Part shown: piece by piece, positions 1 to 64,000 of the stretch
Layout of the letters: every line of letters starts with the position of its first letter
Position numbering within the stretch: position 1 is the first letter of the stretch
NCBI RefSeq assembly: GCF_000685235.1
Contig: NZ_ARYH01000001.1
Span: 496,001-560,000 of the forward strand
Reading direction: 5' to 3'
Length of the DNA: 64,000 nucleotides
Source of the DNA: Hyphomonas adhaerens MHS-3
GTDB taxonomy: Bacteria > Pseudomonadota > Alphaproteobacteria > Caulobacterales > Hyphomonadaceae
Notes under the pieces: model-generated
Databases searched by the model: none
What the model was told of the DNA's origin: nothing
Seen by the model: only the letters and a program-made list of their open reading frames with translations
Position numbers and translations under genes: made by a program

Positions 1-103
1 ATTCAAGCCGCGCATGGAACCCATTCCGTTTGGAAAGTGTTCATCAAGTACGCACGCCCCCATATCGGGCTCAACAGAGAAACCGGCCAGAAGGATGCCA
101 CCG

Positions 104-217
104 ATGAACGCCCAATCCGCCCTCTCAAGATGGGTAACGCTCGCCACATTCGCAGCGTTTGCGGGCCTTCTGTTCGTGATGGCCTTCGCCCCGGCCCCTT
201 CCCTCTACGCAGGCTGA
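104..217 (+). CDS. possible 37-residue single-pass membrane peptide
   Basis: This is a short reading frame beginning MNAQSALSRW with one hydrophobic stretch of about 20 residues and a short tail ending SLYAG. An AGAAGG-like ribosome site lies 9 bases before the ATG. No family is recognised. It is convergent with rlmH and its stop lies 23 bases from the rlmH stop. The same frame is open to the left window edge, so it could also be the 3' end of a longer gene. Nothing else in bases 1-240 is supported. Confidence 0.3.
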   Translation: MNAQSALSRWVTLATFAAFAGLLFVMAFAPAPSLYAG

Positions 218-240
218 GGCAGCCTGCCGGTCCAGGCCGT

Positions 241-705
241 TCAGGCCTTGTGATACGGCGTGCCCGCCAGGATCGACATCGCCCGGTAAACCTGTTCGGC
301 CAACATGGCCCTCACGAACCGGTGCGGCCAGGTTTGCGGACCGAAGGCCAATGTATCGGAAGCGGCCTTGCGCACGGCCTCTCCGTATCCTTCGGCGCCT
401 CCGATCAGGAAAACGAGGTCCGGCACGCCCTGATCCCGCCAGCTGGCGAGTTTGCCGGCAAAATCCGACGAGCCCATGGCCGGGCCGAATTCATCGAGGC
501 GCAACACGCGGGCGCCGGAAGGAATCTTGTCGAGAATACGCCCGGCTTCAGCATCCAGTCCGCCGCCACTGGCGACTTCGACTTCCTCGATGCCCCGGAA
601 GCCCAGCCCGCGTGCCACAGGCCGGGCACGCTTGAGATACTCGTCGACGAGTTCGCGTTCCGGGCCGGACTTCATCTTGCCGACCACCAGGAAAATCAGG
701 CGCAT
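241..705 (-). CDS. rlmH: 23S rRNA (pseudouridine1915-N3)-methyltransferase RlmH
   Basis: RlmH is a cytoplasmic SPOUT-fold methyltransferase that uses SAM to methylate pseudouridine 1915 in helix 69 of 23S rRNA on assembled ribosomes. The 154-residue product has the usual family length. It shows the SAM-binding loop GGAEG at residues 102-106, an HRFVRAMLAEQVYRA segment and the diagnostic C-terminus PYHKA. It begins 5 bases after the rsfS stop on the same strand, the common rsfS-rlmH ribosome-maturation pair, so the two are probably co-transcribed. Identification is firm. Confidence 0.95.
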   Translation of the reverse strand: MRLIFLVVGKMKSGPERELVDEYLKRARPVARGLGFRGIEEVEVASGGGLDAEAGRILDKIPSGARVLRLDEFGPAMGSSDFAGKLASWRDQGVPDLVFLIGGAEGYGEAVRKAASDTLAFGPQTWPHRFVRAMLAEQVYRAMSILAGTPYHKA

Positions 706-710
706 GCCGC

Positions 711-1109
711 CTATTGGGCCTTGCTGCGCATATGGGCAGAATCAGGCGCCCAGATCTTTTCCAGATTGTAGAACTCCCGGACTTCGGGCCGGAACAGGTG
801 GACGATGACATCCCCTGTATCGATCAGGACCCAGTCCGCATTCGGCATGCCTTCTACGCTCGCCGGGCGACCGGTGAGCTTCTTCGCTTCCTGGGAAATG
901 TGATCGGCAAGGGCAGCCACGTGGCGTCCGGAACGGCCAGACGCAATGATCATGAAATCGGCAAGCGAGGATTTGCCCTGAAGGTCGATGAAGAGAAGGT
1001 CTTCAGCTTTGTCGTCTTCAAGGGACTTTGCGAGAGACTCGGCCACGACGCGGATATCTTCAACGGTGGCCTGCTTTGCGGCCTGGAGCCGCGGAGCGCT
1101 GGAAGTCAG
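711..1109 (-). CDS. rsfS: ribosomal silencing factor RsfS
   Basis: RsfS binds ribosomal protein L14 and blocks joining of the two subunits in starvation or stationary phase. The conserved core runs from VEDIRVVAESL through ADFMIIASGRSGRHVAALAD, and the NADWVLIDTGDVIVHLF and EFYNLEKIW motifs are present. The start is unclear because no in-frame ATG precedes the core. I place it at a CTG (base 1109) because AGAAGGA lies about 9 bases upstream, giving 132 residues. In-frame GTG (1166) and TTG (1226) would give 151 or 171 residues but add an unconserved cysteine- and glycine-rich extension and have poorer ribosome sites. The gene leads the rsfS-rlmH pair. Confidence 0.88.
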   Translation of the reverse strand: MTSSAPRLQAAKQATVEDIRVVAESLAKSLEDDKAEDLLFIDLQGKSSLADFMIIASGRSGRHVAALADHISQEAKKLTGRPASVEGMPNADWVLIDTGDVIVHLFRPEVREFYNLEKIWAPDSAHMRSKAQ

Positions 1110-1305
1110 GGTTTTCGTTCCTTCTGGTTGCTGATCCCTCGCATAATACCATGCTGGACGCTTCACAACCAGAAGAAACCCGTATTGTCTGCCACCGGTG
1201 CACCTGCTGCAGCCGCCGTGCTGCAAAAGAGCACCCTGCCAGAATTTCGCCCCAACCCGCGTTTAAAAGCCGCTACCCTTGTCCGACTGCCTTCCGGAGT
1301 TGCCC

Positions 1306-1992
1306 ATGAAGCCCCCCTTTTCCGCTCTCGTCCTGTCCATGACCCTGCTTTTGCCGCTCGGCGGCTGTGTCGTTGCAGCAGTTGGCACAGCGGGCGCGAT
1401 CGGCATCACTGCGGCGCAGGACAAGACGATGGGCCAGGCGCTGGATGACGCGAACGTCTCCAATCAGATCAAGGCGAAACTCCTCTCCGAAAATTCGGAA
1501 AAATATGCGGAAGTCGACGTGGAAGTCGCCAATGGCCTCGTTCTGCTGAGCGGCCGTGTCAATTTCCCCGAAGACCGGGTGCGCGCAGAAGGCATCGCCT
1601 GGAGCGCCGCCCTGACAAAGGATGTGGCGAACGAGATCAAGATCGAACCGCCGGGCGGCTTCATCGCCAATATCTCCGATGAGGTCATCACCGGCCGCGT
1701 CCGGGCCCGGCTGATCGGCTCCAAAACCGTCAAAAGCCTGAATTTCAATATCGAGACCTATGACGGCATCGTCTATCTCATGGGCACGGCCCGCACCGCG
1801 AAGGAGCTGAAAAAAGCTGCCGAGGAAGCCAGTGTCGTGGCCGGGGTTAAGCAGGTCGTTTCCTATGTCCGCCTGCTCGAACCGGAAGTCCGCGCCCCCG
1901 AACCGGAACTACAGGGCCAGCCGACCTCTTACCAAAACGTCCCCGATACCTCATATGGGTCTGACGCCGAGCTGATCGGCGCAAGTTACTGA
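1306..1992 (+). CDS. dual BON-domain lipoprotein (DolP/YraP-like)
   Basis: This is a predicted envelope lipoprotein of 228 residues. The lipoprotein signal ends in LLLPLGGC, with Cys21 as the lipidation site. Two BON domains follow, at roughly residues 45-115 and 125-195, each with the pattern of a leading helix, a GxVxLxGxV strand pair and a second helix. The tail is proline- and glutamate-rich. DolP of E. coli has the same two-domain layout and supports outer-membrane integrity; a similar job is inferred. The ATG at 1306 is preceded by CGGAG; an upstream in-frame start at 1279 would only add residues before the signal peptide. It is divergent from rsfS. Confidence 0.85.
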   Translation: MKPPFSALVLSMTLLLPLGGCVVAAVGTAGAIGITAAQDKTMGQALDDANVSNQIKAKLLSENSEKYAEVDVEVANGLVLLSGRVNFPEDRVRAEGIAWSAALTKDVANEIKIEPPGGFIANISDEVITGRVRARLIGSKTVKSLNFNIETYDGIVYLMGTARTAKELKKAAEEASVVAGVKQVVSYVRLLEPEVRAPEPELQGQPTSYQNVPDTSYGSDAELIGASY

Positions 1993-2032
1993 CGGGACGC
2001 CCTGCCCGCGTTCCTGCAACCGGGAGCGCCCC

Positions 2033-2983
2033 ATGAGTCTTCGCGTCGCGATCCAGATGGATCCGCTTGAGCACGTCAACATCGATGGTGACACCACATT
2101 TGCCCTGGCCGAAACGGCGCAGGCCCGCGGCATGGAAATTTTCGTCTATGGCCCGCAGGACATGAGCCTGGAAGGCACGCGCGTCACGGCGCGGGTGCGC
2201 CCGGCCAAGGTCCAGAGGGTTCCCGGCGCGCCCGGCGTGTTCGGCGAAGCGGTCACACTGGATTTGGCAAAGGACATCGATGTCGTGCTGATGCGGCAGG
2301 ACCCGCCATTCGATCTTTCCTACATCACGGCCTGCCACATGCTGGAACTGATCAGCGGCGAGACGCTCGTGCTGAACGATCCGGAGGGTGTGCGTTCGAG
2401 CCCCGAGAAAATCCTGCCGCTCATGTTCCCGGACCTCATGCCCCCCACGCTGGTCAGCCGCGACTCCGCCGCCATCGAGGATTTCCGTGACCGCTACAAG
2501 GACATCATCGTCAAGCCGATCTACGGCCATGGCGGGGCCGGTGTGTTCCGGCTGAAGCAGGACGACTCCAATCTCGACTCGCTGCTTGAGCTGTTTTTCT
2601 CGAATTCCCGGGAACCCGTCATGGTGCAGGCTTTCCTGCCGGCGGTCAGCGAAGGCGACAAACGAATCATGCTGGTGGACGGCAAGGCCGTTGGCGCGCT
2701 GAACCGGCGTCCGAAATCCGGTCAGGTACGCTCGAATCTTGTGGTCGGCGGAACGGCGGAAAAGTCGGATCTCAGCGAGGCAGACAAACGTATCTGCGAC
2801 GCGATCGGCCCGGAACTGCGGCAGCGCGGACTGGTCCTGACCGGCATCGACGTCATCGGCGGGCGCCTGACTGAAATCAATGTCACCTCACCGACCGGGG
2901 TTCAGGCGATCAAGAAACTCAGCGGCATTGATATCCCTGCCATTTTCTGGGACTCTGTGCAGGAGAGACTTGCAGGCCGCTAG
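2033..2983 (+). CDS. gshB: glutathione synthase
   Basis: GshB joins gamma-glutamylcysteine and glycine using ATP in the second step of glutathione synthesis. The 316-residue product matches the bacterial family in length. It has the N-terminal domain starting RVAIQMDP, the RQDPPFDLSY segment, the ATP-grasp glycine-rich loop YGHGGAGVFRL near residue 165, and the C-terminal NVTSPTGVQ motif. GGGAG lies just ahead of the ATG. It follows the BON lipoprotein by 40 bases and precedes a small lipoprotein by 22 bases, so it may share their transcript. Confidence 0.95.
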   Translation: MSLRVAIQMDPLEHVNIDGDTTFALAETAQARGMEIFVYGPQDMSLEGTRVTARVRPAKVQRVPGAPGVFGEAVTLDLAKDIDVVLMRQDPPFDLSYITACHMLELISGETLVLNDPEGVRSSPEKILPLMFPDLMPPTLVSRDSAAIEDFRDRYKDIIVKPIYGHGGAGVFRLKQDDSNLDSLLELFFSNSREPVMVQAFLPAVSEGDKRIMLVDGKAVGALNRRPKSGQVRSNLVVGGTAEKSDLSEADKRICDAIGPELRQRGLVLTGIDVIGGRLTEINVTSPTGVQAIKKLSGIDIPAIFWDSVQERLAGR

Positions 2984-3005
2984 TCTCAGGGACAAGATCA
3001 GAGAC

Positions 3006-3362
3006 ATGAACATGAAACTTATGACCGTCCTCGCCGTTGCCTCAGCTGCCTTCGCGGGCGCTGCCTGTTCAGAGTCGACGACAAAGGCCTCGCCTGAAAC
3101 CGCTGACCAGGTTGCGGTCCAGGAGCCTTCCGGCACGCTGAACCTCTCCCTTCCCGGCTCGATCAACGAACCGTCGGCTTCCGGTGGCACGCTGAACCTG
3201 AATCTGGGGGGCGCGTCCGACCAGCCGCGGCTCATTGGGTCCGACCAGCTTGGCTCCGTAGACTTCAACAGCGACGTTCCCGGTCCCGTGCTGACGGGCG
3301 ACGCTGCGCAACCGGCCGCGAGCAACGAGGATGACGACATCATCCGCCTCGATCCGAACTGA
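3006..3362 (+). CDS. small hypothetical lipoprotein with GTLNL repeats
   Basis: This is a 118-residue predicted lipoprotein with signal peptide MNMKLMTVLAVASAAFAGAA followed by the lipidation cysteine. The mature part is acidic and likely disordered. It contains two copies of a GTLNLxL motif (GTLNLSLPGS and GTLNLNLGGA) and ends DDDIIRLDPN. I do not recognise the family. It lies 22 bases after gshB and just before a good terminator hairpin, which suggests it is the last gene of that transcript. The function is unknown. Confidence 0.7.
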   Translation: MNMKLMTVLAVASAAFAGAACSESTTKASPETADQVAVQEPSGTLNLSLPGSINEPSASGGTLNLNLGGASDQPRLIGSDQLGSVDFNSDVPGPVLTGDAAQPAASNEDDDIIRLDPN

Positions 3363-3401
3363 CCGGAACGACGACACATCGAAACATGATGACCGGATGA
3401 T

Positions 3402-3434
3402 GCCGCAGGTGCCCGCCTGCGGCTTTCCATTTCT
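3402..3434 (+). terminator. rho-independent terminator after the gshB-lipoprotein unit
   Basis: A perfect 8-bp stem, GCCGCAGG / CCTGCGGC, closes a 6-base loop and is followed by the T-rich run TTTCCATTTCT. It lies 40 bases after the lipoprotein stop. Confidence 0.7.
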
Positions 3435-3541
3435 GGTACCGACTTCTCTCTTGAGTCTCACTAAAATGCACGCCTAGGTTGCCGTCGGCCTGATGATTGC
3501 ATACCGTTTCAGGAGCGGAATCCGGGAACAGGAAGTCAGAC

Positions 3542-3946
3542 ATGTCCAATTTGGCCAATTCCAATGGTCACGAAACGCGAAAGCCAACCGATGCAGATCG
3601 GTTCGTGGGCCAGAAAGTGCGGCAGGCCAGGCGGGAACTGGGTCTGACGCAGGAAGCGCTTTCCTCGCTGTTGGGGGTCACCTTCCAGCAGATCCAGAAA
3701 TACGAAGCCGGCCAGAGCCGCCTCTCGGCTGGCCGGCTGAGGGAGATCGCGATCGCACTCAACAAGCCGATCGACTATTTCTATGAGCCCTTCGTCATTG
3801 AGCTGCCGGTCTCCCAGAAAGCGGAACGGGACCTGAAAATCATGGGCCTGCGCCAGGACGGCAAGCGGCTGATCGACCGGATCGAAGACGACCGGTCCCT
3901 GCGCACAGCGATCCATATTCTCGAAGCGCTGGAGAAATCGCACTAG
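3542..3946 (+). CDS. Xre-family helix-turn-helix regulator
   Basis: This is a 134-residue DNA-binding protein with a Cro/C1-type helix-turn-helix at about residues 22-80 (VGQKVRQARRELGLTQEALS, then a recognition helix around TFQQIQKYEAGQSRLS). The C-terminal half is helical and charged, and probably mediates dimerisation. The ATG at 3542 is preceded by AGGAAG; an in-frame start at 3497 has no comparable site. The family is frequent in alphaproteobacteria as stand-alone chromosomal regulators. Its stop is only 3 bases from the convergent mutS stop and no target is evident. Confidence 0.88.
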   Translation: MSNLANSNGHETRKPTDADRFVGQKVRQARRELGLTQEALSSLLGVTFQQIQKYEAGQSRLSAGRLREIAIALNKPIDYFYEPFVIELPVSQKAERDLKIMGLRQDGKRLIDRIEDDRSLRTAIHILEALEKSH

Positions 3947-3949
3947 GGC

Positions 3950-6661
3950 TCAGTCGTCTCGCTGCGCTTCGTCTTTCAGCCGGTAAACGAGATCCAGCGC
4001 TTCCCTCGGCGTCAGGGAATCCGGATCGACCGTGTCCAGCAGTGTCACAACCCGGTCTCCCGCGCCGGAATGCCCGCCGCTGTCCTCGACATCTTCCTCG
4101 ACGGTCAGGGGCGCCGATGCGAACAGGGGCAGCGTTTCGGCAGATGAAGGATCCGTTTCGAGCCGCTTCAATATCTGCGCCGCACGCGACACAGCCTTCT
4201 TCGGCAGGCCGGCCAGTCTCGCCACCTGTACCCCATAGGAGCGGTCCGCGGGGCCGGGCTGTACCTCATGCAGGAAGACAAGGTCATTCTTCCACTCGCG
4301 CGCCCGCAGTGATGCATTGGCCGCGCCGGACAGATCATCCGCCAACCCGGTCAGTTCGTGATAGTGCGTGGCGAACAGCGCCCGGCAGCCATTGGTCGAG
4401 TGCAGGTGCTCAACCGCGGCCCAGGCAATGGCGAGTCCGTCCCAGGTCGAAGTGCCCCGGCCAACCTCGTCCAGGATCACGAAACTGCGGCCGGTCGCCT
4501 GGGTCAGGATCGCAGCTGTTTCCACCATCTCCACCATGAAGGTCGAGCGCCCGCGGGCGAGGTCATCCGATGCGCCGACGCGGGAGAACACGCGGTCCGC
4601 AAGCCCCACGCGGATGCTGCGTGCCGGAACGAAAAGTCCGGCCTGTGCCAGAATGACCGCCAGCGCGGCCTGACGCAGATAGGTCGACTTACCGGCCATG
4701 TTGGGCCCGGTCACCAGCAGAAGACGTGGCGCATCTTCACCACCGGCATCAAGAGTCAGGGCGTTGGCAGTAAAGCCCTGCCCGTCTTTCTTGAGCGCCG
4801 CCTCGACAACCGGGTGCCTCAAAGCATCCGCCTCGAAGACCGGGTCCACGTCAATCCGTGGGCGGACGGCATCTGCCTCCAGCGCCCATGCGCCGGTGGC
4901 GGCAGCAACATCAAGGCAGGCGATCGCCTCGGCACTGGCTGACAGGGCACGGCTGGCCGCCGACACCCGCGCAGACAGGTCTTCGAAGATGGCCAGCTCG
5001 CGCGCTTTGGTTTCTTCCTCCGCACGGGAAATACGCCCGGCCAGTTCGGCCAGCTCACTGGTCGAAAAGCGGACATTGCCCGCAAGGGTCTGCCGGTGAA
5101 TGAAGGTCTCCGACCAGGGCGGCGCCATCAGCGTGTCGCCATGTCTGGCCGGGACATCGACAAAATAGCCCAGCACATTGTTGAATTTGACTTTGAGCGC
5201 AGAAATGCCGGTTTCGCTGGCGTAGCGGGCCTGCATCTCGGCGATGATCTTGCGGCTGTCTTCCCGCAGGGCCCGGACCTCATCCAAAGCAGGGTCCCAC
5301 CCGGTGGCGACAAAGCCTCCATCCCGGGCGAGCGTTGGCGGGCTTTCGGTAATGGCGCGGGCCATGTCGTCTGCCAGTGCGGCAAGATCGGGCTGGCCCG
5401 AAAGGTCCAGTTGGTGACAGGCGCGTTCAATCTGTTCCGGCAACGCGCCCGCCTGTCTCAGCAGGCCGCCCCCTTCGCTTGCCGCACGAAGGGCATTGGC
5501 AATGGCCAGCAGGTCACGCGGCCCGCCCCGGCCTAGATTGAGGCGGGTCCGGGCGCGCTCCAGGTCCGGCGCCTGCCGCAACCGGGCGCGGAGATCCTCG
5601 AGCGCAGTTGTGTCGTCCACGAACCATGCGGCAGCATCCAGACGGGATTCAATTTCCGTCTTGTCCAGGGAAGGACGCGCCAGCCGCGCCGCAAGCAACC
5701 GGGCGCCGGGCGCCGTGACCGTCCGGTCGATTGTGCCGAGAAGCGACCCGTCACGCCCGCCATTCATGGCCCGGTCGATTTCGAGGCTGGCGCGGGTCGC
5801 CGGGTCGATCGAAAGGTGCCCGGACGGATCGGGCCGCCGCGGCGGGTCGAGACGGATCTCGCTGCCCGCCTGGGTCAGTTTCACATAGTCGAGCAGCAGA
5901 CCGATGGCAGAGAGTTCGGTCCGGCTGAAATCCCCCAGCGCATCAATGGCGGCGATATCGAACGCCTCTTTGAGCAGCGCTTCACCCGTCTTGTGTGTTG
6001 CCGCCCGGGCCGGACGCCAGGTCACCGGGGCGGCAGATGCCGCCGTTGCCGAGATGATCGGTGGCTTGCCGCTGTCGGCGTCGGCCGCGAGCAATTCGGA
6101 CAAGGGCCAGGCCATCAGCACATCCGCGAGCGCAGCCGGATCGACGGCGGCGACATCGAAGGTGCCGGTCGACACATCGCAGACCGCAATCGCCCCCTCT
6201 GCCCCGCCTGCGCCCAGCGCAATCGCGGCAAGCGCCTGCCCCTGCCGGGCGGGCAACAAGGCTTCTTCGGTCAATGTGCCGGGAGTCACGATCCGCACGA
6301 TCTCGCGGTTCACGATGGCCTTGGAACCGCGCTTTTTGGCCTCCGCCGGGCTTTCGGTCTGTTCGCACACGGCAACCCGGCACCCGGCCTTGATCAGACG
6401 GGCGAGATAACCTTCTGCCGCGTGATAAGGAACACCTGCCATCGGAATGGGCTTGCCCTCATGCTCGCCGCGCGAGGTGAGGGTGATATCGAGGACCCTG
6501 GCGGCCTGAACCGCATCATCGAAGAACAATTCATAGAAGTCCCCCATGCGGAAAAACAAAAGCGCATCGGGTTGTTGCTTCTTAATGGAAAGATATTGCG
6601 CCATGAACGGTGTCGGCGCGGAAGTCTTGCTCGAAGGAGGTGATGTTGCAGTGTCAGCCAT
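3950..6661 (-). CDS. mutS: DNA mismatch repair protein MutS
   Basis: MutS recognises base mismatches and small loops and signals repair through MutL. The 903-residue product has the mismatch-binding Phe-x-Glu motif (GDFYELF, Phe42/Glu44), connector and lever domains, the clamp region, and an ATPase domain with Walker [10 protein letters not shown] at residues 652-660, Walker [13 protein letters not shown] and the FATHYHEL motif. An N-terminal tail of about 18 residues precedes the usual [11 protein letters not shown] start. That tail overlaps a GGAGG-like sequence read on the opposite strand, so the true start could be the second Met. Confidence 0.97.
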
Positions 6662-6815
6662 GTCGCGCGGACGCTAGCCGTTTGTCTGGGGATTCGCAAA
6701 GCATCTGGCCAGCCACGCCTGAAAGGCATGCTTTTCGGTCATTTAGGCAGTTGGCAGCCCCGTCGGCGCGGCATAGGGTCCGGCCCCAAACCTGAACCAG
6801 AACAGACCCAATGTC

Positions 6816-9089
6816 ATGACGTCAAAGCGCCCAAGCTTCACCGACCAGGAAGCCCTCGATTTCCATTCCAAGCCGACTGCCGGCAAAATCTCCATGGCGC
6901 CGACCAAGCCCATGGGGACCCAGCGGGACCTGTCGCTGGCGTACAGCCCCGGCGTCGCCATACCGGTGCTCGCCATCGCCGAGGATGAGGACAAGGCCTA
7001 CGACTATACGTCGAAGGGCAACATGGTCGCCGTTATCTCGAACGGGACCGCGATCCTCGGTCTTGGCGATCTGGGCCCGATGGCTTCCAAGCCGGTGATG
7101 GAAGGCAAGTCCGTCCTGTTCAAACGCTTTGCCGATATCGACAGTATCGATGTCGAGGTGAACACGAAGGATGCGGACGACTTCATCCGGACTGTCCGCA
7201 ACATCGGCGACACCTGGGGCGGCATCAATCTCGAAGACATCGGCTCGCCGGATTGCTTCATCATCGAAAGCCGCCTGCGCGAAGAACTCGATATTCCGGT
7301 CTTCCATGACGACCAGCACGGCACGGCCATCATTGCAGCCGCCGGCCTGATCAATGCCTGCCACATCACCGGCCGTGACCTGAAAGACGTGAAAGTCGCT
7401 GTTTCCGGCGCTGGCGCCGCAGGTCTCTCCTGCGCCGGCCTGATCCGCCATCTCGGCGTGCCGGCGGAAAACATCCTCATGTGCGACTCCACCGGCGTCG
7501 TCTATGAAGGCCGCACCGAGCGGATGGACCAGTTCAAATCCGCCTTCGCCGTGAAGACCACCAAGCGGACGCTGACCGAAGCCATGGACGGAGCCGACAT
7601 TTTCCTCGGCCTGTCCGCCAAGGGTGCGGTGACGGCAGACATGGTCAAGAACATGGCGCCGAACCCGATCATCTTCGCCATGGCTAATCCGGACCCGGAA
7701 ATCACACCGGAAGAGATCAAGACCGTCCGCGACGATGCCATTATTGCCACCGGCCGGTCCGACTATCCGAACCAGGTCAACAATGTGCTGGGCTTCCCCT
7801 ACATTTTCCGCGGCGCGCTGGATGTGCGGGCACGCAGCATCAATGAAGAGATGAAGGTCGCCGCAGCCTATGCGCTGGCCGAGCTCGCCCGCGAAGACGT
7901 GCCGGATGAAGTGGCCGCCGCCTATCACGGCTCGCGTCCGACCTTCGGCCGGGAATACATTATTCCCACCCCGTTCGACCCGCGCCTGATCTCACATGTT
8001 CCGCCCTTCGTGGCGCAGGCCGCCATGGACACCGGCGTCGCCCGCAAGCCCATCGCGGACATGGACGCCTACCGCGCCCAGCTGAAACGCCGGTCAGATC
8101 CGGCCGCCGCCTTCCTCGAAGGCGTGCAGGCCCGGTGCAAAGAAGTGCAACGCCGGATCGTGTTCGCCGAGGGCGAGGAGCCAGCTGTTGTTCGTGCCGC
8201 TTACAGCTTCAAAAACCAGGGCCTTGGCCATCCGATCCTGATCGGCCGCGAAGCCCAGGTCGAGCAAACCATGGAAATGATGGGCGTGCCTGCAGGATCG
8301 CTGGAGATCCTCAATGCCCGGCTGTCGGACAATAATCCGGTTTATACGGACATGCTGTATGCCCGGCTTCAGCGGGAAGGCTATCTCAAACGGGACGTGC
8401 AGCGCCTGGTCAACAATGACCGCAACGTGTTCGGATCCTGCATGCTCAAGAACGGCGATGCCGACGGCATGGTCACCGGGGTTACCCGCAATTACGACGT
8501 CGCGCTAAAAGACGCCCAGATGGTTCTGGACCCGATCCCGGGCCAGGCGGTTATCGGCATGTCCATGGTGATCAATCGCGGCAAGACGGTATTCATTGCC
8601 GACACCAGCGTGACCGAACTGCCGGGCGGCCCGGAGCTTGCGGACATCGCCGTTGAAGCGGCCCGCGCGGTCCAGTCGGTCGGATTTGTTCCCCGTGTGG
8701 CCTTCCTGTCCTATTCCACGTTCGGCAACCCGATGGGCGAACGTGGCGAGAAAGTCCGCGAAGCGGTCGCCATGCTCGACAAGATGGACGGCATCGAATT
8801 CGAATATGAAGGCGACATGGCAGCCGATGTGGCGCTCAATCCGAACCACTGGATGCTGTACCCCTTCTCTCGCCTGAGCGGTCCGGCCAATGTTCTGGTC
8901 ATGCCGGCGATCCATGCGGCATCCATTTCGACGAAGCTTCTGGAATCGATGAGCCGCGCGACGGTCATCGGCCCGATGCTGCTGGGTCTGGAGAAGCCGG
9001 TGCAGATCGCTTCGCTGGGCGCAACGGTCGGGGACATCGTGAACCTGGCGACCATCGCCGCTTATGACGTGGACAATGTTCACGGCTGA
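6816..9089 (+). CDS. maeB: NADP-dependent malic enzyme with phosphotransacetylase-like domain
   Basis: The enzyme oxidatively decarboxylates malate to pyruvate and makes NADPH, linking the TCA cycle to pyruvate and acetyl-CoA. The 757-residue protein has the MaeB layout. The malic domain begins at about residue 18 (AYSPGVAIPVLAI), with HDDQHGTAI and VSGAGAAGLSCAG as the metal- and cofactor-binding regions. From about residue 425 comes a phosphate acetyl/butyryltransferase-like domain (RIVFAEGEEPAVVRAA, then YSTFGNPMG). In this family the C-terminal domain is generally allosteric rather than catalytic. In an ethylmalonyl-CoA-pathway organism it would help balance C4 acids. Identification is firm. 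Confidence 0.95.
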   Translation: MTSKRPSFTDQEALDFHSKPTAGKISMAPTKPMGTQRDLSLAYSPGVAIPVLAIAEDEDKAYDYTSKGNMVAVISNGTAILGLGDLGPMASKPVMEGKSVLFKRFADIDSIDVEVNTKDADDFIRTVRNIGDTWGGINLEDIGSPDCFIIESRLREELDIPVFHDDQHGTAIIAAAGLINACHITGRDLKDVKVAVSGAGAAGLSCAGLIRHLGVPAENILMCDSTGVVYEGRTERMDQFKSAFAVKTTKRTLTEAMDGADIFLGLSAKGAVTADMVKNMAPNPIIFAMANPDPEITPEEIKTVRDDAIIATGRSDYPNQVNNVLGFPYIFRGALDVRARSINEEMKVAAAYALAELAREDVPDEVAAAYHGSRPTFGREYIIPTPFDPRLISHVPPFVAQAAMDTGVARKPIADMDAYRAQLKRRSDPAAAFLEGVQARCKEVQRRIVFAEGEEPAVVRAAYSFKNQGLGHPILIGREAQVEQTMEMMGVPAGSLEILNARLSDNNPVYTDMLYARLQREGYLKRDVQRLVNNDRNVFGSCMLKNGDADGMVTGVTRNYDVALKDAQMVLDPIPGQAVIGMSMVINRGKTVFIADTSVTELPGGPELADIAVEAARAVQSVGFVPRVAFLSYSTFGNPMGERGEKVREAVAMLDKMDGIEFEYEGDMAADVALNPNHWMLYPFSRLSGPANVLVMPAIHAASISTKLLESMSRATVIGPMLLGLEKPVQIASLGATVGDIVNLATIAAYDVDNVHG

Positions 9090-9195
9090 TGGCCGATTAC
9101 GAAGTAGACATCTCGTCGGGTAAGGACTCGCAGCTGGCGGGGCCTGCCCCTATACTTACCCTAAGTCAGACAACCTGCAGGGAGGCCCGAGCGGC

Positions 9196-10626
9196 ATGAA
9201 AGAGTACCTGAAATTTTACATCAACGGTGAATGGGTCGATCCCGTGACGCCGAAGACGCTCGAAGTCGAGAACCCGGCAACCGAAGAAAACTTCGCCGTG
9301 ATTTCGCTGGGATCGCAGGCAGATGTCGACAAGGCCGTCGCTGCTGCCAAGGCAGCCTTCCCGGCTTTCTCGAAGACAACCGTGGAATACCGCGCCGAAC
9401 TGCTCGACAAGATCGCCGCAGGGATCCAGGCACGCCTTCCGGAGCTGGCCGAAGCCGTCTCCACCGAAATGGGCGCCCCGATGTGGCTGGCCAATGCTGC
9501 GCAGGTTCCGGCGGGTATGGGCCACTTCGGCACGACCGCGGCCATTCTGCGCAACTATCAATGGGAAGAAGTGAAGGGCACCACCCTTCTCCGCAAGGAG
9601 CCGATCGGCGTTTGCGGCTTCATCACGCCCTGGAACTGGCCGATCAACCAGATCGCCTGCAAAGTGGCCCCGGCGATCGCTGCGGGCTGCACGATGGTGC
9701 TGAAGCCGTCCGAAATTGCCCCGATCGACGCAATTATCCTGACAGAGATCATGCATGAGGCCGGCGTGCCGAAAGGCGTGTTCAACCTCGTCAATGGTGA
9801 CGGCCCGGGCGTCGGCGCTTCGCTCTCCGCACACCCGGATGTCGATATGATGTCGTTCACCGGCTCCACCCGCGCAGGTGTCCTGGTGGCTCAGGCCGCC
9901 GCACCGACCGTGAAACGTGTTGCCCAGGAACTCGGCGGCAAGAGCCCGAACATCGTTCTGCCCGGCGCCGACCTGAAGAAAGCCGTTTCCGGCGGCATCA
10001 TCCAGATGATGACCAATTCCGGCCAGTCCTGTAACGCGCCATCCCGCATGTTCGTCCAGAAGGACCAGCAGGACGAAGCGATCGCAATCGCCAAGGCCAC
10101 CGCTGAATCGGTAAAAGTGATGATGCCGGCCGAAGCCGAGCCCGGCGCCATCGGCCCGATCTCGAATGGCAACCAGTACCAGAAGGTGCAGGACCTCATT
10201 CAGAAGGGTATCGAAGAAGGCGCGACGCTCGTCGCCGGCGGCCCGGGCCGTCCGGAAGGCTTCAACAAAGGCTATTTCGCCCGCCCGACCGTGTTCGCGA
10301 ATGTCACCAATGACATGACCATCGCCCGGGAAGAAATCTTCGGACCGGTCCTGGTCATGATCCCCTACGAAGACGTGGACGACGCTGTCGAAATGGCGAA
10401 CGACACGGTCTACGGCCTCGCCGGTTATGTGCAGGGTCCTGAGGACGAAGCCAACAAGGTCGCCAACCGCATCCGTGCTGGCCAGATTCAGGTCAACGGT
10501 GCGCGTCCGGATTTCACGGCACCGTTCGGCGGCTACGGCCAGTCCGGCAATGGCCGCGAATGGGGCGAGGAAGGCTTTGAGGAGTTCCTGGAAGTCAAAG
10601 CGGTGATCGGCTACAAAGCGGCCTGA
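9196..10626 (+). CDS. NAD(P)-dependent aldehyde dehydrogenase
   Basis: This is a cytoplasmic aldehyde dehydrogenase of 476 residues. Visible motifs are TPWNWPINQIACKVAPAIAAG, KPSEIAP for cofactor binding, the general base Glu245 in QELGGKSPN and the catalytic Cys279 in NSGQSCNAPSRM. The 34-residue spacing of Glu and Cys is canonical. The exact substrate cannot be read from the sequence; close relatives are annotated generically. A GGGAGG site precedes the ATG and a strong terminator follows, so it is probably a single-gene unit. Confidence 0.9.
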   Translation: MKEYLKFYINGEWVDPVTPKTLEVENPATEENFAVISLGSQADVDKAVAAAKAAFPAFSKTTVEYRAELLDKIAAGIQARLPELAEAVSTEMGAPMWLANAAQVPAGMGHFGTTAAILRNYQWEEVKGTTLLRKEPIGVCGFITPWNWPINQIACKVAPAIAAGCTMVLKPSEIAPIDAIILTEIMHEAGVPKGVFNLVNGDGPGVGASLSAHPDVDMMSFTGSTRAGVLVAQAAAPTVKRVAQELGGKSPNIVLPGADLKKAVSGGIIQMMTNSGQSCNAPSRMFVQKDQQDEAIAIAKATAESVKVMMPAEAEPGAIGPISNGNQYQKVQDLIQKGIEEGATLVAGGPGRPEGFNKGYFARPTVFANVTNDMTIAREEIFGPVLVMIPYEDVDDAVEMANDTVYGLAGYVQGPEDEANKVANRIRAGQIQVNGARPDFTAPFGGYGQSGNGREWGEEGFEEFLEVKAVIGYKAA

Positions 10627-10649
10627 TCCAACCTTATTCAAATGTCACG

Positions 10650-10680
10650 AAGGGCGGCCTGCAGGCCGCCCTTCTTTTTT
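10650..10680 (+). terminator. strong rho-independent terminator after the aldehyde dehydrogenase
   Basis: A perfect palindrome has stem AAGGGCGGCC / GGCCGCCCTT around a TGCA loop, followed by CTTTTTT. It starts 24 bases after the stop codon. Confidence 0.9.
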
Positions 10681-10838
10681 GCGCGTCCATTTTTGTCAGG
10701 GTGCGCTGGCAAACCGGACGCCGTAGTTAACAGCATCGTCATCCCGTCAGCTGCGCACGATGACGTGGTTCAACTGGTGTTCAGGAACAAGGATCCATAT
10801 ATTAGGGTCAAATTACTGTGCACCGGAGGTACTCCCAG

Positions 10839-11417
10839 ATGCGGAAACTTGTTCTCCCAGTTGCGATTGCAGCTCTAGCCTTGCTCGGTGCTTGCGCGAC
10901 CGCGACGCCATATCAGGCCGCAATGGACTCCTCCAGCCGCGGCTATTCCGAACAGCAGATTGAAAACAACCGGTTCCGCGTCCAGTTTTCCGGCAACAGC
11001 CTGACCGACCGCAAGACCGTCGAGACCTACCTGCTCTATCGCGCCGCAGAGCTGACCAAGCTCAACGGGTATGACCATTTCCGTGTTGTACACCGCGATA
11101 CGGACGCCGAGAGCCGCATGGTGCCAATCGGTGGCGGCGCCTACACGCCGTTCTACGACCACTTCTATCTCGACTATTATTATTACGGCTCGCGCGCCTC
11201 CTATTACCGTCGGCCATACGGGCCTGATCCCTTCTGGCCGCGCTGGGGTTATTACGATCCCTATTGGGGACCGGCGCAATACCGGGAATCGACCCGTTAT
11301 ATGGCGTCGGCAGAGATCCTGATGGGCAAAGGTCCTAAGCCGGATGACGCAGCCTATTTCGATGCGGACCAGGTTCTCATGAACCTGTCCGGCAGCATCG
11401 TACGCCCCGAAGCCTGA
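10839..11417 (+). CDS. CC0125/CC1285-type lipoprotein
   Basis: This is a 192-residue predicted lipoprotein. The signal peptide MRKLVLPVAIAALALLGAC carries a lipobox with the lipidation cysteine at position 19. The mature region contains GYSEQQIENNRFRVQFSGNS, then TVETYLLYRAAELT and a tyrosine-rich stretch (YLDYYYYGSRASYYRR), and ends with a strand-rich segment. This layout matches a lipoprotein family known from Caulobacter; its function is unknown. GGAGGT lies 9 bases before the ATG. An AT-rich segment around CATATATTA, about 40 bases upstream, may be the promoter -10. Confidence 0.78.
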   Translation: MRKLVLPVAIAALALLGACATATPYQAAMDSSSRGYSEQQIENNRFRVQFSGNSLTDRKTVETYLLYRAAELTKLNGYDHFRVVHRDTDAESRMVPIGGGAYTPFYDHFYLDYYYYGSRASYYRRPYGPDPFWPRWGYYDPYWGPAQYRESTRYMASAEILMGKGPKPDDAAYFDADQVLMNLSGSIVRPEA

Positions 11418-11580
11418 TCTGAACCGCACATTCACTCGCCGGAAAGCCTGGCGAGTCTGGCCGCCGAAAGCCGCGGACGGGTTTCCCGTCTGACGGTTTT
11501 CTGCCGACAGGTCTGGTAATGACGGTCTGACGGGTCCAGATAGCTTTTCCCAGAAACGACCGGCTCGAAAGGCGCACGCT

Positions 11581-12840
11581 GTGCCTGATTCAGAAACAAA
11601 GGCGCCAGCATCCGATATGCTGCCCGACCAACCGGTGCCGGGCCGTTCGGAACTGGTGGTGATGGTGGCCGGGCTGATGGCCCTGAACGCGCTCGCCATC
11701 GACATCATGCTGCCGGCGCTGAACGAGATTGCGCATGCCGTGGGTCTGACGGCCGAAGGCGTTGAGAGCGACAACCGCCAGCAACTGATCATTTTCTCCT
11801 ACATCCTCGGTTTTGGCGCTCCACAGATTTTGTGGGGACCGATCACCGACCGGTTCGGGCGCCGCGGCCCGCTCTTTGTCAGCCTGATCGGATACATCGT
11901 CATGGCGGCGCTGTGCATCACGCTGCGGGAATTCCATGCCCTGCTGGCCGCGCGTTTTGTGCAGGGCGTGTTCTCGTCCGGCGCCCGGCTGGTGGCGGTC
12001 TCGATCGTGCGCGACCTGTTTGCCGGGCGGCAGATGGCCCGGTTCATGTCCCTTGTCATGACCATCTTCATGATCATCCCGATCATCGCCCCGGCCGTCG
12101 GACAAGCCATCCTGCTGGTGGCACCGTGGGAGTGGATCTTCGGGGCACTGGTGGTTTTCGGTCTTGGCATGCTTGGCTGGACCTGGGCACGGCTGCCCGA
12201 GACCCTGCCGGCTGAAAGCCGCCGGCCGCTGAATCTCGGCAACGCGCTGGGCGCCTATGCGCAGGTGATCCGCACGCCGGTCACATTCGGCTATATGTGC
12301 GCGTCCGGCATCGTGTTTGGCGCCCTGTTCTCGTTCATCGCATCATCGGAACAGATTTTCCGCGAAGTTTTCGGACGCGGAGAAGACTTCGTCCTCTGGT
12401 TTTCCGGGATCGCAGGGATGCTTGCCGTTGCAAATTTCACCAACTCCCGGCTTGTCGAGAAAATCGGCATGCGACGGATCAGCCACACGGCCCTGTTCCT
12501 GTTCACGGCGCTGTCGGCTCTGTCGGCAGTGATCACCTATTTCGTGGGCGAAAGCCTGCTCTGGTTCTATCCCTTGTTCATCCTGACATTCGCTTGTTTC
12601 GGCCTGCTGGGGTCGAACTTTTCTGCGCTCGCCATGGAACCGCTCGGGTCGATTGCCGGCACGGCGTCCGCCGCTTACGGGTTTGCGACGACAACGGTCT
12701 CCAGCCTCATCGGCATGCTTATCGGCAGTCAGTACAATGGCAGCACCGTTCCGCTGATGCTCGGTTTTGTGGGGCTTGGCCTGTCGGCCCTCGTGATCAT
12801 CCTGATCACGGAAAAGGGAAGGCTGTTCAGTTCACGTTGA
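11581..12840 (+). CDS. Bcr/CflA-type MFS drug exporter
   Basis: This is an inner-membrane major facilitator of 419 residues with about 12 hydrophobic segments. The loop between TM2 and TM3 carries the MFS motif A as [14 protein letters not shown] near residues 85-98. The first helix with [11 protein letters not shown] is typical of the Bcr/CflA (DHA1) drug:proton antiporters, which expel small toxic compounds. I chose the GTG at 11581, preceded by GAAAGG; a downstream ATG would remove part of the cytoplasmic leader. Its 3' end overlaps the convergent protease/ATP-grasp gene by 14 bases. Confidence 0.88.
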
Positions 12841-14245
12841 TCCGGCGATTGCTGCGCAGCGTGGTTTCACGGTCGCTGGACAGCGGCCTGACCTGACGCT
12901 CCAGATGCTCGATGATCTGGCCGGCGATGTCCTTGCCGGAGGCATTCTCTATGCCTTCCAGGCCGGGGGACGAATTGACCTCCAGGACCTTCGGGCCGTC
13001 CCTGGTTTGCAGCAGGTCCACCCCCGCCACACTTAGCCCCAGCACCTTTGCGGCGGCCCGCGCCGTTTCCCGTTCATCCGCTGTCAGACGAACACTGGAC
13101 GCGGTGCCGCCGCGGTGCAGGTTCGAGCGGAACTCCCCCTTTTGCGCCTGCCGTTTCATGGCGCCCACCACCTTGTTGCCGATCACAAACGCCCGCACGT
13201 CCGCCCCGGCGGCTTCTTCCACGAATTCCTGAACCAGGAAGTTGGCATCAAGACCGCGGAAGGCATCGACCAGGCTCTCGGCCGCCTTGCGCGTCTCGGC
13301 CAGCACCACGCCGCGCCCCTGCGTCGAGGTCAACAGCTTCAGGACGACCGGCGCCCCATCGACCAGGCCAATCAGGTCTTTGGTGTCCTTCGGGCTGTGG
13401 GCAAACGCTGTCACCGGCATGGCGATCTTTGCCCGCGCCAGCAACTGCTGGGCCAGCAGCTTGTCGCGCGACCGGCCGATGGCCCCTGCTTCGTTGAGGC
13501 AAACCGCGCCCGTGTTCGAGAACTGGCGCAGGACCGCCATGCCATAGTCGGTAATCTTGGCGCCAATACGCGGGATCACGGCGTCGTAACGCGGCAGCGC
13601 CTGGCCGTCATAATGCACCTGCGGGTCCAATGTGCCGATCTGCATGTAGCAGCGAGCGGTATCGATCGTCTCGATGACATGCCCGCGCTTCCGCGCCGCC
13701 TCGACAAGGCGCCGGCTGGAATAATTGTTCGGCTCCCGCGTCAGCAGCGCAATACGGAGCGGACGTTTGACCGGCTTCTTCTTCGGCAAGCCCTTGTAGA
13801 GCTTGTAGGACAGCTCGGGCATGTGGAAGGACTCATTCGGGTCCACCACCATGTCCGGCTGCATCGCCCCTCGCCCGAACAGCATGCGGTACGTCATGCT
13901 TTCGCGATTGGTCAGCGTCAGCTGGATCGGCCACCTGCGGCCGCCCATCTCGACATCCGTCTCGATCACGTAACGCAGCTCGGTCTCGCCGTTGGAACTC
14001 GTCACCTCGCGCCGGTCGACCACGGGCGCAGAACAGGTGACCTCCAGCGCCGGATTGTTCGGGTCCGGCTGGATCAGGAACCGCACCTGCGGGCTGGTGA
14101 CTGGGCCGAACGGCTCGATCACGCTGGCATGCAGCGCCGAGGTCTTCGCGCCTGTATCAATCTTGGCCTTGATGGCCGGCAGGCCGAGGTCTGGCAGCGC
14201 CAGCCATTCTTCCCAACCAAGTTCGAACTGAGGGCCGTCGGGCAT
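12827..14245 (-). CDS. RimB-like protease domain fused to RimK-like ATP-grasp ligase
   Basis: This is a two-domain protein of 472 residues. The N-terminal 150 residues match the retropepsin-like RimB / ATP-dependent zinc protease family, with [14 protein letters not shown] placing the catalytic-type Asp30-Thr-Gly. From about residue 165 it is a RimK-type ATP-grasp amino-acid ligase ([69 protein letters not shown]). RimK adds glutamate to the C-terminus of ribosomal protein S6, and RimB is reported to process such tails. A fused enzyme could both add and trim residues. The actual substrate here is not shown. Confidence 0.85.
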
Positions 14246-14300
14246 CGTTCACGTCCTTCTGAAGAAGGACCGATTATCCGTCTTCCAACCGCCCCGCAAC

Positions 14301-16295
14301 TCAGCCCTTCACAAGCCAGGCTTTCTCGACGATGCCCACGACGTCGCCCATGATGCCGGTGATCTTGAAATCCTTCGGCGTGTAGATGCGGGCAACCCCC
14401 ATCTGGCGCAGGGCCTGAGCGTCTTCCGGCGGGATAATACCGCCGACCACGACCGGCACATTGTCGAGGCCGACCTTGCGCAGTTCGGCCAGTGTCTCGC
14501 GGACGAGATCAAGGTGGCTGCCTGACAGGATCGACAGGCCGACGACATGCGCATTGGCTTCCTTGGCCTGCGCGGCGATTTCGTTCGGCGCGAAGCGGAT
14601 GCCTTCATAGACGACGTCCATGCCGACCTCGCGGCCGCGCGCGGCGATCTGCTCGGCGCCATTGGAGTGCCCGTCGAGGCCCGGCTTGCCGAGCACATAA
14701 GTCAGGCGGCGGCCCAGCGCTTCGGAGACGCGGTCAACGTCCTTGCGGACGGCTTCGGTGTCTTCATTGCTGTCGGAATTGATGACGATGGCAACCCCGG
14801 TCGGACCGCGATACTCGCCAAACACGTCACGCATGGCCTGGCCCCACTCGCCCGTGGTGACACCCGCCTTGGCGCAGGTGATGGAGGGTTCCATGATATT
14901 GGTCCCCTCTTGCGCAGCCGCTTTCAGGCCGGCCAGCGCCGCATCGACAGCGGCATTGTCGCGGTTCTTGCGCCAGGCCGTCAGTTCACGGACCTGCATC
15001 ATCTCCTCAGCCGGATCGACCGTCTGGATCGCGCCATCGCCGCCGCCCAGCGGGCTCTCGGCCGTTTCGGTGTAGCGGTTCACGCCGACCACGGTGAGGT
15101 CGCCGGATTCGATTGCCTTCACACGTTCGATGTGCGCGCCGACCAGGCTCTCTTTCATAAAGTCGATGGCGTTCGTCGCTCCGCCGCGCGCGTCGATCTC
15201 GGCCAGCATCGTACGGGCGAGTTCTTTCAGCTCATTCGTCTTGCCTTCGATCACATGGCTGCCGTCGAACAGGTCTTCATATTCGAGAAGGTCTGTTTCG
15301 TAGGCGAGGACCTGTTGCAGGCGCAGCGACCATTGCTGATCCCACGGGCGCGGCAGTCCAAGCGCCTCGTTCCAGGCCGGCAGCTGCAGCGCGCGGCAAC
15401 GCGCCTTCTTGGACAGCGTCACGGCCAGCGCTTCGATCAGGATGCGATAGACGTTGTTCTCCGGCTGCGGTTCGGTCAGGCCAAGCGAGTTTACCTGCAC
15501 GCCATAGCGGAACAGGAGGGCTTTCGGGTCGGTGACGCCATAACGCTCCCGGCCGATATCTTCCCAGAGTTCCACAAAGGCACGCATCTTACAGAGTTCC
15601 GTAACGAAACGCACACCCGCATTCACGAAGAAAGAGATGCGACCGAATACGATCTCAAAGTCTTCTTCTGGAACTTTGCCACCCGCTTTTACGGTGTCGA
15701 GCACCGCGATTGCCGTCGCGAGGGCGTAGGCCAGTTCCTGTTCCGGCGTCGCACCTGCTTCCTGCAGGTGGTAGGAGCAGACATTCATCGGATTCCACTT
15801 CGGCACCTCGGTGTAGCACCAGGTGACCATGTCCGAGATCAGCTTCATCGACGGCTCGGGCGGGAACACATACGTCCCGCGCGAGAGGTATTCCTTGACG
15901 ATATCGTTCTGGGTCGTGCCCCGCAGCTTGCCGCGATCATCGCCGCGCTCGTCGGCCAGCGCGACATAAAGCGCGAGCATCCAGGACGCCGGCGCATTGA
16001 TCGTCATCGACGTGTTCATCTGCTCCAGCGGCAATTCGGCCATGAGCTCCCGCATGTCGCCGAGATGCTTGACCGGAACGCCGACCTTGCCGACTTCGCC
16101 GCGCGCCAGAATGTGGTCGGCGTCATAAGCTGTCTGCGTGGGCAGGTCGAAAGCGATGGACAGGCCCGTCTGGCCTTTGCCCAAATTCATCCGATACAGC
16201 TCATTCGACTTTTTCGCGGTCGAATGGCCGGCATAGGTGCGGAAGATCCACGGCCGGTCGGGGGCGTGCTGGAAAGAAGTCTGAGTATCGGCCAT
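14301..16295 (-). CDS. ecm: ethylmalonyl-CoA mutase (MeaA-type)
   Basis: This is a coenzyme-B12-dependent mutase converting (2R)-ethylmalonyl-CoA to methylsuccinyl-CoA in the ethylmalonyl-CoA pathway of acetyl-CoA assimilation. The 664-residue product begins DRPWIFRTYAGHSTAKKSN, has the mutase barrel (FDLPTQTAYDADH, TMTINAPASWMLALY) and ends in a B12-binding domain with GLDGHSNGAEQIA, whose His543 is the lower cobalt ligand, and VGLSILSGSH. Its length and N-terminus fit the Ecm/MeaA subgroup better than classical methylmalonyl-CoA mutase. The ATG at 16295 has GGAGG 10 bases upstream. ccr lies about 2 kb away, which supports the pathway call. Confidence 0.92.
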   Translation of the reverse strand: MADTQTSFQHAPDRPWIFRTYAGHSTAKKSNELYRMNLGKGQTGLSIAFDLPTQTAYDADHILARGEVGKVGVPVKHLGDMRELMAELPLEQMNTSMTINAPASWMLALYVALADERGDDRGKLRGTTQNDIVKEYLSRGTYVFPPEPSMKLISDMVTWCYTEVPKWNPMNVCSYHLQEAGATPEQELAYALATAIAVLDTVKAGGKVPEEDFEIVFGRISFFVNAGVRFVTELCKMRAFVELWEDIGRERYGVTDPKALLFRYGVQVNSLGLTEPQPENNVYRILIEALAVTLSKKARCRALQLPAWNEALGLPRPWDQQWSLRLQQVLAYETDLLEYEDLFDGSHVIEGKTNELKELARTMLAEIDARGGATNAIDFMKESLVGAHIERVKAIESGDLTVVGVNRYTETAESPLGGGDGAIQTVDPAEEMMQVRELTAWRKNRDNAAVDAALAGLKAAAQEGTNIMEPSITCAKAGVTTGEWGQAMRDVFGEYRGPTGVAIVINSDSNEDTEAVRKDVDRVSEALGRRLTYVLGKPGLDGHSNGAEQIAARGREVGMDVVYEGIRFAPNEIAAQAKEANAHVVGLSILSGSHLDLVRETLAELRKVGLDNVPVVVGGIIPPEDAQALRQMGVARIYTPKDFKITGIMGDVVGIVEKAWLVKG

Positions 16296-16418
16296 GGGGC
16301 AAGCGCCTCCCAACGCTGGATTTTATGTTGCGGCGCAACATGCCCTCCGGAAACCCAGCTGACAAGACACAGGATGGAGCGTCTTGCGGCCGCAGGCGGG
16401 CAGGGCCACATTCACCCC

Positions 16419-16964
16419 ATGATACACGTTTCCCCCGGCGGCCCCACAGAGGGATTTTCACCCGGCTCAATGCAGCTCGCACTGCGCTTGCGTCTCGCGG
16501 CACTGGTCGCCTTTCCCGCAGCAGCGGCCCTGTCTGCCGTCATGCAGCGCAGCTTCCTTGTTCTGTTGTTACTGGCAGGCGGGATGATGCTGGTCTCCTG
16601 GGTGGAACGCATCCGCTTCCTGCGTGCCGCCGGAGAAACCCGCATGCCGGATCCCGGGGCCTTCTGGCCGGGCTTCGCCGCGCGAACAGGCCTGTTACTG
16701 GGCATCTTCATCATCACACTCGGCATACTCGCCCTCTTCCGGGACACGTCCCTCGCCCGCGGATTCGGCTGGCCGGACCTGTTGATCGGCGGGGGCACGA
16801 CATTGGCGGTCTACCTGATGAACCTTGCCAGTGCCCGCCTGGCAGTCGGGCAGGCCAACATCGTGGCCACACAACTGAACGCCTCGTTCACCTCCCGGAA
16901 CCAACCGGACGACGGGCCCGACGATATTATCGAGGGCGAGTTTACCGCACCGGACGAACGCTGA
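16419..16964 (+). CDS. hypothetical membrane protein
   Basis: This 181-residue product has about four hydrophobic segments: two between residues 18 and 60, separated by a single Arg, one around GLLLGIFIITLGILALF and one around LLIGGGTTLAVYLMNLA. It ends in an acidic cytoplasmic-like tail, DDGPDDIIEGEFTAPDER. I do not recognise a family. The start is uncertain: ATG 16419 and ATG 16470 are both possible and neither has a strong ribosome site. It is divergent from ecm with 123 bases between the starts and is followed by the SemiSWEET gene. Confidence 0.6.
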   Translation: MIHVSPGGPTEGFSPGSMQLALRLRLAALVAFPAAAALSAVMQRSFLVLLLLAGGMMLVSWVERIRFLRAAGETRMPDPGAFWPGFAARTGLLLGIFIITLGILALFRDTSLARGFGWPDLLIGGGTTLAVYLMNLASARLAVGQANIVATQLNASFTSRNQPDDGPDDIIEGEFTAPDER

Positions 16965-17039
16965 AGCCGCGATCAAAAACGCTCCCCAACCGCCTCAATT
17001 CAGGCTATGAGGCGCGGCCCTTTCGGAGCTTGGCGACCC

Positions 17040-17348
17040 ATGATCGACATTATCGGCACTATCGCAGCGGTCCTGACAACGCTGTCCTTCGTTCCTCAGG
17101 CCGTACTGGTTATCCGCACCCGGCGCACGGAGGGCATTTCCCTCGCCATGTACGCCATGTTTACGGCCGGTGTGGCCGCGTGGCTGATCTACGGCATTTC
17201 ACTCGGCGCGATGCCGATCATCATTGCCAATGTGGTGACGCTGGCGCTCGCCAGCATCATTCTCACCATCAAGATCCGGTCAGTCTTGCCGGCTCAGCCC
17301 AGCGCCCAGGGCGCCACCGCGGCAACATCGGCCCCCATCGCCTCATAA
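17040..17348 (+). CDS. SemiSWEET-type sugar transporter
   Basis: This is a half-SWEET transporter of 102 residues that works as a dimer to move sugars across the inner membrane. It has three hydrophobic helices and the family-defining Pro-Gln pair (SFVPQAVLVIRTRRTEGISL, Pro19-Gln20), plus the second-helix motif MYAMFTAGVAAWLIYG. ATG 17040 has GGAG 11 bases upstream; the longer frame from 17007 has no such site. The last 55 bases overlap the convergent dat coding region. The substrate is not known. Confidence 0.85.
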   Translation: MIDIIGTIAAVLTTLSFVPQAVLVIRTRRTEGISLAMYAMFTAGVAAWLIYGISLGAMPIIIANVVTLALASIILTIKIRSVLPAQPSAQGATAATSAPIAS

Positions 17349-18178
17349 TAGAGACGCTGGATCCGCCGGGTCACCGGGCCAGGCTTCCCGTCTCCAATCG
17401 GCTTGCCATCCAGCGCAACGACCGGGGCAACGATCGCGCCGGACGAGGTCGTGAACACTTCCTTCGCTGAGGCAGCCTCTTCCGGCGTAAAGGCGCGCTC
17501 GACCATTTCGAGTCCGCTCGCCGCAAGAAGAGAGGCGACCCCCGCCCGGGTGATGCCCGGAAGGATCGAATGGGAGAGCTCGCGCGTGATCAACCGTCCT
17601 TCGGCGTCAACGATCCAGGCATTCGCCGAGGCGGCCTCGGTCACCAGCCCGTCTTCGATCATGAAGGCCGTTTCCGCGCCAGCTTCACGTGCGGCGCGGT
17701 ACGCCAGCGCCTGAGAAAGGAGCTGCACGGTCTTCATGTCGCGCCGCTTCCAGCGCGTATCGCCCAGAGTGATCGCCTTTATCCCCTCCCGGGCCAGATC
17801 GCCAATCAGCGGACGGGCGTCGGCGTAAAGAAATACAGTTGGCGAAAAGGTCTCCGGACCGGCGAAATCGCGCATGCCATACGCCCCGCCCGTCACCTCA
17901 AGATAGACCAGCCCTTCTTCCACTCCGTTCTTGTCGACGAGTTCCGAATGGATTTCGGCCCATTGCTCATCACTGTAGGGATTGGGGATGGATATGCCCT
18001 CCAACGTGCGCCGGAGACGTGAAAGATGCCCCTCCATGTCGATGAAGCGACCATCATATACCGATGTCACTTCATACGCGGCATGGGCAAACAGAAACCC
18101 CCGGTCGAACGGGGAAATCGTTGCATCCTCAACAGGACAGAAATTTCCGCTCAGATAGACAGTCCGGCCGATTGTCAT
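17294..18178 (-). CDS. dat: D-amino-acid transaminase
   Basis: This is a PLP-dependent fold-type IV aminotransferase of 294 residues, probably interconverting D-alanine and D-glutamate through 2-oxo acids for peptidoglycan synthesis. It shows SPFDRGFLFAHAAYEV, the PLP lysine in RRDMKTVQLL (Lys149), the DGLVTEAASAN loop and the phosphate-binding TTSSGAIVAPV region. These favour D-amino-acid transaminase over branched-chain aminotransferase, although family IV members are easily confused. ATG 18178 follows GAGGAGC; the longer upstream frame is not credible. Its 3' end overlaps the SemiSWEET gene. Confidence 0.85.
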   Translation of the reverse strand: MTIGRTVYLSGNFCPVEDATISPFDRGFLFAHAAYEVTSVYDGRFIDMEGHLSRLRRTLEGISIPNPYSDEQWAEIHSELVDKNGVEEGLVYLEVTGGAYGMRDFAGPETFSPTVFLYADARPLIGDLAREGIKAITLGDTRWKRRDMKTVQLLSQALAYRAAREAGAETAFMIEDGLVTEAASANAWIVDAEGRLITRELSHSILPGITRAGVASLLAASGLEMVERAFTPEEAASAKEVFTTSSGAIVAPVVALDGKPIGDGKPGPVTRRIQRLYYEAMGADVAAVAPWALG

Positions 18179-18342
18179 TTTTATCACGCTCCTCACGCTT
18201 GATATTGTGCACCGCAACAAAACAACTTGCATCACGGCAACCATGACGCCAAGGTGGCGCGCGCCGAGGGCCTTGTGAAGCTGCACCAAGATCGCACCAC
18301 CGGGTTTTTCGCAGACAGTACAAAGGAGGAGGGCATTCCGCC

Positions 18343-19602
18343 ATGAGCCGGGAAGTCAAAGACATTTATGAGTTGGGCGAGATTCCGCCCGAGTTCCATG
18401 TTCCGAAAATGATGTACGCCTGGGCGATCCGCCGGGAACGTCACGGCCGGCCATCAACTGCGATGCAACTGGAACAAGTGCCCGTGCCGGAAATCGATTC
18501 CGATGAAGTGCTGGTGCTCGTGATGGCTGCGGGCGTGAACTACAACGGCATCTGGGCCGCCCTGGGCGAACCTGTGTCCGTGTTCGACGTTCACAAGCAG
18601 GACTATCACATTGCCGGGTCTGACGCCGCAGGCATCGTCTGGGCCGTTGGCCGCAAGGTGAAGCGCGTGAAGCCCGGCGACGAAGTCGTCATTCACTGCA
18701 ACCAGGACGATGGCGACGATGAGGAATGCAATGGCGGCGATCCCATGTTCTCGCCGTCGCAGCGGATCTGGGGCTATGAGACGCCGGACGGCTCGTTCGC
18801 ACAGTTCTGCCGCGTTCAGGCCCGCCAGTGCATGCCGCGCCCGAAGCACCTGACCTGGGAAGAAAGCGCCTGCTACACGCTGACGCTCGCAACCGCTTAC
18901 CGCATGCTGTTCGGCCACCGTCCGCACATCGTGAAGCCGGCCGACAACGTCCTCGTCTGGGGCGCCTCGGGTGGCCTTGGCAGTTTCGGTGTCCAGCTCT
19001 GTGCCGTGACCGGCGCGAACGCGATCGGCGTCGTCTCCAGCGACGACAAGAAGGAACACGTGCTGAGCCTCGGTGCGAAAGGCGTGCTGAACCGCAAGGA
19101 CTTCAATTGCTGGGGCCAGCTGCCAACCGTGAACGGTCCGGAATTCAAGGACTATATGCGCGAGAGCCGCAAATTCGGCAAAGCGCTCTGGGAGATCACC
19201 GGCAACAAGGATGTCGACATCGTGTTCGAACACCCTGGCGAGTCGACCTTCCCGGTCTCGGTCTTCGTGGTGAAACGCGGCGGCATGGTGGTGATCTGTG
19301 CCGGGACCACCGGCTTCAACCTGACCATGGATGCGCGTTTCCTCTGGATGCGCCAGAAACGCGTTCAGGGCAGCCACTTTGCCAACCTGAAACAGGCCTC
19401 CGCCGCCAACGACCTGGTCATCAACCGGCGTATCGACCCGGGCATGTCCGAAGTCTTCCCGTGGGAAGACATTCCGGCTGCGCACGAGAAGATGCTGGAT
19501 AACAAGCACCTGCCGGGCAACATGGCTGTGCTGGTGACGTCTCCGAAGCCGGGCCTGCGCACGGTGGAAGACATTCTTGCCGTGAACGGCCAGGCCAGCT
19601 GA
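18343..19602 (+). CDS. ccr: crotonyl-CoA carboxylase/reductase
   Basis: Ccr reductively carboxylates crotonyl-CoA with NADPH and CO2 to ethylmalonyl-CoA, the signature step of the ethylmalonyl-CoA pathway. The 419-residue product is a medium-chain dehydrogenase. It begins KDIYELGEIPPEFHVPKMMYAW, contains AAGVNYNGIWAALGEP and HIAGSDAAGIVWAVG, and has the nucleotide-binding VWGASGGLGSFGVQL and the CAGTTGFNLTMDARFLWMRQ segment typical of Ccr. A strong GGAGGAGG site precedes the ATG. Only 2 bases separate it from the next gene, so the two are translationally coupled. With ecm nearby, growth on acetate-generating substrates is implied. Confidence 0.96.
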   Translation: MSREVKDIYELGEIPPEFHVPKMMYAWAIRRERHGRPSTAMQLEQVPVPEIDSDEVLVLVMAAGVNYNGIWAALGEPVSVFDVHKQDYHIAGSDAAGIVWAVGRKVKRVKPGDEVVIHCNQDDGDDEECNGGDPMFSPSQRIWGYETPDGSFAQFCRVQARQCMPRPKHLTWEESACYTLTLATAYRMLFGHRPHIVKPADNVLVWGASGGLGSFGVQLCAVTGANAIGVVSSDDKKEHVLSLGAKGVLNRKDFNCWGQLPTVNGPEFKDYMRESRKFGKALWEITGNKDVDIVFEHPGESTFPVSVFVVKRGGMVVICAGTTGFNLTMDARFLWMRQKRVQGSHFANLKQASAANDLVINRRIDPGMSEVFPWEDIPAAHEKMLDNKHLPGNMAVLVTSPKPGLRTVEDILAVNGQAS

Positions 19603-19604
19603 TC

Positions 19605-19967
19605 ATGCTGAGCCGCGCTTTTGCGGAAGAATTTGCCAATGACTGGCTGTCGGCATGGAACGACAGGGATATCGACCGTATCCTGTCGCACTATGCCGAC
19701 GACGTCGTCTTCCACAGCCCGCGCATCGCGCTGGTGATGGACAATGACGCGGCCACCATTCACGGCAAGAAAGCGCTGCAGACCTACTGGACCGAGGCCC
19801 TTTCAAGGGCCCGGTCCCTGTTCTTTGCGATCGACAATGTTTTGGTCGGCTCCGACGCCGTGACCATTCTCTATACGAACCATCGTGAAGAGAAGGTCGC
19901 GGAGACCTTCATCTTCAATGAAGACAGTGAAGTCGCTGTCTCGATCGCGACCTACGCCCCGGCCTAG
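19605..19967 (+). CDS. SnoaL/NTF2-like small protein
   Basis: This is a 120-residue NTF2-like fold protein with the family pattern [30 protein letters not shown], then [13 protein letters not shown] and a C-terminal sheet. Such proteins act as small-molecule isomerases, hydrolases or binding proteins; no specific role is evident. It starts 2 bases after the ccr stop and is probably co-translated with ccr, so an accessory role in acyl-CoA metabolism is possible but unproven. The last 4 bases overlap the convergent purA. Confidence 0.78.
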
Positions 19968-21256
19968 CCCTCGAACGGGTCGCGCATGAGGATGACGTCT
20001 TCGCGTTCCGGGCTGGTGGAGACGAGGGCGCAGGGCTTGCCGACGAGTTCTTCCAGCCGGCGGACATATTTCACGGCCTCGGCCGGCAGGTCCGCCCAGG
20101 AGCGCGCGCCAGCGGTCGAGCCTTGCCAGCCCTGCATGGTCTCATAGACCGGCTCCACGGCTGCCTGGTCGGTCAGGCCGGCGGGATAGTAGTCGATCTT
20201 CTGACCGTTCAGCCTGTAAGCGACGCAGACCTTGATCTCGTCGAACCCGTCCAGCACATCCAGCTTGGTCAGCGCGAGCCCGTTGACGCCGGAGGTGGCA
20301 CAGGCCTGACGCACCATGACGCTGTCGAACCAGCCGCAGCGGCGCGCCCGGCCGGTGTTCACGCCAACTTCACGCCCAACCGTGCCCAGACGCTCACCGA
20401 TCTCATTGTCCTGCTCCGTCGGGAACGGGCCAGCCCCGACGCGGGTCGTATAGGCCTTGGCAAGGCCCAGAACATAGGAAATCGCACCCGGCCCGACGCC
20501 CGAGCCCGCGGACGCATTCCCGGCGACGACATTGGAGGATGTCACGAACGGATAGGTGCCGTGGTCGACATCCAGCATTACGCCCTGCGCGCCTTCGAAA
20601 AGGATCCGCTTGCCGGCCTTCACCTGCTCATCCAGCAGCTTCCAGACCGGCTGGGCATAGGCCAGCACTTTCGGGGCGATTTCCAACAGGTCGGCCTTCA
20701 GCTTCGCACCATCCGGTTCCGGCAGGTCGAGCCCGGCGCGCAGCGGCCGGTGATGGGCCAGAAGGCGCTCGATCTTCAGATCCAGGGCTGCAGGATCAGC
20801 CAGGTCGGCCACGCGAATGGCGCGGCGGCCAACACGGTCTTCATAGGCCGGGCCGATGCCGCGCTTGGTCGTGCCGATCTGGGCGGCGCCCAGCGCGCCC
20901 TCACGGGCCGCATCGATGTCCTTGTGCCAAGGCAGGATCAGGGCCGCATTATCGGCGAGAACAAGCGTTTCGGGAGAGACTTCGACGCCTTGCGCCTGAA
21001 TGCCCTCGATCTCGGTCAGCATGTGCCAGGGGTCGACCACAACCCCGTTTCCGATAACCGAAAGCTTGCCGCCCCGCACAAGGCCTGACGGCAGCAGCGC
21101 CAGTTTGAAGACCTTGCCGTCGATCACCAGTGTGTGGCCGGCATTGTGCCCGCCCTGGAACCGGACAACCACATCCGCCCGGCTGGAAAGCCAGTCGACG
21201 ATCTTGCCCTTGCCTTCGTCGCCCCATTGGGCGCCTACGACCACTACACCAGCCAT
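19964..21256 (-). CDS. purA: adenylosuccinate synthetase
   Basis: PurA couples IMP and aspartate with GTP to form adenylosuccinate, the first committed step to AMP. The 430-residue product has the GTP-binding QWGDEGKGK loop at residues 10-18, then [34 protein letters not shown] and the C-terminal ALVSTSPER region. ATG 21256 follows AGGAG; an extension to 21286 is possible but unnecessary. Identification is firm. Confidence 0.97.
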
Positions 21257-21331
21257 GTGCCGCTCCTGTTCAGTCCGCGGCGACAAGGGCAGGATTCAGA
21301 GCAGAAAAGCAAGGGGCCTTTGGCCGCGCCG

Positions 21332-21910
21332 CTAGTCGAAACTGTAGCTGACACGCACGCCGACATTATCGAGGCCCTGATTGCGGCCATTGCCGAGCAC
21401 CTGGCCGTGGCTGAGGTGTTCGTACATCACCTCCACGCCCCACACCTCGTTGATGTCGTGGTGCAGGCCGAGTGTCGTGCGGAAAAGGTCGCGGGAGCCG
21501 AGCAGCACATGCTTCTCGGTAAAGGCCAGGCTGCGCGGATCACCGTCCGGATATGGGCTGGCCAGTTCCCCGTCATGGATCACATAACCAACGCTCGGCT
21601 CGAACTGCCAGGTTTTCGTAATCGGGAACGACCAGCGCAGGCCAGCGCCGCCGAAACTGGTCTCACCCTGGAAGTTGCCGCTGGCCATGAGGTAGGGCTT
21701 GGGACTCCAGATGAAGCCCAGAAAATCCGGGGAACCGAAGAGGATTTCGCCATTCACGCTCTGGCCCGCTTCCTTGTGGGCGTTATCGCAATCGAGCACG
21801 CAAACATTCTCCTGCATGACGCCAAGGCGAATCTCGCTGACCAGGTCGGCAGAGGCCGGGCCGGCAAATGCGGCAGCCGCGGTCACGCTGGCAAGAAGGT
21901 AACGGCGCAT
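21332..21910 (-). CDS. PagL-like acyloxyacyl hydrolase / lipid A 3-O-deacylase
   Basis: This is a predicted outer-membrane beta-barrel enzyme of 192 residues. The signal peptide ends at ASA-DLV near residue 21. The C-terminal region MYEHLSHGQV supplies the PagL catalytic His165 and Ser167; the third residue, Glu in Pseudomonas PagL, aligns with Asp181 in NQGLDNVGVR. It ends in the aromatic-residue barrel signature SYSFD. PagL removes the 3-O acyl chain from lipid A; other family members are annotated only as acyloxyacyl hydrolase. ATG 21910 has GGGAG upstream. The start of the longer frame (22033) lacks a signal peptide. Confidence 0.82.
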   Translation of the reverse strand: MRRYLLASVTAAAAFAGPASADLVSEIRLGVMQENVCVLDCDNAHKEAGQSVNGEILFGSPDFLGFIWSPKPYLMASGNFQGETSFGGAGLRWSFPITKTWQFEPSVGYVIHDGELASPYPDGDPRSLAFTEKHVLLGSRDLFRTTLGLHHDINEVWGVEVMYEHLSHGQVLGNGRNQGLDNVGVRVSYSFD

Positions 21911-22035
21911 GTAATCTCCCTGTAACATTACAGGCGAGTAAGGGGGCGCAGACTCGCCCGTCAAGCGTCGACGCGCCTCCTCACGGTAATTTGCAGGGAC
22001 AGGTAACCAGACCCGCGCCCTACCCCTACCCATAA

Positions 22036-22067
22036 TGGAAAACGGGCGGCCCTGGGGGACCGCCCGT
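22036..22067 (-). terminator. rho-independent terminator after serA
   Basis: On the minus strand the stem ACGGGCGG / CCGCCCGT is followed by TTTTCC. It lies 39 bases beyond the serA stop and separates serA from the pagL-like gene. Confidence 0.8.
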
Positions 22068-22105
22068 CCTTGAAATAAAGAATCAGGCTTGCGGCCTGAA
22101 ACAGG

Positions 22106-23701
22106 TCAGAAGGTCAGCACCTTGGCATAGCGAACCTGTGGCAGGGCGTTCAGCTTTTCGATCATGCCTCCGCTCGGCGTCGAGTCGATCCCGATGAGGG
22201 CGATCGCCTCATCCCCAGCCGTCGTGCGGCCGAGGTGGAAGGTGGCGATATTGATCTTCTCTTCGCCCAGCATCTGGCCCAGCGCACCGATGAAGCCTGG
22301 CTGGTCGAGATTGTTCACATACAGCATGACCGGCGCGAAATCGCCTTCCAGCGCCATGCCCTTGACCTCGACGATCCGCGGCTTGCCAGCGATCAGCGTC
22401 CCGGCCAGCGTGCGCCAGCCACCTTCCGCCGAATTCTTTGTCGCCTTGGTCTTCACCTTGACGCGGACCAGACTGTCATAGACCGGGCTGTCCTCGGTCT
22501 TGGTTTCGGTCAGCTTCACACCGCTGTCGGCAAGCACCGCCGGGGCCGAGACCATGTTGACGTCGCCGCGTGAGGCACGAAGCAGCCCTGCGAGCAGCGC
22601 CGCGGTCAGTGGCTTGCGGTTAAGGTCGGAGACCTCGCCCTCATACTCGATGACCACTTCTTCGTATCCGAAGTCGGAAATCTGGCCGGCAAACGAGCCG
22701 AGCTTCTCGGCCAGCGCCGCGAACGGCTTGATCCGGGGGGCTTCTTCCGCCGTGATCGACGGCATGTTGAGCGCGTTGGTGACCGCACCGGACAGGAGAT
22801 AGTCCGACATCTGTTCGGCCACCTGAAGGGCAACGTTCTCCTGCGCTTCGGCCGTCGCGGCGCCGAGGTGCGGCGTGGCGATGAAGTTCGGCGCTCCGAA
22901 AAGCACGTTCTCCTTGGCCGGCTCTTCGGCAAACACGTCGAAGGCCGCAGCGGAGATGTGCCCGCTTTCCAGAAGGTCTTTCGTTGCGGCCTCGTCCACC
23001 AGGCCGCCGCGTGCGCAATTGACGATAATCACGCCCTTCTTGGTCTTTGCCAGGTTGTCCCGGCTGAGGACGTTCTTCGTTTGCTCTGTCAACGGAACAT
23101 GCAGCGTGATGACGTCGGCCCGCTCAAGCAGGTCTTCGAGCTCCACCTTCTCGACGCCGAGCTCCACAGCCCGTTCTTCCGTCAGGAACGGGTCATAGGC
23201 GGCGACTTTCATTTTCAGGCCGATCGCCCGCTCGGCGACACGGCTGCCGATATTGCCGCAGCCGATCAGGCCAAGCGTCTTGTAGGAGACTTCCGTGCCC
23301 ATGAAGTCTTTCTTGGGCCACTCCCCTGCCTGGGTCCGGGCATTGGCTGCCGGGATCTGCCGGGCCGCCGCGAACATCATGGCGATGGCGTGTTCCGCGG
23401 TTGTGATGGCGTTGCCGAATGGCGTGTTCATCACCACAACGCCTTTGGCGGTCGCGGCCTTGATGTCGATATTGTCGACACCGATCCCGGCCCGGCCGAT
23501 GACTTTGAGATTATCGGCGGCCGCGATCACGTCCGCGTCCGGCTTGCAGGCAGACCGCACGGCCAGGCCGTCATATTGCGGAATGATCTCGATCAGCTCT
23601 TCCTTTGAGAGGCCAACCTTGATGTCGGTTTCGATACCGCGCGTGGTGAAGACAGCCACGGCGGCGGCGCTGAGTTTGTCAGCAATCAGTACTTTAGGCA
23701 T
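22106..23701 (-). CDS. serA: D-3-phosphoglycerate dehydrogenase
   Basis: SerA oxidises 3-phosphoglycerate to 3-phosphohydroxypyruvate in the first step of serine synthesis. The 531-residue enzyme is the long form. It has the catalytic/NAD-binding 2-hydroxyacid dehydrogenase core (GRAGIGVDNIDI, GLIGCGNIGSRVAERA, NCARGGLVDE, TPHLGAATAEAQENVA), an intervening domain at about residues 310-450, and a C-terminal ACT domain from about residue 455 that usually senses serine. ATG 23701 follows AAAGGA. It lies downstream of serC on the same strand, a conserved serC-serA operon. Confidence 0.96.
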   Translation of the reverse strand: MPKVLIADKLSAAAVAVFTTRGIETDIKVGLSKEELIEIIPQYDGLAVRSACKPDADVIAAADNLKVIGRAGIGVDNIDIKAATAKGVVVMNTPFGNAITTAEHAIAMMFAAARQIPAANARTQAGEWPKKDFMGTEVSYKTLGLIGCGNIGSRVAERAIGLKMKVAAYDPFLTEERAVELGVEKVELEDLLERADVITLHVPLTEQTKNVLSRDNLAKTKKGVIIVNCARGGLVDEAATKDLLESGHISAAAFDVFAEEPAKENVLFGAPNFIATPHLGAATAEAQENVALQVAEQMSDYLLSGAVTNALNMPSITAEEAPRIKPFAALAEKLGSFAGQISDFGYEEVVIEYEGEVSDLNRKPLTAALLAGLLRASRGDVNMVSAPAVLADSGVKLTETKTEDSPVYDSLVRVKVKTKATKNSAEGGWRTLAGTLIAGKPRIVEVKGMALEGDFAPVMLYVNNLDQPGFIGALGQMLGEEKINIATFHLGRTTAGDEAIALIGIDSTPSGGMIEKLNALPQVRYAKVLTF

Positions 23702-23794
23702 TTTGTTTTCCTTTGCTCGCGGCTCTTGCGGGTTCGCACCCGCGCCGCTGCACTTTCGCATCGCTACTGGAAGCGACTTGAACGGATGAATTGA

Positions 23795-24958
<1,164 letters not shown>

Positions 24959-25128
24959 CTGTTTGTACTCCTATCCTTACAGATAGGCTGGCACCCGTTG
25001 GGGGATGCTGGCCCGCCGCGTCTGTCTCACATTTCGGAGGCGTGCGCAAACGGCATTTCTGTGACGGGATCGGCAGGTGACGTGAAACTTCAACCTGCTA
25101 AGCTGCTCAAAAAAGTGGAGGAACACTC

Positions 25129-25965
25129 GTGAGCATGACCATCCAGCCGCTGACCGGCACCCTTGGCGCTGAAATCCATGGTGTGGATCTCAAGCAGGAT
25201 TTGTCGAATGCCGAGTTCGATGCGGTGCACCAGGCGTTCCTCGACCACAAGGTGATCGTCCTGCGCGGCCAGCAGGGCCTGACGCCGGACCAGCAAAAGG
25301 CCTTCGCCCGCCGCTTCGGCACGCTGAACATCCACCCCTATGTGAAGGGCATGGACGGGCATCCGGAACTGCTCGAAATTATCAAGGAGCCGGACGAGAA
25401 GACCAATTTCGGCGGCGGCTGGCATTCCGACATGAGCTTCCTGGAGGAACCCGCCCTCGGCTCCATCCTGCACGCGCTTGAAGTGCCGCCCTATGGCGGG
25501 GACACGCTGTTCGCCGACCAGCAGGCCGCCTATGACCGGCTCTCTTCCGGCCTCAAGAAAACGCTGGAAGGCATGACCGCCGTGCACACGGCCAGCAAGG
25601 AATACGGCGCCGATGGCTATTCGGCCGCCGTGCGCCAGTCGATGGATGCCAAATCCGCGCCCGATGCACCGGAGTACGAACACCCGGTGATCCGTACCCA
25701 CCCGGAAACGGGCCGCAAGGGCCTGTTCATCAATCCGGCCTTCACGCTGCGCTTTTCGGGGTGGAGCCGGAAGGAAAGCCGCCCGCTGCTGAATTACCTG
25801 TTCGACCTGTCGCGCGAGGAGCGCAACACCTGCCGCGTCCGCTGGCAGGCGGGCGACGTCACCATGTGGGACAATCGCTGCGTCTGGCATTATGCGCTGA
25901 ATGATTATCACGGCCACCGCCGCCACATGCGCCGGGCCACGATCGATGGCGACCGTCCGCGCTAG
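25129..25965 (+). CDS. TauD/TfdA-type Fe(II)/2-oxoglutarate dioxygenase
   Basis: This is an iron- and 2-oxoglutarate-dependent oxygenase of 278 residues. The metal triad is visible as WHSDMSF (His99, Asp101) and VWHYAL (His254), and RHMRRATI supplies the 2-oxoglutarate-binding arginine. Family members release sulfite from taurine, cleave phenoxy herbicides or open other side chains. No sulfonate transporter lies nearby, so taurine is not assured. I use the GTG at 25129 because GGAGG lies 7 bases ahead; an ATG two codons later is equally possible. It is divergent from serC. Confidence 0.88.
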   Translation: MSMTIQPLTGTLGAEIHGVDLKQDLSNAEFDAVHQAFLDHKVIVLRGQQGLTPDQQKAFARRFGTLNIHPYVKGMDGHPELLEIIKEPDEKTNFGGGWHSDMSFLEEPALGSILHALEVPPYGGDTLFADQQAAYDRLSSGLKKTLEGMTAVHTASKEYGADGYSAAVRQSMDAKSAPDAPEYEHPVIRTHPETGRKGLFINPAFTLRFSGWSRKESRPLLNYLFDLSREERNTCRVRWQAGDVTMWDNRCVWHYALNDYHGHRRHMRRATIDGDRPR

Positions 25966-26212
25966 ACGCGGAATACCAGCTACCCCACGTCCTGACTGGT
26001 TGCATTCGCCCGCAACACCTTGGAAAATGTCTGTTTTCGGAGTATGTTCCGCGTTGAAGCAGGTGGGACCAGAGACACTTGTGCGTGCCGGCGGATGCCG
26101 CTGACTGACAGCCTCGTCCGCAACTGATCGAGACCACCTCCAAGCCATTGAGCCAACCGGCCCAATCGATCCGTCCACAGAATGGCGGAACGCATAACCT
26201 ATGGAGGGAACC

Positions 26213-26683
26213 ATGAGAATCAAATTCGGGCAAATCCTTCGCCCCCTGGCTTATGGGGTGGCAGCCGCCACCCTGTGCGGCGGCGCTCTGGCGCAAACCT
26301 TTACATTCCAGTCGACCTCGGAAGAACCGACGACGGTCGGCGCCACCACGCCGGAAGGCTCGGTGGCCGGCGCCTACTGGACCGGCGCGTCGACCGTTAC
26401 CATGGCGGACGGCAGCGTGAACGAAAGTACCTTCACATGCGTCTCCACCAGTCAGCCGCCCCGCGATTCCATCTTCATGGTACACGGCGTGTGCGACGGG
26501 ACCGGCGCCGACGGTGACTACACCGTCTATTCCGGCTGCAACATCATGGATCCGGAAGCCGGGGAAATGTCCTGTGTTGGCGGCCTGATCGGCAAATCCG
26601 GCAACTATGCCGGGCGCCGCGGTGTCCTGACGATCCACTCCAAAGGCGGCGCCTCTGCCGGCACCGGCCAGTGGTTCGAATAG
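26213..26683 (+). CDS. secreted hypothetical protein
   Basis: This is a 156-residue protein with a clear Sec signal peptide (positively charged start MRIKFGQILR, hydrophobic core, cleavage after ALA near residue 28). The mature part is rich in Gly, Thr and Ser with predicted beta structure and four cysteines (FTCVS, GVCDG, SGCNI, MSCVG) that could form two disulfides. It ends GTGQWFE. I do not recognise a family. GGAGGG precedes the ATG and a terminator follows, so it is an independent unit. The preceding 247 bases (25966-26212) hold no other gene I can support. Confidence 0.65.
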   Translation: MRIKFGQILRPLAYGVAAATLCGGALAQTFTFQSTSEEPTTVGATTPEGSVAGAYWTGASTVTMADGSVNESTFTCVSTSQPPRDSIFMVHGVCDGTGADGDYTVYSGCNIMDPEAGEMSCVGGLIGKSGNYAGRRGVLTIHSKGGASAGTGQWFE

Positions 26684-26729
26684 CCATCGGGCGGGACAGG
26701 ATGAACGCAGATGCGTTCGAATGAAATGT

Positions 26730-26764
26730 GGCGGCTTTCAACGGATTGGAAGCCGCCGCGTTTT
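26730..26764 (+). terminator. rho-independent terminator after the secreted protein
   Basis: The stem GGCGGCTT / AAGCCGCC encloses a 12-base loop and is followed after GCG by TTTT. It lies just beyond the convergent end of the lysoplasmalogenase-like gene. Confidence 0.7.
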
Positions 26765-27432
26765 CACTCCACGCCGGCAAAGGGATATGCCGCGCCCCAG
26801 GCAATCAGCGCCTGACCGAAGAAATAGAGCCCCCACACGGAAAGTGAGGGGAGCATCCGCTTCGGCGCCCCTTCCGGACGGGCGAAGAGCTGCAGCGACA
26901 GGATCATGTCCGAAGCCACGAACATGACGGCCCCCAGCGTCACCAGCACATATTGCGGCTGCAGGCGAAGCGCCGCGGCCCCCATCACGAGAATGATCGC
27001 GGTATAGGCAAAGACAGGGTACCGCATCGCGCCGAGCCGGGGCGCCAGCCAGCGGACGAAGACCACGCCGCTCAGGACCAGCGCCAGCTGCGCGGCGAAG
27101 TTCAGCAGGCTCCGGTCCGCCTGCGGCAGGCCCCAGAAAAGCGCCACATAGGCGACATGGGCCAGGAAGAAGGCCGCCATGCCCGGCTTCAGCCATTTGT
27201 CCTCGCCCGGCTTGTCCACCGCCAGAAAGGCATCCCCTGCCGAAGACAGGGCGAGCCCCGCAACCAGCAGCCATGGTCCGCCCGCCAGATAAGCGAACAC
27301 GGCCAGCAACGCGGTCGATCCGGTCTTGACCAGAAGGCCGGGCAATCCCCCGCCCTCTCGCCAGCACCAGCCAGCCCAATACAGAACGCCCAACACGATC
27401 GCGCCCGCAAGCACGGTGGTTTCCCCAGCCAT
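26764..27432 (-). CDS. YhhN-family lysoplasmalogenase-like membrane protein
   Basis: This is an integral membrane protein of 222 residues with about eight hydrophobic segments. It carries the YhhN/TMEM86 pattern: LVKTGSTALLAVFAYLAGG, SSAGDAFLAVD with its acidic residue, RYPVFAYTAIILVMGAAAL, and GAVMFVASDMILSLQLF. Characterised members hydrolyse lysoplasmalogens; the bacterial substrate is uncertain. GGGGAGG precedes the ATG. It lies downstream of the YkvA-family gene on the same strand, 26 bases away. Confidence 0.85.
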   Translation of the reverse strand: MAGETTVLAGAIVLGVLYWAGWCWREGGGLPGLLVKTGSTALLAVFAYLAGGPWLLVAGLALSSAGDAFLAVDKPGEDKWLKPGMAAFFLAHVAYVALFWGLPQADRSLLNFAAQLALVLSGVVFVRWLAPRLGAMRYPVFAYTAIILVMGAAALRLQPQYVLVTLGAVMFVASDMILSLQLFARPEGAPKRMLPSLSVWGLYFFGQALIAWGAAYPFAGVE

Positions 27433-27458
27433 ACGGCAGCCTCCCCTTTTTTATATTT

Positions 27459-27857
27459 CTAGTCTTCGTTCACCGGCTCCGGCACACGCAATATGCGCCG
27501 GGCGGCGGCCCTGTGCGTTTCTTTCACATGCATGCCCACCAGGCCAAGCGCCGTGGCCAGCACGGTGGCATCATCGGTGAAGCCGAGGCCGGTAATGAAG
27601 TCGGGCAGCAAATCCATCGGCGTGACAAAATAGGCCACCGCCGCGAACAGCACGGCCTTTGCCCGCGTCGGCGTGTGCGGATCGCGCGCCGCAAACCAGG
27701 CCGCCACAAGGTCGTCTGCGAAGGGGATTCGCCCCACCATCCGCATCAGCTTGGGGATCAGCCCGCGCGACGTGCGCTCGTCACGCTCGATCGACTTCGG
27801 GATATAGCGCCCGTCCTCGTTCAGGACGGTGTTGATAACTTCCGCTGCGTCAGACAT
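27459..27857 (-). CDS. YkvA-family (DUF1232) protein
   Basis: This is a 132-residue protein with the DUF1232 core, AVLFAAVAYFVTPMDLLPDFITGLGFTDDA, a helical hairpin marked by the PxDLxPD motif, preceded by a charged N-terminal region. The biochemical role of the family is unknown; membrane association is likely. AGGAGG lies just before the ATG. It probably shares a transcript with the downstream lysoplasmalogenase-like gene. Confidence 0.85.
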   Translation of the reverse strand: MSDAAEVINTVLNEDGRYIPKSIERDERTSRGLIPKLMRMVGRIPFADDLVAAWFAARDPHTPTRAKAVLFAAVAYFVTPMDLLPDFITGLGFTDDATVLATALGLVGMHVKETHRAAARRILRVPEPVNED

Positions 27858-27923
27858 TGCGTCCTCCTGTCAGACCTATAGATCATCTGAAAAGTTGTCA
27901 GAAACAAGGGAGGGCCGCGGCCC

Positions 27924-28703
27924 ATGGAACTCAATTCGAATATTTCGGCTGTCATCACCGGTGGCGCCTCCGGACTCGGCGCTGCAACGGCGACGAAACT
28001 GGCCAGCTATGGCGTCAAAGTCGCCCTGTTCGACCTGAACGCTGAAAAAGGCGAGGCTCTCGCCAAGGAACTCGGCGGCGTGTTCTGCGAGTGTAACGTG
28101 ACCGACGAAGCCAGCGTCGACGCTGCTTTTGCGAAATCCCGCGCCGCCATCGGCCAGGAGCGCATCCTGATCAACTGCGCCGGCACCGGCAACGCCATCA
28201 AGACGGCCAGCCGCAACAAGGAAACCGGCGAAATCAGCCACTTCCCGCTCGATAAATTCGACCTGATCATCCAGATCAACCTGGTCGGCACCTTCCGCTG
28301 CATCGCGAAATCGGCTGCCGGCATGATGACGCTCGACCCGATCGACGGTGAGCGCGGCGCGATCGTGAACACCGCTTCGGTTGCAGCAGAAGACGGCCAG
28401 ATCGGCCAGGCTGCCTACTCCGCTTCCAAAGGCGGTGTTGTCGGCATGACCCTGCCGATCGCCCGCGACCTCAGCCGTGAGCTGATCCGCGTCAACACGA
28501 TCCTGCCGGGCATCTTCAACACCCCGCTGCTGCAGGGTGCACCAGAGCCGGTCAAGCAGGCCCTCGGCGCCCAGGTGCCGAACCCGGCCCGCCTCGGCAA
28601 CCCGGAAGAATACGCCTCGCTGGCCACCGAAATGTGCCGCAATGGCTACTTCAACGGCGAAGACGTCCGCCTCGACGGCGCAATCCGCATGGCGCCGCGC
28701 TGA
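27924..28703 (+). CDS. short-chain dehydrogenase (3-hydroxyacyl-CoA dehydrogenase type 2-like)
   Basis: This is a classical SDR of 259 residues with the cofactor motif TGGASGLG at residues 12-19, NCAG, an active-site Ser in NTASVAAEDGQIGQ and the catalytic Tyr165-x3-Lys169 in AAYSASKGG. The C-terminal GIFNTPLLQGAPEPV and LGNPEEYASLATEM segments resemble HSD17B10-type 3-hydroxyacyl-CoA dehydrogenases, which oxidise fatty-acid intermediates. This would fit beta-oxidation with the thiolase at 33.4 kb, but the substrate is an inference. Confidence 0.88.
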   Translation: MELNSNISAVITGGASGLGAATATKLASYGVKVALFDLNAEKGEALAKELGGVFCECNVTDEASVDAAFAKSRAAIGQERILINCAGTGNAIKTASRNKETGEISHFPLDKFDLIIQINLVGTFRCIAKSAAGMMTLDPIDGERGAIVNTASVAAEDGQIGQAAYSASKGGVVGMTLPIARDLSRELIRVNTILPGIFNTPLLQGAPEPVKQALGAQVPNPARLGNPEEYASLATEMCRNGYFNGEDVRLDGAIRMAPR

Positions 28704-28722
28704 TTGACTGCTCGGTGCTGTT

Positions 28723-28740
28723 CGCGGGCTAAAGCCCGCG
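28723..28740. repeat. perfect palindrome after the SDR gene
   Basis: CGCGGGCT and AGCCCGCG flank a two-base AA centre. There is no T run, so this is not a standard terminator. The following 100 bases are a purine-biased, low-complexity stretch with several short GAGCGAAG-like motifs and no supportable gene. Confidence 0.5.
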
Positions 28741-28848
28741 GCACCTGCGCCTGCGCGTTGCTTGTGGTGGAGCGCCATCTCACGAGCGAAGCGAAGGCGC
28801 AGCGGCCCCGAGCCGGAGGCGAGGGAACAGCCGCGAGCAATGGAAAAA

Positions 28849-28875
28849 CAAGGCCTGCCCCAGGGGGCGGGCCTT
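28849..28875 (+). terminator. probable terminator upstream of the nitroreductase gene
   Basis: The stem AAGGCCTGCCCC / GGGGCGGGCCTT, with one T-G pair, is followed by ATTTCTTT. It would stop transcripts from the SDR gene before they reach the nitroreductase gene. Confidence 0.55.
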
Positions 28876-28957
28876 ATTTCTTTGCCGCAACGGAAGGGGC
28901 TGTCAGACGGGCCGGGTGCGCTACAAGGGTTCCGATAACAGATTGGGAGGTCCACCC

Positions 28958-29635
28958 GTGGAATATGATGACGTAGTGCGTGGCCGGCGCAGTATCCGGG
29001 GCTTCCTCGACAAGCCGGTGCCGAAAGCCCTCGTCCGCGAGATCCTCGAAATCGCCATGCGCGCGCCGACCTCGCTGAACTCCCAGCCCTGGAATTTCTA
29101 TGTCGTCTCCGGCGATGTGCTGGACCGGATCCGCAAGGGCAATGTCGAGCGCAACGTGGCCGGTGTGCCCGACAGCCGCGAATTCCGCATGGGCCCGCCC
29201 TATGACGGCGTGCACCGCGAGCGCCAGGTGGAGATCGCCATCCAGTTGTTCCAGGCCATGGGCATCGAGCGCCATGACAAGGAAGCGCGCATGGACTGGG
29301 TGCTGCGGGGCTTCCGCCAGTTCGACGCGCCGGTCTCCATCGTGGTGACCTATGACAAGGCCCTCGCAGGCGGCGACATCCCGCCCTTTGATTGTGGCGG
29401 CGTCGTCAATGGCATCGTCAATGCCGCGTGGAACCGGGGCCTTGGCTGCGTCATCAATTCCCAGGGCATCATGCAGAGCCCCGTCGTGCGCGAAGAGGCC
29501 GGCATCCCGGACGATCAGGTGATCCAGACCTGCGTCGCCATGGGCTGGCCGGACGAGACGTTCCCGGCGAACGCGGTCGTGTCAAAGCGGAAGTCCGTAG
29601 ACGAAGCGGCCACCTTCCTCGGTTTTGACGACTAG
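28958..29635 (+). CDS. nitroreductase-family flavoprotein
   Basis: This is an FMN-dependent oxidoreductase of 225 residues. The flavin-binding N-terminus is RGRRSIRGFLDKPVPKALV, followed by APTSLNSQPWNFYVV, with the C-terminal AWNRGLGCVINSQG loop. Such enzymes reduce nitro groups, quinones or enones with NAD(P)H. The start is decided by GGGAGG 8 bases before the GTG at 28958; the longer frame from 28916 has no ribosome site. Its stop overlaps the convergent UPF0316 gene by 4 bases. Confidence 0.88.
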   Translation: MEYDDVVRGRRSIRGFLDKPVPKALVREILEIAMRAPTSLNSQPWNFYVVSGDVLDRIRKGNVERNVAGVPDSREFRMGPPYDGVHRERQVEIAIQLFQAMGIERHDKEARMDWVLRGFRQFDAPVSIVVTYDKALAGGDIPPFDCGGVVNGIVNAAWNRGLGCVINSQGIMQSPVVREEAGIPDDQVIQTCVAMGWPDETFPANAVVSKRKSVDEAATFLGFDD

Positions 29636-30165
29636 CGCGCAATCTTGGGGACGATCACCCGCTGCACATCCTCGATGACGACATAGGCGCCCGGGTCGGC
29701 ATTCCGGATGGCTGCCAGCACGCCGACAGCATGACTTTTAGGTACGATTGTCAGCAGGGTTGGCAGCTGTTGGCCTGAAGAGGCCACAGAAATCTGGATT
29801 ACCCGGACATCAAGTGCCTTGAGTGCATCGAGGATCTGATCGCTCTTATCCTGTGACAAAACGCGGATCTCGACCTTTCCCAGATCAAAGCGACTTTCGA
29901 TCAGCATACCGATCGATGTGCCAGCCGCATACCCCGAACTGTAGCCGAGCACCGCCCAGATATTGGTAATGCCAGTCAAAACCTGACTGACGGCCAGAAT
30001 CCAGATAGTTACCTCAAAAAAGCCGAGAATGGCCGCCGGGCGGCGGTGTCCCTTGGCAATCATGATCAGCCGCAACGTGCCTAGCGAGACATCGCATATC
30101 CTGAGAATGAAAATCAGGGCGGCCGCTTCCAGCAAGACCACTGAGGGCGCGGTAAATTCCAGCAT
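29632..30165 (-). CDS. UPF0316 / DUF2179-type membrane protein
   Basis: This is a 177-residue protein with three N-terminal hydrophobic helices (FILRICDVSLGTLRLIMIAKG, ILGFFEVTIWILAVSQVLTGI, LGYSSGYAAGTSIGMLIE), a layout typical of UPF0316. A soluble C-terminal domain of about 80 residues (VEIRVLSQDKSDQILDALK) belongs to the DUF2179 type. Its function is unknown; the soluble part resembles a small ligand- or nucleotide-sensing fold. GGAG precedes the ATG. It stands alone. Confidence 0.82.
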   Translation of the reverse strand: MLEFTAPSVVLLEAAALIFILRICDVSLGTLRLIMIAKGHRRPAAILGFFEVTIWILAVSQVLTGITNIWAVLGYSSGYAAGTSIGMLIESRFDLGKVEIRVLSQDKSDQILDALKALDVRVIQISVASSGQQLPTLLTIVPKSHAVGVLAAIRNADPGAYVVIEDVQRVIVPKIAR

Positions 30166-30291
30166 GATGCAACTCCGTCATGGCGATCCGGCAAGCTTTA
30201 CGCCTTACCGCATCCTGCGGGAATGGAAACCCGGCTGATATGCCCGGCTAAGCTGGGTCACGTCAGGCCACTTCAGAACGGACGTGTCCAA

Positions 30292-30786
30292 TTAGGCGGC
30301 CGCCAATGCGACAACAGCCATCAGCATGAAAATGGCAGACGCTGCCGAGGCGAGTGTGCGGACGGTGTTCCAGAAACTCCACGCCGGGACATAGCGGTGC
30401 CAGTAGGCCGCCGCGACGGCACTGTTATAGTTCATCCGGTCGAGGCGTTCGTTCATGGGCACATTGAAGACGACCGTCACACCGAACGTGCCGATCACAT
30501 AGGTGACCGCTGCCGAGACGATCCAGGTCGTCGCCGTCCCGCTCCCCTGCAGGACGGCCCACACCGCCATAAGGGGCGAGACGATGGCCATGCCGATCAG
30601 CAGGACCATGAACAGCGTGCGGAAAACCTTGCGGTTGATCTGCTGCATCGCCTCGATCCCGCCAGCGGGCTGAGTTGCCGCCAGCGACCGCATGACGAAG
30701 TCGGAAAAGGTGAGGAACACGCCGGCCACGAGGGCAAATGCGATCACGGAAAATTCGCTGGCAAGCAGCATCCATTGCGGGGTCAT
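30292..30786 (-). CDS. DUF1772 (anthrone oxygenase-like) membrane protein
   Basis: This is a 164-residue integral membrane protein with four hydrophobic helices. It has the family motifs GVFLTFSDFVMRSLA, AMQQINRKVFR and FNVPMNERLDRMN. DUF1772 proteins are related to anthrone oxygenases and are often found beside NmrA-type reductases and TetR regulators, as here. I chose ATG 30786 because GGAGA lies 5 bases before it; an ATG at 30798 is also in frame. It lies 32 bases after the NAD(P)-binding reductase gene and is probably co-transcribed with it. Confidence 0.82.
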   Translation of the reverse strand: MTPQWMLLASEFSVIAFALVAGVFLTFSDFVMRSLAATQPAGGIEAMQQINRKVFRTLFMVLLIGMAIVSPLMAVWAVLQGSGTATTWIVSAAVTYVIGTFGVTVVFNVPMNERLDRMNYNSAVAAAYWHRYVPAWSFWNTVRTLASAASAIFMLMAVVALAAA

Positions 30787-30818
30787 ATCAGTCTCCATTA
30801 CAGGGTTTGGTTCGCCAG

Positions 30819-31454
30819 TCAGCTGGTCAGCCAGGCTGGCTTGTGCAGGTAGGTATTGTCCGAAAGCTGATGGATCAGGAAATCCGCCACGTCGGCGCGG
30901 TTGATGTGAAACTTCAGCTTCCGGTCCGGCACGTCAGCTGTGACACCGTGGGCATAGGTGCCGGTGCGGGCGCCATCCCTGTAGGGACCCGGGCGCGCGA
31001 TGATCCAGTCGAGGCCGGAGGCAGCAATCTCTGCTTCCTGTGCCTCATGATCGGCGAACATGCGTTCCATCATCAGGGGGCCGAGGAAATATTTGTAGAG
31101 CCCCGGGATCAGGGGATAGCTGTCCCCTGCCCCGATGGACGAGAGGCTGACCAGCCGATTCACGCGCGCGGCCTTCATCGCCCGGATGATGCTGGCCGTA
31201 CCGGTGGCCCGGATGCCGCTCTTGTCCAGCAGCGGCGCGCCAAGCGCGCAGACCACGGCATCGGCCCCAGCGACGGTGTGATGGACCGCCTCTTCATCTG
31301 TCACGTCGCCCGTAACCTGAGTCAGGCCTTCGGGCAGGCCCGCCAGTTTTCCGGGCGACCGGACAAGCGCCGTGACGGCCATGCCCTTCTCCAGGGCCTG
31401 GTTCACGAAATGACGGCCAACACCGCCGGTTGATCCGAAAACAGCAATTCGCAT
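30819..31454 (-). CDS. NmrA-like NAD(P)-binding reductase
   Basis: This is an atypical short-chain reductase of 211 residues: N-terminal dinucleotide motif GSTGGVG at residues 8-14, GDVTDEEAVHHTVAGADAVVCALG, SLSSIGAGDS and LDWIIARPGPYRDG. It lacks a clear Tyr-x3-Lys pair, as in NmrA/YwnB-type sensor or reductase proteins. AAAGGAGG precedes the ATG. It is divergent from a TetR gene across a region with three operator-like palindromes, so repression by that TetR is likely. Confidence 0.85.
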   Translation of the reverse strand: MRIAVFGSTGGVGRHFVNQALEKGMAVTALVRSPGKLAGLPEGLTQVTGDVTDEEAVHHTVAGADAVVCALGAPLLDKSGIRATGTASIIRAMKAARVNRLVSLSSIGAGDSYPLIPGLYKYFLGPLMMERMFADHEAQEAEIAASGLDWIIARPGPYRDGARTGTYAHGVTADVPDRKLKFHINRADVADFLIHQLSDNTYLHKPAWLTS

Positions 31455-31470
31455 GACGGCCTCCTTTTGC

Positions 31471-31527
31471 TTGACACCATGTCAATTGACACGGCGTCAA
31501 ATAGGTGGTCACTTGACACTATGTCAA
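31471..31527. promoter_or_regulatory. three tandem 15-bp palindromic operators in the reductase/TetR intergenic region
   Basis: Sites lie at 31471-31485 (TTGACACCATGTCAA), 31486-31500 (TTGACACGGCGTCAA) and 31513-31527 (TTGACACTATGTCAA). All are TTGAC-N5-GTCAA inverted repeats. The first two abut directly. The third covers the TetR start codon and, on the minus strand, supplies a TTGACA that can act as -35 for the reductase promoter, with TATTTG 18 bases further. This is a direct sequence observation; binding by the adjacent TetR protein is inferred. Confidence 0.75.
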
Positions 31528-32111
31528 GCCCGAATCCCGATACCCGCCAAAAAATCCTCCAGGCCGCGGCCGACTTGCTGTCAGAAGGCAGCGGCACAGG
31601 CGTGCGCATGTCCGACATCGCAAAGCGTGCCGGGATCAGCCGGCAGGCCGTCTACCTGCACTTCGCCAACCGCGCGGACCTGCTGATCGGCGCGACGTTT
31701 TATGTCGATGAATTAAAGGACTCCGACGCACGCCTCGCGCCCAGCCGGGCCGCGAAAACCGGCCGGGAACGCCTTGATGCCTTCATTGAGGCGTGGGCCG
31801 GTTACCTGCCTGAAATCTACCCCATCGGCCGGGCGCTCATAGATATGAGCCCCACGGATGAAGAAGCCCGCAGCGCCTGGGCCCAGCGCATGCAGGACAT
31901 GCGGGAAGGCTGTGAAGCAGCCATCAACGCCCTGAAGCGCGATGGAGACCTCGCCTCCGGCATGCCCGCGCCGCAGGCAACCGACCTCCTCTGGACGCTC
32001 TTGCTGCTGCCGAACTGGGAACACCTGACCCAGACCTGTGGCTGGTCGCAGAAGCAGTATCTGAAACACATCACCGCCACCGCCCGGCGCCTGTTTGTCA
32101 TGGGTGCTTGA
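31521..32111 (+). CDS. TetR/AcrR-family transcriptional regulator
   Basis: This is a 196-residue regulator whose N-terminal helix-turn-helix reads TRQKILQAAADLLSE then MSDIAKRAGISRQAVYLHFANRADLL. The C-terminal ligand domain is unrelated to well-known members. The start could be ATG 31521, inside the third palindrome, or ATG 31479; the latter would be read through two palindromes and adds an odd peptide. It probably represses itself and the divergent reductase/DUF1772 pair, and possibly the GST downstream, whose upstream region repeats the first ten bases of the third operator. Confidence 0.86.
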   Translation: MSSPNPDTRQKILQAAADLLSEGSGTGVRMSDIAKRAGISRQAVYLHFANRADLLIGATFYVDELKDSDARLAPSRAAKTGRERLDAFIEAWAGYLPEIYPIGRALIDMSPTDEEARSAWAQRMQDMREGCEAAINALKRDGDLASGMPAPQATDLLWTLLLLPNWEHLTQTCGWSQKQYLKHITATARRLFVMGA

Positions 32112-32143
32112 GCCCGCCGGCGTTTTGGCGGATGATGCAACTA

Positions 32144-32158
32144 TTGACACTATAAGTG
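32144..32158. promoter_or_regulatory. operator-like half site upstream of the GST gene
   Basis: TTGACACTATAAGTG shares its first ten bases with the third palindrome in the TetR control region but lacks the second half site. It lies 28 bases before the GST start and may act as a weak operator or simply as a -35 element. Confidence 0.35.
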
Positions 32159-32185
32159 CCGTTACAAGCGGCCGGGGAGGGCATC

Positions 32186-33277
32186 ATGCTGAAGGTCTAC
32201 GGGCTCAAGGTTTCCTATTTCACGGGCAAGCTGGAAGCCTATCTGCGCTACAAGGAAATCCCGTATGAGTTCTGCCCGATGACGGCCAGGGACTTCATGC
32301 GCACCATTCCGGAAAAGACCGGCGCCATGCAGATGCCTGCCGTGGAACTGACGGACGGCCGCTGGATGACCGACACCAGCCCGATGATCGACTGGTTCGA
32401 GACCCAGCACCCTGATCCGCCGATCCTGCCGGAAGACCCGGCCCAGGCCTTTCTCTGCCGCCTCATCGAGGATTATGCCGATGAATGGCTCTGGCGTCCG
32501 GCCATGCACTATCGCTGGAGCTATCCGCTCTCCTCGAAACTGCTCGCCCGCCAGATCGCCGATGCGATGGGCCGGGACATCAAGGCACCCGGATTTCTCA
32601 AACGCCGGCGGACCGAGAAGCGCCAGAAGCATAATTTCGTGGACCGGGACGGCGTCACGCCGGACACCCGCGCGCATGTCGAAGGCAGCTACCTCAAACT
32701 CCTCGACATGCTGGAACCCATCTTTCAGGCCCGCCCCTTCCTGCTCGGCGACCGGCCGACGCTGGCCGATATCGGCCTGATGGGGCCCCTCTTCCGGCAT
32801 TTCGCAATGGACCCTGTGCCCGGCATCATCATGCGGGAAACGGCCTCCGGCGTGATGGCCTGGGTCTACCGCGTCTGGAATGCCCGCGCCTACCGCACCG
32901 GCGGTGATCTCGCCAGCGGTATCCCGGACGATCTGCTGCCATTGTTGCGCGAACTGGCGGAGACGCATCTTGAAGCGCTGAATGCCAATGCGCTTGCCTG
33001 GCAGGCTGGCGAAGCGCGCCATGGCATGACCCTTCAGGAAACGGCCTACCGGGACATTCAGACCTCCCAGTACCGGGCCTGGTGCCTTGAAATGCTGCAG
33101 GCCCGCTATCGCGCTCTGGACGAGACCACCCGCGAGACACTCGATCCCGTCCTGCAGTCCACCGGAATCCTCGAACCGCTGCTGCGCCTGCCGGATGTGG
33201 CCAGCCATTACGCCAATGCGGCGCATGCCCCCTTCGGCAAATCCCTTCCCGTGTTTGCAGAGATCCGGAACGGATAG
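32186..33277 (+). CDS. glutathione S-transferase-like protein with long C-terminal extension
   Basis: This is a 363-residue protein. The first 80 residues match a thioredoxin-fold GST N-terminal domain (LKVYGLKVSYFTGKLEAYLRYKEIPYEF, ending MTDTSPMIDWFET). An all-helical C-terminal domain follows, with RPFLLGDRPTLADIGLMGPLFRHF. The last 120 residues are an extra helical region longer than in typical GSTs. It may conjugate or bind electrophiles; no substrate is evident. GGGGAGG sits just before the ATG at 32186. It follows the TetR gene and may be under its control. Confidence 0.8.
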   Translation: MLKVYGLKVSYFTGKLEAYLRYKEIPYEFCPMTARDFMRTIPEKTGAMQMPAVELTDGRWMTDTSPMIDWFETQHPDPPILPEDPAQAFLCRLIEDYADEWLWRPAMHYRWSYPLSSKLLARQIADAMGRDIKAPGFLKRRRTEKRQKHNFVDRDGVTPDTRAHVEGSYLKLLDMLEPIFQARPFLLGDRPTLADIGLMGPLFRHFAMDPVPGIIMRETASGVMAWVYRVWNARAYRTGGDLASGIPDDLLPLLRELAETHLEALNANALAWQAGEARHGMTLQETAYRDIQTSQYRAWCLEMLQARYRALDETTRETLDPVLQSTGILEPLLRLPDVASHYANAAHAPFGKSLPVFAEIRNG

Positions 33278-33371
33278 CCTCCCTCGCGGCAGGTTCCGTT
33301 AGGAGAGTGCTGGCGCAGCCGGACTCCGGGCGTATAAATGTGCCGGAAATATTAGAAGAGGAACGCGTGAC

Positions 33372-34547
<1,176 letters not shown>

Positions 34548-34573
34548 ACCAGGCCTTCAAGTTGAATGGGCAA

Positions 34574-34605
34574 ACGCCGGACCTTCACAGGTCCGGCGTT
34601 TTTTT
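34574..34605 (+). terminator. strong rho-independent terminator after the thiolase
   Basis: A perfect 11-bp stem, ACGCCGGACCT / AGGTCCGGCGT, with a 4-base loop is followed by TTTTTT. It lies between the thiolase stop and the convergent asd stop. Confidence 0.92.
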
Positions 34606-34609
34606 GGTA

Positions 34610-35704
<1,095 letters not shown>

Positions 35705-35716
35705 TCAGGAAATGGC

Positions 35717-35798
35717 CGTCCCGCGCCTTGGCGGGACGTTGGTGAGGGTGGCTGGTTTCAGATCGCACACACCCGCAACGTCCCGCGAAGGCGGGTCG
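35717..35798. repeat. two copies of a CCCGC-loop-GCGGG palindromic repeat
   Basis: The first copy is CGTCCCGC / GCGGGACG around GCCTTG (35717-35738). The second is CGTCCCGC / GCGGGTCG around GAAG (35779-35798) and has one mismatch. Related palindromes occur at 61557-61572 and 63030-63046. These look like short intergenic repeats; they lie upstream of asd and beyond the end of the stress-protein gene. Confidence 0.55.
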
Positions 35799-35910
35799 TC
35801 TTTGGGGTAATAATGATCTGTGTCTTCAGCATGGCGCGCTGAATAATCCGCCACGCAGCGGAAGTAAAGTGCACTCACGCCGCACCGCCGCGCGCGACGA
35901 ATGCCGCGGG

Positions 35911-36345
35911 TTACCCCCCTCTGAGGATCAGCACGGAGCAGTTGGCGTGCAGCGCCGTCTGTGAGGCGTGCGAGCCGAACAAATGGTCGGTCAGGCGGGG
36001 ATGGTGCGTCGCCATGACGACAAAATCCACGCCGTGCTTTGCGATCACCTTCTGGATCGTCTCGTTCACCGCCTCATGGCTTTCGAACAGGGGCGTGATG
36101 GCGTGGCCGAGCCGTTCGGCTTCCTCCGCCACGAAGGCGTCGAATTCCGGCTTGCGGGCTTCCGGCATTTCCGTGAGGTGCGTCCCCAGCGGATTGGTGA
36201 CCGTGAGAATCGACACGTTCGCCCCGGCCGGACCGGCCAGGTACACCGCAGACTCTATGGCCAATCGGGACGCCTCCTTGTGGCGCATGTCGACGGGCAC
36301 CAGAATTTGCGTGATGGGAAAGGGCGGCGTGGTCTGTTCGGTCAT
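35911..36345 (-). CDS. universal stress protein (UspA family)
   Basis: This is a single-domain Usp of 144 residues with the nucleotide-binding fold: ITQILVPVDMRHKEASRLAIESAVYLA at the N-terminus and VMATHHPRLTDHLFGSHASQTALHANCSVLIL at the C-terminus. The loop GSHAS is a variant of the ATP-binding G-x2-G-x9-G(S/T) signature, so ATP binding is uncertain. Family members help survival under nutrient or oxidative stress. GAGGAG precedes the ATG. It stands alone. Confidence 0.85.
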   Translation of the reverse strand: MTEQTTPPFPITQILVPVDMRHKEASRLAIESAVYLAGPAGANVSILTVTNPLGTHLTEMPEARKPEFDAFVAEEAERLGHAITPLFESHEAVNETIQKVIAKHGVDFVVMATHHPRLTDHLFGSHASQTALHANCSVLILRGG

Positions 36346-36461
36346 GTAAATCTCCTCACCGCCAGCCTAACGGGTCTGGCCACCTTTGTCAGGCGGATGG
36401 CCTGCCGCACCGGGGCAGGCCTGCTATGCTCCCGGAAAACGAATCCCAAGGGGGGAAATCC

Positions 36462-37010
36462 ATGAAGACGCTGATCCCATTCATCCTGCTCATTTGCGGC
36501 CTCGGGCTGGCAGCATTCGTCTGGTACGGTAACAAGCGCGCATCGGAAAAATCTGATGAGGAACGGGTGCTGGAGGCGGTGCTCGAGCAGCAGGAACAAG
36601 CCCGTGCGGCGCAGGCCCGCGCAGAAAGCCTGATGTCAGACATCCTCGCCGCGCCGGCCGCCTGCGACGGCCTGACGACCGGAACCGTCTTCCGTCTCTG
36701 CGAAATGGAACCGGACGTGGGCGAAGACTGGCCGGACCTGATGGCCACCACCTCCCCGAAAGAACGCGCCTGCCTTCTGGACAGTTTCCACCAGACGAAC
36801 CGGCACGCCTTTGAGATCCGCAACGAGACTTATAACGGCGTCGACCCGGACAGTAACCGGATGGGCCGCTTCATGTCAGACCTCTGCACCGCCGCCCTGT
36901 GGACCGACGGCATCGACTATGGCGACACGGACAAACCGCTCAGCGATCTGATCGCGGGTTTCTATGCCGACCGGGCCACCTCGCGGGTCAAACCGGCGCA
37001 GTCATACTAG
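36462..37010 (+). CDS. hypothetical membrane-anchored coiled-coil protein
   Basis: This 182-residue protein has one N-terminal membrane helix (LIPFILLICGLGLAAFVWYG), a charged helical stretch (EERVLEAVLEQQEQARAAQARAE) likely to form a coiled coil, and a C-terminal domain with several cysteines (AACDG, LCEME, ACLLD, LCTAA). I do not recognise a family. A strong AAGGGGGG site precedes ATG 36462. Its stop is 12 bases from the convergent methyltransferase stop. Confidence 0.65.
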   Translation: MKTLIPFILLICGLGLAAFVWYGNKRASEKSDEERVLEAVLEQQEQARAAQARAESLMSDILAAPAACDGLTTGTVFRLCEMEPDVGEDWPDLMATTSPKERACLLDSFHQTNRHAFEIRNETYNGVDPDSNRMGRFMSDLCTAALWTDGIDYGDTDKPLSDLIAGFYADRATSRVKPAQSY

Positions 37011-37022
37011 CCCCTGCCCGCC

Positions 37023-37643
37023 TCAGAGCCGTTCCAGCACATAGACCGTGGCGCCGGCGTTTTCGCCATGCGCCGCAAGGTGCGGGCCGTATTCTTCAAA
37101 GCGGACGGCAACCTCGCCGCTGGCGATGCTGCGCTTCAGGCGGCCGCCATAGTCGTCCATCGCCATGCTCTGGTCATTCAGGGAAAAGGCCAGCAGGTCA
37201 CCGGGGGCAAGGATCGCGAGCAGGTCGTCATAGACCGACGCAGGTGCCCCTCCGACGCTGATCACGCCAATCGCCGTCACCGCCCGGTAGTCCCCCGGCT
37301 TGACCGGCAGGGGCACGGACGGGTCCGTTTCCCACAGCTTGTTATAGATGCCCTTGTTTCGCGCCACGGCGAGCATTTCGCCGGACAGGTCCGTGCCGTC
37401 GATCTGCGTGAAGCCCGCCTCCGCCAGGGCTGCGCCCGACAGACCGGTGCCGCATCCGAAGTCCAGGATCGGCGCGTCCTTGTCCGGCAGGACAGCTGCA
37501 AGCGCTTCGGCGACGCGCCGCGGCGTGGCGTAGCCGGTTTTCAGGATGTCCTGATCGTATTTGCCCGCCCATGCATTGTAGAGGTCGCGCATCCCGTCAT
37601 TGCCGGAAACGCGGTAAACTTTGTCGAGGAAATTATCGGTCAT
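37023..37643 (-). CDS. class I SAM-dependent methyltransferase
   Basis: This 206-residue product has the Rossmann-like SAM site ILDFGCGTGLSGAAL (motif I), IDGTDLSGEMLAVARNKG (motif II) and a later VISVGGAPASVYDDLLAILAPGDLLAFSLND region. The N-terminal LYNAWAGKYDQDILKTGYATP is common in small-molecule methyltransferases. The substrate is unknown. The start ATG 37643 is the first Met of the conserved domain; a longer frame to 37766 would extend into the divergent Kazal gene's promoter. Confidence 0.84.
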   Translation of the reverse strand: MTDNFLDKVYRVSGNDGMRDLYNAWAGKYDQDILKTGYATPRRVAEALAAVLPDKDAPILDFGCGTGLSGAALAEAGFTQIDGTDLSGEMLAVARNKGIYNKLWETDPSVPLPVKPGDYRAVTAIGVISVGGAPASVYDDLLAILAPGDLLAFSLNDQSMAMDDYGGRLKRSIASGEVAVRFEEYGPHLAAHGENAGATVYVLERL

Positions 37644-37809
37644 GGGAGGAACATACCGGAGCGACGGTGCCCAAGTCCATGTGACCAGAGCGAACAGCGC
37701 ACCGCCCTGTGGCCTGATCCAATTCTCCGGACGCACAATGCGGCACACCTTTTGGTTGATCTGCATTCATGCTAAAGTGTTTTCGGGAATAAGGTGGGAG
37801 ACAAATCCA

Positions 37810-38361
37810 ATGTGCAAAATACCTATGGTGACCGTTTGCATCACACTTTTTGCCGCCTGTGCGCCTGGCGCGCCAGTAGCAAAGGGGGAACATACCGTGC
37901 CGATCGGCGAAGTCTGCGGAGGATTCACTGAAGCAACGTGTGAAGGTGACGGCGTTACAGCGTATTGCAAACCCATTCCGGGCTCTGATGATATGTCCGG
38001 CATCTGCACGCCAATTGACGAGGCAGAAGATAACGCCAACACAACCCCAGCGCTGATCGATCCTGATGACGGAAGCATTGACGTCGTTGTTCAGTACGGC
38101 ATCCATTTCCCTTACACCTCGACATGCGGCGGCAAGAACGCTCCGCAAATGTGTGAGAATTCTGACGACGTTTGCCTCCTTCCAATCGGTTTCTGTGGTT
38201 CAACAGACAGTGGTGGACACTGTTTCACGAAGCCGGACGCCTGTACTGAAGAGATCGCCCCGGTGTGCGGTTGTGACGGCAAGACATACACAAATGCATG
38301 CGAAGCCCTCCAGGCTGAAACCAGCATTAGCTACATGGGCGAATGTGGATCGACGGAATAA
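37810..38361 (+). CDS. Kazal-type serine protease inhibitor lipoprotein
   Basis: This is a predicted lipoprotein of 183 residues. The signal peptide ends in LFAAC with Cys17 as the lipidation site. A middle region has several cysteine pairs (residues 36, 44, 53, 66, 106, 115). The C-terminus is a Kazal domain: Cys145-x7-Cys153-Gly-Cys155-DGKTYTNA-Cys164-x14-Cys179, with the hallmark PVCGCDGKTY. Kazal domains block serine proteases by a substrate-like loop. A surface inhibitor could protect against host or competitor proteases. The gene is visibly more AT-rich than its neighbours, which hints at acquisition. The SD-like GGTGGGAG lies upstream. Confidence 0.88.
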   Translation: MCKIPMVTVCITLFAACAPGAPVAKGEHTVPIGEVCGGFTEATCEGDGVTAYCKPIPGSDDMSGICTPIDEAEDNANTTPALIDPDDGSIDVVVQYGIHFPYTSTCGGKNAPQMCENSDDVCLLPIGFCGSTDSGGHCFTKPDACTEEIAPVCGCDGKTYTNACEALQAETSISYMGECGSTE

Positions 38362-38423
38362 CGGCTCAAACAAAAAACTGGAACCAACCATCGTCTTGGC
38401 GCCGACCGTCAATGATGAAAACA

Positions 38424-38457
38424 GCCCGCCTCATTGCTGAGGCGGGCTTCCTTTTCC
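38424..38457. terminator. bidirectional terminator between the Kazal and VWA genes
   Basis: A perfect 10-bp stem, GCCCGCCTCA / TGAGGCGGGC, with loop TTGC has T-rich flanks on both sides (TTCCTTTTCC on the plus strand, TGTTTTC on the minus strand). The two genes converge here. Confidence 0.85.
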
Positions 38458-38517
38458 GGGCGCGCTTGGTGCAGGGGGTCGCCGGAGCTGCCCGTTGGAG
38501 GTTCCAGTGAATGGGTC

Positions 38518-39276
38518 TTATTTGTTCTGGCGTTCCTTCACGCCTTCCTCGTCGGCGAGGGCGCGGTCTTCCTCGTTGAACTCGATCTCCGCCTCCTCGC
38601 CCTTGCCATAGGCGCGGGATTTCTTGGCGAGGGCCGACATGCTGTCCTGCATGCTGCCCTGGCCGACGGCCATGGTCTTGCGGGCATCCATGCCAACGCT
38701 TTCGGCATCGTCAAAGCTGGCGAATTCGGCGCCGAGGAAGACAACTTCCCAGCCTTTCGCCTCTGCCCGCGCCAGCGCTGCCTTGGCGCCGTCTTTCGTC
38801 AGTTCACGGGAGGAATTCTCGCGTCCGTCGGTCATGATCACGATCACGGCCTTTTCCGGCTTGTCGGCTTCGGCAAGGTTCACCATGCGGCCGATCGCGT
38901 CGAACAGGGGCGTCATGCCGCGCGGATTGGCCTCGTCATTGGTGACGTCGTTCCAGTCTTCGGCCTTCACGCCTTTGCGCAACACGTCGAATTGCATGCC
39001 GTCCTGGTAGTCGAAGACGGCGAGCGTGACATCGGTCTCGATATCCTCGCCATCCACCTCGCCTTCGTCGGCCTCGCCGACACTTGCGGCATAGGCATTG
39101 ACGGAGCCAAGCGCCTCGTCCCAGATGTCGGACATGGAGCCTGTCCGGTCGAGCAGGATATAGGAATGTACCGCCCCCGGATCTTCTGGTGGTTCAGGCA
39201 GGACCTTGGCACTGGCCGTCCCTGCCAGCGCAATCGCAGCCGCGCCGAGTGTGAGTTTTGCGATGAAGGATTTCAT
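38518..39276 (-). CDS. secreted VWA-domain protein
   Basis: This is a 252-residue protein with a Sec signal peptide cleaved after ASA near residue 23, followed by one von Willebrand factor A domain. The MIDAS metal site is visible as Asp43-x-Thr-x-Ser47 in LLDRTGSMS, with the later MTPLFDAIG and MTDGREN segments. The tail is highly charged (KGEEAEIEFNEEDRALADEEG). VWA domains mediate metal-dependent protein contacts; the partner is unknown. The ancestral-type bacterial VWA proteins are often periplasmic. Confidence 0.84.
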   Translation of the reverse strand: MKSFIAKLTLGAAAIALAGTASAKVLPEPPEDPGAVHSYILLDRTGSMSDIWDEALGSVNAYAASVGEADEGEVDGEDIETDVTLAVFDYQDGMQFDVLRKGVKAEDWNDVTNDEANPRGMTPLFDAIGRMVNLAEADKPEKAVIVIMTDGRENSSRELTKDGAKAALARAEAKGWEVVFLGAEFASFDDAESVGMDARKTMAVGQGSMQDSMSALAKKSRAYGKGEEAEIEFNEEDRALADEEGVKERQNK

Positions 39277-39419
39277 CTGGGCGTCCCTTCCAGTTCTTGT
39301 GACCAGTTTTGTGACCGGAACAGCCGGCCCCTGTGCGTCTCAAGCCCCCACGGCCCGATTAAGCAAAAGGATCGGCCCGGATTGGGGCGCGTTCGTGGCG
39401 GCTTGTTGCCGTTTGGAAG

Positions 39420-39449
39420 GTAAAAGGCCCGCCAGCGAACCGGCGGGCC
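39420..39449 (-). terminator. terminator-like hairpin on the minus strand with no obvious gene
   Basis: The stem GGCCCGCC / GGCGGGCC with loop GGTTCGCT is followed on the minus strand by TTTTACC. No minus-strand gene that I can support ends here: the nearest is the VWA gene starting further along at 39276. It lies in the 296-base gap 39277-39572, in which I see no other feature. Confidence 0.6.
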
Positions 39450-39572
39450 GCCCAGTCTGAACAGGCGTTCAGTTTCGGCGTGTTTCTTCCGTATGAAGAT
39501 GCCAACGACCTTGCGTTTCTGAATATCGGCATGCCGCTTAACATCTGCACCGGTCGAGGTATGAGTGTCTGA

Positions 39573-40100
39573 ATGGACATGTCGGACACCAATCTGGTTT
39601 TGATCAGCGGCCCTGTGGGGGTCGGCAAGACGACATTGGGTGAAGAACTGAGCGGAACACTCGAGTCCGCAGGGGTCGCACACACCTTTGTCGACCTCGA
39701 CGGCCTGTCCAAAACCTATCCCCGCCCGGAGGATGACCGGTTTGGCGAGAAAATCGCGCTGAAAAACCTTGGCGCCATCTGGACCCATGCATTCGAACAG
39801 GGCGTCAGAAACCTCATCGTCGCCCGCGTCATTGAAACGCGTGAAGGGGCAAAACGCATTGAACAGGCTGTCGGGGCCAGGCGAAGCGTGGTGATCGAGC
39901 TCGGGGCGTCAGATGAGACGCTTCTTGGCCGGGTCCGGAAAAGGGAAATCGGAACGGGCCGCGCATGGCATGAGCGCCGGGCGCTTGAGCTGTCAGGCCT
40001 CCTGAAGCGATCCGGTATTGCAGACGTCTCCGTCGATACGGACCGCAAGTCTGTTCAGACGATCGCGAATGACCTTCATCAGCAGATCGCCTGGCTTTAG
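39573..40100 (+). CDS. small P-loop NTPase/kinase-like protein
   Basis: This is a 175-residue nucleotide-binding protein with Walker A GPVGVGKTT at about residues 13-21, a D-LDGLS segment and an R-rich lid region (LGRVRKREIGTGRAWHERRA). The layout resembles AAA/zeta-like or shikimate-kinase-like small kinases, but the phosphate acceptor is unknown. The start could be ATG 39573 or ATG 39579. It appears to be a single-gene unit. Confidence 0.78.
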   Translation: MDMSDTNLVLISGPVGVGKTTLGEELSGTLESAGVAHTFVDLDGLSKTYPRPEDDRFGEKIALKNLGAIWTHAFEQGVRNLIVARVIETREGAKRIEQAVGARRSVVIELGASDETLLGRVRKREIGTGRAWHERRALELSGLLKRSGIADVSVDTDRKSVQTIANDLHQQIAWL

Positions 40101-40109
40101 ATATGTATC

Positions 40110-40136
40110 AGACTGAAATTCAGTTTCGGTCTTTAT
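40110..40136 (+). terminator. weak terminator-like hairpin after the P-loop gene
   Basis: AGACTGAAA pairs with TTTCGGTCT, including one T-G pair, around TTCAG and is followed by TTAT. It is close behind the stop at 40100. Confidence 0.4.
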
Positions 40137-40191
40137 AGGGTCTATAGACGGTCCATAGACGGTGTTTGTGAGTGTGTTCGCGGGACGCCCG

Positions 40192-41085
40192 TCAGGCGAA
40201 TTGCGGCGCGATGCGCAGGTTCCGCACCCAGCCGATTTTCTCCATGGCGAGCAGGATCGTGCCATTGTAATCGACGATGCGGTTCCACACGCCCTTGCGC
40301 GGCCGGTGCAGCGCACTGGTCGGCTGGCTGTGGTGATGGTCGTGGAAGGCTTCGCCGCCTGTCAGCAGACCGATCAGATGGTCGGCCCAGACCGGCGTCT
40401 TCAGGTGGCCCAGCACATTGATGCCGTAGACGGTCGCGTGAAACTGGATGGCCCGGCCGATCACGACACTGGCATGCAGCAGCGCGGTCAGCACCAGTGA
40501 CCCGCCCGCCGCCCAGACGATCAGATAGATCGCCGCCGGGATGACGAGGTGCACGACGAGACTGATTTCATTGTAGAAACGGTCCATCCACACGATGACC
40601 GGCTGGTTCTTCAGCCACATGGCCAGCGGGCGTTCCATGTCTTTCTTGTCGCGCCACAGGATCCAGCCGACCCAGGCCCAGCGCTTGGATTCGAACGGGT
40701 TGTGCGGATCGCCCGGCTTGTCGGAGAACCGGTGATGCTGGGAGTGATAGTTCACCCAGTCTTTCACATTGCCCTGCATGGCGATGACCAGATTGATCAT
40801 GGTCAGCACCTGCCCCGGCACGGCGAGCTCCCCCGCCCTGTGCTGCAGGATGCGGTGCAGCGGGCCGATGCCGGCATTGCAGACGAAAATCGTGAACGCG
40901 ATCACGGCAAACGCGATCAGCATGTACCACCAGTGAAAGGTGAGATGGCTGAGGAAGATGCCCAGCAGGACCATGGTGACGAACAGCGCAACGCCCAGAA
41001 CGGGATACCCGAAAGCCGAAAAGAAGCTGGCATAATTGAACGTTTTCCAGGTCTTCGGAATCGCCAGGGAGCGCGGCAGTGTCAT
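40192..41085 (-). CDS. acyl-CoA/fatty-acid desaturase
   Basis: This is a membrane di-iron desaturase of 297 residues that introduces a double bond into fatty acyl chains, probably for membrane fluidity. The histidine boxes are visible: HRILQHR near residue 77, HSQHHRFSD near 115 and GGEAFHDHHH near 253. Four hydrophobic helices are arranged in two pairs between boxes. It belongs to the delta-9-type acyl-lipid/acyl-CoA desaturases. It is divergent from the zinc-finger membrane protein with 255 bases between the two starts. Confidence 0.9.
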   Translation of the reverse strand: MTLPRSLAIPKTWKTFNYASFFSAFGYPVLGVALFVTMVLLGIFLSHLTFHWWYMLIAFAVIAFTIFVCNAGIGPLHRILQHRAGELAVPGQVLTMINLVIAMQGNVKDWVNYHSQHHRFSDKPGDPHNPFESKRWAWVGWILWRDKKDMERPLAMWLKNQPVIVWMDRFYNEISLVVHLVIPAAIYLIVWAAGGSLVLTALLHASVVIGRAIQFHATVYGINVLGHLKTPVWADHLIGLLTGGEAFHDHHHSQPTSALHRPRKGVWNRIVDYNGTILLAMEKIGWVRNLRIAPQFA

Positions 41086-41308
41086 TCAGTTCCTCCAGAT
41101 GTCATGCGGCCCCCATCCGGATCGCTATCCGGACAATAGAGGACCTTCACATTCTTAAAGAGTCCCCCGCCGCCGTAAAGCTGAAACAGGCGTCACGTAT
41201 GCGTTATTGTGCCCGCGGCGCCACCAGGTTCCCGGCGCAGTCGGCACGGGTGACAGACGGGGGTGACTGCAGCGTGGCCTTTCGGATAGACAAACCCTGT
41301 GCCGGGCG

Positions 41309-41327
41309 CGTTCGCGTCTTGCGAACG
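41309..41327 (+). promoter_or_regulatory. hairpin just upstream of the zinc-finger membrane protein start
   Basis: CGTTCGC and GCGAACG pair perfectly around GTCTT, 13 bases before the ATG and next to the GGGG ribosome-site region. It could modulate translation initiation. The rest of the 41086-41340 gap shows nothing I can name. Confidence 0.4.
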
Positions 41328-41340
41328 GGGTCAGAACTTC

Positions 41341-42531
41341 ATGGCGGATGAGCGTCTCCTGCAGGCGATCCAGCAGCTTGAGGAACTCGGTGTCGACTTC
41401 GAGTCGAGCCAGGACGAAAGCGAAGTCCGCACGCTGTGCGACCTGACCCCGGATTGCCGCGAAGGCGGGGAAAACTCGCTGGTCCTGAACCCGAGGCTCG
41501 GGACGTTCTGGTGCCCCAATTGCGAAAGCCATGGCAGCTTCACAGACCTCGTCCGCCTGAAGGAAGAGGTCCGCCGCCAGCGCATCCACGAGATGCAGCC
41601 CCTGCCCCTCGATGCGGAACCGATTCCGGATCAGGACGCCGCCGTCCCGGCTGTCCGACCACCGGTTCAGGATGCCGATTTCGCCCCTGTCCCGCGCAGG
41701 GTGAGCCGCAACCTCGCCAAACAGGAGGCGAAAGTCAGGACGCTCGGCGAGGCAGACCGGCTGGAAGAGCGCTTCCCGCACCTGAAACCGAAGGAAAAGA
41801 AACCCTTCAACGGGGAGAAATTCATCATCTCCCTGCTGGCGCTGGTCTTCCTCATGGCCGGGCTTGCCGCGGCGTCGCTGTCCGGCTTCGCCAATTACCA
41901 GGCCTTCTCCAGCTCGGTGGCCGATCCGTTGCAGTCCCGCATCTGGGGCTGGACCGGCGTGATCGCCGCGGTCATCTCTTTCGGCGGGTTTACCTTCTTC
42001 TACTGGCACACGGCCAATCACCGGATGAAGGAAGGCTGGCGCGCCCTGATCTTCGCCATCGCCGGCATGGGCACATCCATCATCGGCACCGAGCGCTACA
42101 TCGCTGCAAACAATACGGCCGCGGCCGAGGAAGTCGTGCGGGCCGACGCCAATCGCGGCGTGCTGGAATCCCAGATCGCGGACTGGCGGCGCCAGCTGGA
42201 CGGCATCCCGCCGGAGACCCGGTCGGTCGAGGGACTGGAGGCCTATCTCTCCGAAGTGGAACGCGTCGGGCGAACCGAGCAGAAACCCTATCGCGATGCC
42301 CAGAATGAACTCGGGCTCGCCAAACGCCGGGATACGCTTCAGGCCAAGATCGAGGCGGCCAATGCCGAACTGCTCGGCCAGGGCAGCGGCAACCTTTTGA
42401 CCGACGCGCAAACCCGCACCAATCTGCCTTCATGGTTCTTCGCCCTGATGCTGGAGGCTTTCTCCAGCCAGGGTACCTCCATCGGGCTGGTCGCCCTGCT
42501 CATCCTCTATGGACGGCGCCGGAAGACTTAA
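41341..42531 (+). CDS. membrane protein with N-terminal CHC2-like zinc finger
   Basis: This is a 396-residue protein of unrecognised full-length family. Residues 30-75 resemble a DnaG-type CHC2 zinc ribbon: Cys33-x5-Cys39, a SLVLNPRLGTFW strand pair, then Cys58-x2-Cys61 and GSFTDLVRL. A proline-rich linker and basic region follow (about 80-160). Then come three membrane helices (about 161-186, 203-224, 234-252), a coiled-coil-like cytoplasmic or periplasmic region (260-345), and a final helix near 366-390 ending in GRRRKT. The zinc finger in DnaG contacts DNA; here it would be tethered to the membrane. The function is unknown. The ATG at 41341 begins the conserved-looking part. Confidence 0.72.
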   Translation: MADERLLQAIQQLEELGVDFESSQDESEVRTLCDLTPDCREGGENSLVLNPRLGTFWCPNCESHGSFTDLVRLKEEVRRQRIHEMQPLPLDAEPIPDQDAAVPAVRPPVQDADFAPVPRRVSRNLAKQEAKVRTLGEADRLEERFPHLKPKEKKPFNGEKFIISLLALVFLMAGLAAASLSGFANYQAFSSSVADPLQSRIWGWTGVIAAVISFGGFTFFYWHTANHRMKEGWRALIFAIAGMGTSIIGTERYIAANNTAAAEEVVRADANRGVLESQIADWRRQLDGIPPETRSVEGLEAYLSEVERVGRTEQKPYRDAQNELGLAKRRDTLQAKIEAANAELLGQGSGNLLTDAQTRTNLPSWFFALMLEAFSSQGTSIGLVALLILYGRRRKT

Positions 42532-42559
42532 TTCAATTCCTTGTTTTATTAATCATAAT

Positions 42560-42680
42560 TCCCCGTTCCTTTGGAACGGTCGGGAGAGGCCATGCATAAG
42601 CCCTGTGAAGTTCCAATAGCTGGTGCTTCTCCATCTTACCTGCTTAACGGGTCAGTTCAGAAGGAACTGACCCTTTTTTT
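42560..42680 (+). ncRNA. candidate small RNA, about 120 nt
   Basis: The candidate begins after -10-like sequences (42547-42559), opens with a perfect CCGTTCC / GGAACGG hairpin with loop TTT (42563-42579) and ends in a rho-independent terminator. A GGGAGAGG sequence 4 bases before an ATG (42592) could start a short peptide, but that frame runs straight through the terminator, so I favour a noncoding product. It could also be the 3' untranslated region of the preceding gene. No known RNA family is recognised. Confidence 0.45.
42649..42680 (+). terminator. strong rho-independent terminator
   Basis: The perfect 10-bp stem GGGTCAGTTC / GAACTGACCC around AGAAG is followed by seven T. It ends the candidate small RNA or the long 3' end of the zinc-finger membrane protein transcript. 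Confidence 0.92.
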
Positions 42681-42857
42681 GCGCCTGTCCCGAGGGCACC
42701 GGCCGGGAGCAGCCCTGCAACCCGGCTTGGACTTGCATTCGGCGCGCTCCGCCCCATAGTCGCGAACGGGAGGAAGCGCGGCGCGTGCAATGGCAATTGC
42801 AGGTGACGGCAACTTTCCGTCGTGTCTGGACCTGTGACGAGGAGGCGATACGCCCCC

Positions 42858-43391
42858 ATGAACCTGTTTTTCCGGCTCCTGCGGATCATGCTCTGGGCCT
42901 GGTTCGCGAAGACGAAAACTCACATCCTCGATGTGCACACGATCCGCACCGGGGTCTGGATCGGCGACCATGACCCGATGGGGCACATGACCAATTCCAG
43001 ATACGCCTCGATCACCGATCTCGGCATCATGAACTTCATGTTCCGGACCGGTACGATGAAGACATTCCGCAAGCGCGGCTGGATTCCCATCATCCAGCAT
43101 GAAGCGCTGACCTACTTCCACTCGATGAAGTTTCCCCAGAAATTCGAACTGCAGACCCGTATGGTCGGCTGGGACGGAACCTATATGTGTTTCCGGCATA
43201 CATTCGTCTCGAAGGGGCGCACTGTCGCCACCAGCCGCATGATCGCCCGGCTGAAAGGACGCAAAAGGGAGAGGGTAACAGCAGACATGGCACTCGAAGC
43301 ACTGGGCATGCCCATGGACAGCCCGCCCCTGGATAAGCCGTTTCTGGATGCAATCGCTGACCTGAGGGCCGAGCGGGCCTCCCACGCATGA
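42858..43391 (+). CDS. acyl-CoA thioesterase-like hotdog protein
   Basis: This is a 177-residue protein of the 4-hydroxybenzoyl-CoA thioesterase / THEM6-like type. The core WIGDHDPMGHMTNSRYASITDLG supplies the catalytic-type Asp and the helix, and IIQHEALTYFHSMKFPQKFELQTRMVGWDGTYM forms the hotdog sheet. It may cleave acyl-CoAs. The ATG at 42858 follows GAGGAGG. Its stop overlaps the start of the nucleoside hydrolase by 4 bases, so the genes are coupled although the enzymatic link is not obvious. Confidence 0.8.
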   Translation: MNLFFRLLRIMLWAWFAKTKTHILDVHTIRTGVWIGDHDPMGHMTNSRYASITDLGIMNFMFRTGTMKTFRKRGWIPIIQHEALTYFHSMKFPQKFELQTRMVGWDGTYMCFRHTFVSKGRTVATSRMIARLKGRKRERVTADMALEALGMPMDSPPLDKPFLDAIADLRAERASHA

Positions 43392-44311
43392 GCCTGCCCC
43401 TGATCATAGATTGCGATCCCGGCGTTGATGATGCCGTCATGCTGATGATGGCGCTGGCCAGCGATGCCCTGGACGTGCGCGCGATCACGACGGTGGCCGG
43501 AAACGTGCCGCTCCGCCTGACCAGCCGGAACGCCCGCATGATGTGCCAGCTGATGAATCGCGGCGACGTGCCGGTCTATGCGGGTTGCCCCGGCCCCATC
43601 CTGCGCGCGCCGGTGACGGCGGAAGACTTCCACGGCGAAAGCGGGATTGCCGGGCTGGATCCGTTTGAACCGGATATGCCTCTGGAAGACGGCCATGCGG
43701 TGACGTTCCTTGTCGAAACGCTGAAAGCGGCAGCGCCCGGCGAGTACACACTTGTCGTTACCGGCCCGATGACCAACATCGCCGCGGCCCTGACCCTCGA
43801 CCCGTCGATCGCCGAGGGGATTTCCCGCCTCGTCCTGATGGCCGGTGCCGACAGCGCAGGCGGCAACATCACCCCCTTCTCGGAGTTCAATGTCTTCGCA
43901 GACCCCCACGCGGCCGCCATCGTGTTCAGGTCCGGCATCCCGGCCACGGTGATGAGCCTCGACGTCACGCATACGGTCCGCGCAGAACTGCCGCGTATCG
44001 AACGCCTGAAAGCCGTTCCGACCGAGCGCGCCGCCATCATGGTACAACTGCTGGAAGCCGGAAACGAGCTGGAAGGCCGCTGGAAGGAAGGCCGCAAGTC
44101 GCCGATGCACGACCCGTCCACGGTCGCTTTCCTGCTGGCGCCGCACCTGTTCGAAGCGAAAGCAACGACCGTCAGCGTCGTGACGGACGAAGGCGACCGC
44201 TTCGGCCAGACCTGTCTCGCCGAAGCGCCGGGGGGGCCGCATGACTGGGTCACCACCGCAGATGCGGACGGTTTCTTCGACCTCATCGCCTCATTGATGG
44301 AACGCGCATGA
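43388..44311 (+). CDS. inosine-uridine preferring nucleoside hydrolase
   Basis: This is a ribonucleoside hydrolase of 307 residues that splits nucleosides into base and ribose. The calcium-binding N-terminus DCDPGVDDAVM places Asp8, Asp10, Asp14 and Asp15. TGPMTNIAAAL, GGNITPFSEFNVFADPHAA and the late MHDPSTVAF with the active-site His and metal-binding Asp are all present. It overlaps both neighbours by 4 bases and leads directly into ribokinase, a logical next step. Confidence 0.93.
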   Translation: MSLPLIIDCDPGVDDAVMLMMALASDALDVRAITTVAGNVPLRLTSRNARMMCQLMNRGDVPVYAGCPGPILRAPVTAEDFHGESGIAGLDPFEPDMPLEDGHAVTFLVETLKAAAPGEYTLVVTGPMTNIAAALTLDPSIAEGISRLVLMAGADSAGGNITPFSEFNVFADPHAAAIVFRSGIPATVMSLDVTHTVRAELPRIERLKAVPTERAAIMVQLLEAGNELEGRWKEGRKSPMHDPSTVAFLLAPHLFEAKATTVSVVTDEGDRFGQTCLAEAPGGPHDWVTTADADGFFDLIASLMERA

Positions 44312-45159
44312 TCACCATTGTCGGCTCCATCAATCTCGACATCGTGGCCACCGGCCCCGCCCTGCCCCGGCCGGGTGAAACAGTTGGCGGCGCCCGGCTT
44401 GCCCGTCATCCCGGCGGCAAGGGCGCAAACCAGGCGCTGGCCGCCCGGCGCCTCGGCGCGGACGTGCAGCTGGTCGGGGCCGTCGGCGCCGATGATATGG
44501 CCGACGAGGCGCTGAACCTGCTGCAGGCGGGCGGCGTGGACCTCGCCCAGGTGGCTAATGTGAATGGCGAGACGACGGGCGTGGCGCTGATCGCGGTCGA
44601 TGCCACCTCCGGCGAGAACCTGATCGTCGTCTGCCCCGGCGCCAACAATGTGCTGCGTCCGGACGATGTGGCACACCTGCCGATCACCCACATGATGGGC
44701 GTGCTGGAAGTGCCCGTACCGACCCTGCTGGCGGCGGCGCAGAAGGCGACGGGCTTTGTCAGTCTCAATCTTGCCCCCGCCTTGCCCGTCCCTGACGCGC
44801 TCCTCGCCGAAGCGGATCTGATCTGCGTCAACGAAACCGAGGCCGAAGCCTATGGTGACCAGCTGAGCGTATCGGGCGCCTATGTGGCTGTCTCACTCGG
44901 TGCCCAGGGCGCGGTGCTCTACAAGGCCGGTGAGGAAATCGCGCGCGCCGTACCGCCGAAGGTGCAGGTCGTCGACACGGTCGGCGCGGGCGATACGTTC
45001 ACCGCCGCGCTCACTGTCGCGCTGATCGAGGGCATGGCCCCGCAGGACGCGCTTGCTTTCGCGGTGACCGCCGGAGCGCTTGCCTGCACACGGCCTGGCG
45101 CACAGCCCAGCCTGCCGCAGCGCCGTGACGTCGACGCGCTTGCCCTTGGCGGGAAATGA
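44308..45159 (+). CDS. rbsK: ribokinase
   Basis: This is a PfkB-family sugar kinase of 283 residues phosphorylating ribose to ribose-5-phosphate. The N-terminal VGSINLDIVATGPALPRPGETV and HPGGKGANQALAARRLGA motifs bind sugar; the C-terminal VDTVGAGDTFTAAL holds the catalytic Asp. It is slightly shorter than typical RbsK (about 305 residues). It overlaps the nucleoside hydrolase by 4 bases, which supports ribose from nucleosides as its substrate. Confidence 0.92.
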   Translation: MITIVGSINLDIVATGPALPRPGETVGGARLARHPGGKGANQALAARRLGADVQLVGAVGADDMADEALNLLQAGGVDLAQVANVNGETTGVALIAVDATSGENLIVVCPGANNVLRPDDVAHLPITHMMGVLEVPVPTLLAAAQKATGFVSLNLAPALPVPDALLAEADLICVNETEAEAYGDQLSVSGAYVAVSLGAQGAVLYKAGEEIARAVPPKVQVVDTVGAGDTFTAALTVALIEGMAPQDALAFAVTAGALACTRPGAQPSLPQRRDVDALALGGK

Positions 45160-45212
45160 CGGCACCTGTCTGGCAGTCCTTTCCCTGCCCCGTTCCCTGC
45201 CGGAGACCCGCC

Positions 45213-46001
45213 ATGCGCCGCCTGCTGCTCAGCCTCGCCCTTGCCGCCACCATCGCCTCCCCGGCCTTTGCCTGGGGCAAGACCGGCCACCGCGTCGTCG
45301 CTGCCGTGGCGGACGAGTATCTGAGCGACGAGGCCGCTATCGCGGTCGAAGACATCCTCGGAACGGAGAGCATGGCGGAAGCCTCTGACTGGCCGGATTT
45401 CATGCGCTCCGACACGTCGGACTTCTGGCGCCGCGAGGCCAATCCCTGGCACTATGTCACCATCCCGGAAGGCGAGGTCTATGCCGACATCACCCCGCCG
45501 CCGGAGGGGAACGCGATCACGGCGCTGGCGCATTTCCGCGCCATCGCGCTCGACGAGACCCAGCCACTGGAACAGCGCCAGCTCGCGCTCCGCTTCATCA
45601 TCCACCTTGTCGGTGACCTGCAACAGCCGCTGCACGCCGGCAATGGCACAGACCGGGGCGGCAATTCTTTCACCTGCTATTTCTTCGAAGAGCTGACAAA
45701 CCTGCACGAGGTCTGGGACGAGCTGCTGATCAACAATCAGGAGCTGTCCTACACGGAATGGACCGACTGGCTAACCGCAAAGATCACGGCCGAAGACATC
45801 CTCGTCTGGTCTGCCACCACACCCGGCCAATGGGCCGACGAGAGCGCGGCCATCCGTGACCAGATCTATCCGGACAGCCAGATCCTGTCCTACGACTATG
45901 TCTACAAAACCCGCGGCTTCCTGCGCCAGCAGCTGTCAAAAGGCGGCGTGCGCCTGGCGGCGTATCTCAACGAGATGTTTGCGGAGCCGGCCGCCGAGTA
46001 G
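45213..46001 (+). CDS. secreted S1/P1-type nuclease
   Basis: This is a zinc-dependent single-strand nuclease/3'-nucleotidase of 262 residues. The signal peptide ends at AFA, leaving mature N-terminus WGKTGHRVVA, where Trp1 and the His act as zinc ligands. DWPDFMR, NPWHYV, the HLVGDLQQPLHAG zinc box, RGGNSF and NLHEVWDE complete the three-zinc site. It hydrolyses single-stranded DNA or RNA to 5'-mononucleotides outside the cell. CGGAG precedes the ATG at 45213; an in-frame start at 45156 overlaps ribokinase. It completes a scavenging cluster. Confidence 0.92.
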   Translation: MRRLLLSLALAATIASPAFAWGKTGHRVVAAVADEYLSDEAAIAVEDILGTESMAEASDWPDFMRSDTSDFWRREANPWHYVTIPEGEVYADITPPPEGNAITALAHFRAIALDETQPLEQRQLALRFIIHLVGDLQQPLHAGNGTDRGGNSFTCYFFEELTNLHEVWDELLINNQELSYTEWTDWLTAKITAEDILVWSATTPGQWADESAAIRDQIYPDSQILSYDYVYKTRGFLRQQLSKGGVRLAAYLNEMFAEPAAE

Positions 46002-46005
46002 GCTG

Positions 46006-46035
46006 CGCTCGTGCTTCGACTTCGCTCAGCTGGCG
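46006..46035. repeat. short interspersed-type repeat between the nuclease and rpoN stops
   Basis: Read on the minus strand it contains TGAGCGAAGTCGAAGC, resembling a short interspersed repeat seen widely in alphaproteobacterial genomes. The rpoN stop codon (TGA) is the first triplet of this sequence. It fills the 24-base gap between the two convergent stops. Confidence 0.45.
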
Positions 46036-47516
46036 CGGTTGATGCGGCGGCGCTGGACGCTGGAGGGGATGTGCAGGCTTTCGCGGTATTTGGCGACCGT
46101 GCGGCGGGCGATTTCGACGCCGTAGCCGGTGAGGATTTCCACGATCTGGTCGTCTGACAGAACGTCGTCCGGGTCTTCCTTGTCGATCAGCTGCTTGATC
46201 CGGTAGCGGACGGCTTCGGCGGAATGCGCCTCCCCGCCCCCGGTCGCCGGGATAGCGGCGGAGAAGAAATATTTCAGCTCGAACAGGCCGCGCGGCGTCG
46301 ACATGTATTTGTTGGTCGTGACGCGGGAAACGGTCGATTCGTGCATCTCGATCGCATCGGCCACCTGTTTCAGGTTCAGCGGCTTCAGGTGTGCGACACC
46401 ATGCGCGAAGAAGGCGTCCTGCTGGCGGACGATCTCGCTCGCCACCTTGAGGATGGTGCGGGCGCGCTGGTCCAGTGACTTGATGAGCCAGCTGGCGGAG
46501 GCGGCGCATTCGGAGATGAACTCCTTCTCCTGATCGCGCATCTTCAGGGCCGAGACTTCGGCATAATAGGCCTTGTCCATCAGCACGCGCGGCAGGGTGT
46601 CGGAGTTCAGTTCGACGGCGAACATGCCATTCGGCAGCTCGCGCACATAGACATCCGGCTGGACGGCGATGGTCGTATCGGAGGAATAGCCCGAGCCCGG
46701 CTTCGGAGAGAGCTGGCGCAGCTCCGACATCATGTCCATCAGGTCTTCCTTGCCGACGCCGCAACGGTCCGACAGGGTTTTCAGGTCATGCTTGGCGACG
46801 AGCGCGAGGTTCTCGATCATCGCTTCCATGGCCGGGTCGTAGCGGCCGCGCTCTTTCAGCTGCAGCGCCAGGCATTCCGGAATGGAGCGGGCCATCACGC
46901 CCGTCGGCTCAAAGCCCTGGCAGACGTGCAGCACGGCCTCGACATTCGCTTCGTCGGCACCAAGGTCTTTTGCGACCTCCTCGACCGTCGTGCGCAGGTA
47001 GCCGCCATCATCGGTCTCGTCGATCAGGCGGGCCGCAATCAGCCGGTCGGCCGCCGACAGACCAGCCAGTTGCAACTGGTCATGCAGGTGCTGGTTCAGC
47101 GACACATTGGAAGACGTATTGGAGGCCATGTCGTAATCGTCGCTGGCAGGCCCTGCCCCGATACCGGACCAGTCTGCCTTGGCGGATGGGCCGGAAACTC
47201 CGGCCGGCATGGCATTGTCGGAGCCCGTGCCCGGCTCGTAAACATCCTCACCCGGCGCATCCAGCTGTTCGCGTGCCTCGCCCATACCGGAAGAATCGTC
47301 GAGCGACATCTCTTCGCGGCGGGCCGGTTCGCTGCCTTCACCGGCGCCGTCATTGTCTTCAGATTTCTGAAGCAGCGGATTGCGTTCGATCTCGGCTTCG
47401 ACGAACTCGGCAAGTTCCTGGTTGGAAAGCTGCAGAAGCTTGATCGCCTGCTGCAGTTGCGGCGTCATGACCAGGGACGTGCCCTGGCGCATGTCGAGTG
47501 ATTGTTTCATGGCCAT
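46026..47516 (-). CDS. rpoN: RNA polymerase sigma-54 factor
   Basis: Sigma-54 directs RNA polymerase to -24/-12 promoters that need AAA+ activators, for example in nitrogen metabolism and flagellar genes. The 496-residue protein has the Q-rich activator region (LVMTPQLQQAIKLLQLSNQELAEFVE), an acidic region II, the core-binding middle, a helix-turn-helix near MHESTVSRVTTNKYM and the RpoN box ARRTVAKYRESL near the C-terminus. It is the last gene of the rnd-lptC-lptA-lptB-rpoN unit. The hpf/ptsN genes that usually follow rpoN are absent here. Confidence 0.96.
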   Translation of the reverse strand: MAMKQSLDMRQGTSLVMTPQLQQAIKLLQLSNQELAEFVEAEIERNPLLQKSEDNDGAGEGSEPARREEMSLDDSSGMGEAREQLDAPGEDVYEPGTGSDNAMPAGVSGPSAKADWSGIGAGPASDDYDMASNTSSNVSLNQHLHDQLQLAGLSAADRLIAARLIDETDDGGYLRTTVEEVAKDLGADEANVEAVLHVCQGFEPTGVMARSIPECLALQLKERGRYDPAMEAMIENLALVAKHDLKTLSDRCGVGKEDLMDMMSELRQLSPKPGSGYSSDTTIAVQPDVYVRELPNGMFAVELNSDTLPRVLMDKAYYAEVSALKMRDQEKEFISECAASASWLIKSLDQRARTILKVASEIVRQQDAFFAHGVAHLKPLNLKQVADAIEMHESTVSRVTTNKYMSTPRGLFELKYFFSAAIPATGGGEAHSAEAVRYRIKQLIDKEDPDDVLSDDQIVEILTGYGVEIARRTVAKYRESLHIPSSVQRRRINRAS

Positions 47517-47534
47517 AAGCCGCGCCCCCTAAAA

Positions 47535-48269
47535 TCAAGCGGCGAACTGTTCACCCAGATAGACCCTGCGCACATCCTCGTTCTTCAGCACGCTGTCAGG
47601 CGGGCCGTCGAAGAGAACTTCACCATCATACATGACATAGGCCCGGTCGACGATCTGGAGCGTTTCGCGCACCTGGTGGTCCGTAATCAGGACGCCCAGG
47701 CCACGCTGCTTCAGGTAGCGGACAAGGTCGGAAATGTCGGAAATGGCAAGCGGGTCGATACCGGTGAACGGTTCGTCCAGTAGCATGAAGCTTGGACGTG
47801 ATGCGAGCGCACGGGCAATCTCGACGCGGCGGCGTTCACCTCCCGACAGGGAAGTGGCGGCCTGATTGCGCAGATGTTCCACGTGCAGTTCGCTGAGCAG
47901 GCTGTCGACCTGTGCCATCCGGGCGGCGCGGTCTTTTTCGACCAGTTCCGCCACGGCCAGTACATTCTCTTCCACTGTCATGCCCCGGAAAATCGAGGCT
48001 TCCTGCGGAAGATAGCCCACGCCGAGGCGTGCGCGCTGATACATGGGAAGACGGGTCACATCCTCGCCGTCGATCGAAATCTCTCCCGTATCGACGCCGA
48101 TCAGGCCCATGATCATGTAAAAGCAGGTCGTCTTGCCGGCCCCGTTGGGTCCAAGCAGGCCAACAACCTCTCCGCGCTGAAGAGAAAGCGAGACATCCCG
48201 CACGACCTGTCGCTTGCCAAATGACTTGGCAATATTCTTAACGACAAGGCCTTCGGCCGACTCGGTCAT
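47535..48269 (-). CDS. lptB: LPS export ABC transporter ATP-binding protein LptB
   Basis: LptB powers extraction of lipopolysaccharide from the inner membrane with LptFG. The 244-residue ABC ATPase has Walker A GPNGAGKTT, the Q-loop YLPQEAS, signature LSGGERRR, Walker B FMLLDEPF and switch His in ITDHQVRE. It lies 18 bases before rpoN and downstream of lptA, the conserved alphaproteobacterial order. Identification is firm. Confidence 0.97.
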   Translation of the reverse strand: MTESAEGLVVKNIAKSFGKRQVVRDVSLSLQRGEVVGLLGPNGAGKTTCFYMIMGLIGVDTGEISIDGEDVTRLPMYQRARLGVGYLPQEASIFRGMTVEENVLAVAELVEKDRAARMAQVDSLLSELHVEHLRNQAATSLSGGERRRVEIARALASRPSFMLLDEPFTGIDPLAISDISDLVRYLKQRGLGVLITDHQVRETLQIVDRAYVMYDGEVLFDGPPDSVLKNEDVRRVYLGEQFAA

Positions 48270-48363
48270 CTTTCTCTGGAATCCCTTTCAGTGCGGGCGT
48301 TTGTTGCCCGGTACGACTGTTACCTTCACATGCTTAAGATCGGTTTCACGATCCCTTTTAAAT

Positions 48364-48891
48364 TTACCCATTCGACCCGGTTTCGGAATCGGGGTCGATC
48401 ATCATGCGGGTGCGGCCATCGCCGCCATCCAATGTGGTGCGCCGGTTCGTGATCTCAAGCTTGAGCACTTTCCCTTCTGCCACATCGCGTCCGCGCATCA
48501 GGGCAACTTTGCCGGTCATCGTGATCGTGTCGCTGCTCGCCACATAGACGCCGCGGTCCCCTTTCGCCTTCAGCTCGGGCGTGACGTAGAAGACATCGCC
48601 ATCAGCCGTCATGGACTCGATCTGGCCGAAACTGCCCCCCACCGTACTGGTGGCATCGCCTTCCTTGCTGGCGAAGACCATCGTCACCTTGTCGGCGCGC
48701 AGCCGGGCATCGCCCTGCTGGATGTCGACATTGCCGATCAGCAGGACCTTGCGTTCCCGCTCAAGGCTCTCTGTCCGGTCGGAATTGATGTAGATCGGCC
48801 CGCCTTCGGACGAGATCTGTGCGTGGGCCGGGGCAGTGAAAGCCGCGAAACCGCCCGCCAGCAGAACGCCGAGAATCCTAATTCGAGCCAT
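48364..48891 (-). CDS. lptA: LPS transport periplasmic protein LptA
   Basis: LptA forms the periplasmic bridge carrying LPS from LptC to LptD. The 175-residue product has a signal peptide (MARIRILGVLLAGGFAAFTAPAHA, cleaved before QIS) and an OstA-type beta-jellyroll with ERERKVLLIGNVDIQQGDARLRADKV and SSDTITMTGKVALMRGRDVAEGKVL. I chose ATG 48891, overlapping lptC by 14 bases; an upstream GTG (48906) is possible. It ends 94 bases before lptB. Confidence 0.92.
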   Translation of the reverse strand: MARIRILGVLLAGGFAAFTAPAHAQISSEGGPIYINSDRTESLERERKVLLIGNVDIQQGDARLRADKVTMVFASKEGDATSTVGGSFGQIESMTADGDVFYVTPELKAKGDRGVYVASSDTITMTGKVALMRGRDVAEGKVLKLEITNRRTTLDGGDGRTRMMIDPDSETGSNG

Positions 48892-49567
48892 CTGTTTCAC
48901 CTTCACCCGTCGTTTCCATCTGGACCGGCGCCGCCCTGGCGGGCGCCGGATATATTACAGTGCGCACATTGCCGACACAGACAACGCGGTCGCCATCGTC
49001 GAGAACTTCATACGAGTCGCAGCGGATGTCGCCAAGGGGACCTTTTCCCTTCAGCGGCGAAAGCCCCTCGATCCGGCCTTCCCCGACAAAGACCCGCGCG
49101 CCCTTCGACACGAACGTATAGCCCGACGCGTCGGTGATGCTGACATTGTCATACAGTTCCAGAATGCCCGCGGCGCGGTCGTACATGCCGGACGGGGCAC
49201 TGACCAGGCTGCCCGTCTCGTCAGTGAGGACCGGCGCGACCAGGTCGACCGTCTGGCCTTCGCCGCGGCGGCGGCGGGCCGCATCTGCCGTGATCTGAAA
49301 GCTCTGGCCCGTGGAATCCCGGCCGGTGAAGCGCGGGTTCACCATGGTGACCGAATCGCCCTTCGACACGCTGACAGGCTGGGACTCGCTGGTCAGGGCG
49401 CTTTTGATGATGTGACCGGCGAAGAAACCGATCGAAACCGCCGCGCCAGCCACAAACAGCATGCGCAGCATCCGCACCCGTTCAGACCGCTTGCGGGCCT
49501 GCGCCAGCGTCAGCTGGCGGCGCGGGGCCCAAAGCGAGGCCGGATCATGATGTGTGGCGGCGTCCAT
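48878..49567 (-). CDS. lptC: LPS export protein LptC
   Basis: LptC is a bitopic inner-membrane protein that hands LPS from LptBFG to LptA. The 229-residue product has a cytoplasmic N-terminus, one membrane helix (MLRMLFVAGAAVSIGFFAGHII) and a periplasmic jellyroll with FTGRDSTGQSFQITADAA and DVISITDASGYTF-like strands. It is first of the lptC-lptA-lptB series and overlaps lptA. The preceding gene is an RNase D-like exonuclease. Confidence 0.92.
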   Translation of the reverse strand: MDAATHHDPASLWAPRRQLTLAQARKRSERVRMLRMLFVAGAAVSIGFFAGHIIKSALTSESQPVSVSKGDSVTMVNPRFTGRDSTGQSFQITADAARRRRGEGQTVDLVAPVLTDETGSLVSAPSGMYDRAAGILELYDNVSITDASGYTFVSKGARVFVGEGRIEGLSPLKGKGPLGDIRCDSYEVLDDGDRVVCVGNVRTVIYPAPARAAPVQMETTGEGETDGSN

Positions 49568-49652
49568 GCCGGTGGCGAACCTGTAAGCAACTCAGCTGTT
49601 TTGTGTACCCGCGATCCTGCCATGACAAAAGCGGCGAAGGCATGACCAGCGG

Positions 49653-50267
49653 TCAGCTATGGGCAAAAATGTCCTGTTCGTCCCAGCCGGCCAGGTCCAG
49701 ACGGGCCCGCATGGGTAGGAAATCGAAGCAGGCCTGCGCAATTTCAAGGCGTCCCTCGCGGATCAGCATGGCTTCCAGCCCTGCCTTGATCTGGTGCAGG
49801 TACAGCACATCGGAGGCGGCGTACTGCATCTGCGCATCGCTGAGCTCGGCCGTGCCCCAGTCCGAGCTCTGCTGCGCTTTCGACAACTCCGCCCCGGCCA
49901 CTTCGCGGGCGACATCCTTCAGGCCATGGCGGTCCGTGTAGGTGCGGGCGAGCTTCGAGGCGATCTTCGTACACCAGACCGGCGCGCAGGTGATTCCCAT
50001 CCAGCGCAGCATCATGGCGATGTCGTAGCGGCCGTAATGGAAGATCTTCACGACCTTCGGATCCGTCAGCAGCGCCTTCAGGTTCGGGCAGTCATAGTCC
50101 CGCCCCAGCTGCACCAGATGCGCCGTTCCGTCTCCGCTGGAAAGCTGCACCAGCGTCAGGTGGTCGCGATGGAGATTGAGGCCCATGGCCTCGCAGTCGA
50201 TGGCGACAACAGGGCCGAAATCGATTTCGGCCGGCAGGTCGCCCTTGTGAAGTGTGATCCCGTTCAT
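49653..50267 (-). CDS. RNase D-like 3'-5' exonuclease
   Basis: This is a DEDDy-family exonuclease domain of 204 residues. Exo I VAIDCEAMGL provides Asp and Glu, Exo II is KIFHYGRYDIAMM, and Exo III YAASDVLYLH provides Tyr and Asp. It lacks the C-terminal HRDC domains of full-length RNase D, as is usual for the short alphaproteobacterial form, which probably trims structured RNAs such as tRNA precursors. It is the first gene of the lpt-rpoN transcription unit, 85 bases upstream of lptC. Confidence 0.9.
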   Translation of the reverse strand: MNGITLHKGDLPAEIDFGPVVAIDCEAMGLNLHRDHLTLVQLSSGDGTAHLVQLGRDYDCPNLKALLTDPKVVKIFHYGRYDIAMMLRWMGITCAPVWCTKIASKLARTYTDRHGLKDVAREVAGAELSKAQQSSDWGTAELSDAQMQYAASDVLYLHQIKAGLEAMLIREGRLEIAQACFDFLPMRARLDLAGWDEQDIFAHS

Positions 50268-50429
50268 GACCGGGCTCTAGCATGAAAGCGGTTAAGGGCA
50301 AGTGCGAGCTGCCGCGCGGGCAGGCCTTGGCCTCCCCCGCCGGGTGGATAGCGTGTTGGACAAGGCCCCCGCCAGACACTCAAGAACACAATATACAGAC
50401 CCTCTATACACCCTCTACAGGAGCCTGAA

Positions 50430-50831
50430 ATGACCTCAGACGAGCTTACCGCCCTGGCCGCATCCATGCCTTTCGCCAAACTGATCGGCTTTCAGGTGAT
50501 CGAGGCCGGAAAGGACAAGGTCGTCGCGCAGGCCACCGTCCGGGACGATCTCTGCACGGCGGGCGGCATCGCCCATGGCGGCTTCCTGATGACGCTGGCT
50601 GACTGCGCCGGCGCCCTCGGCGCCTTCCTCAACCTGCCGGACGGCGCGAAGACGACCACCACGCCTGAGAGCAAGACGAACCTCATCGCCGCCGCGCCCG
50701 CCGGCTCCGTCCTCACCGCGACCGCCACCCCGGTCAGCATCGGCCGCCGCCTGCAGGTCTGGCAGACCCGGATCGAACGCGAAGACGGCAAGCTCGTCGC
50801 CCTGACCACCCAGAGCCAGATGAACCTGTGA
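50430..50831 (+). CDS. PaaI-type hotdog thioesterase
   Basis: This is a 133-residue acyl-CoA thioesterase-like protein. The hotdog helix reads AGGIAHGGFLMTLADCAGALGAF, with the family Asn/Asp site replaced by HGG-x3-TLAD, followed by TTTTPESKTNLIAAAPAGSVLTATATPV strands. PaaI-type enzymes hydrolyse acyl-CoAs that would otherwise trap CoA. AGGAG precedes the ATG. It stands alone. Confidence 0.88.
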   Translation: MTSDELTALAASMPFAKLIGFQVIEAGKDKVVAQATVRDDLCTAGGIAHGGFLMTLADCAGALGAFLNLPDGAKTTTTPESKTNLIAAAPAGSVLTATATPVSIGRRLQVWQTRIEREDGKLVALTTQSQMNL

Positions 50832-50876
50832 GGCCGGCGCGACAATCCCGTCGCCTGACAATATCCCGACCGCGAC

Positions 50877-51494
50877 TCAGACAGCTGGAAATGCGCGTGC
50901 AATCAATGACGTCGCAGCCCGCCACATCCAGCGTTGCGACAAGTAGAGTAATCCAAGCCCGACCAGGCCAATGACCAGCGTCCCCCATACGGGCAAAACG
51001 GATACCTCGTCCGTTGGCCAGCCCATGATACGGACCTGGTAGCCATCCTCGCCTGTTGGAAACACACCAGCCATTCCCGGCCGCAGGAAAAAAGCGACCG
51101 AAAAAATCAACATGATTGCGCCGGTCACCCCAAGAAAGGCATTGAACGCCAGGGTCACAAGAGACTTTGCGCCCGACGTCGCAAGCGCAAACATGTTGGA
51201 TACCAGGGCTGAAGGCCTTGCCGTACCACCAGACTGGCTCAACAGCACATCCCCGATGAGCGGCGCGAGGAAATCGCGCGGATCGCCCAACCGCTCCAGC
51301 GCCACCTTCAGGCGCTCATGATCATCCGCTCCAGGAATATGATCAAAAACCTCAGCGAGGTGGTCATCCAACCCCGTCTCCAGCTCCCGCCGAACTGCAG
51401 CTGGCAGGTCGGACAGTAAATGCCGGACACGCAAATGGTGGAGAAGCAACAATCTTTTGGCCGCGCTATCAGTGGTTTCAAATTTCTTGCTCAT
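50877..51494 (-). CDS. HAAS-like membrane protein, PadR partner
   Basis: This is a 205-residue protein. The N-terminal 110 residues are soluble and helical (LRVRHLLSDLPAAVRRELETGLDDHLAEVFDH, then LERLGDPRDFLAPL), matching the HAAS/DUF1700 type found next to PadR genes. The C-terminal part has two membrane helices, around GVTGAIMLIFSVAFFL and LPVWGTLVIGLVGLGLLYL. Such proteins may act as membrane-bound partners or anti-regulators of PadR. Its start overlaps the PadR stop by 4 bases, so the two are co-translated. Confidence 0.78.
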   Translation of the reverse strand: MSKKFETTDSAAKRLLLLHHLRVRHLLSDLPAAVRRELETGLDDHLAEVFDHIPGADDHERLKVALERLGDPRDFLAPLIGDVLLSQSGGTARPSALVSNMFALATSGAKSLVTLAFNAFLGVTGAIMLIFSVAFFLRPGMAGVFPTGEDGYQVRIMGWPTDEVSVLPVWGTLVIGLVGLGLLYLSQRWMWRAATSLIARAFPAV

Positions 51495-51844
51495 GCTTCT
51501 TTCCCAATCGTTTTTGAGAGCAGAATAGACTCAACTGTCTCGGTCCAGATTGCATCCATTTCGGACAAGGTTGTCCGGCCAAGATCGGTCAATCGATAGT
51601 ATTTTCTCGCGGGTCCCTTATCGGCTTCCCCCCAGTAGGGCTCGACAAGGTCTTCCTGTTTCAGGCGCACAAGGACCGCGTAGAGCGTACCATCTGTTAT
51701 CTCGACACCAGACGTCTCTTTAATCGCCTCAACGAGCGCATAGCCATAGCTATCCTTATTGGCCAGGGCGCGCATGACGATGAGTTCAAGCACGCCTTTG
51801 CGCACTTGTGTCTTCCAATTGGAGGTGAACGGGGCATTTGACAT
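51491..51844 (-). CDS. PadR-family transcriptional regulator
   Basis: This is a 117-residue winged-helix regulator with the PadR signature: RKGVLELIVMRALANKDSYGYALVEAI, then TDGTLYAVLVRLKQEDLVEPYW and ARKYYRLTDLG. PadR proteins repress promoters of detoxification or membrane genes and often bind ligands. ATG 51844 begins the conserved sequence. It is divergent from the DUF418 gene, which is its likely target, with the promoter shared in the 98-base gap. Confidence 0.92.
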   Translation of the reverse strand: MSNAPFTSNWKTQVRKGVLELIVMRALANKDSYGYALVEAIKETSGVEITDGTLYAVLVRLKQEDLVEPYWGEADKGPARKYYRLTDLGRTTLSEMDAIWTETVESILLSKTIGKEA

Positions 51845-51853
51845 GGCACTATC

Positions 51854-51882
51854 TTGACACAACTAGCTCACATTACTAGATA
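51854..51882 (+). promoter_or_regulatory. sigma-70-type promoter for the DUF418 gene
   Basis: TTGACA (51854-51859) and TAGATA (51877-51882) are separated by exactly 17 bases. Two CTAG-containing motifs in the spacer and -10 form a partial inverted repeat that could be the PadR operator. The inference is strong for the promoter and weak for the operator. Confidence 0.65.
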
Positions 51883-51942
51883 CCTTGTTATAAGGGGTAG
51901 TTGATCATCAGCATACCCCGTCCCTTGCGAGGCACATTTCAG

Positions 51943-53559
51943 ATGGCAAGCAATCCATCAGCTCAGGCTGGCAGCTCTCCTCCCATAAAATCCGGTCACA
52001 TGGGACCGGTTGCGGCGGCCGGGCGTCTTGTTCATCTCGATATGCTGCGCGGTTTGGCACTCTTCGGGATTCTGCTGATCAATGCAGAGCAAATGTTCCA
52101 GCCGTTTTTCTTCAGCGATCTGGACTATGCCAATGCGCCGGTCGGGGTTGTCCCCGGCGAGACCGGAGCTGTCTGGAACTGGGCGATATTGCACACCCTG
52201 TTCGACACCAAGTTCATCACCCTGTTCTCACTTTTATTCGGGATCGGATTCGCCCTGCAGATCGAGCGCGCACAAAGCCGGGCACAGCCTTTTACCGGGA
52301 TCTATATGCGCCGCATGTTCGTACTCGCACTCTTTGGTATCTTCCACGCGATCCTGTTCTATCCGGCAGACGTCCTGGTCAATTACGCTGTGACCGGTAC
52401 GGTTTTCTTCCTGCTTGCCCGCAACTGGACACCGGCCATGCTGTTCCAGGTTGGAGTGATACTCTTTTTGACAACCGTGTCGGCCTTGCTCATTCTGAAT
52501 GGTCCTGAACCATCGATTGTCGCACTCCTCGCAGCCCCGTCCATCATGATCGTCGTGGCCATTCTGGGCTCTCGCCTGAAATGGCCGATGTGGGTACGCT
52601 GCCTGGCCTTCCTGACGGTTATCGGGGCCACATTTGCAATGCAGGTCAACGGCAGGCCGGACGCTCCGCCAGAGCATTCCCTCAGCGAAATTCAGGAAAC
52701 GGCCAACGCGGTATCGTCTGCATTTGCAAAAGGTTCATTTGAGGTTGAAGGCGTTGAATACCCATTGCCCTTGGATGCGGCGGCTCTCGACAAGATAATG
52801 TCCGTGGAAGGACTCAACGCGACTCAAAGCAACATCGTGGAGCAATCCATAATGCGCGCCGGGCCTCCTTCAGCATATTTCGAGCGTGGCCTCTCTGCCT
52901 TGGCGGCCTTTCAGGTTTTTGGTGTCCTTTATCTCTATTGGCGATCCTTTGCCCTCTTCGCGATCGGCGCAGCGTTCATGAAATGGGGCTTACTCAAGAA
53001 TGACAGCAACTTCGCAAAACCAGCCATGATTCTGGGACTCGGGATCGGATTGCCCCTTGCCTTACTGGCGACCTGGATGCAGTTCAGCTCACTGACGGCT
53101 GATAACTCCATCTACTCCCTCGGAGAGCCTGTTCATTCCCTCTCCTCGTTGCTTATTGCCGTTGGCATTGTCGGGCTGGTCAGCCTGTGGAGCCGGACAA
53201 AGGTCATGGCCTGGCTTGCTGGAGGACTTTCCCATCTCGGCCGCATGGCTCTCACCAACTACATCGCCCAATCGGCAGCTCTTGCATACGTTTCGGCTTG
53301 GTATGGGCTGGGACTGGCGGGGTCATTAACCCGTTGGGAGCAATCATTTGTGTGTGTTGGCATATTCACCGCTCTCGCACTGGTCAGCCGTGCCTGGCTG
53401 CTCATCTTTGAATACGGGCCGCTGGAATGGGTGTGGAGAAGCCTGACCTATGGTCGGTTTGCCCAACTTCGGCGCCAGCCCGTTGTCGCGTCAGGCTCAA
53501 CAGGACATTCATCAGAGCGCCAGACTCGCCAAACTGGACGATTTCGGGCGAGGTCTTGA
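51943..53559 (+). CDS. DUF418-type multi-pass membrane protein
   Basis: This is a 538-residue integral membrane protein with about 11 hydrophobic segments. The DUF418 hallmark RLVHLDMLRGLALFGILLINAE is near residue 25 and the C-terminal GPLEWVWRSLTYGRF marks the family end. The last 30 residues are an unusual hydrophilic tail. The family resembles acyltransferase-like or transport membrane proteins without a settled function. ATG 51943 is used; a TTG at 51901 could extend it. It is visibly more AT-rich than neighbouring genes and under a good promoter. Confidence 0.85.
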   Translation: MASNPSAQAGSSPPIKSGHMGPVAAAGRLVHLDMLRGLALFGILLINAEQMFQPFFFSDLDYANAPVGVVPGETGAVWNWAILHTLFDTKFITLFSLLFGIGFALQIERAQSRAQPFTGIYMRRMFVLALFGIFHAILFYPADVLVNYAVTGTVFFLLARNWTPAMLFQVGVILFLTTVSALLILNGPEPSIVALLAAPSIMIVVAILGSRLKWPMWVRCLAFLTVIGATFAMQVNGRPDAPPEHSLSEIQETANAVSSAFAKGSFEVEGVEYPLPLDAAALDKIMSVEGLNATQSNIVEQSIMRAGPPSAYFERGLSALAAFQVFGVLYLYWRSFALFAIGAAFMKWGLLKNDSNFAKPAMILGLGIGLPLALLATWMQFSSLTADNSIYSLGEPVHSLSSLLIAVGIVGLVSLWSRTKVMAWLAGGLSHLGRMALTNYIAQSAALAYVSAWYGLGLAGSLTRWEQSFVCVGIFTALALVSRAWLLIFEYGPLEWVWRSLTYGRFAQLRRQPVVASGSTGHSSERQTRQTGRFRARS

Positions 53560-53752
53560 AGTCGCGAAAGGGCGATTTCGTCATCCGCCAATATCGGCGG
53601 AGCGGCAGTCAAGGGCCAATTCGAGCCGCCCGGAAAGTCAGCAACCCGTCGACTTGCACGCTCAGGCCGCGTTGTGTTCTGGCGTCGCGGCGGAAAGTCC
53701 GTCTATGTTTGCCCCTTGAACGGTGTGAAACGAAGAAGGACGTGTCGAGCGG

Positions 53753-54805
53753 ATGAACCGGAGACAGATGTTGGGGGCGGCCAGTGCAATGCTGGCGCTG
53801 GGGCCTCAGATAGCTATGAAGGCGGCGGCGCAGGCGCAAGCGACGACAGGCGGGCCGCCGGTTCTCCTGCCGCCGCGGCTGAAGGCGGGGGACACGGTCG
53901 GCCTGATCGAACCGGCCTCGGCCACATGGGAGCCATTTGCCATCCAGCTGATCGAGGAGGCGCTCGCCAATCTCGGCCTGAAATCCAAACGGGCGCATAA
54001 CATCCTGGACCGCGACGGCTATTTCGCGGGCGACGACCAGGCCCGCGCGGACGGCGTGAACCAGATGTTCGCCGACCCGGACGTCGCCGCCATCATGAGC
54101 GTGCGCGGCGGCTGGGGCACGGCGCGGATCCTGCCCTTTCTCGATTTCGACCTCATCGGCCAGAACCCGAAAGCCCTGATCGGCTATAGCGACATCACCG
54201 CGCTGCACCTGGCCATTCATGCCAGGACAGGCATGGTGACCTTCCACGGGCCGGTTGGCATTTCCGCTTGGGGCCAGCAATCGCTGGAGACGTTCAAGCC
54301 GCTGCTGTTCGACGCCGCAATGCCGGACTATGTGAACCCGGTCGCCGGGGAAGACCGGCTTGTGCAGCGGAAATGGCGTACCCAGACGATTACGCCAGGC
54401 ACGGCGCGCGGGCGGCTGCTGGGCGGGAACCTCACCGTCATGACCGCCCTAGTGGGCACGCCCTATTTGCCCGATTTCGACGGGGCGATCCTGTTCTTCG
54501 AGGATATCGACGAAGCGGTCTACCGCATCGACCGGATGCTGACGCAGCTCGGCCAGGCGGGCATTCTGGGGCGCGTCGCGGGGGTGATCGTCGGCAACTG
54601 CACCGATTGCAGCCAGGGCAGCAGCATCGGCGGCTTTACGCTGAGCGAAATCCTGACGCACCATCTGCAGCCGCTGGGCGTGCCAGCCTATTCCGGCGCC
54701 TTCATCGGCCATCTGACGGACCAGTTCACTGTGCCGGAAGGCGGGCTTGTGGAAATGGATGCAGACGCGGGCAGTTTCCGCCTGCTGGAACCGGCGGTCC
54801 GCTGA
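53753..54805 (+). CDS. LD-carboxypeptidase (S66 family)
   Basis: This is a murein tetrapeptide carboxypeptidase of 350 residues that removes the terminal D-Ala from muropeptides. The S66 triad is visible: Ser146 in IGYSDITALH, Glu in FFEDIDEAVYRIDR and His in FIGHLTDQFTVP. The N-terminus MNRRQMLGAASAMLALG has a twin-Arg start like a Tat or Sec signal, so the enzyme may be periplasmic although many family members are cytoplasmic. It stands alone; the 193 bases before it (53560-53752) contain no supported feature. Confidence 0.88.
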   Translation: MNRRQMLGAASAMLALGPQIAMKAAAQAQATTGGPPVLLPPRLKAGDTVGLIEPASATWEPFAIQLIEEALANLGLKSKRAHNILDRDGYFAGDDQARADGVNQMFADPDVAAIMSVRGGWGTARILPFLDFDLIGQNPKALIGYSDITALHLAIHARTGMVTFHGPVGISAWGQQSLETFKPLLFDAAMPDYVNPVAGEDRLVQRKWRTQTITPGTARGRLLGGNLTVMTALVGTPYLPDFDGAILFFEDIDEAVYRIDRMLTQLGQAGILGRVAGVIVGNCTDCSQGSSIGGFTLSEILTHHLQPLGVPAYSGAFIGHLTDQFTVPEGGLVEMDADAGSFRLLEPAVR

Positions 54806-54812
54806 GGCCCGT

Positions 54813-55283
54813 CTAGCCGGCCGCCTTTTTCAGGGCGACCATGGCCACTTCCATCGCGTTCAGGAAGTTCGACCGGTCCTGCTTGGTGAACGGGGCGGCA
54901 CCCTTTGGCGCGCCTTCGCCGAGGCCCGCGCGGAGGTCTGCATGGATGGCGCGCACGGCGACGGCATTGCCGATGGAGGCATCCGTGAACGGCTTGCCAT
55001 TGGGGCCGAGCACGCGCGCCCCCTTCTCCAGTGCCCGCTGCGCCAGCAGAATGTCCGCCGTGATGACGAGGCTGCGCGGGCCGGCCTGTTCGGCGATCCA
55101 GTCATCGGCGGCATCGAACCCGTCCGTCACGATCTGGCGCGAGATCAGCCGGTGCTCCGGAATGCGGATATAGGAATTGGCGACAATCACCACCGGCACC
55201 TCATGGCGCAGCGCCACACGGTACACCTCCTCCTTCACAGGGCAGGCATCGGCATCGACGAGGATTTGAAGGGCATCCGGCAT
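54813..55283 (-). CDS. YaiI/YqxD-family (DUF188) protein
   Basis: This is a 156-residue protein with the family N-terminus ILVDADACPVKEEVYRVALR and later LVITADILLAQRALEKGARVLGPNGKPFTDASI, a PIN-like fold with conserved Asp residues, so a nuclease role has been suggested but not shown. The ATG at 55283 comes 1 base after the stop of the upstream secreted protein, so the two are translationally coupled. The longer frame to 55487 is not credible because it would overlap that gene. Confidence 0.88.
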   Translation of the reverse strand: MPDALQILVDADACPVKEEVYRVALRHEVPVVIVANSYIRIPEHRLISRQIVTDGFDAADDWIAEQAGPRSLVITADILLAQRALEKGARVLGPNGKPFTDASIGNAVAVRAIHADLRAGLGEGAPKGAAPFTKQDRSNFLNAMEVAMVALKKAAG

Positions 55284-55284
55284 G

Positions 55285-56469
55285 TCAGTCGTTTGGGAGA
55301 ATTTTCTGGAACATGCAAATCGTATCGAACCCGCCCCGCCCGTACGGGCCGTCCGTCCTGTAGCGGTAGAGCACCGCGCTGGGGCGAAGACTCCGGTTCG
55401 TCGGATAGGCCAGCATGAACGTCGCCCCGTCAATCCGGAACAGGCTGAAGCGGGTGTACCGGTCCGTCCGATACGGCGTCTCTGCACCGGTGATCAGACG
55501 GAAGCCGTTCGTTCTTGCCCAGTCGGGATAGTCATCGAAATCCTCCACAGCCGCCAGGCTCTCCAGCGCTTCAGGATGGTGCCCCGACCGGAAGAGGATG
55601 ATTTCCCCATCGATATAATGGTTGTCGGCACCCGCTAGGATGACCGTATCGCGCTGTCCGTCATTGTCGAAATCGAATTCGTCCCATTGCATCCTCATCC
55701 CTGTTGCCGCCCGCCGGTAACGTTCGGATTTGAAGTGCATCCTGTTGATGTCCAGCGTCTCGATCAGAGGCGGCCGGAAGTTCAGCCGTTCTTCGCCGGG
55801 CTGGCGCTCATCGGGGGCGATGAACTTCCGGCAAAAGGCTTCGCTATAGGTGGCGGCCACGGTGTAGGTGCCGAGCCGGACATCCTCCGCCATCTGAACA
55901 GGGTCGAGCGGCTGCGCTGCGAGGTCCAGCTCTTTGGTGAAGCACCCTTCTGCATCACGGTCGAGCTTCGCATAGGCTTCCAATTTTGACTTGTACGGCG
56001 GAAGACTGTTGGGATGATCGCAAATCCGAAGCCTGTCGGACGTGACCAGGATGACAGACACATCATTGCCGGACTGATCGACATATCCTGCATGCACAAG
56101 CTGGCGCGAGAGAACTGTCTTGCGATCAATCCAGAGGCTGACCCAATAGGCCGGATCGCCGCCATTCATACCATAGGCAAAGGTCTGGCCTGCAGTGCCC
56201 TGAATTTCTACCTGCTGGCCATTGGCAAGTTGACAGGTCTTGTTGTCTGCCTCCGGGGCCGCTGCCCAGTGAGGCGAAAGGCTTTCCGGCAGATCGTGCC
56301 ACTGAGGGGCGTCGTTATTGTGGACGGTCCCCATCCGGACCAGCGCCTCATTGCGATCCGGCGCGCATTGGAGCGTGGCGACATCGTAGATCCAGTCGGC
56401 TCTGGCGGGCAGGGCAAGCCCCGCAACCACGGCACAACAGATCACAATCACTTTTCTGGCGACTTCCAT
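55285..56469 (-). CDS. secreted hypothetical protein with EF-hand-like loop
   Basis: This is a 394-residue protein with a Sec signal peptide (VIVICCAVVAGLALPARA, cleaved before DWI). No family is recognised. The mature protein has many cysteines and, near residue 262, an EF-hand-like calcium loop DFDNDGQRDT as found in FG-GAP or dockerin repeats. GAGGGG precedes the ATG. It is coupled to the downstream YaiI gene. Confidence 0.65.
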   Translation of the reverse strand: MEVARKVIVICCAVVAGLALPARADWIYDVATLQCAPDRNEALVRMGTVHNNDAPQWHDLPESLSPHWAAAPEADNKTCQLANGQQVEIQGTAGQTFAYGMNGGDPAYWVSLWIDRKTVLSRQLVHAGYVDQSGNDVSVILVTSDRLRICDHPNSLPPYKSKLEAYAKLDRDAEGCFTKELDLAAQPLDPVQMAEDVRLGTYTVAATYSEAFCRKFIAPDERQPGEERLNFRPPLIETLDINRMHFKSERYRRAATGMRMQWDEFDFDNDGQRDTVILAGADNHYIDGEIILFRSGHHPEALESLAAVEDFDDYPDWARTNGFRLITGAETPYRTDRYTRFSLFRIDGATFMLAYPTNRSLRPSAVLYRYRTDGPYGRGGFDTICMFQKILPND

Positions 56470-56561
56470 TCTCTGCCCCTCACCTTCTTACCGTTCTATT
56501 TATGAGAGAATACACGGCAAAAGGTGACGAGCTTGTGGCCGGTTCGGGCCAAAGGTCAGAT

Positions 56562-57731
56562 TTACACCATGCCCCCGTCGGTTGGCAGGCCGAAGAGGAT
56601 GCGGCCGGTGAGTTCCCAGGTGGCGGGGGCGGTGATGATGTGCTGGGTCATGGCCTGCGCATCCCGGAACTGGCGCTGCAGGGGCGAGGTTTCGAACAGC
56701 GCCGCGCCGCCGCCCAGCTCATACAGGTTGCGGCAGATGTCCGCCCCGGTGCGGGTGACATGGGTGCAGGCAAGGCGCAGGTCGGCGCGGGCCTCCATGG
56801 GGATTTCGTCAGCCGTCTGTGCAATTTCCCAGACCCGGTCGATTTCGGCGAAGAGCAGCGCCCGCGCCGCGCGCCAGCTGGCCTCGGCCTGCGCATAGGC
56901 GGACTGGATGGTCTGGCGTTCGGCCAGCGTCTTGGCCGAGCCCTGGTTCTTCTTCGCCATGGCCAGCGCGTGGAAATTGTCGAGGCTGCCCCGGGCATTG
57001 CCGAGCGCCGCCGCGCAGACGCCGAGCGAGAGAAAGCCAAAGGCGGGAAACTTGTAGAGCGGGCCGGTCTCCCGCGGATTGCCTTCCGCGAGGCGCACGC
57101 AGCGGCCTTCCGGCACGAAAATGTCTTTCACTTCAAAGTCGCCGGAGCCTGTGCCCTTCAGGCCCATGACGTGCCAGGTGTCCAGCAGGGCCGCCTCGGC
57201 CGCCGGGAAGACGGCCATCAGGGTTTCCGGTGCGCCGCTGGACAGGCGCCGCATCTCTCCATCTTCCCAGACGGTGCAGCCACCGCCGAGCCACGCGCTG
57301 TTGGCGGAGCCGGAGCCCCATTGCCAGCGTCCGGTGACGCGGTAGCCGCCCTCTTCCACGACAGCGCGGCCCATCGGCGCGAAGACGCCGCCGGTGATGA
57401 CATGGGGGTCGTCGAAGATGGCCTCGGCCTCTTCCGGCGCCATGTAAGCAGCGTTCAGCGCGGACGTGTTCGCGATCATGCAGCACCAGCCCGCACTGGC
57501 ATTCGCGGTCGACAGCATCTCGACGGTTTCGACGAAGGTGCGGGGGCTGGCTTCGAGGCCACCGAAGCGCCGGGGCGTGACGAGGCGGAAGACGCTCGCC
57601 TCCGCCATGGTGCGCGCCAGGTCTGCCGGAAGGCGGCGGGCTTCGTCCATCTCGCCCGCCCGGGCGGCGAGTTCCGGCAGCAGGGCTTTTGCTGCGGCGA
57701 CCGGATCTGCCGGGTCTGTCTTCTGGCTCAT
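56562..57731 (-). CDS. acyl-CoA dehydrogenase-fold flavoprotein (monooxygenase type)
   Basis: This is a 389-residue flavoprotein with the acyl-CoA dehydrogenase fold: GWCCMIANTSALNAAYM and VFAPMGRAVVEEGGYRVTGRWQWGSGSANSAWL in the middle domain, and a helical C-terminal domain with ELGGGAALFETSPLQRQFRDAQAMTQHI. It lacks a convincing catalytic Glu of ordinary dehydrogenases and looks more like the group D flavin monooxygenases (HsaA/DszC type). The substrate is unknown. GAGGGG precedes the ATG at 57731. It is last in the metA-VOC-acyltransferase series. Confidence 0.8.
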   Translation of the reverse strand: MSQKTDPADPVAAAKALLPELAARAGEMDEARRLPADLARTMAEASVFRLVTPRRFGGLEASPRTFVETVEMLSTANASAGWCCMIANTSALNAAYMAPEEAEAIFDDPHVITGGVFAPMGRAVVEEGGYRVTGRWQWGSGSANSAWLGGGCTVWEDGEMRRLSSGAPETLMAVFPAAEAALLDTWHVMGLKGTGSGDFEVKDIFVPEGRCVRLAEGNPRETGPLYKFPAFGFLSLGVCAAALGNARGSLDNFHALAMAKKNQGSAKTLAERQTIQSAYAQAEASWRAARALLFAEIDRVWEIAQTADEIPMEARADLRLACTHVTRTGADICRNLYELGGGAALFETSPLQRQFRDAQAMTQHIITAPATWELTGRILFGLPTDGGMV

Positions 57732-57789
57732 ACGCTCCCCTCGTGTTCTTTTCTTTCTGGTGAGATCTTCCGGAATGTCGCCGGCGGGA

Positions 57790-58683
57790 TCAACGGTAGA
57801 CTTTCGGTTTCTTCTGCTGGAAGCGGATGCCGGCCCGCGCGAGGCGGGCGTGCTGGGCGGGGCCGGCGAGTTCATAGGTCCGCTCTCGGAGAAATTCCAT
57901 CAGGCCGCGCCGCTTGCCGGCGGCGGCGAGGTCGTCCGGCGACAGCGTCTGCCCGATCTCGACCCGCAGGGACTTGCCCATGCGCCGGCGCACTTCGCGG
58001 AAGACGAGCGCAAGGCGCAGCTCCAGCGACAAATGGCTCGCCATCTGGAACAGGCGCGAATTCTGGCCGTCGAAATAGATGGGCGTGACCGAGGCGTTGC
58101 CATGGGTGATGAGTTTCGAGGTGAAAGGCTTCCACTCGTCATCCACCGCCGTGCGGTCAAACGGACGCGGCGTCGTGGCAACCCCGCCCGAGGGAAAGAC
58201 GATCACGCAGCCGCCATCCTTGATATGGTCCAGCGCCGCCTTCCGCATGGCCACATTGGCAGCCAGGGCCTCGCGCGTGCCGGAGAAGTCGACGCGCAGC
58301 AAATAATCCCGCGCCTCCGGCACGCCATCGAGCGCGGAGTTTGTCAGCACCCGGAAATCCGGCCGGCGCAGGCTGACCAGCCAGCAGATGACCAGTCCGT
58401 CCAGCACGCCGAAAGGGTGGTTCGCCACCACGACCAGCGGGCCGTCCTTCGGGATGTCGGCAAGGCGCGACGCGGAAAACTGGACATCAAGGTCCAGCAG
58501 CCGGATCGCCGCCTCGAAGAAAGGCACGTCATGGGCGAGGTGGTCGCGGTAGTGCTCGTACAGCTTTTTCAGGTGCGGCTGGCCGGAAAACCGCTCCACG
58601 ACGCGCACAAGGCGGCGCTTCACCGGATCCTCGAAATAGGACGCGTAGGAGAGTTCCGGCGCAGGCGAAGGGGCGGGAATCAT
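57790..58683 (-). CDS. lysophospholipid acyltransferase-like protein
   Basis: This is a 297-residue PlsC-like acyltransferase. The acyltransferase motif is NHPFGVLDG, a His-x5-Asp (His89, Asp95) instead of the usual His-x4-Asp. Motif III appears as VIVFPSGGVA rather than FPEG. These match the NHPFG-type hemolysin-like acyltransferases related to ornithine-lipid synthesis rather than classical PlsC. It may acylate lysophospholipids or lyso-ornithine lipid. It lies between the VOC and flavoprotein genes on one transcript. Confidence 0.82.
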   Translation of the reverse strand: MIPAPSPAPELSYASYFEDPVKRRLVRVVERFSGQPHLKKLYEHYRDHLAHDVPFFEAAIRLLDLDVQFSASRLADIPKDGPLVVVANHPFGVLDGLVICWLVSLRRPDFRVLTNSALDGVPEARDYLLRVDFSGTREALAANVAMRKAALDHIKDGGCVIVFPSGGVATTPRPFDRTAVDDEWKPFTSKLITHGNASVTPIYFDGQNSRLFQMASHLSLELRLALVFREVRRRMGKSLRVEIGQTLSPDDLAAAGKRRGLMEFLRERTYELAGPAQHARLARAGIRFQQKKPKVYR

Positions 58684-58700
58684 CGCCTAGTCCTACGCCG

Positions 58701-59096
58701 TCACAGCAATTCCGAAAAGCGAAGAAGATAACCGTCCGGATCCTGCACCACGCATTGACGCACGCGAATGGGCTCATCGTCGCGCAGATAGGTCTTCTCT
58801 TCGAGGTCCAGGACCAGCGGCGCCCCGGCGGCGAGGGCCGCATCGCGCAGGGCCGCGGCATCCTCCACCTCAATCTGAAAGTTCACGCCCCGGCCATAAG
58901 GCGCCTCCAGCGGCCCGGCGAGCCAGGTACGCCCGACAGGCTCCTCCAGCATCAGCTCTGCCCCTGCCCGTTCGAGATAGGCGAAGCGTTCTTCCGGGCG
59001 CTGGTAGACGACGGAAAAGCCGAGCGCGCCGCAATAGAAGTCGAGGCTCCGCGCAAGATCGCTGACATAGAGTTCAGGGACGAGCGCAGCGGCCAT
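58701..59096 (-). CDS. VOC-family (glyoxalase/bleomycin resistance-like) protein
   Basis: This is a 131-residue vicinal-oxygen-chelate fold protein with two beta-alpha-beta-beta-beta modules: LVPELYVSDLARSLDFYCGALGFSVVY and VNFQIEVEDAAALRDAALAAG, ending VVQDPDGYLLRFSELL. Members bind drugs or act as metal-dependent enzymes; metal ligands appear incomplete, so binding is as likely as catalysis. It begins 3 bases after the metA stop. Confidence 0.85.
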   Translation of the reverse strand: MAAALVPELYVSDLARSLDFYCGALGFSVVYQRPEERFAYLERAGAELMLEEPVGRTWLAGPLEAPYGRGVNFQIEVEDAAALRDAALAAGAPLVLDLEEKTYLRDDEPIRVRQCVVQDPDGYLLRFSELL

Positions 59097-59099
59097 GGC

Positions 59100-60020
59100 T
59101 TACCCCTGCCCGATCCGGGCGTGATCGTAGGGCGTGGACTGATAGACCTGGTTGATCCAGTTGCCGAACAGGAGATGCGCATGGCTGCGCCAGCGGTTCA
59201 GCGGTTTGCGGGTGGGGTCATCGTCCGGGAAGTAATTGTGCGGAATGGCGATGTCGCTGCCGGCGGCCACGTCGCGCTCATATTCTTCCTTCAGGGAGAA
59301 CGAGTCATATTCGACATGGTTGAACATGAAGACGCTGCGGCTGGGCGCGTGTTCCAGCAGGCTCGGCCCCGTGGCCGGGCAGTCGACCAGCATGTCCAGC
59401 TCCGGCCGGGCGAGCACGTCTTCGGCATGCACTTCGGTCCAGCGGGAGACCGGGATCAGGAAGTCGTCCGAGAAGCCGTTCAGATAAGGCGAGGCCGGGG
59501 CGAGGTTGCGCTGGCGGTAGATGCCGAAAGCCTTCTTTGCCAGCTGGTATTTCGGCAGTTTGTGGAAATGCCAGGCCGCCGCCATCGCGCCCCAGCAGAT
59601 GAACAGGTTCGAATGCACATTCGTCCGGGTCCAGTCGAAGATGCAGGTCAACTCGTCCCAATAGGTCACGTCTTCGAAATCCAGCTGCTCGACCGGGGCG
59701 CCGGTGACGATGAAGCCGTCGAACTTGCGGTCTGCCACCTGTTCCCAGGTGTTGTAGAAACTGATCAGGTGATCCTGCGAGGTATTCTTCGGCGTGTGAT
59801 TGCCGATGCGGATCAGCGACAGTTCGATCTGCAGGGGCGAGGCGCCCAGCAGGCGCGCAATCTGTGTCTCGGTGCGGACCTTGTTCGGCATCAGGTTGAG
59901 CAGGCCGATCTGCAAGGGGCGGATATCCTGGCGGGCGGCTTCGGATTCCTGCATCACCGCGACACCCTCTTTGAGAAGGGTTTCACGGGCAGGCAGGGCG
60001 TCCGGAATCTTGATCGGCAC
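59100..60020 (-). CDS. metA: homoserine O-acetyltransferase (MetA type)
   Basis: MetA transfers an acyl group from acyl-CoA to homoserine in the first committed step of methionine synthesis. The 306-residue product has Cys142 in FICWGAMAA and His235/Glu237 in FNHVEYDS at exactly the canonical positions. The acyl-specificity site is Glu111 (GAPVEQLDF), the residue that gives acetyl-CoA specificity in Bacillus MetA, whereas Gly gives succinyl-CoA in E. coli. Acetyl transfer is therefore predicted, although many annotations call MetA a succinyltransferase. The start is a GTG. It lies under a SAM-II riboswitch. Confidence 0.95.
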
Positions 60021-60110
60021 GGGGCAACACTCTCGACTTGTTCAGCCAGCTTGAGACCTGAAAACAAGGGAAAAAGGGAGCGCGGGGCGAAATGGTCTTC
60101 CTGCGCGCGG

Positions 60111-60164
60111 CCCTTTTAGCGACTTGTTTTACGTGGCTGCAAGCCGGCCGGCCAAATCACCACG
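60111..60164 (-). promoter_or_regulatory. SAM-II riboswitch in the metA leader
   Basis: On the minus strand the P1 stem CGTGG / CCACG encloses GTGATTTGG... and ...CTTGCAG, and downstream lies the conserved GCTAAAAGGG that forms the pseudoknot. This matches the SAM-II consensus (GATTT, TTGCA and GCTAAAAAGG blocks in order) known upstream of metA/metX in alphaproteobacteria. A Caulobacter-like promoter, TTGCCC and GCTACAT, lies just upstream. The element ends about 90 bases before the metA GTG, somewhat farther than usual. Confidence 0.88.
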
Positions 60165-60272
60165 AACAGCGCATGTAGCGCCGGACGTGGCTGGGGGCAA
60201 GAGGCAGACCTGACAGGCCGCCTCAGCGCCAGCCCAAAGGAAGACGCTGAAACGCCCGCCCTGCGAGAGAGA

Positions 60273-61532
60273 TCACTTTTTCCGCGTCACCCGCACATTC
60301 ATCCGTTGGTAGCCCTTCACGAAAGGCGATGGCACACGTTCCGGCTCCTCGACCAGTTCGATCGTCTCGAACCGCTTGAGGATTTCTTCCCAGATCACGC
60401 GCAGCTGCATTTCTGCCAGGCGATTGCCGACGCAGCGGTGGATGCCGAACCCGAATGAGAGGTGCTGACGCGGGCGTTCGCGGTCAATGATGTAGCGATC
60501 CGGTTGATCAATCACCGACTCGTCGCGGTTGCCGGAAACGTACCACATGATGACCTTTTCGCCTTTGCGGATTTTCTGGCCGCCGATTTCCGTGTCTTCC
60601 GTCGCTGTACGGCGCATATGTGCCAGCGGCGTCTGCCAGCGGATCGTCTCGGACACCATGGACGGGATCAGGCCCGGATCGGCGCGCAGCTTGTCGAATT
60701 CCGAAGGGAATTTGTTGAGCGCATAGACGCTGCCGGAAATGCTGTTCCGGGTCGTGTCATTGCCGCCGACGATGAGCAGGACGAGATTTCCGAGATATTC
60801 CTGGGGGCTCATGTTCCGCGTGGCTTCGCCATGCGCCAGCATTGATACCAGGTCTCCCTTCGGTGGCTCGTTGACCCGCTGGTTCCAGAGGTCCGTAAAT
60901 TCCGTCAGGCACTGCATCAGTTCGGCGGTTTTCTCCTCAACCGTCTCGACCAGCATGCCGGGGGCCGGAATCGTGGTTGCCACATCCGACCAATGGGTCA
61001 GCTTGCGGCGCTCCTCGAACGGGAAGTCGAACAGGGTCGCCAGCATCTGCGTCGTCAGCTCGATCGACACCCGGTCGACCCAGTCGAACGCCTCCCCTTC
61101 CGGCAGATTGTCGAGGATCTTCGTGGCGCGCTCGCGGATCAGCGGCTCCATCCGGGAGAGATTGGCCGGCGAGACGATCGGGCTGACGGTGAGGCGCTGA
61201 ACGTCGTGTGTGGGCGGGTCCATGGCGATGAACATCGGCAATTCGACATCGGACTGCTGGTCGAGAATGGTGATGCCGCCAAGCGACGCTTCGGACGAGA
61301 ACACCTTGTGATTGGTATCCACCGCCATGATGTCGTTCCAGGTGGTCACGGACCAGTAGGGGCCGAACATTCCGTTTTTGCAGTAATGCACCGGCGCATC
61401 GCGGCGCAGGCGCGCAAAATAAGGCCAATGGGAATCGGTGCGCCACAATTCAGGCTGGCTGACATCGATGTCTTCCAGCGCGATGGTTTCCGCCGGTTCC
61501 ATTGATCTTTCAAGGGCTTGCGTGTCGGCCAT
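60273..61532 (-). CDS. cytochrome P450, CYP153 type
   Basis: This is a class I bacterial P450 of 419 residues. The heme loop FGFGIHRCVG supplies the Cys ligand; the I-helix is GGNDTTRNS and the K-helix ExxR is SETIRWQ. The segment FDWVDRVSIELTTQMLATLFDFPFEERRKLT is characteristic of the CYP153 alkane/terminal hydroxylases, which oxidise medium-chain alkanes or fatty acids. GGAGG precedes the ATG. No ferredoxin or ferredoxin reductase is adjacent, so redox partners must lie elsewhere. It is divergent from a TetR gene. Confidence 0.9.
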   Translation of the reverse strand: MADTQALERSMEPAETIALEDIDVSQPELWRTDSHWPYFARLRRDAPVHYCKNGMFGPYWSVTTWNDIMAVDTNHKVFSSEASLGGITILDQQSDVELPMFIAMDPPTHDVQRLTVSPIVSPANLSRMEPLIRERATKILDNLPEGEAFDWVDRVSIELTTQMLATLFDFPFEERRKLTHWSDVATTIPAPGMLVETVEEKTAELMQCLTEFTDLWNQRVNEPPKGDLVSMLAHGEATRNMSPQEYLGNLVLLIVGGNDTTRNSISGSVYALNKFPSEFDKLRADPGLIPSMVSETIRWQTPLAHMRRTATEDTEIGGQKIRKGEKVIMWYVSGNRDESVIDQPDRYIIDRERPRQHLSFGFGIHRCVGNRLAEMQLRVIWEEILKRFETIELVEEPERVPSPFVKGYQRMNVRVTRKK

Positions 61533-61572
61533 GGGGTTCCTCCAATGTCTCCCGATCCCCGTCTTGGCGGGG

Positions 61573-61614
61573 TTTACATACCCATCAGTATTTGGATACT
61601 AGCCAGTATGTCAA
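61573..61614. promoter_or_regulatory. divergent overlapping promoters with a 34-bp palindromic operator
   Basis: The inverted repeat CATAC-N5-AGTAT / ATACT-N5-GTATG spans 61577-61610. Plus-strand TTTACA (61573) and GATACT (61595), 16 apart, serve the TetR gene. Minus-strand TTGACA (61614-61609) and AATACT, also 16 apart, serve the P450. Both -10 elements sit inside the palindrome, so one bound regulator could block both. Confidence 0.65.
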
Positions 61615-61637
61615 TGACTTTCGATTCGGAAAACCGT

Positions 61638-62309
61638 ATGACCACGACCGATGCAGACCTGCCCCTGAAGCCACGCCTGACCCGCTCTGAAGCCAAGGCG
61701 CGCACGCGCGCGGCCCTCCTGTCTGCCGCGAAAAACGTGTTTGCCCGAGAGGGTTATGGCGGCGCATCGCTGGACCAGATCGCGGCGGAAGTCGGTTACA
61801 CCAAAGGGGCGGTGTATACGCACTTTGCCAGCAAGGAGGACTTGTTCCTTGAACTTCTGTCGGATGGCCTGTTCCGCCAGATCGAGTTTCTGGAAACCCT
61901 TCTGGAGAAGGCACGTGCACGGCCGGAACAGCTCAATGACCTTCTGAACGGCTTGCTGGACGAGCTGGACAATCCGGAGTCGGAGATCGGATCCGGCCTG
62001 GCCGTCCTCGGCGTCGAGCTGCAACTTGAATCCCGGCGCAATCTGCAACTCGCCGCAGGCTTCACCGATATCGTTGGCCGTCACCGCGAAGCCCTCCAGC
62101 GCCTGTTCGCCGAAGTCTTCCGGATCAAGGGCACGAAGCCGGTGATGGATCTCGACACATATAGCGGTACACTGATCGCCGTGGCCGAAGGGCTTGCCCT
62201 GTCACGCGCGGGCGGACTTCAGGGCCGCGTCGCGTCCAGCCGCCAGGTGTTCAACATCCTGCTCGGCCTGGAACCTGCCGTGCATGACGTTCGGAAAAAA
62301 GCGCCGTAG
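61638..62309 (+). CDS. TetR/AcrR-family regulator next to the P450
   Basis: This is a 223-residue regulator. The DNA-binding domain is RSEAKARTRAALLSAAKNVFAREGYGGASLDQIAAEVGYTKGAVYTHFASKEDLFLELL; the C-terminal ligand domain has no close known counterpart. The start is ATG 61638 (GGA 7 bases before) or ATG 61608, which would give a nearly leaderless mRNA from the promoter. It probably represses itself and the CYP153-type P450 and responds to an alkane or fatty-acid signal. Confidence 0.85.
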   Translation: MTTTDADLPLKPRLTRSEAKARTRAALLSAAKNVFAREGYGGASLDQIAAEVGYTKGAVYTHFASKEDLFLELLSDGLFRQIEFLETLLEKARARPEQLNDLLNGLLDELDNPESEIGSGLAVLGVELQLESRRNLQLAAGFTDIVGRHREALQRLFAEVFRIKGTKPVMDLDTYSGTLIAVAEGLALSRAGGLQGRVASSRQVFNILLGLEPAVHDVRKKAP

Positions 62310-62366
62310 AAACCCCGGATTGACGGCGGCATTGCCTTGCCGGGGGTGACGTGTTTTACCCTCCGC

Positions 62367-62966
62367 GTGAAATCAATACTTCTGATCAACGGCCACCAGC
62401 CTTTTCCCACCTCCCCGGGGCGGCTGAACCGGGCTTTCTGCGACCGCGCTAAGGCGCACTTCGAGGCACGCGGCGCAGCGGTGCGAGAGGTCCGGACTGC
62501 TGAGCCTTGGGACACAGACCTTGAGGTGGAAAACCAGCTCTGGGCAGATCTCATCCTCATACAGTTCCCGCTGAACTCGATGGGCTTGCCCTGGTCACTG
62601 AAACGCTACCTCGATGAAGTATATACCGCCGGCATGGATGGGCGCCTTGCCCGGGGGGATGGACGGAGCCGGAAAGACCCCGCGCGGCAATACGGCTCCG
62701 GCGGGAAACTCCAGGGCAAACACTACATGTTGTCGGTCACGATGAATGCACCCCGCACCGCGTTCGATGACCCCGGCCAAGACCTGTTCGCGGGCCGCAG
62801 CCTCGATGAGTTGCTGGCCCCGGTGCATATCAATTTTGCCTTCTTCGCCCTGACACCTTTGCCCACCTTCGCCGCACATGATGTCAGCAAGGCCCCTCAG
62901 ATCGACGCAGACCTCGACCGGTTCGACGCGCACCTGAACGCCCACGCCGCGCCGCTCAGAACATAA
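62367..62966 (+). CDS. flavodoxin-fold NAD(P)H:quinone oxidoreductase (MdaB-like)
   Basis: This is a 199-residue flavoprotein. The N-terminal ILLINGHQPFPTSPGRLNRAFCDRA binds the FMN/FAD phosphate, ADLILIQFPLNSMGLPWSLKRYLDEVYTAGM is the family core, and GSGGKLQGKHYMLSVTMNAPRTAFDD completes the active site. MdaB-type enzymes reduce quinones by two electrons and protect from redox stress. The start is uncertain: GTG 62367 fits the conserved start but has no clear ribosome site. Confidence 0.86.
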   Translation: MKSILLINGHQPFPTSPGRLNRAFCDRAKAHFEARGAAVREVRTAEPWDTDLEVENQLWADLILIQFPLNSMGLPWSLKRYLDEVYTAGMDGRLARGDGRSRKDPARQYGSGGKLQGKHYMLSVTMNAPRTAFDDPGQDLFAGRSLDELLAPVHINFAFFALTPLPTFAAHDVSKAPQIDADLDRFDAHLNAHAAPLRT

Positions 62967-63302
62967 GACGGCCCGGTCCTGTGGCGGCCCATTGTGCAGT
63001 GGCCGGCTACGCCGCCATGTGATCGCAAGCCCCGCTCTTGCCGGGGATGTCCATCACGCCTACATCCACCTCTGAAGCATTTTGAAGAAAGGCGGATTTT
63101 TATGAGTGTCGTTGTGCCAGAACAGGCTGGAATGACCACGTAACCTGACGCCTCTCACGAGGAGGGCAGACCGGCGCAGCCAGTGGCTGCGCGTGTCAGG
63201 ATTTACCGCATCACATCCAGCCATGTAGCTGGCGCCCATCGCGGCGCCTGTTGATATTGCGCGCCGCTGACTAGCCGCGCGCAGGATGACTGGTGAACCA
63301 CA
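62967..63302. other. 336-base gap before rsgA with repeats and a structured element
   Basis: No gene is supported here. It holds a CCCCG / CGGGG palindrome around CTCTTGC (63030-63046), a possible 13-codon frame with AAGGCGG ahead (63102-63143) and a three-way-junction-like fold (63144-63200, see findings). Confidence 0.5.
63144..63200 (+). ncRNA. candidate structured RNA, three-way junction
   Basis: The outer stem CCTGAC / GTCAGG encloses a small hairpin CCTC-TCAC-GAGG and a perfect 8-bp hairpin GCGCAGCC-AGT-GGCTGCGC. The element lies 102 bases before the rsgA start. No known riboswitch class is recognised, and chance cannot be excluded. Confidence 0.35.
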
Positions 63303-64000
63303 ATGACTTTCCAATCCGCAGATCTGGCCGCGCTTGGCTGGACCCCCTTCTTCAACGCCCAAACCACATTCGACGAATTGTCCGCCTTGTGCCCGGTCCG
63401 TGTCATGGCGGTCCATCGCGGCCAGCTGGCCGTCCTGGGCGACGGTGTCGATGCGTCGATCCCCTCGCACATGCCCGATGCCCAATCCGAGGAAGACTAT
63501 CCGACGGTCGGCGACTGGCTGCTGATCGACCGCGAAACCCTGCGCCCCATCCGCTTGCTTGAACGGACCAGCCTGTTCAAGCGGCGGGCCCCCGGTACGG
63601 GGCGCAAGCTCCAGCTGATCGCGGCAAATGTGGACACGCTGTTCATTGTCTCGTCGTGCAACCAGGACTTCAATCTGGCCCGGATCGAACGCTATCTGGT
63701 GCTGGCAAAGGAGGCCGGCGTTCAGCCGGTGGTCGTCCTGACCAAGAGCGACCTGGCACCGGCGCCGGAGGATTTCGCCGCCGAAGCCCGCCGCCTTCAG
63801 CCCGGCCTTCTGGTGGAGACGGTCAATGCGCTCGAGCCGGACAGCCTTGGCCCGGTACGGGCCTGGTGCGGCAAAGGCCAGACCGTCGCCCTCATGGGCT
63901 CGTCCGGCGTGGGGAAATCGACGCTCATCAACACCCTGACGGGCGCGGCGGCCGCCACGCAATCAATCCGCGACGACGACGCCAAGGGCCGGCACACGAC
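63303..64000 (+). CDS. rsgA: ribosome small-subunit-dependent GTPase RsgA, partial
   Basis: RsgA is a circularly permuted GTPase that checks late 30S assembly. The 232 visible residues have the N-terminal OB-like fold and then the permuted G motifs: G4 LTKSDL near residue 144, G1 GSSGVGKST near residue 199, and DAKGRHTT leading toward G2 as the window ends. The remaining G3 motif and the C-terminal zinc-binding domain lie outside. The start ATG 63303 has only a weak ribosome site (AGGATG about 13 bases upstream). The gene continues past the right edge. Confidence 0.93.
   Translation, partial: MTFQSADLAALGWTPFFNAQTTFDELSALCPVRVMAVHRGQLAVLGDGVDASIPSHMPDAQSEEDYPTVGDWLLIDRETLRPIRLLERTSLFKRRAPGTGRKLQLIAANVDTLFIVSSCNQDFNLARIERYLVLAKEAGVQPVVVLTKSDLAPAPEDFAAEARRLQPGLLVETVNALEPDSLGPVRAWCGKGQTVALMGSSGVGKSTLINTLTGAAAATQSIRDDDAKGRHT

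Follow-up and report, generated by a model that had tools for sequence, protein, structure and literature searches.

An orphan four-helix membrane protein of Hyphomonas and Henriciella with a primase-like zinc ribbon and LexA-type boxes at the promoters of its relatives

The gene and its locus

The window, a stretch of 64,000 nucleotides from Hyphomonas adhaerens MHS-3, carries an open reading frame for a membrane protein with an N-terminal zinc ribbon (Table 1). The reading frame was found where the initial annotation had placed it, comprises 396 amino acids and has a single match in its own Hyphomonas genome. For pairs of close relatives (15 pairs, 14 for the N-terminal helix) dN/dS ranges from 0.04 to 0.17, depending on the segment. 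Complete or in part, it occurs in all 42 Hyphomonas genomes examined and in 65 of the 105 genomes of the family, and it is therefore a real gene and not a chance ORF.

The gene stands alone and divergent from a desaturase-like gene, as had been described before. Downstream lies a hairpin resembling an intrinsic terminator, although the two terminator-like sites found in the region compare with 1.8 expected in shuffled sequences, and the next ORF with a Pfam match starts at 42822. Elsewhere in the window a cysteine-rich ORF (37621-38361, plus strand) has a C-terminus that was recognised by eye as Kazal-like and possibly encodes a secreted protease inhibitor.

Table 1. Features of the locus (window positions; residue numbers refer to the 396-aa protein)
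Feature	Position	Strand	Basis
Desaturase-like gene, divergent	40192..41085	-	Conserved linkage, histidine motifs
GAAC-N7-GAAC site, GAACGGGGTCAGAAC	41323..41337	+	Overlaps ribosome-binding region; both half-sites, poor spacer
CDS, membrane zinc-ribbon protein, 396 aa + stop (ATG at 41341, stop ends at 42531)	41341..42531	+	ORF, homologue start sites, one genome match
N-terminal helix and zinc ribbon, residues 1-84	41341..41592	+	Model, PDB matches, 61-sequence alignment
Candidate ligands C33; C39; C58; C61	41437-41439; 41455-41457; 41512-41514; 41521-41523	+	
Variable proline-containing linker, residues 85-152	41593..41796	+	pLDDT <50, majority fraction 0.24
Membrane helices 1-3, residues 157-256 (157-191, 196-225, 229-256)	41809..42108	+	Model, hydropathy, charge
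Highly conserved helical hairpin, residues 258-362, probably periplasmic	42112..42426	+	Model, conservation, charge
Membrane helix 4, residues 364-391 (E372, S376, Q377, T379 nearly invariant)	42430..42513	+	Model, conservation
Intrinsic-terminator-like hairpin, then seven T	42649..42673	+	Terminator scan

Architecture of the protein

An AlphaFold2 model of the full protein was built with 46 homologues and reached a mean pLDDT of 76.8 (five models, 58.7-76.8) and a pTM of only 0.45. The long helices and the N-terminal ribbon mostly have pLDDT values of 80-90. In the modelled N-terminus a helix (2-15) precedes four strands (29-31, 47-50, 55-58 and 63-66), a short helix (37-42) and a further helix (67-84). 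The two cysteine pairs pointed out earlier, 33/39 and 58/61, are present, with SLVLNPRLGTFW between them. Residues 86-153 fall below a pLDDT of 50 and are predicted to form a disordered linker, behind which helices were modelled at 157-191, 196-225, 229-287, 296-309, 315-347, 350-359 and 364-391. This agrees with the three membrane helices followed by a fourth that had been read from the sequence; the segment in between, then called a coiled coil, is modelled as a helical hairpin and contains the block RSVEGLEAYL...QKPYRDAQNELG.

By Kyte-Doolittle hydropathy (19 residues) only TM1 is strong (2.51). TM2, TM3 and TM4 reach 1.49, 1.19 and 1.46 (family means 1.47, 1.52 and 1.60), and the hairpin 0.18. 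As these hydropathy values are borderline, TM2-TM4 are assigned mainly from the model and from conservation. Lysines and arginines number seven before TM1, one between TM1 and TM2, three between TM2 and TM3 and four in the C-terminal tail, which suggests a topology with both termini in the cytoplasm and the hairpin in the periplasm. The hairpin itself carries 14 K+R and 18 D+E.

Across 61 sequences the membrane core is the most conserved part of the protein (majority fraction 0.73-0.83, versus 0.45 in the ribbon and 0.24 in the linker). With the same 15 close pairs dN/dS is 0.04 in the core, 0.17 in the ribbon and 0.15 in the linker; purifying selection thus acts on the ribbon, though in this set not more strongly than on the linker. 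Invariant or nearly invariant in the core are W222, H223, R228, E231, E372, Q377 and a KPYRD block in the hairpin. Sequence and structure searches with the membrane core gave no clear match to a known family or PDB structure. The best reading of the product is an orphan protein of the inner membrane, with four membrane helices, that belongs to the Hyphomonas/Henriciella group.

Nine models in a library of viral structures matched the full model at probability 1.00, and for three of these E was <= 0.001. One of the nine, K4HNY1 (E 0.057), carries a CHC2-type annotation; the other eight, uncharacterised or unnamed proteins of 269-547 aa, may be structural relatives of the core.

Distribution in the Hyphomonadaceae

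The core was found in four genera of the family. Besides Hyphomonas, the gene occurs, complete or in part, in 19 of the 29 genomes of g15 (taken to be Henriciella, since one of its contigs also belongs to a named record), in one genome of g18 and in three of g21; it is absent from six of the ten family genera sampled. G021 retains a 3' remnant only (L103, contig G021:C36), the gene of G100 (L119) is cut off near a contig end, and an extra N-terminal match in G009 stops at the end of its contig. At the level of the order the core was matched in 42 of 299 genomes, among them G057 (E 7.8e-4), whose match lies in an ORF rich in arginine and glycine and was judged spurious. At the level of the class two of 385 genomes matched, both Hyphomonas. 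Three homologues filed under Acidobacteria (L047, L048 and L052) are nested inside Hyphomonas clade B in the tree and were taken as mis-binned contigs. An origin from phages or plasmids was rejected, as collections of phages, plasmids and viral contigs gave no sequence match to the protein.

Ten g15 genomes lack the gene, and in the seven of them that were read (L211-L217) the desaturase gene and a gene that flanks the target elsewhere in g15 remain. Since these neighbours are kept, loss of the target from this position is the most likely explanation in these seven genomes.

The N-terminal zinc ribbon and its ligands

When a model of residues 1-84 (mean pLDDT 77.9, pTM 0.60) was compared with the PDB, the zinc domains of primases and Twinkle came first (nearest 1d0q, 2au3, 8gao and 7t8b), and the N-terminus is predicted to adopt the fold of a primase zinc domain. 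On the level of the modelled fold the primase-type ribbon of the initial annotation thus stands, and the suggested structure prediction bears it out. The suggested Pfam comparison does not: CHC2 (PF01807, cut-off 24.9 bits) does not match the window protein, and it matches 19 of 46 homologues weakly at E <= 1 (best E 0.0021). Zn_ribbon_4 (PF13717, cut-off 30.3 bits) does not match the window protein either, and two of the 46 homologues match it weakly. Profile comparisons, in which CHC2 was represented by 30 DnaG sequences, gave a divided answer. The profile of Hyphomonas plus g18 prefers CHC2 (91-94%, versus 14-20% for two other ribbons), and that of all 61 sequences gave 93-95% for CHC2 versus 75% for Zn_ribbon_4 and 25% for IS1595. 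However, the outgroup members resemble generic ribbons (CHC2 31-71%, versus 84-86% for control ribbons). A PDB sequence search with the N-terminal profile returned only three nucleocapsid chains, all at E > 1, and one with the full profile returned nothing; as neither gave a real match, sequence alone does not tie the protein to the primase structures.

A zinc finger of nucleic-acid type tethered to the membrane had been called unusual, but zinc ribbons in such a position are frequent. Zn_ribbon_4 is common in the class (a match in 29 of 41 genomes), and of the 29 such proteins extracted 27, one of them in the window's own genome, have the same layout of ribbon, linker and membrane helix.

For the survey of ligands 61 distinct proteins were counted, with identical sequences dropped, G021 left out and the cut-short G100 (L119) included. 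Four candidate ligands, which would bind zinc, are kept in all 61. Four cysteines occur in 45 (43 plus L223 and L104), arranged as CxxC...CxxC in most outgroups and as C-x5-C...C-x2-C in Hyphomonas clade A and g18. In the remaining 16, C33, H36, C39 and C58 are present and C61 is missing, which gives clade B its pattern CPLHxxC...C. C39 and C58 are invariant, and H36 and C61 never occur together. As the 16 sequences form one clade (support 100/100), the replacement of C61 by H36 was a single exchange that has been kept through later divergence. Orthologues of a single gene thus document, as a natural series, how zinc ligands can be exchanged.

The chromosomal DnaG of most Caulobacterales sampled (L121-L150) has itself lost the CHC2 ligands and reads SPFT...CFSSG or DFSSG instead, for example at G000:C1:1581616-1581897 (L145); C..H...C..C is retained in only 4 of 30 extracted DnaG loci. 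Owing to this loss, more ligands remain in the membrane protein than in the primase encoded by the same genome.

Conserved neighbours

The desaturase-like gene is the only neighbour in the window that is kept across the four genera. Its product has no Pfam match at E <= 1e-5 and is presumably desaturase-like by its motifs HRILQHR, HSQHHR and HDHHH, which were read by eye. In all 26 Hyphomonas-type loci the gene is divergent, with midpoints 1.0-1.3 kb apart; it is linked at 1.6-8.1 kb in 16 of the 20 distinct other loci, and 63 of the 65 genomes with the target have it. Such linkage and co-occurrence could be explained by a protein that works with the desaturase-like enzyme in membrane-lipid metabolism, with the ribbon as a structural or sensing adaptor. 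We regard this as improbable: 16 of the 105 genomes have the desaturase and lack the target, and in five loci (L104, L112, L114, L117 and L223) a cupin gene lies between the two.

In part of Henriciella a gene of the FUR family, probably Zur, adjoins the target or is near it. Together with a ligand identity that shifts while four ligands stay, this would suit a sensor or regulator of zinc homeostasis, whose ribbon would signal the zinc or redox state to the membrane part. This reading is very unlikely, as no FUR-family gene is seen at the Hyphomonas, g18 and g21 loci compared, the gene sits between the cupin gene and the target in one Henriciella group, and no conserved His or Cys apart from H223 stands out in the membrane core.

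LexA-type boxes at the promoters of relatives

The LexA motif of alphaproteobacteria is GTTC-N7-GTTC (PMC3323433). Alignment of the promoters revealed an 18-bp box in Henriciella-type loci, which is of the GAAC-N7-GAAC type with one half-site mismatch. We then scanned 60 distinct promoters (identical ones dropped) for a half-site pair within 120 nt upstream of the target start; the promoter of G100 (L119) was left out, and at least five further g15 genomes with the gene stand outside the 17 g15 promoters. A pair with at most one mismatch is present in 34 of the 60, compared with 6.5% in 20000 random windows and with 32 of the 270 further conserved ORFs at these loci. For perfect pairs the numbers are 13 of 60, 0.37% and 3 of 270. 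The 34 box-bearing promoters comprise 17/17 of g15, most of these with one half-site mismatch, 2/3 of g21, 5/5 of the H. atlantica type, 7/10 of the window type and 3/6 of L040-L045, all three with one mismatch. The 15 clade-B promoters that were scanned have no pair, and neither do those of L011-L013, L104, L106, L007, L032 and L051. A putative LexA-type box is therewith present at the promoter in g15, g21 and the H. atlantica type.

When four Henriciella genomes were searched with the box, 13, 15, 9 and 15 matches were obtained, versus 5, 0, 2 and 0 with the reversed pattern. Boxes precede lexA, uvrA, ssb, recN, imuA, a comM-like and a rarA-like gene and a photolyase gene, of which each was seen in one genome or in two; several other matches have no recognisable repair gene behind them. 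The identities of the box-associated genes (lexA, uvrA, ssb, recN, imuA, comM, rarA, uvrD, rmuC and photolyase) are our assignments, made by eye from the first residues. The lexA box of Henriciella, AAACATAACAGGAACA, is the same AAAC-first variant and has the same layout relative to a TTGAC box as the box of the target. Of 26 Hyphomonas lexA promoters listed, 19 carry GAACACATGTAGAAC as their box and seven a variant of it; in this genus uvrD, photolyase, comM-like and rmuC genes likewise have boxes upstream. The Hyphomonas pattern is weakly enriched over the reversed control (14-23 versus 5-14 in eight genomes; 23 versus 11 in G000, 14 versus 12 in G008). In G024 the only two sites with zero mismatches are those of lexA and of this gene, with a pattern that had been loosened after the target box was seen and hence was not blind. 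A score matrix was built from five Hyphomonas repair-gene sites without any lexA site; among 23 distinct perfect-pair sites five of the top six are target promoters, and the better target sites score 12.5-18.4.

Several further observations were made around these boxes. At L058, L060 and L118 a Zur-like FUR-family gene lies divergently beside the target with a LexA-type box in between. In two Henriciella genomes (L231 and L252) a small ORF (MRE[VI]KFRG..GKAYSFVRM) follows a LexA-type box. Two recN-like genes of Henriciella, L235 and L242 (G076:C4:192621 and G072:C1:762197), have such boxes just upstream; alphaproteobacteria are reported to be without LexA control of recN (PMC3323433). A literature search on SOS in Hyphomonas and Henriciella returned nothing on this subject among titles and opening lines of abstracts.

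The promoter in the window itself gave a different picture. Its site scores 5.5 in the matrix and ranks 21 of 23, and is probably not a working LexA box here. The ten window-type promoters are divided into four with a perfect pair, three with one mismatch and three with none. Control by LexA is probably ancestral and seems to have disappeared or become weak in several lineages of Hyphomonas, among them the species of the window. The 5' leader also contains an inverted repeat (GTTCGC-GTCTT-GCGAAC, 41310-41326), which is partly common to close relatives and overlaps the weak GAAC site.

Possible function

As LexA probably controlled the gene in the ancestor, its product is best interpreted as a membrane protein of the DNA-damage (SOS) response. 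In full, we tentatively propose, at somewhat less than even confidence, an ancestrally SOS-controlled inner-membrane protein with a cytoplasmic primase-like ribbon and a probably periplasmic hairpin, which may serve as a checkpoint for damage. Purely by analogy, DNA damage in the ancestor would induce the gene through LexA, which would bind at the box. The cytoplasmic ribbon, on its flexible linker, might then dock on or sense a cytoplasmic partner, and the membrane and hairpin part might act on a target in the envelope, for example the division or budding machinery. Any checkpoint role would be dispensable, as the gene is absent from 10 of the 29 g15 genomes.

The boxes could also be incidental, or serve only few lineages, and the protein could be an orphan membrane protein with an ordinary structural zinc ribbon and without a role in damage. 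The commonness of the ribbon-linker-membrane layout speaks for this, as do the many Hyphomonas promoters in which boxes are missing or poor. Yet the boxes turn up repeatedly in separated groups, clearly more often than in the random and neighbour controls, and share their sequence style with the lexA box of the same genus, and we hold this explanation to be unlikely.

The charge of the N-terminus bears on the nature of the partner. Residues 1-84 have a net charge of -11 to -2 in all 61 proteins (mean -6.4), versus -2 to +3 (mean +1.0) in 30 DnaG domains of 80 aa and means of +3.1 in 14 Zn_ribbon_4 and +4.6 in 30 IS1595 stretches of 40 aa. Most of the difference sits in the N-terminal helix; the ribbon alone has a mean of -2.3, versus -1.0 in DnaG. 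This acidity appears to weigh against binding of nucleic acids, and because the ribbon domain is acidic, a protein would be a likelier partner than DNA. The initial annotation had favoured a DNA- or RNA-linked role. A membrane-anchored nucleic-acid binder, whose ribbon contacts ssDNA or the replisome like primase ribbons and tethers it to the membrane, would be in line with the nearest folds and with the SOS-type boxes that link the gene to DNA damage in relatives, and how DNA is driven through the stalk of Hyphomonas has been called unknown (PMC6650430). With a negative charge throughout the family, even though the ribbon alone differs little from DnaG, and with outgroup ribbons nearer to generic ribbons than to CHC2, the chance of such a binder seems slim.

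The same passage of DNA through the stalk makes another idea attractive, in which the SOS-induced four-helix protein would serve stalked and budding alphaproteobacteria as a lineage-specific checkpoint: the ribbon would read a partner from stalled replication or repair, and the hairpin would restrain division or the entry of the chromosome into the bud. As the gene is also found in Henriciella and is absent from six of ten family genera, the idea receives no particular support, and we consider it rather doubtful.

Comparison with known systems

The ribbons of DnaG (CHC2), Twinkle and T4 primase resemble the N-terminus in the modelled fold, in the order of the elements and in the pattern LxxNxxxGxFxCxxCxxxGxxxxLv. 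In contrast to the C-x2-H...C-x2-C ligand set of DnaG CHC2, the window protein has C33-x5-C39-x18-C58-x2-C61; it is acidic, is not matched by the family model and is fused to a membrane core. No TOPRIM or RNA-polymerase catalytic domain of a DNA primase was detected in the Pfam scan, and the remainder of the protein consists of membrane helices and the hairpin.

The Zn_ribbon_4/MJ0042 membrane proteins (PF13717) share the N-terminal ribbon, the linker and a membrane helix behind it. They differ in that nearly all have one strong membrane helix, a basic ribbon and CxxC...CxxC only, and they lack the four-helix core with its hairpin; the window protein does not match their model.

We know of no sequence relation between the window protein and inhibitors of the SidA or YneA type. 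By function, however, SOS-induced membrane inhibitors of division, SidA of Caulobacter (PMC4211646) and YneA (PMC13396833), are the closest precedent. The likeness, that of damage-induced membrane proteins, concerns the relatives of this gene that bear an SOS box. SidA differs in its size, which is 29 residues (PMC4211646), compared with 396 in the window protein. If the SOS link holds, the family would represent a new type of damage-induced membrane protein, in which a primase-type zinc ribbon is combined with a conserved envelope module.
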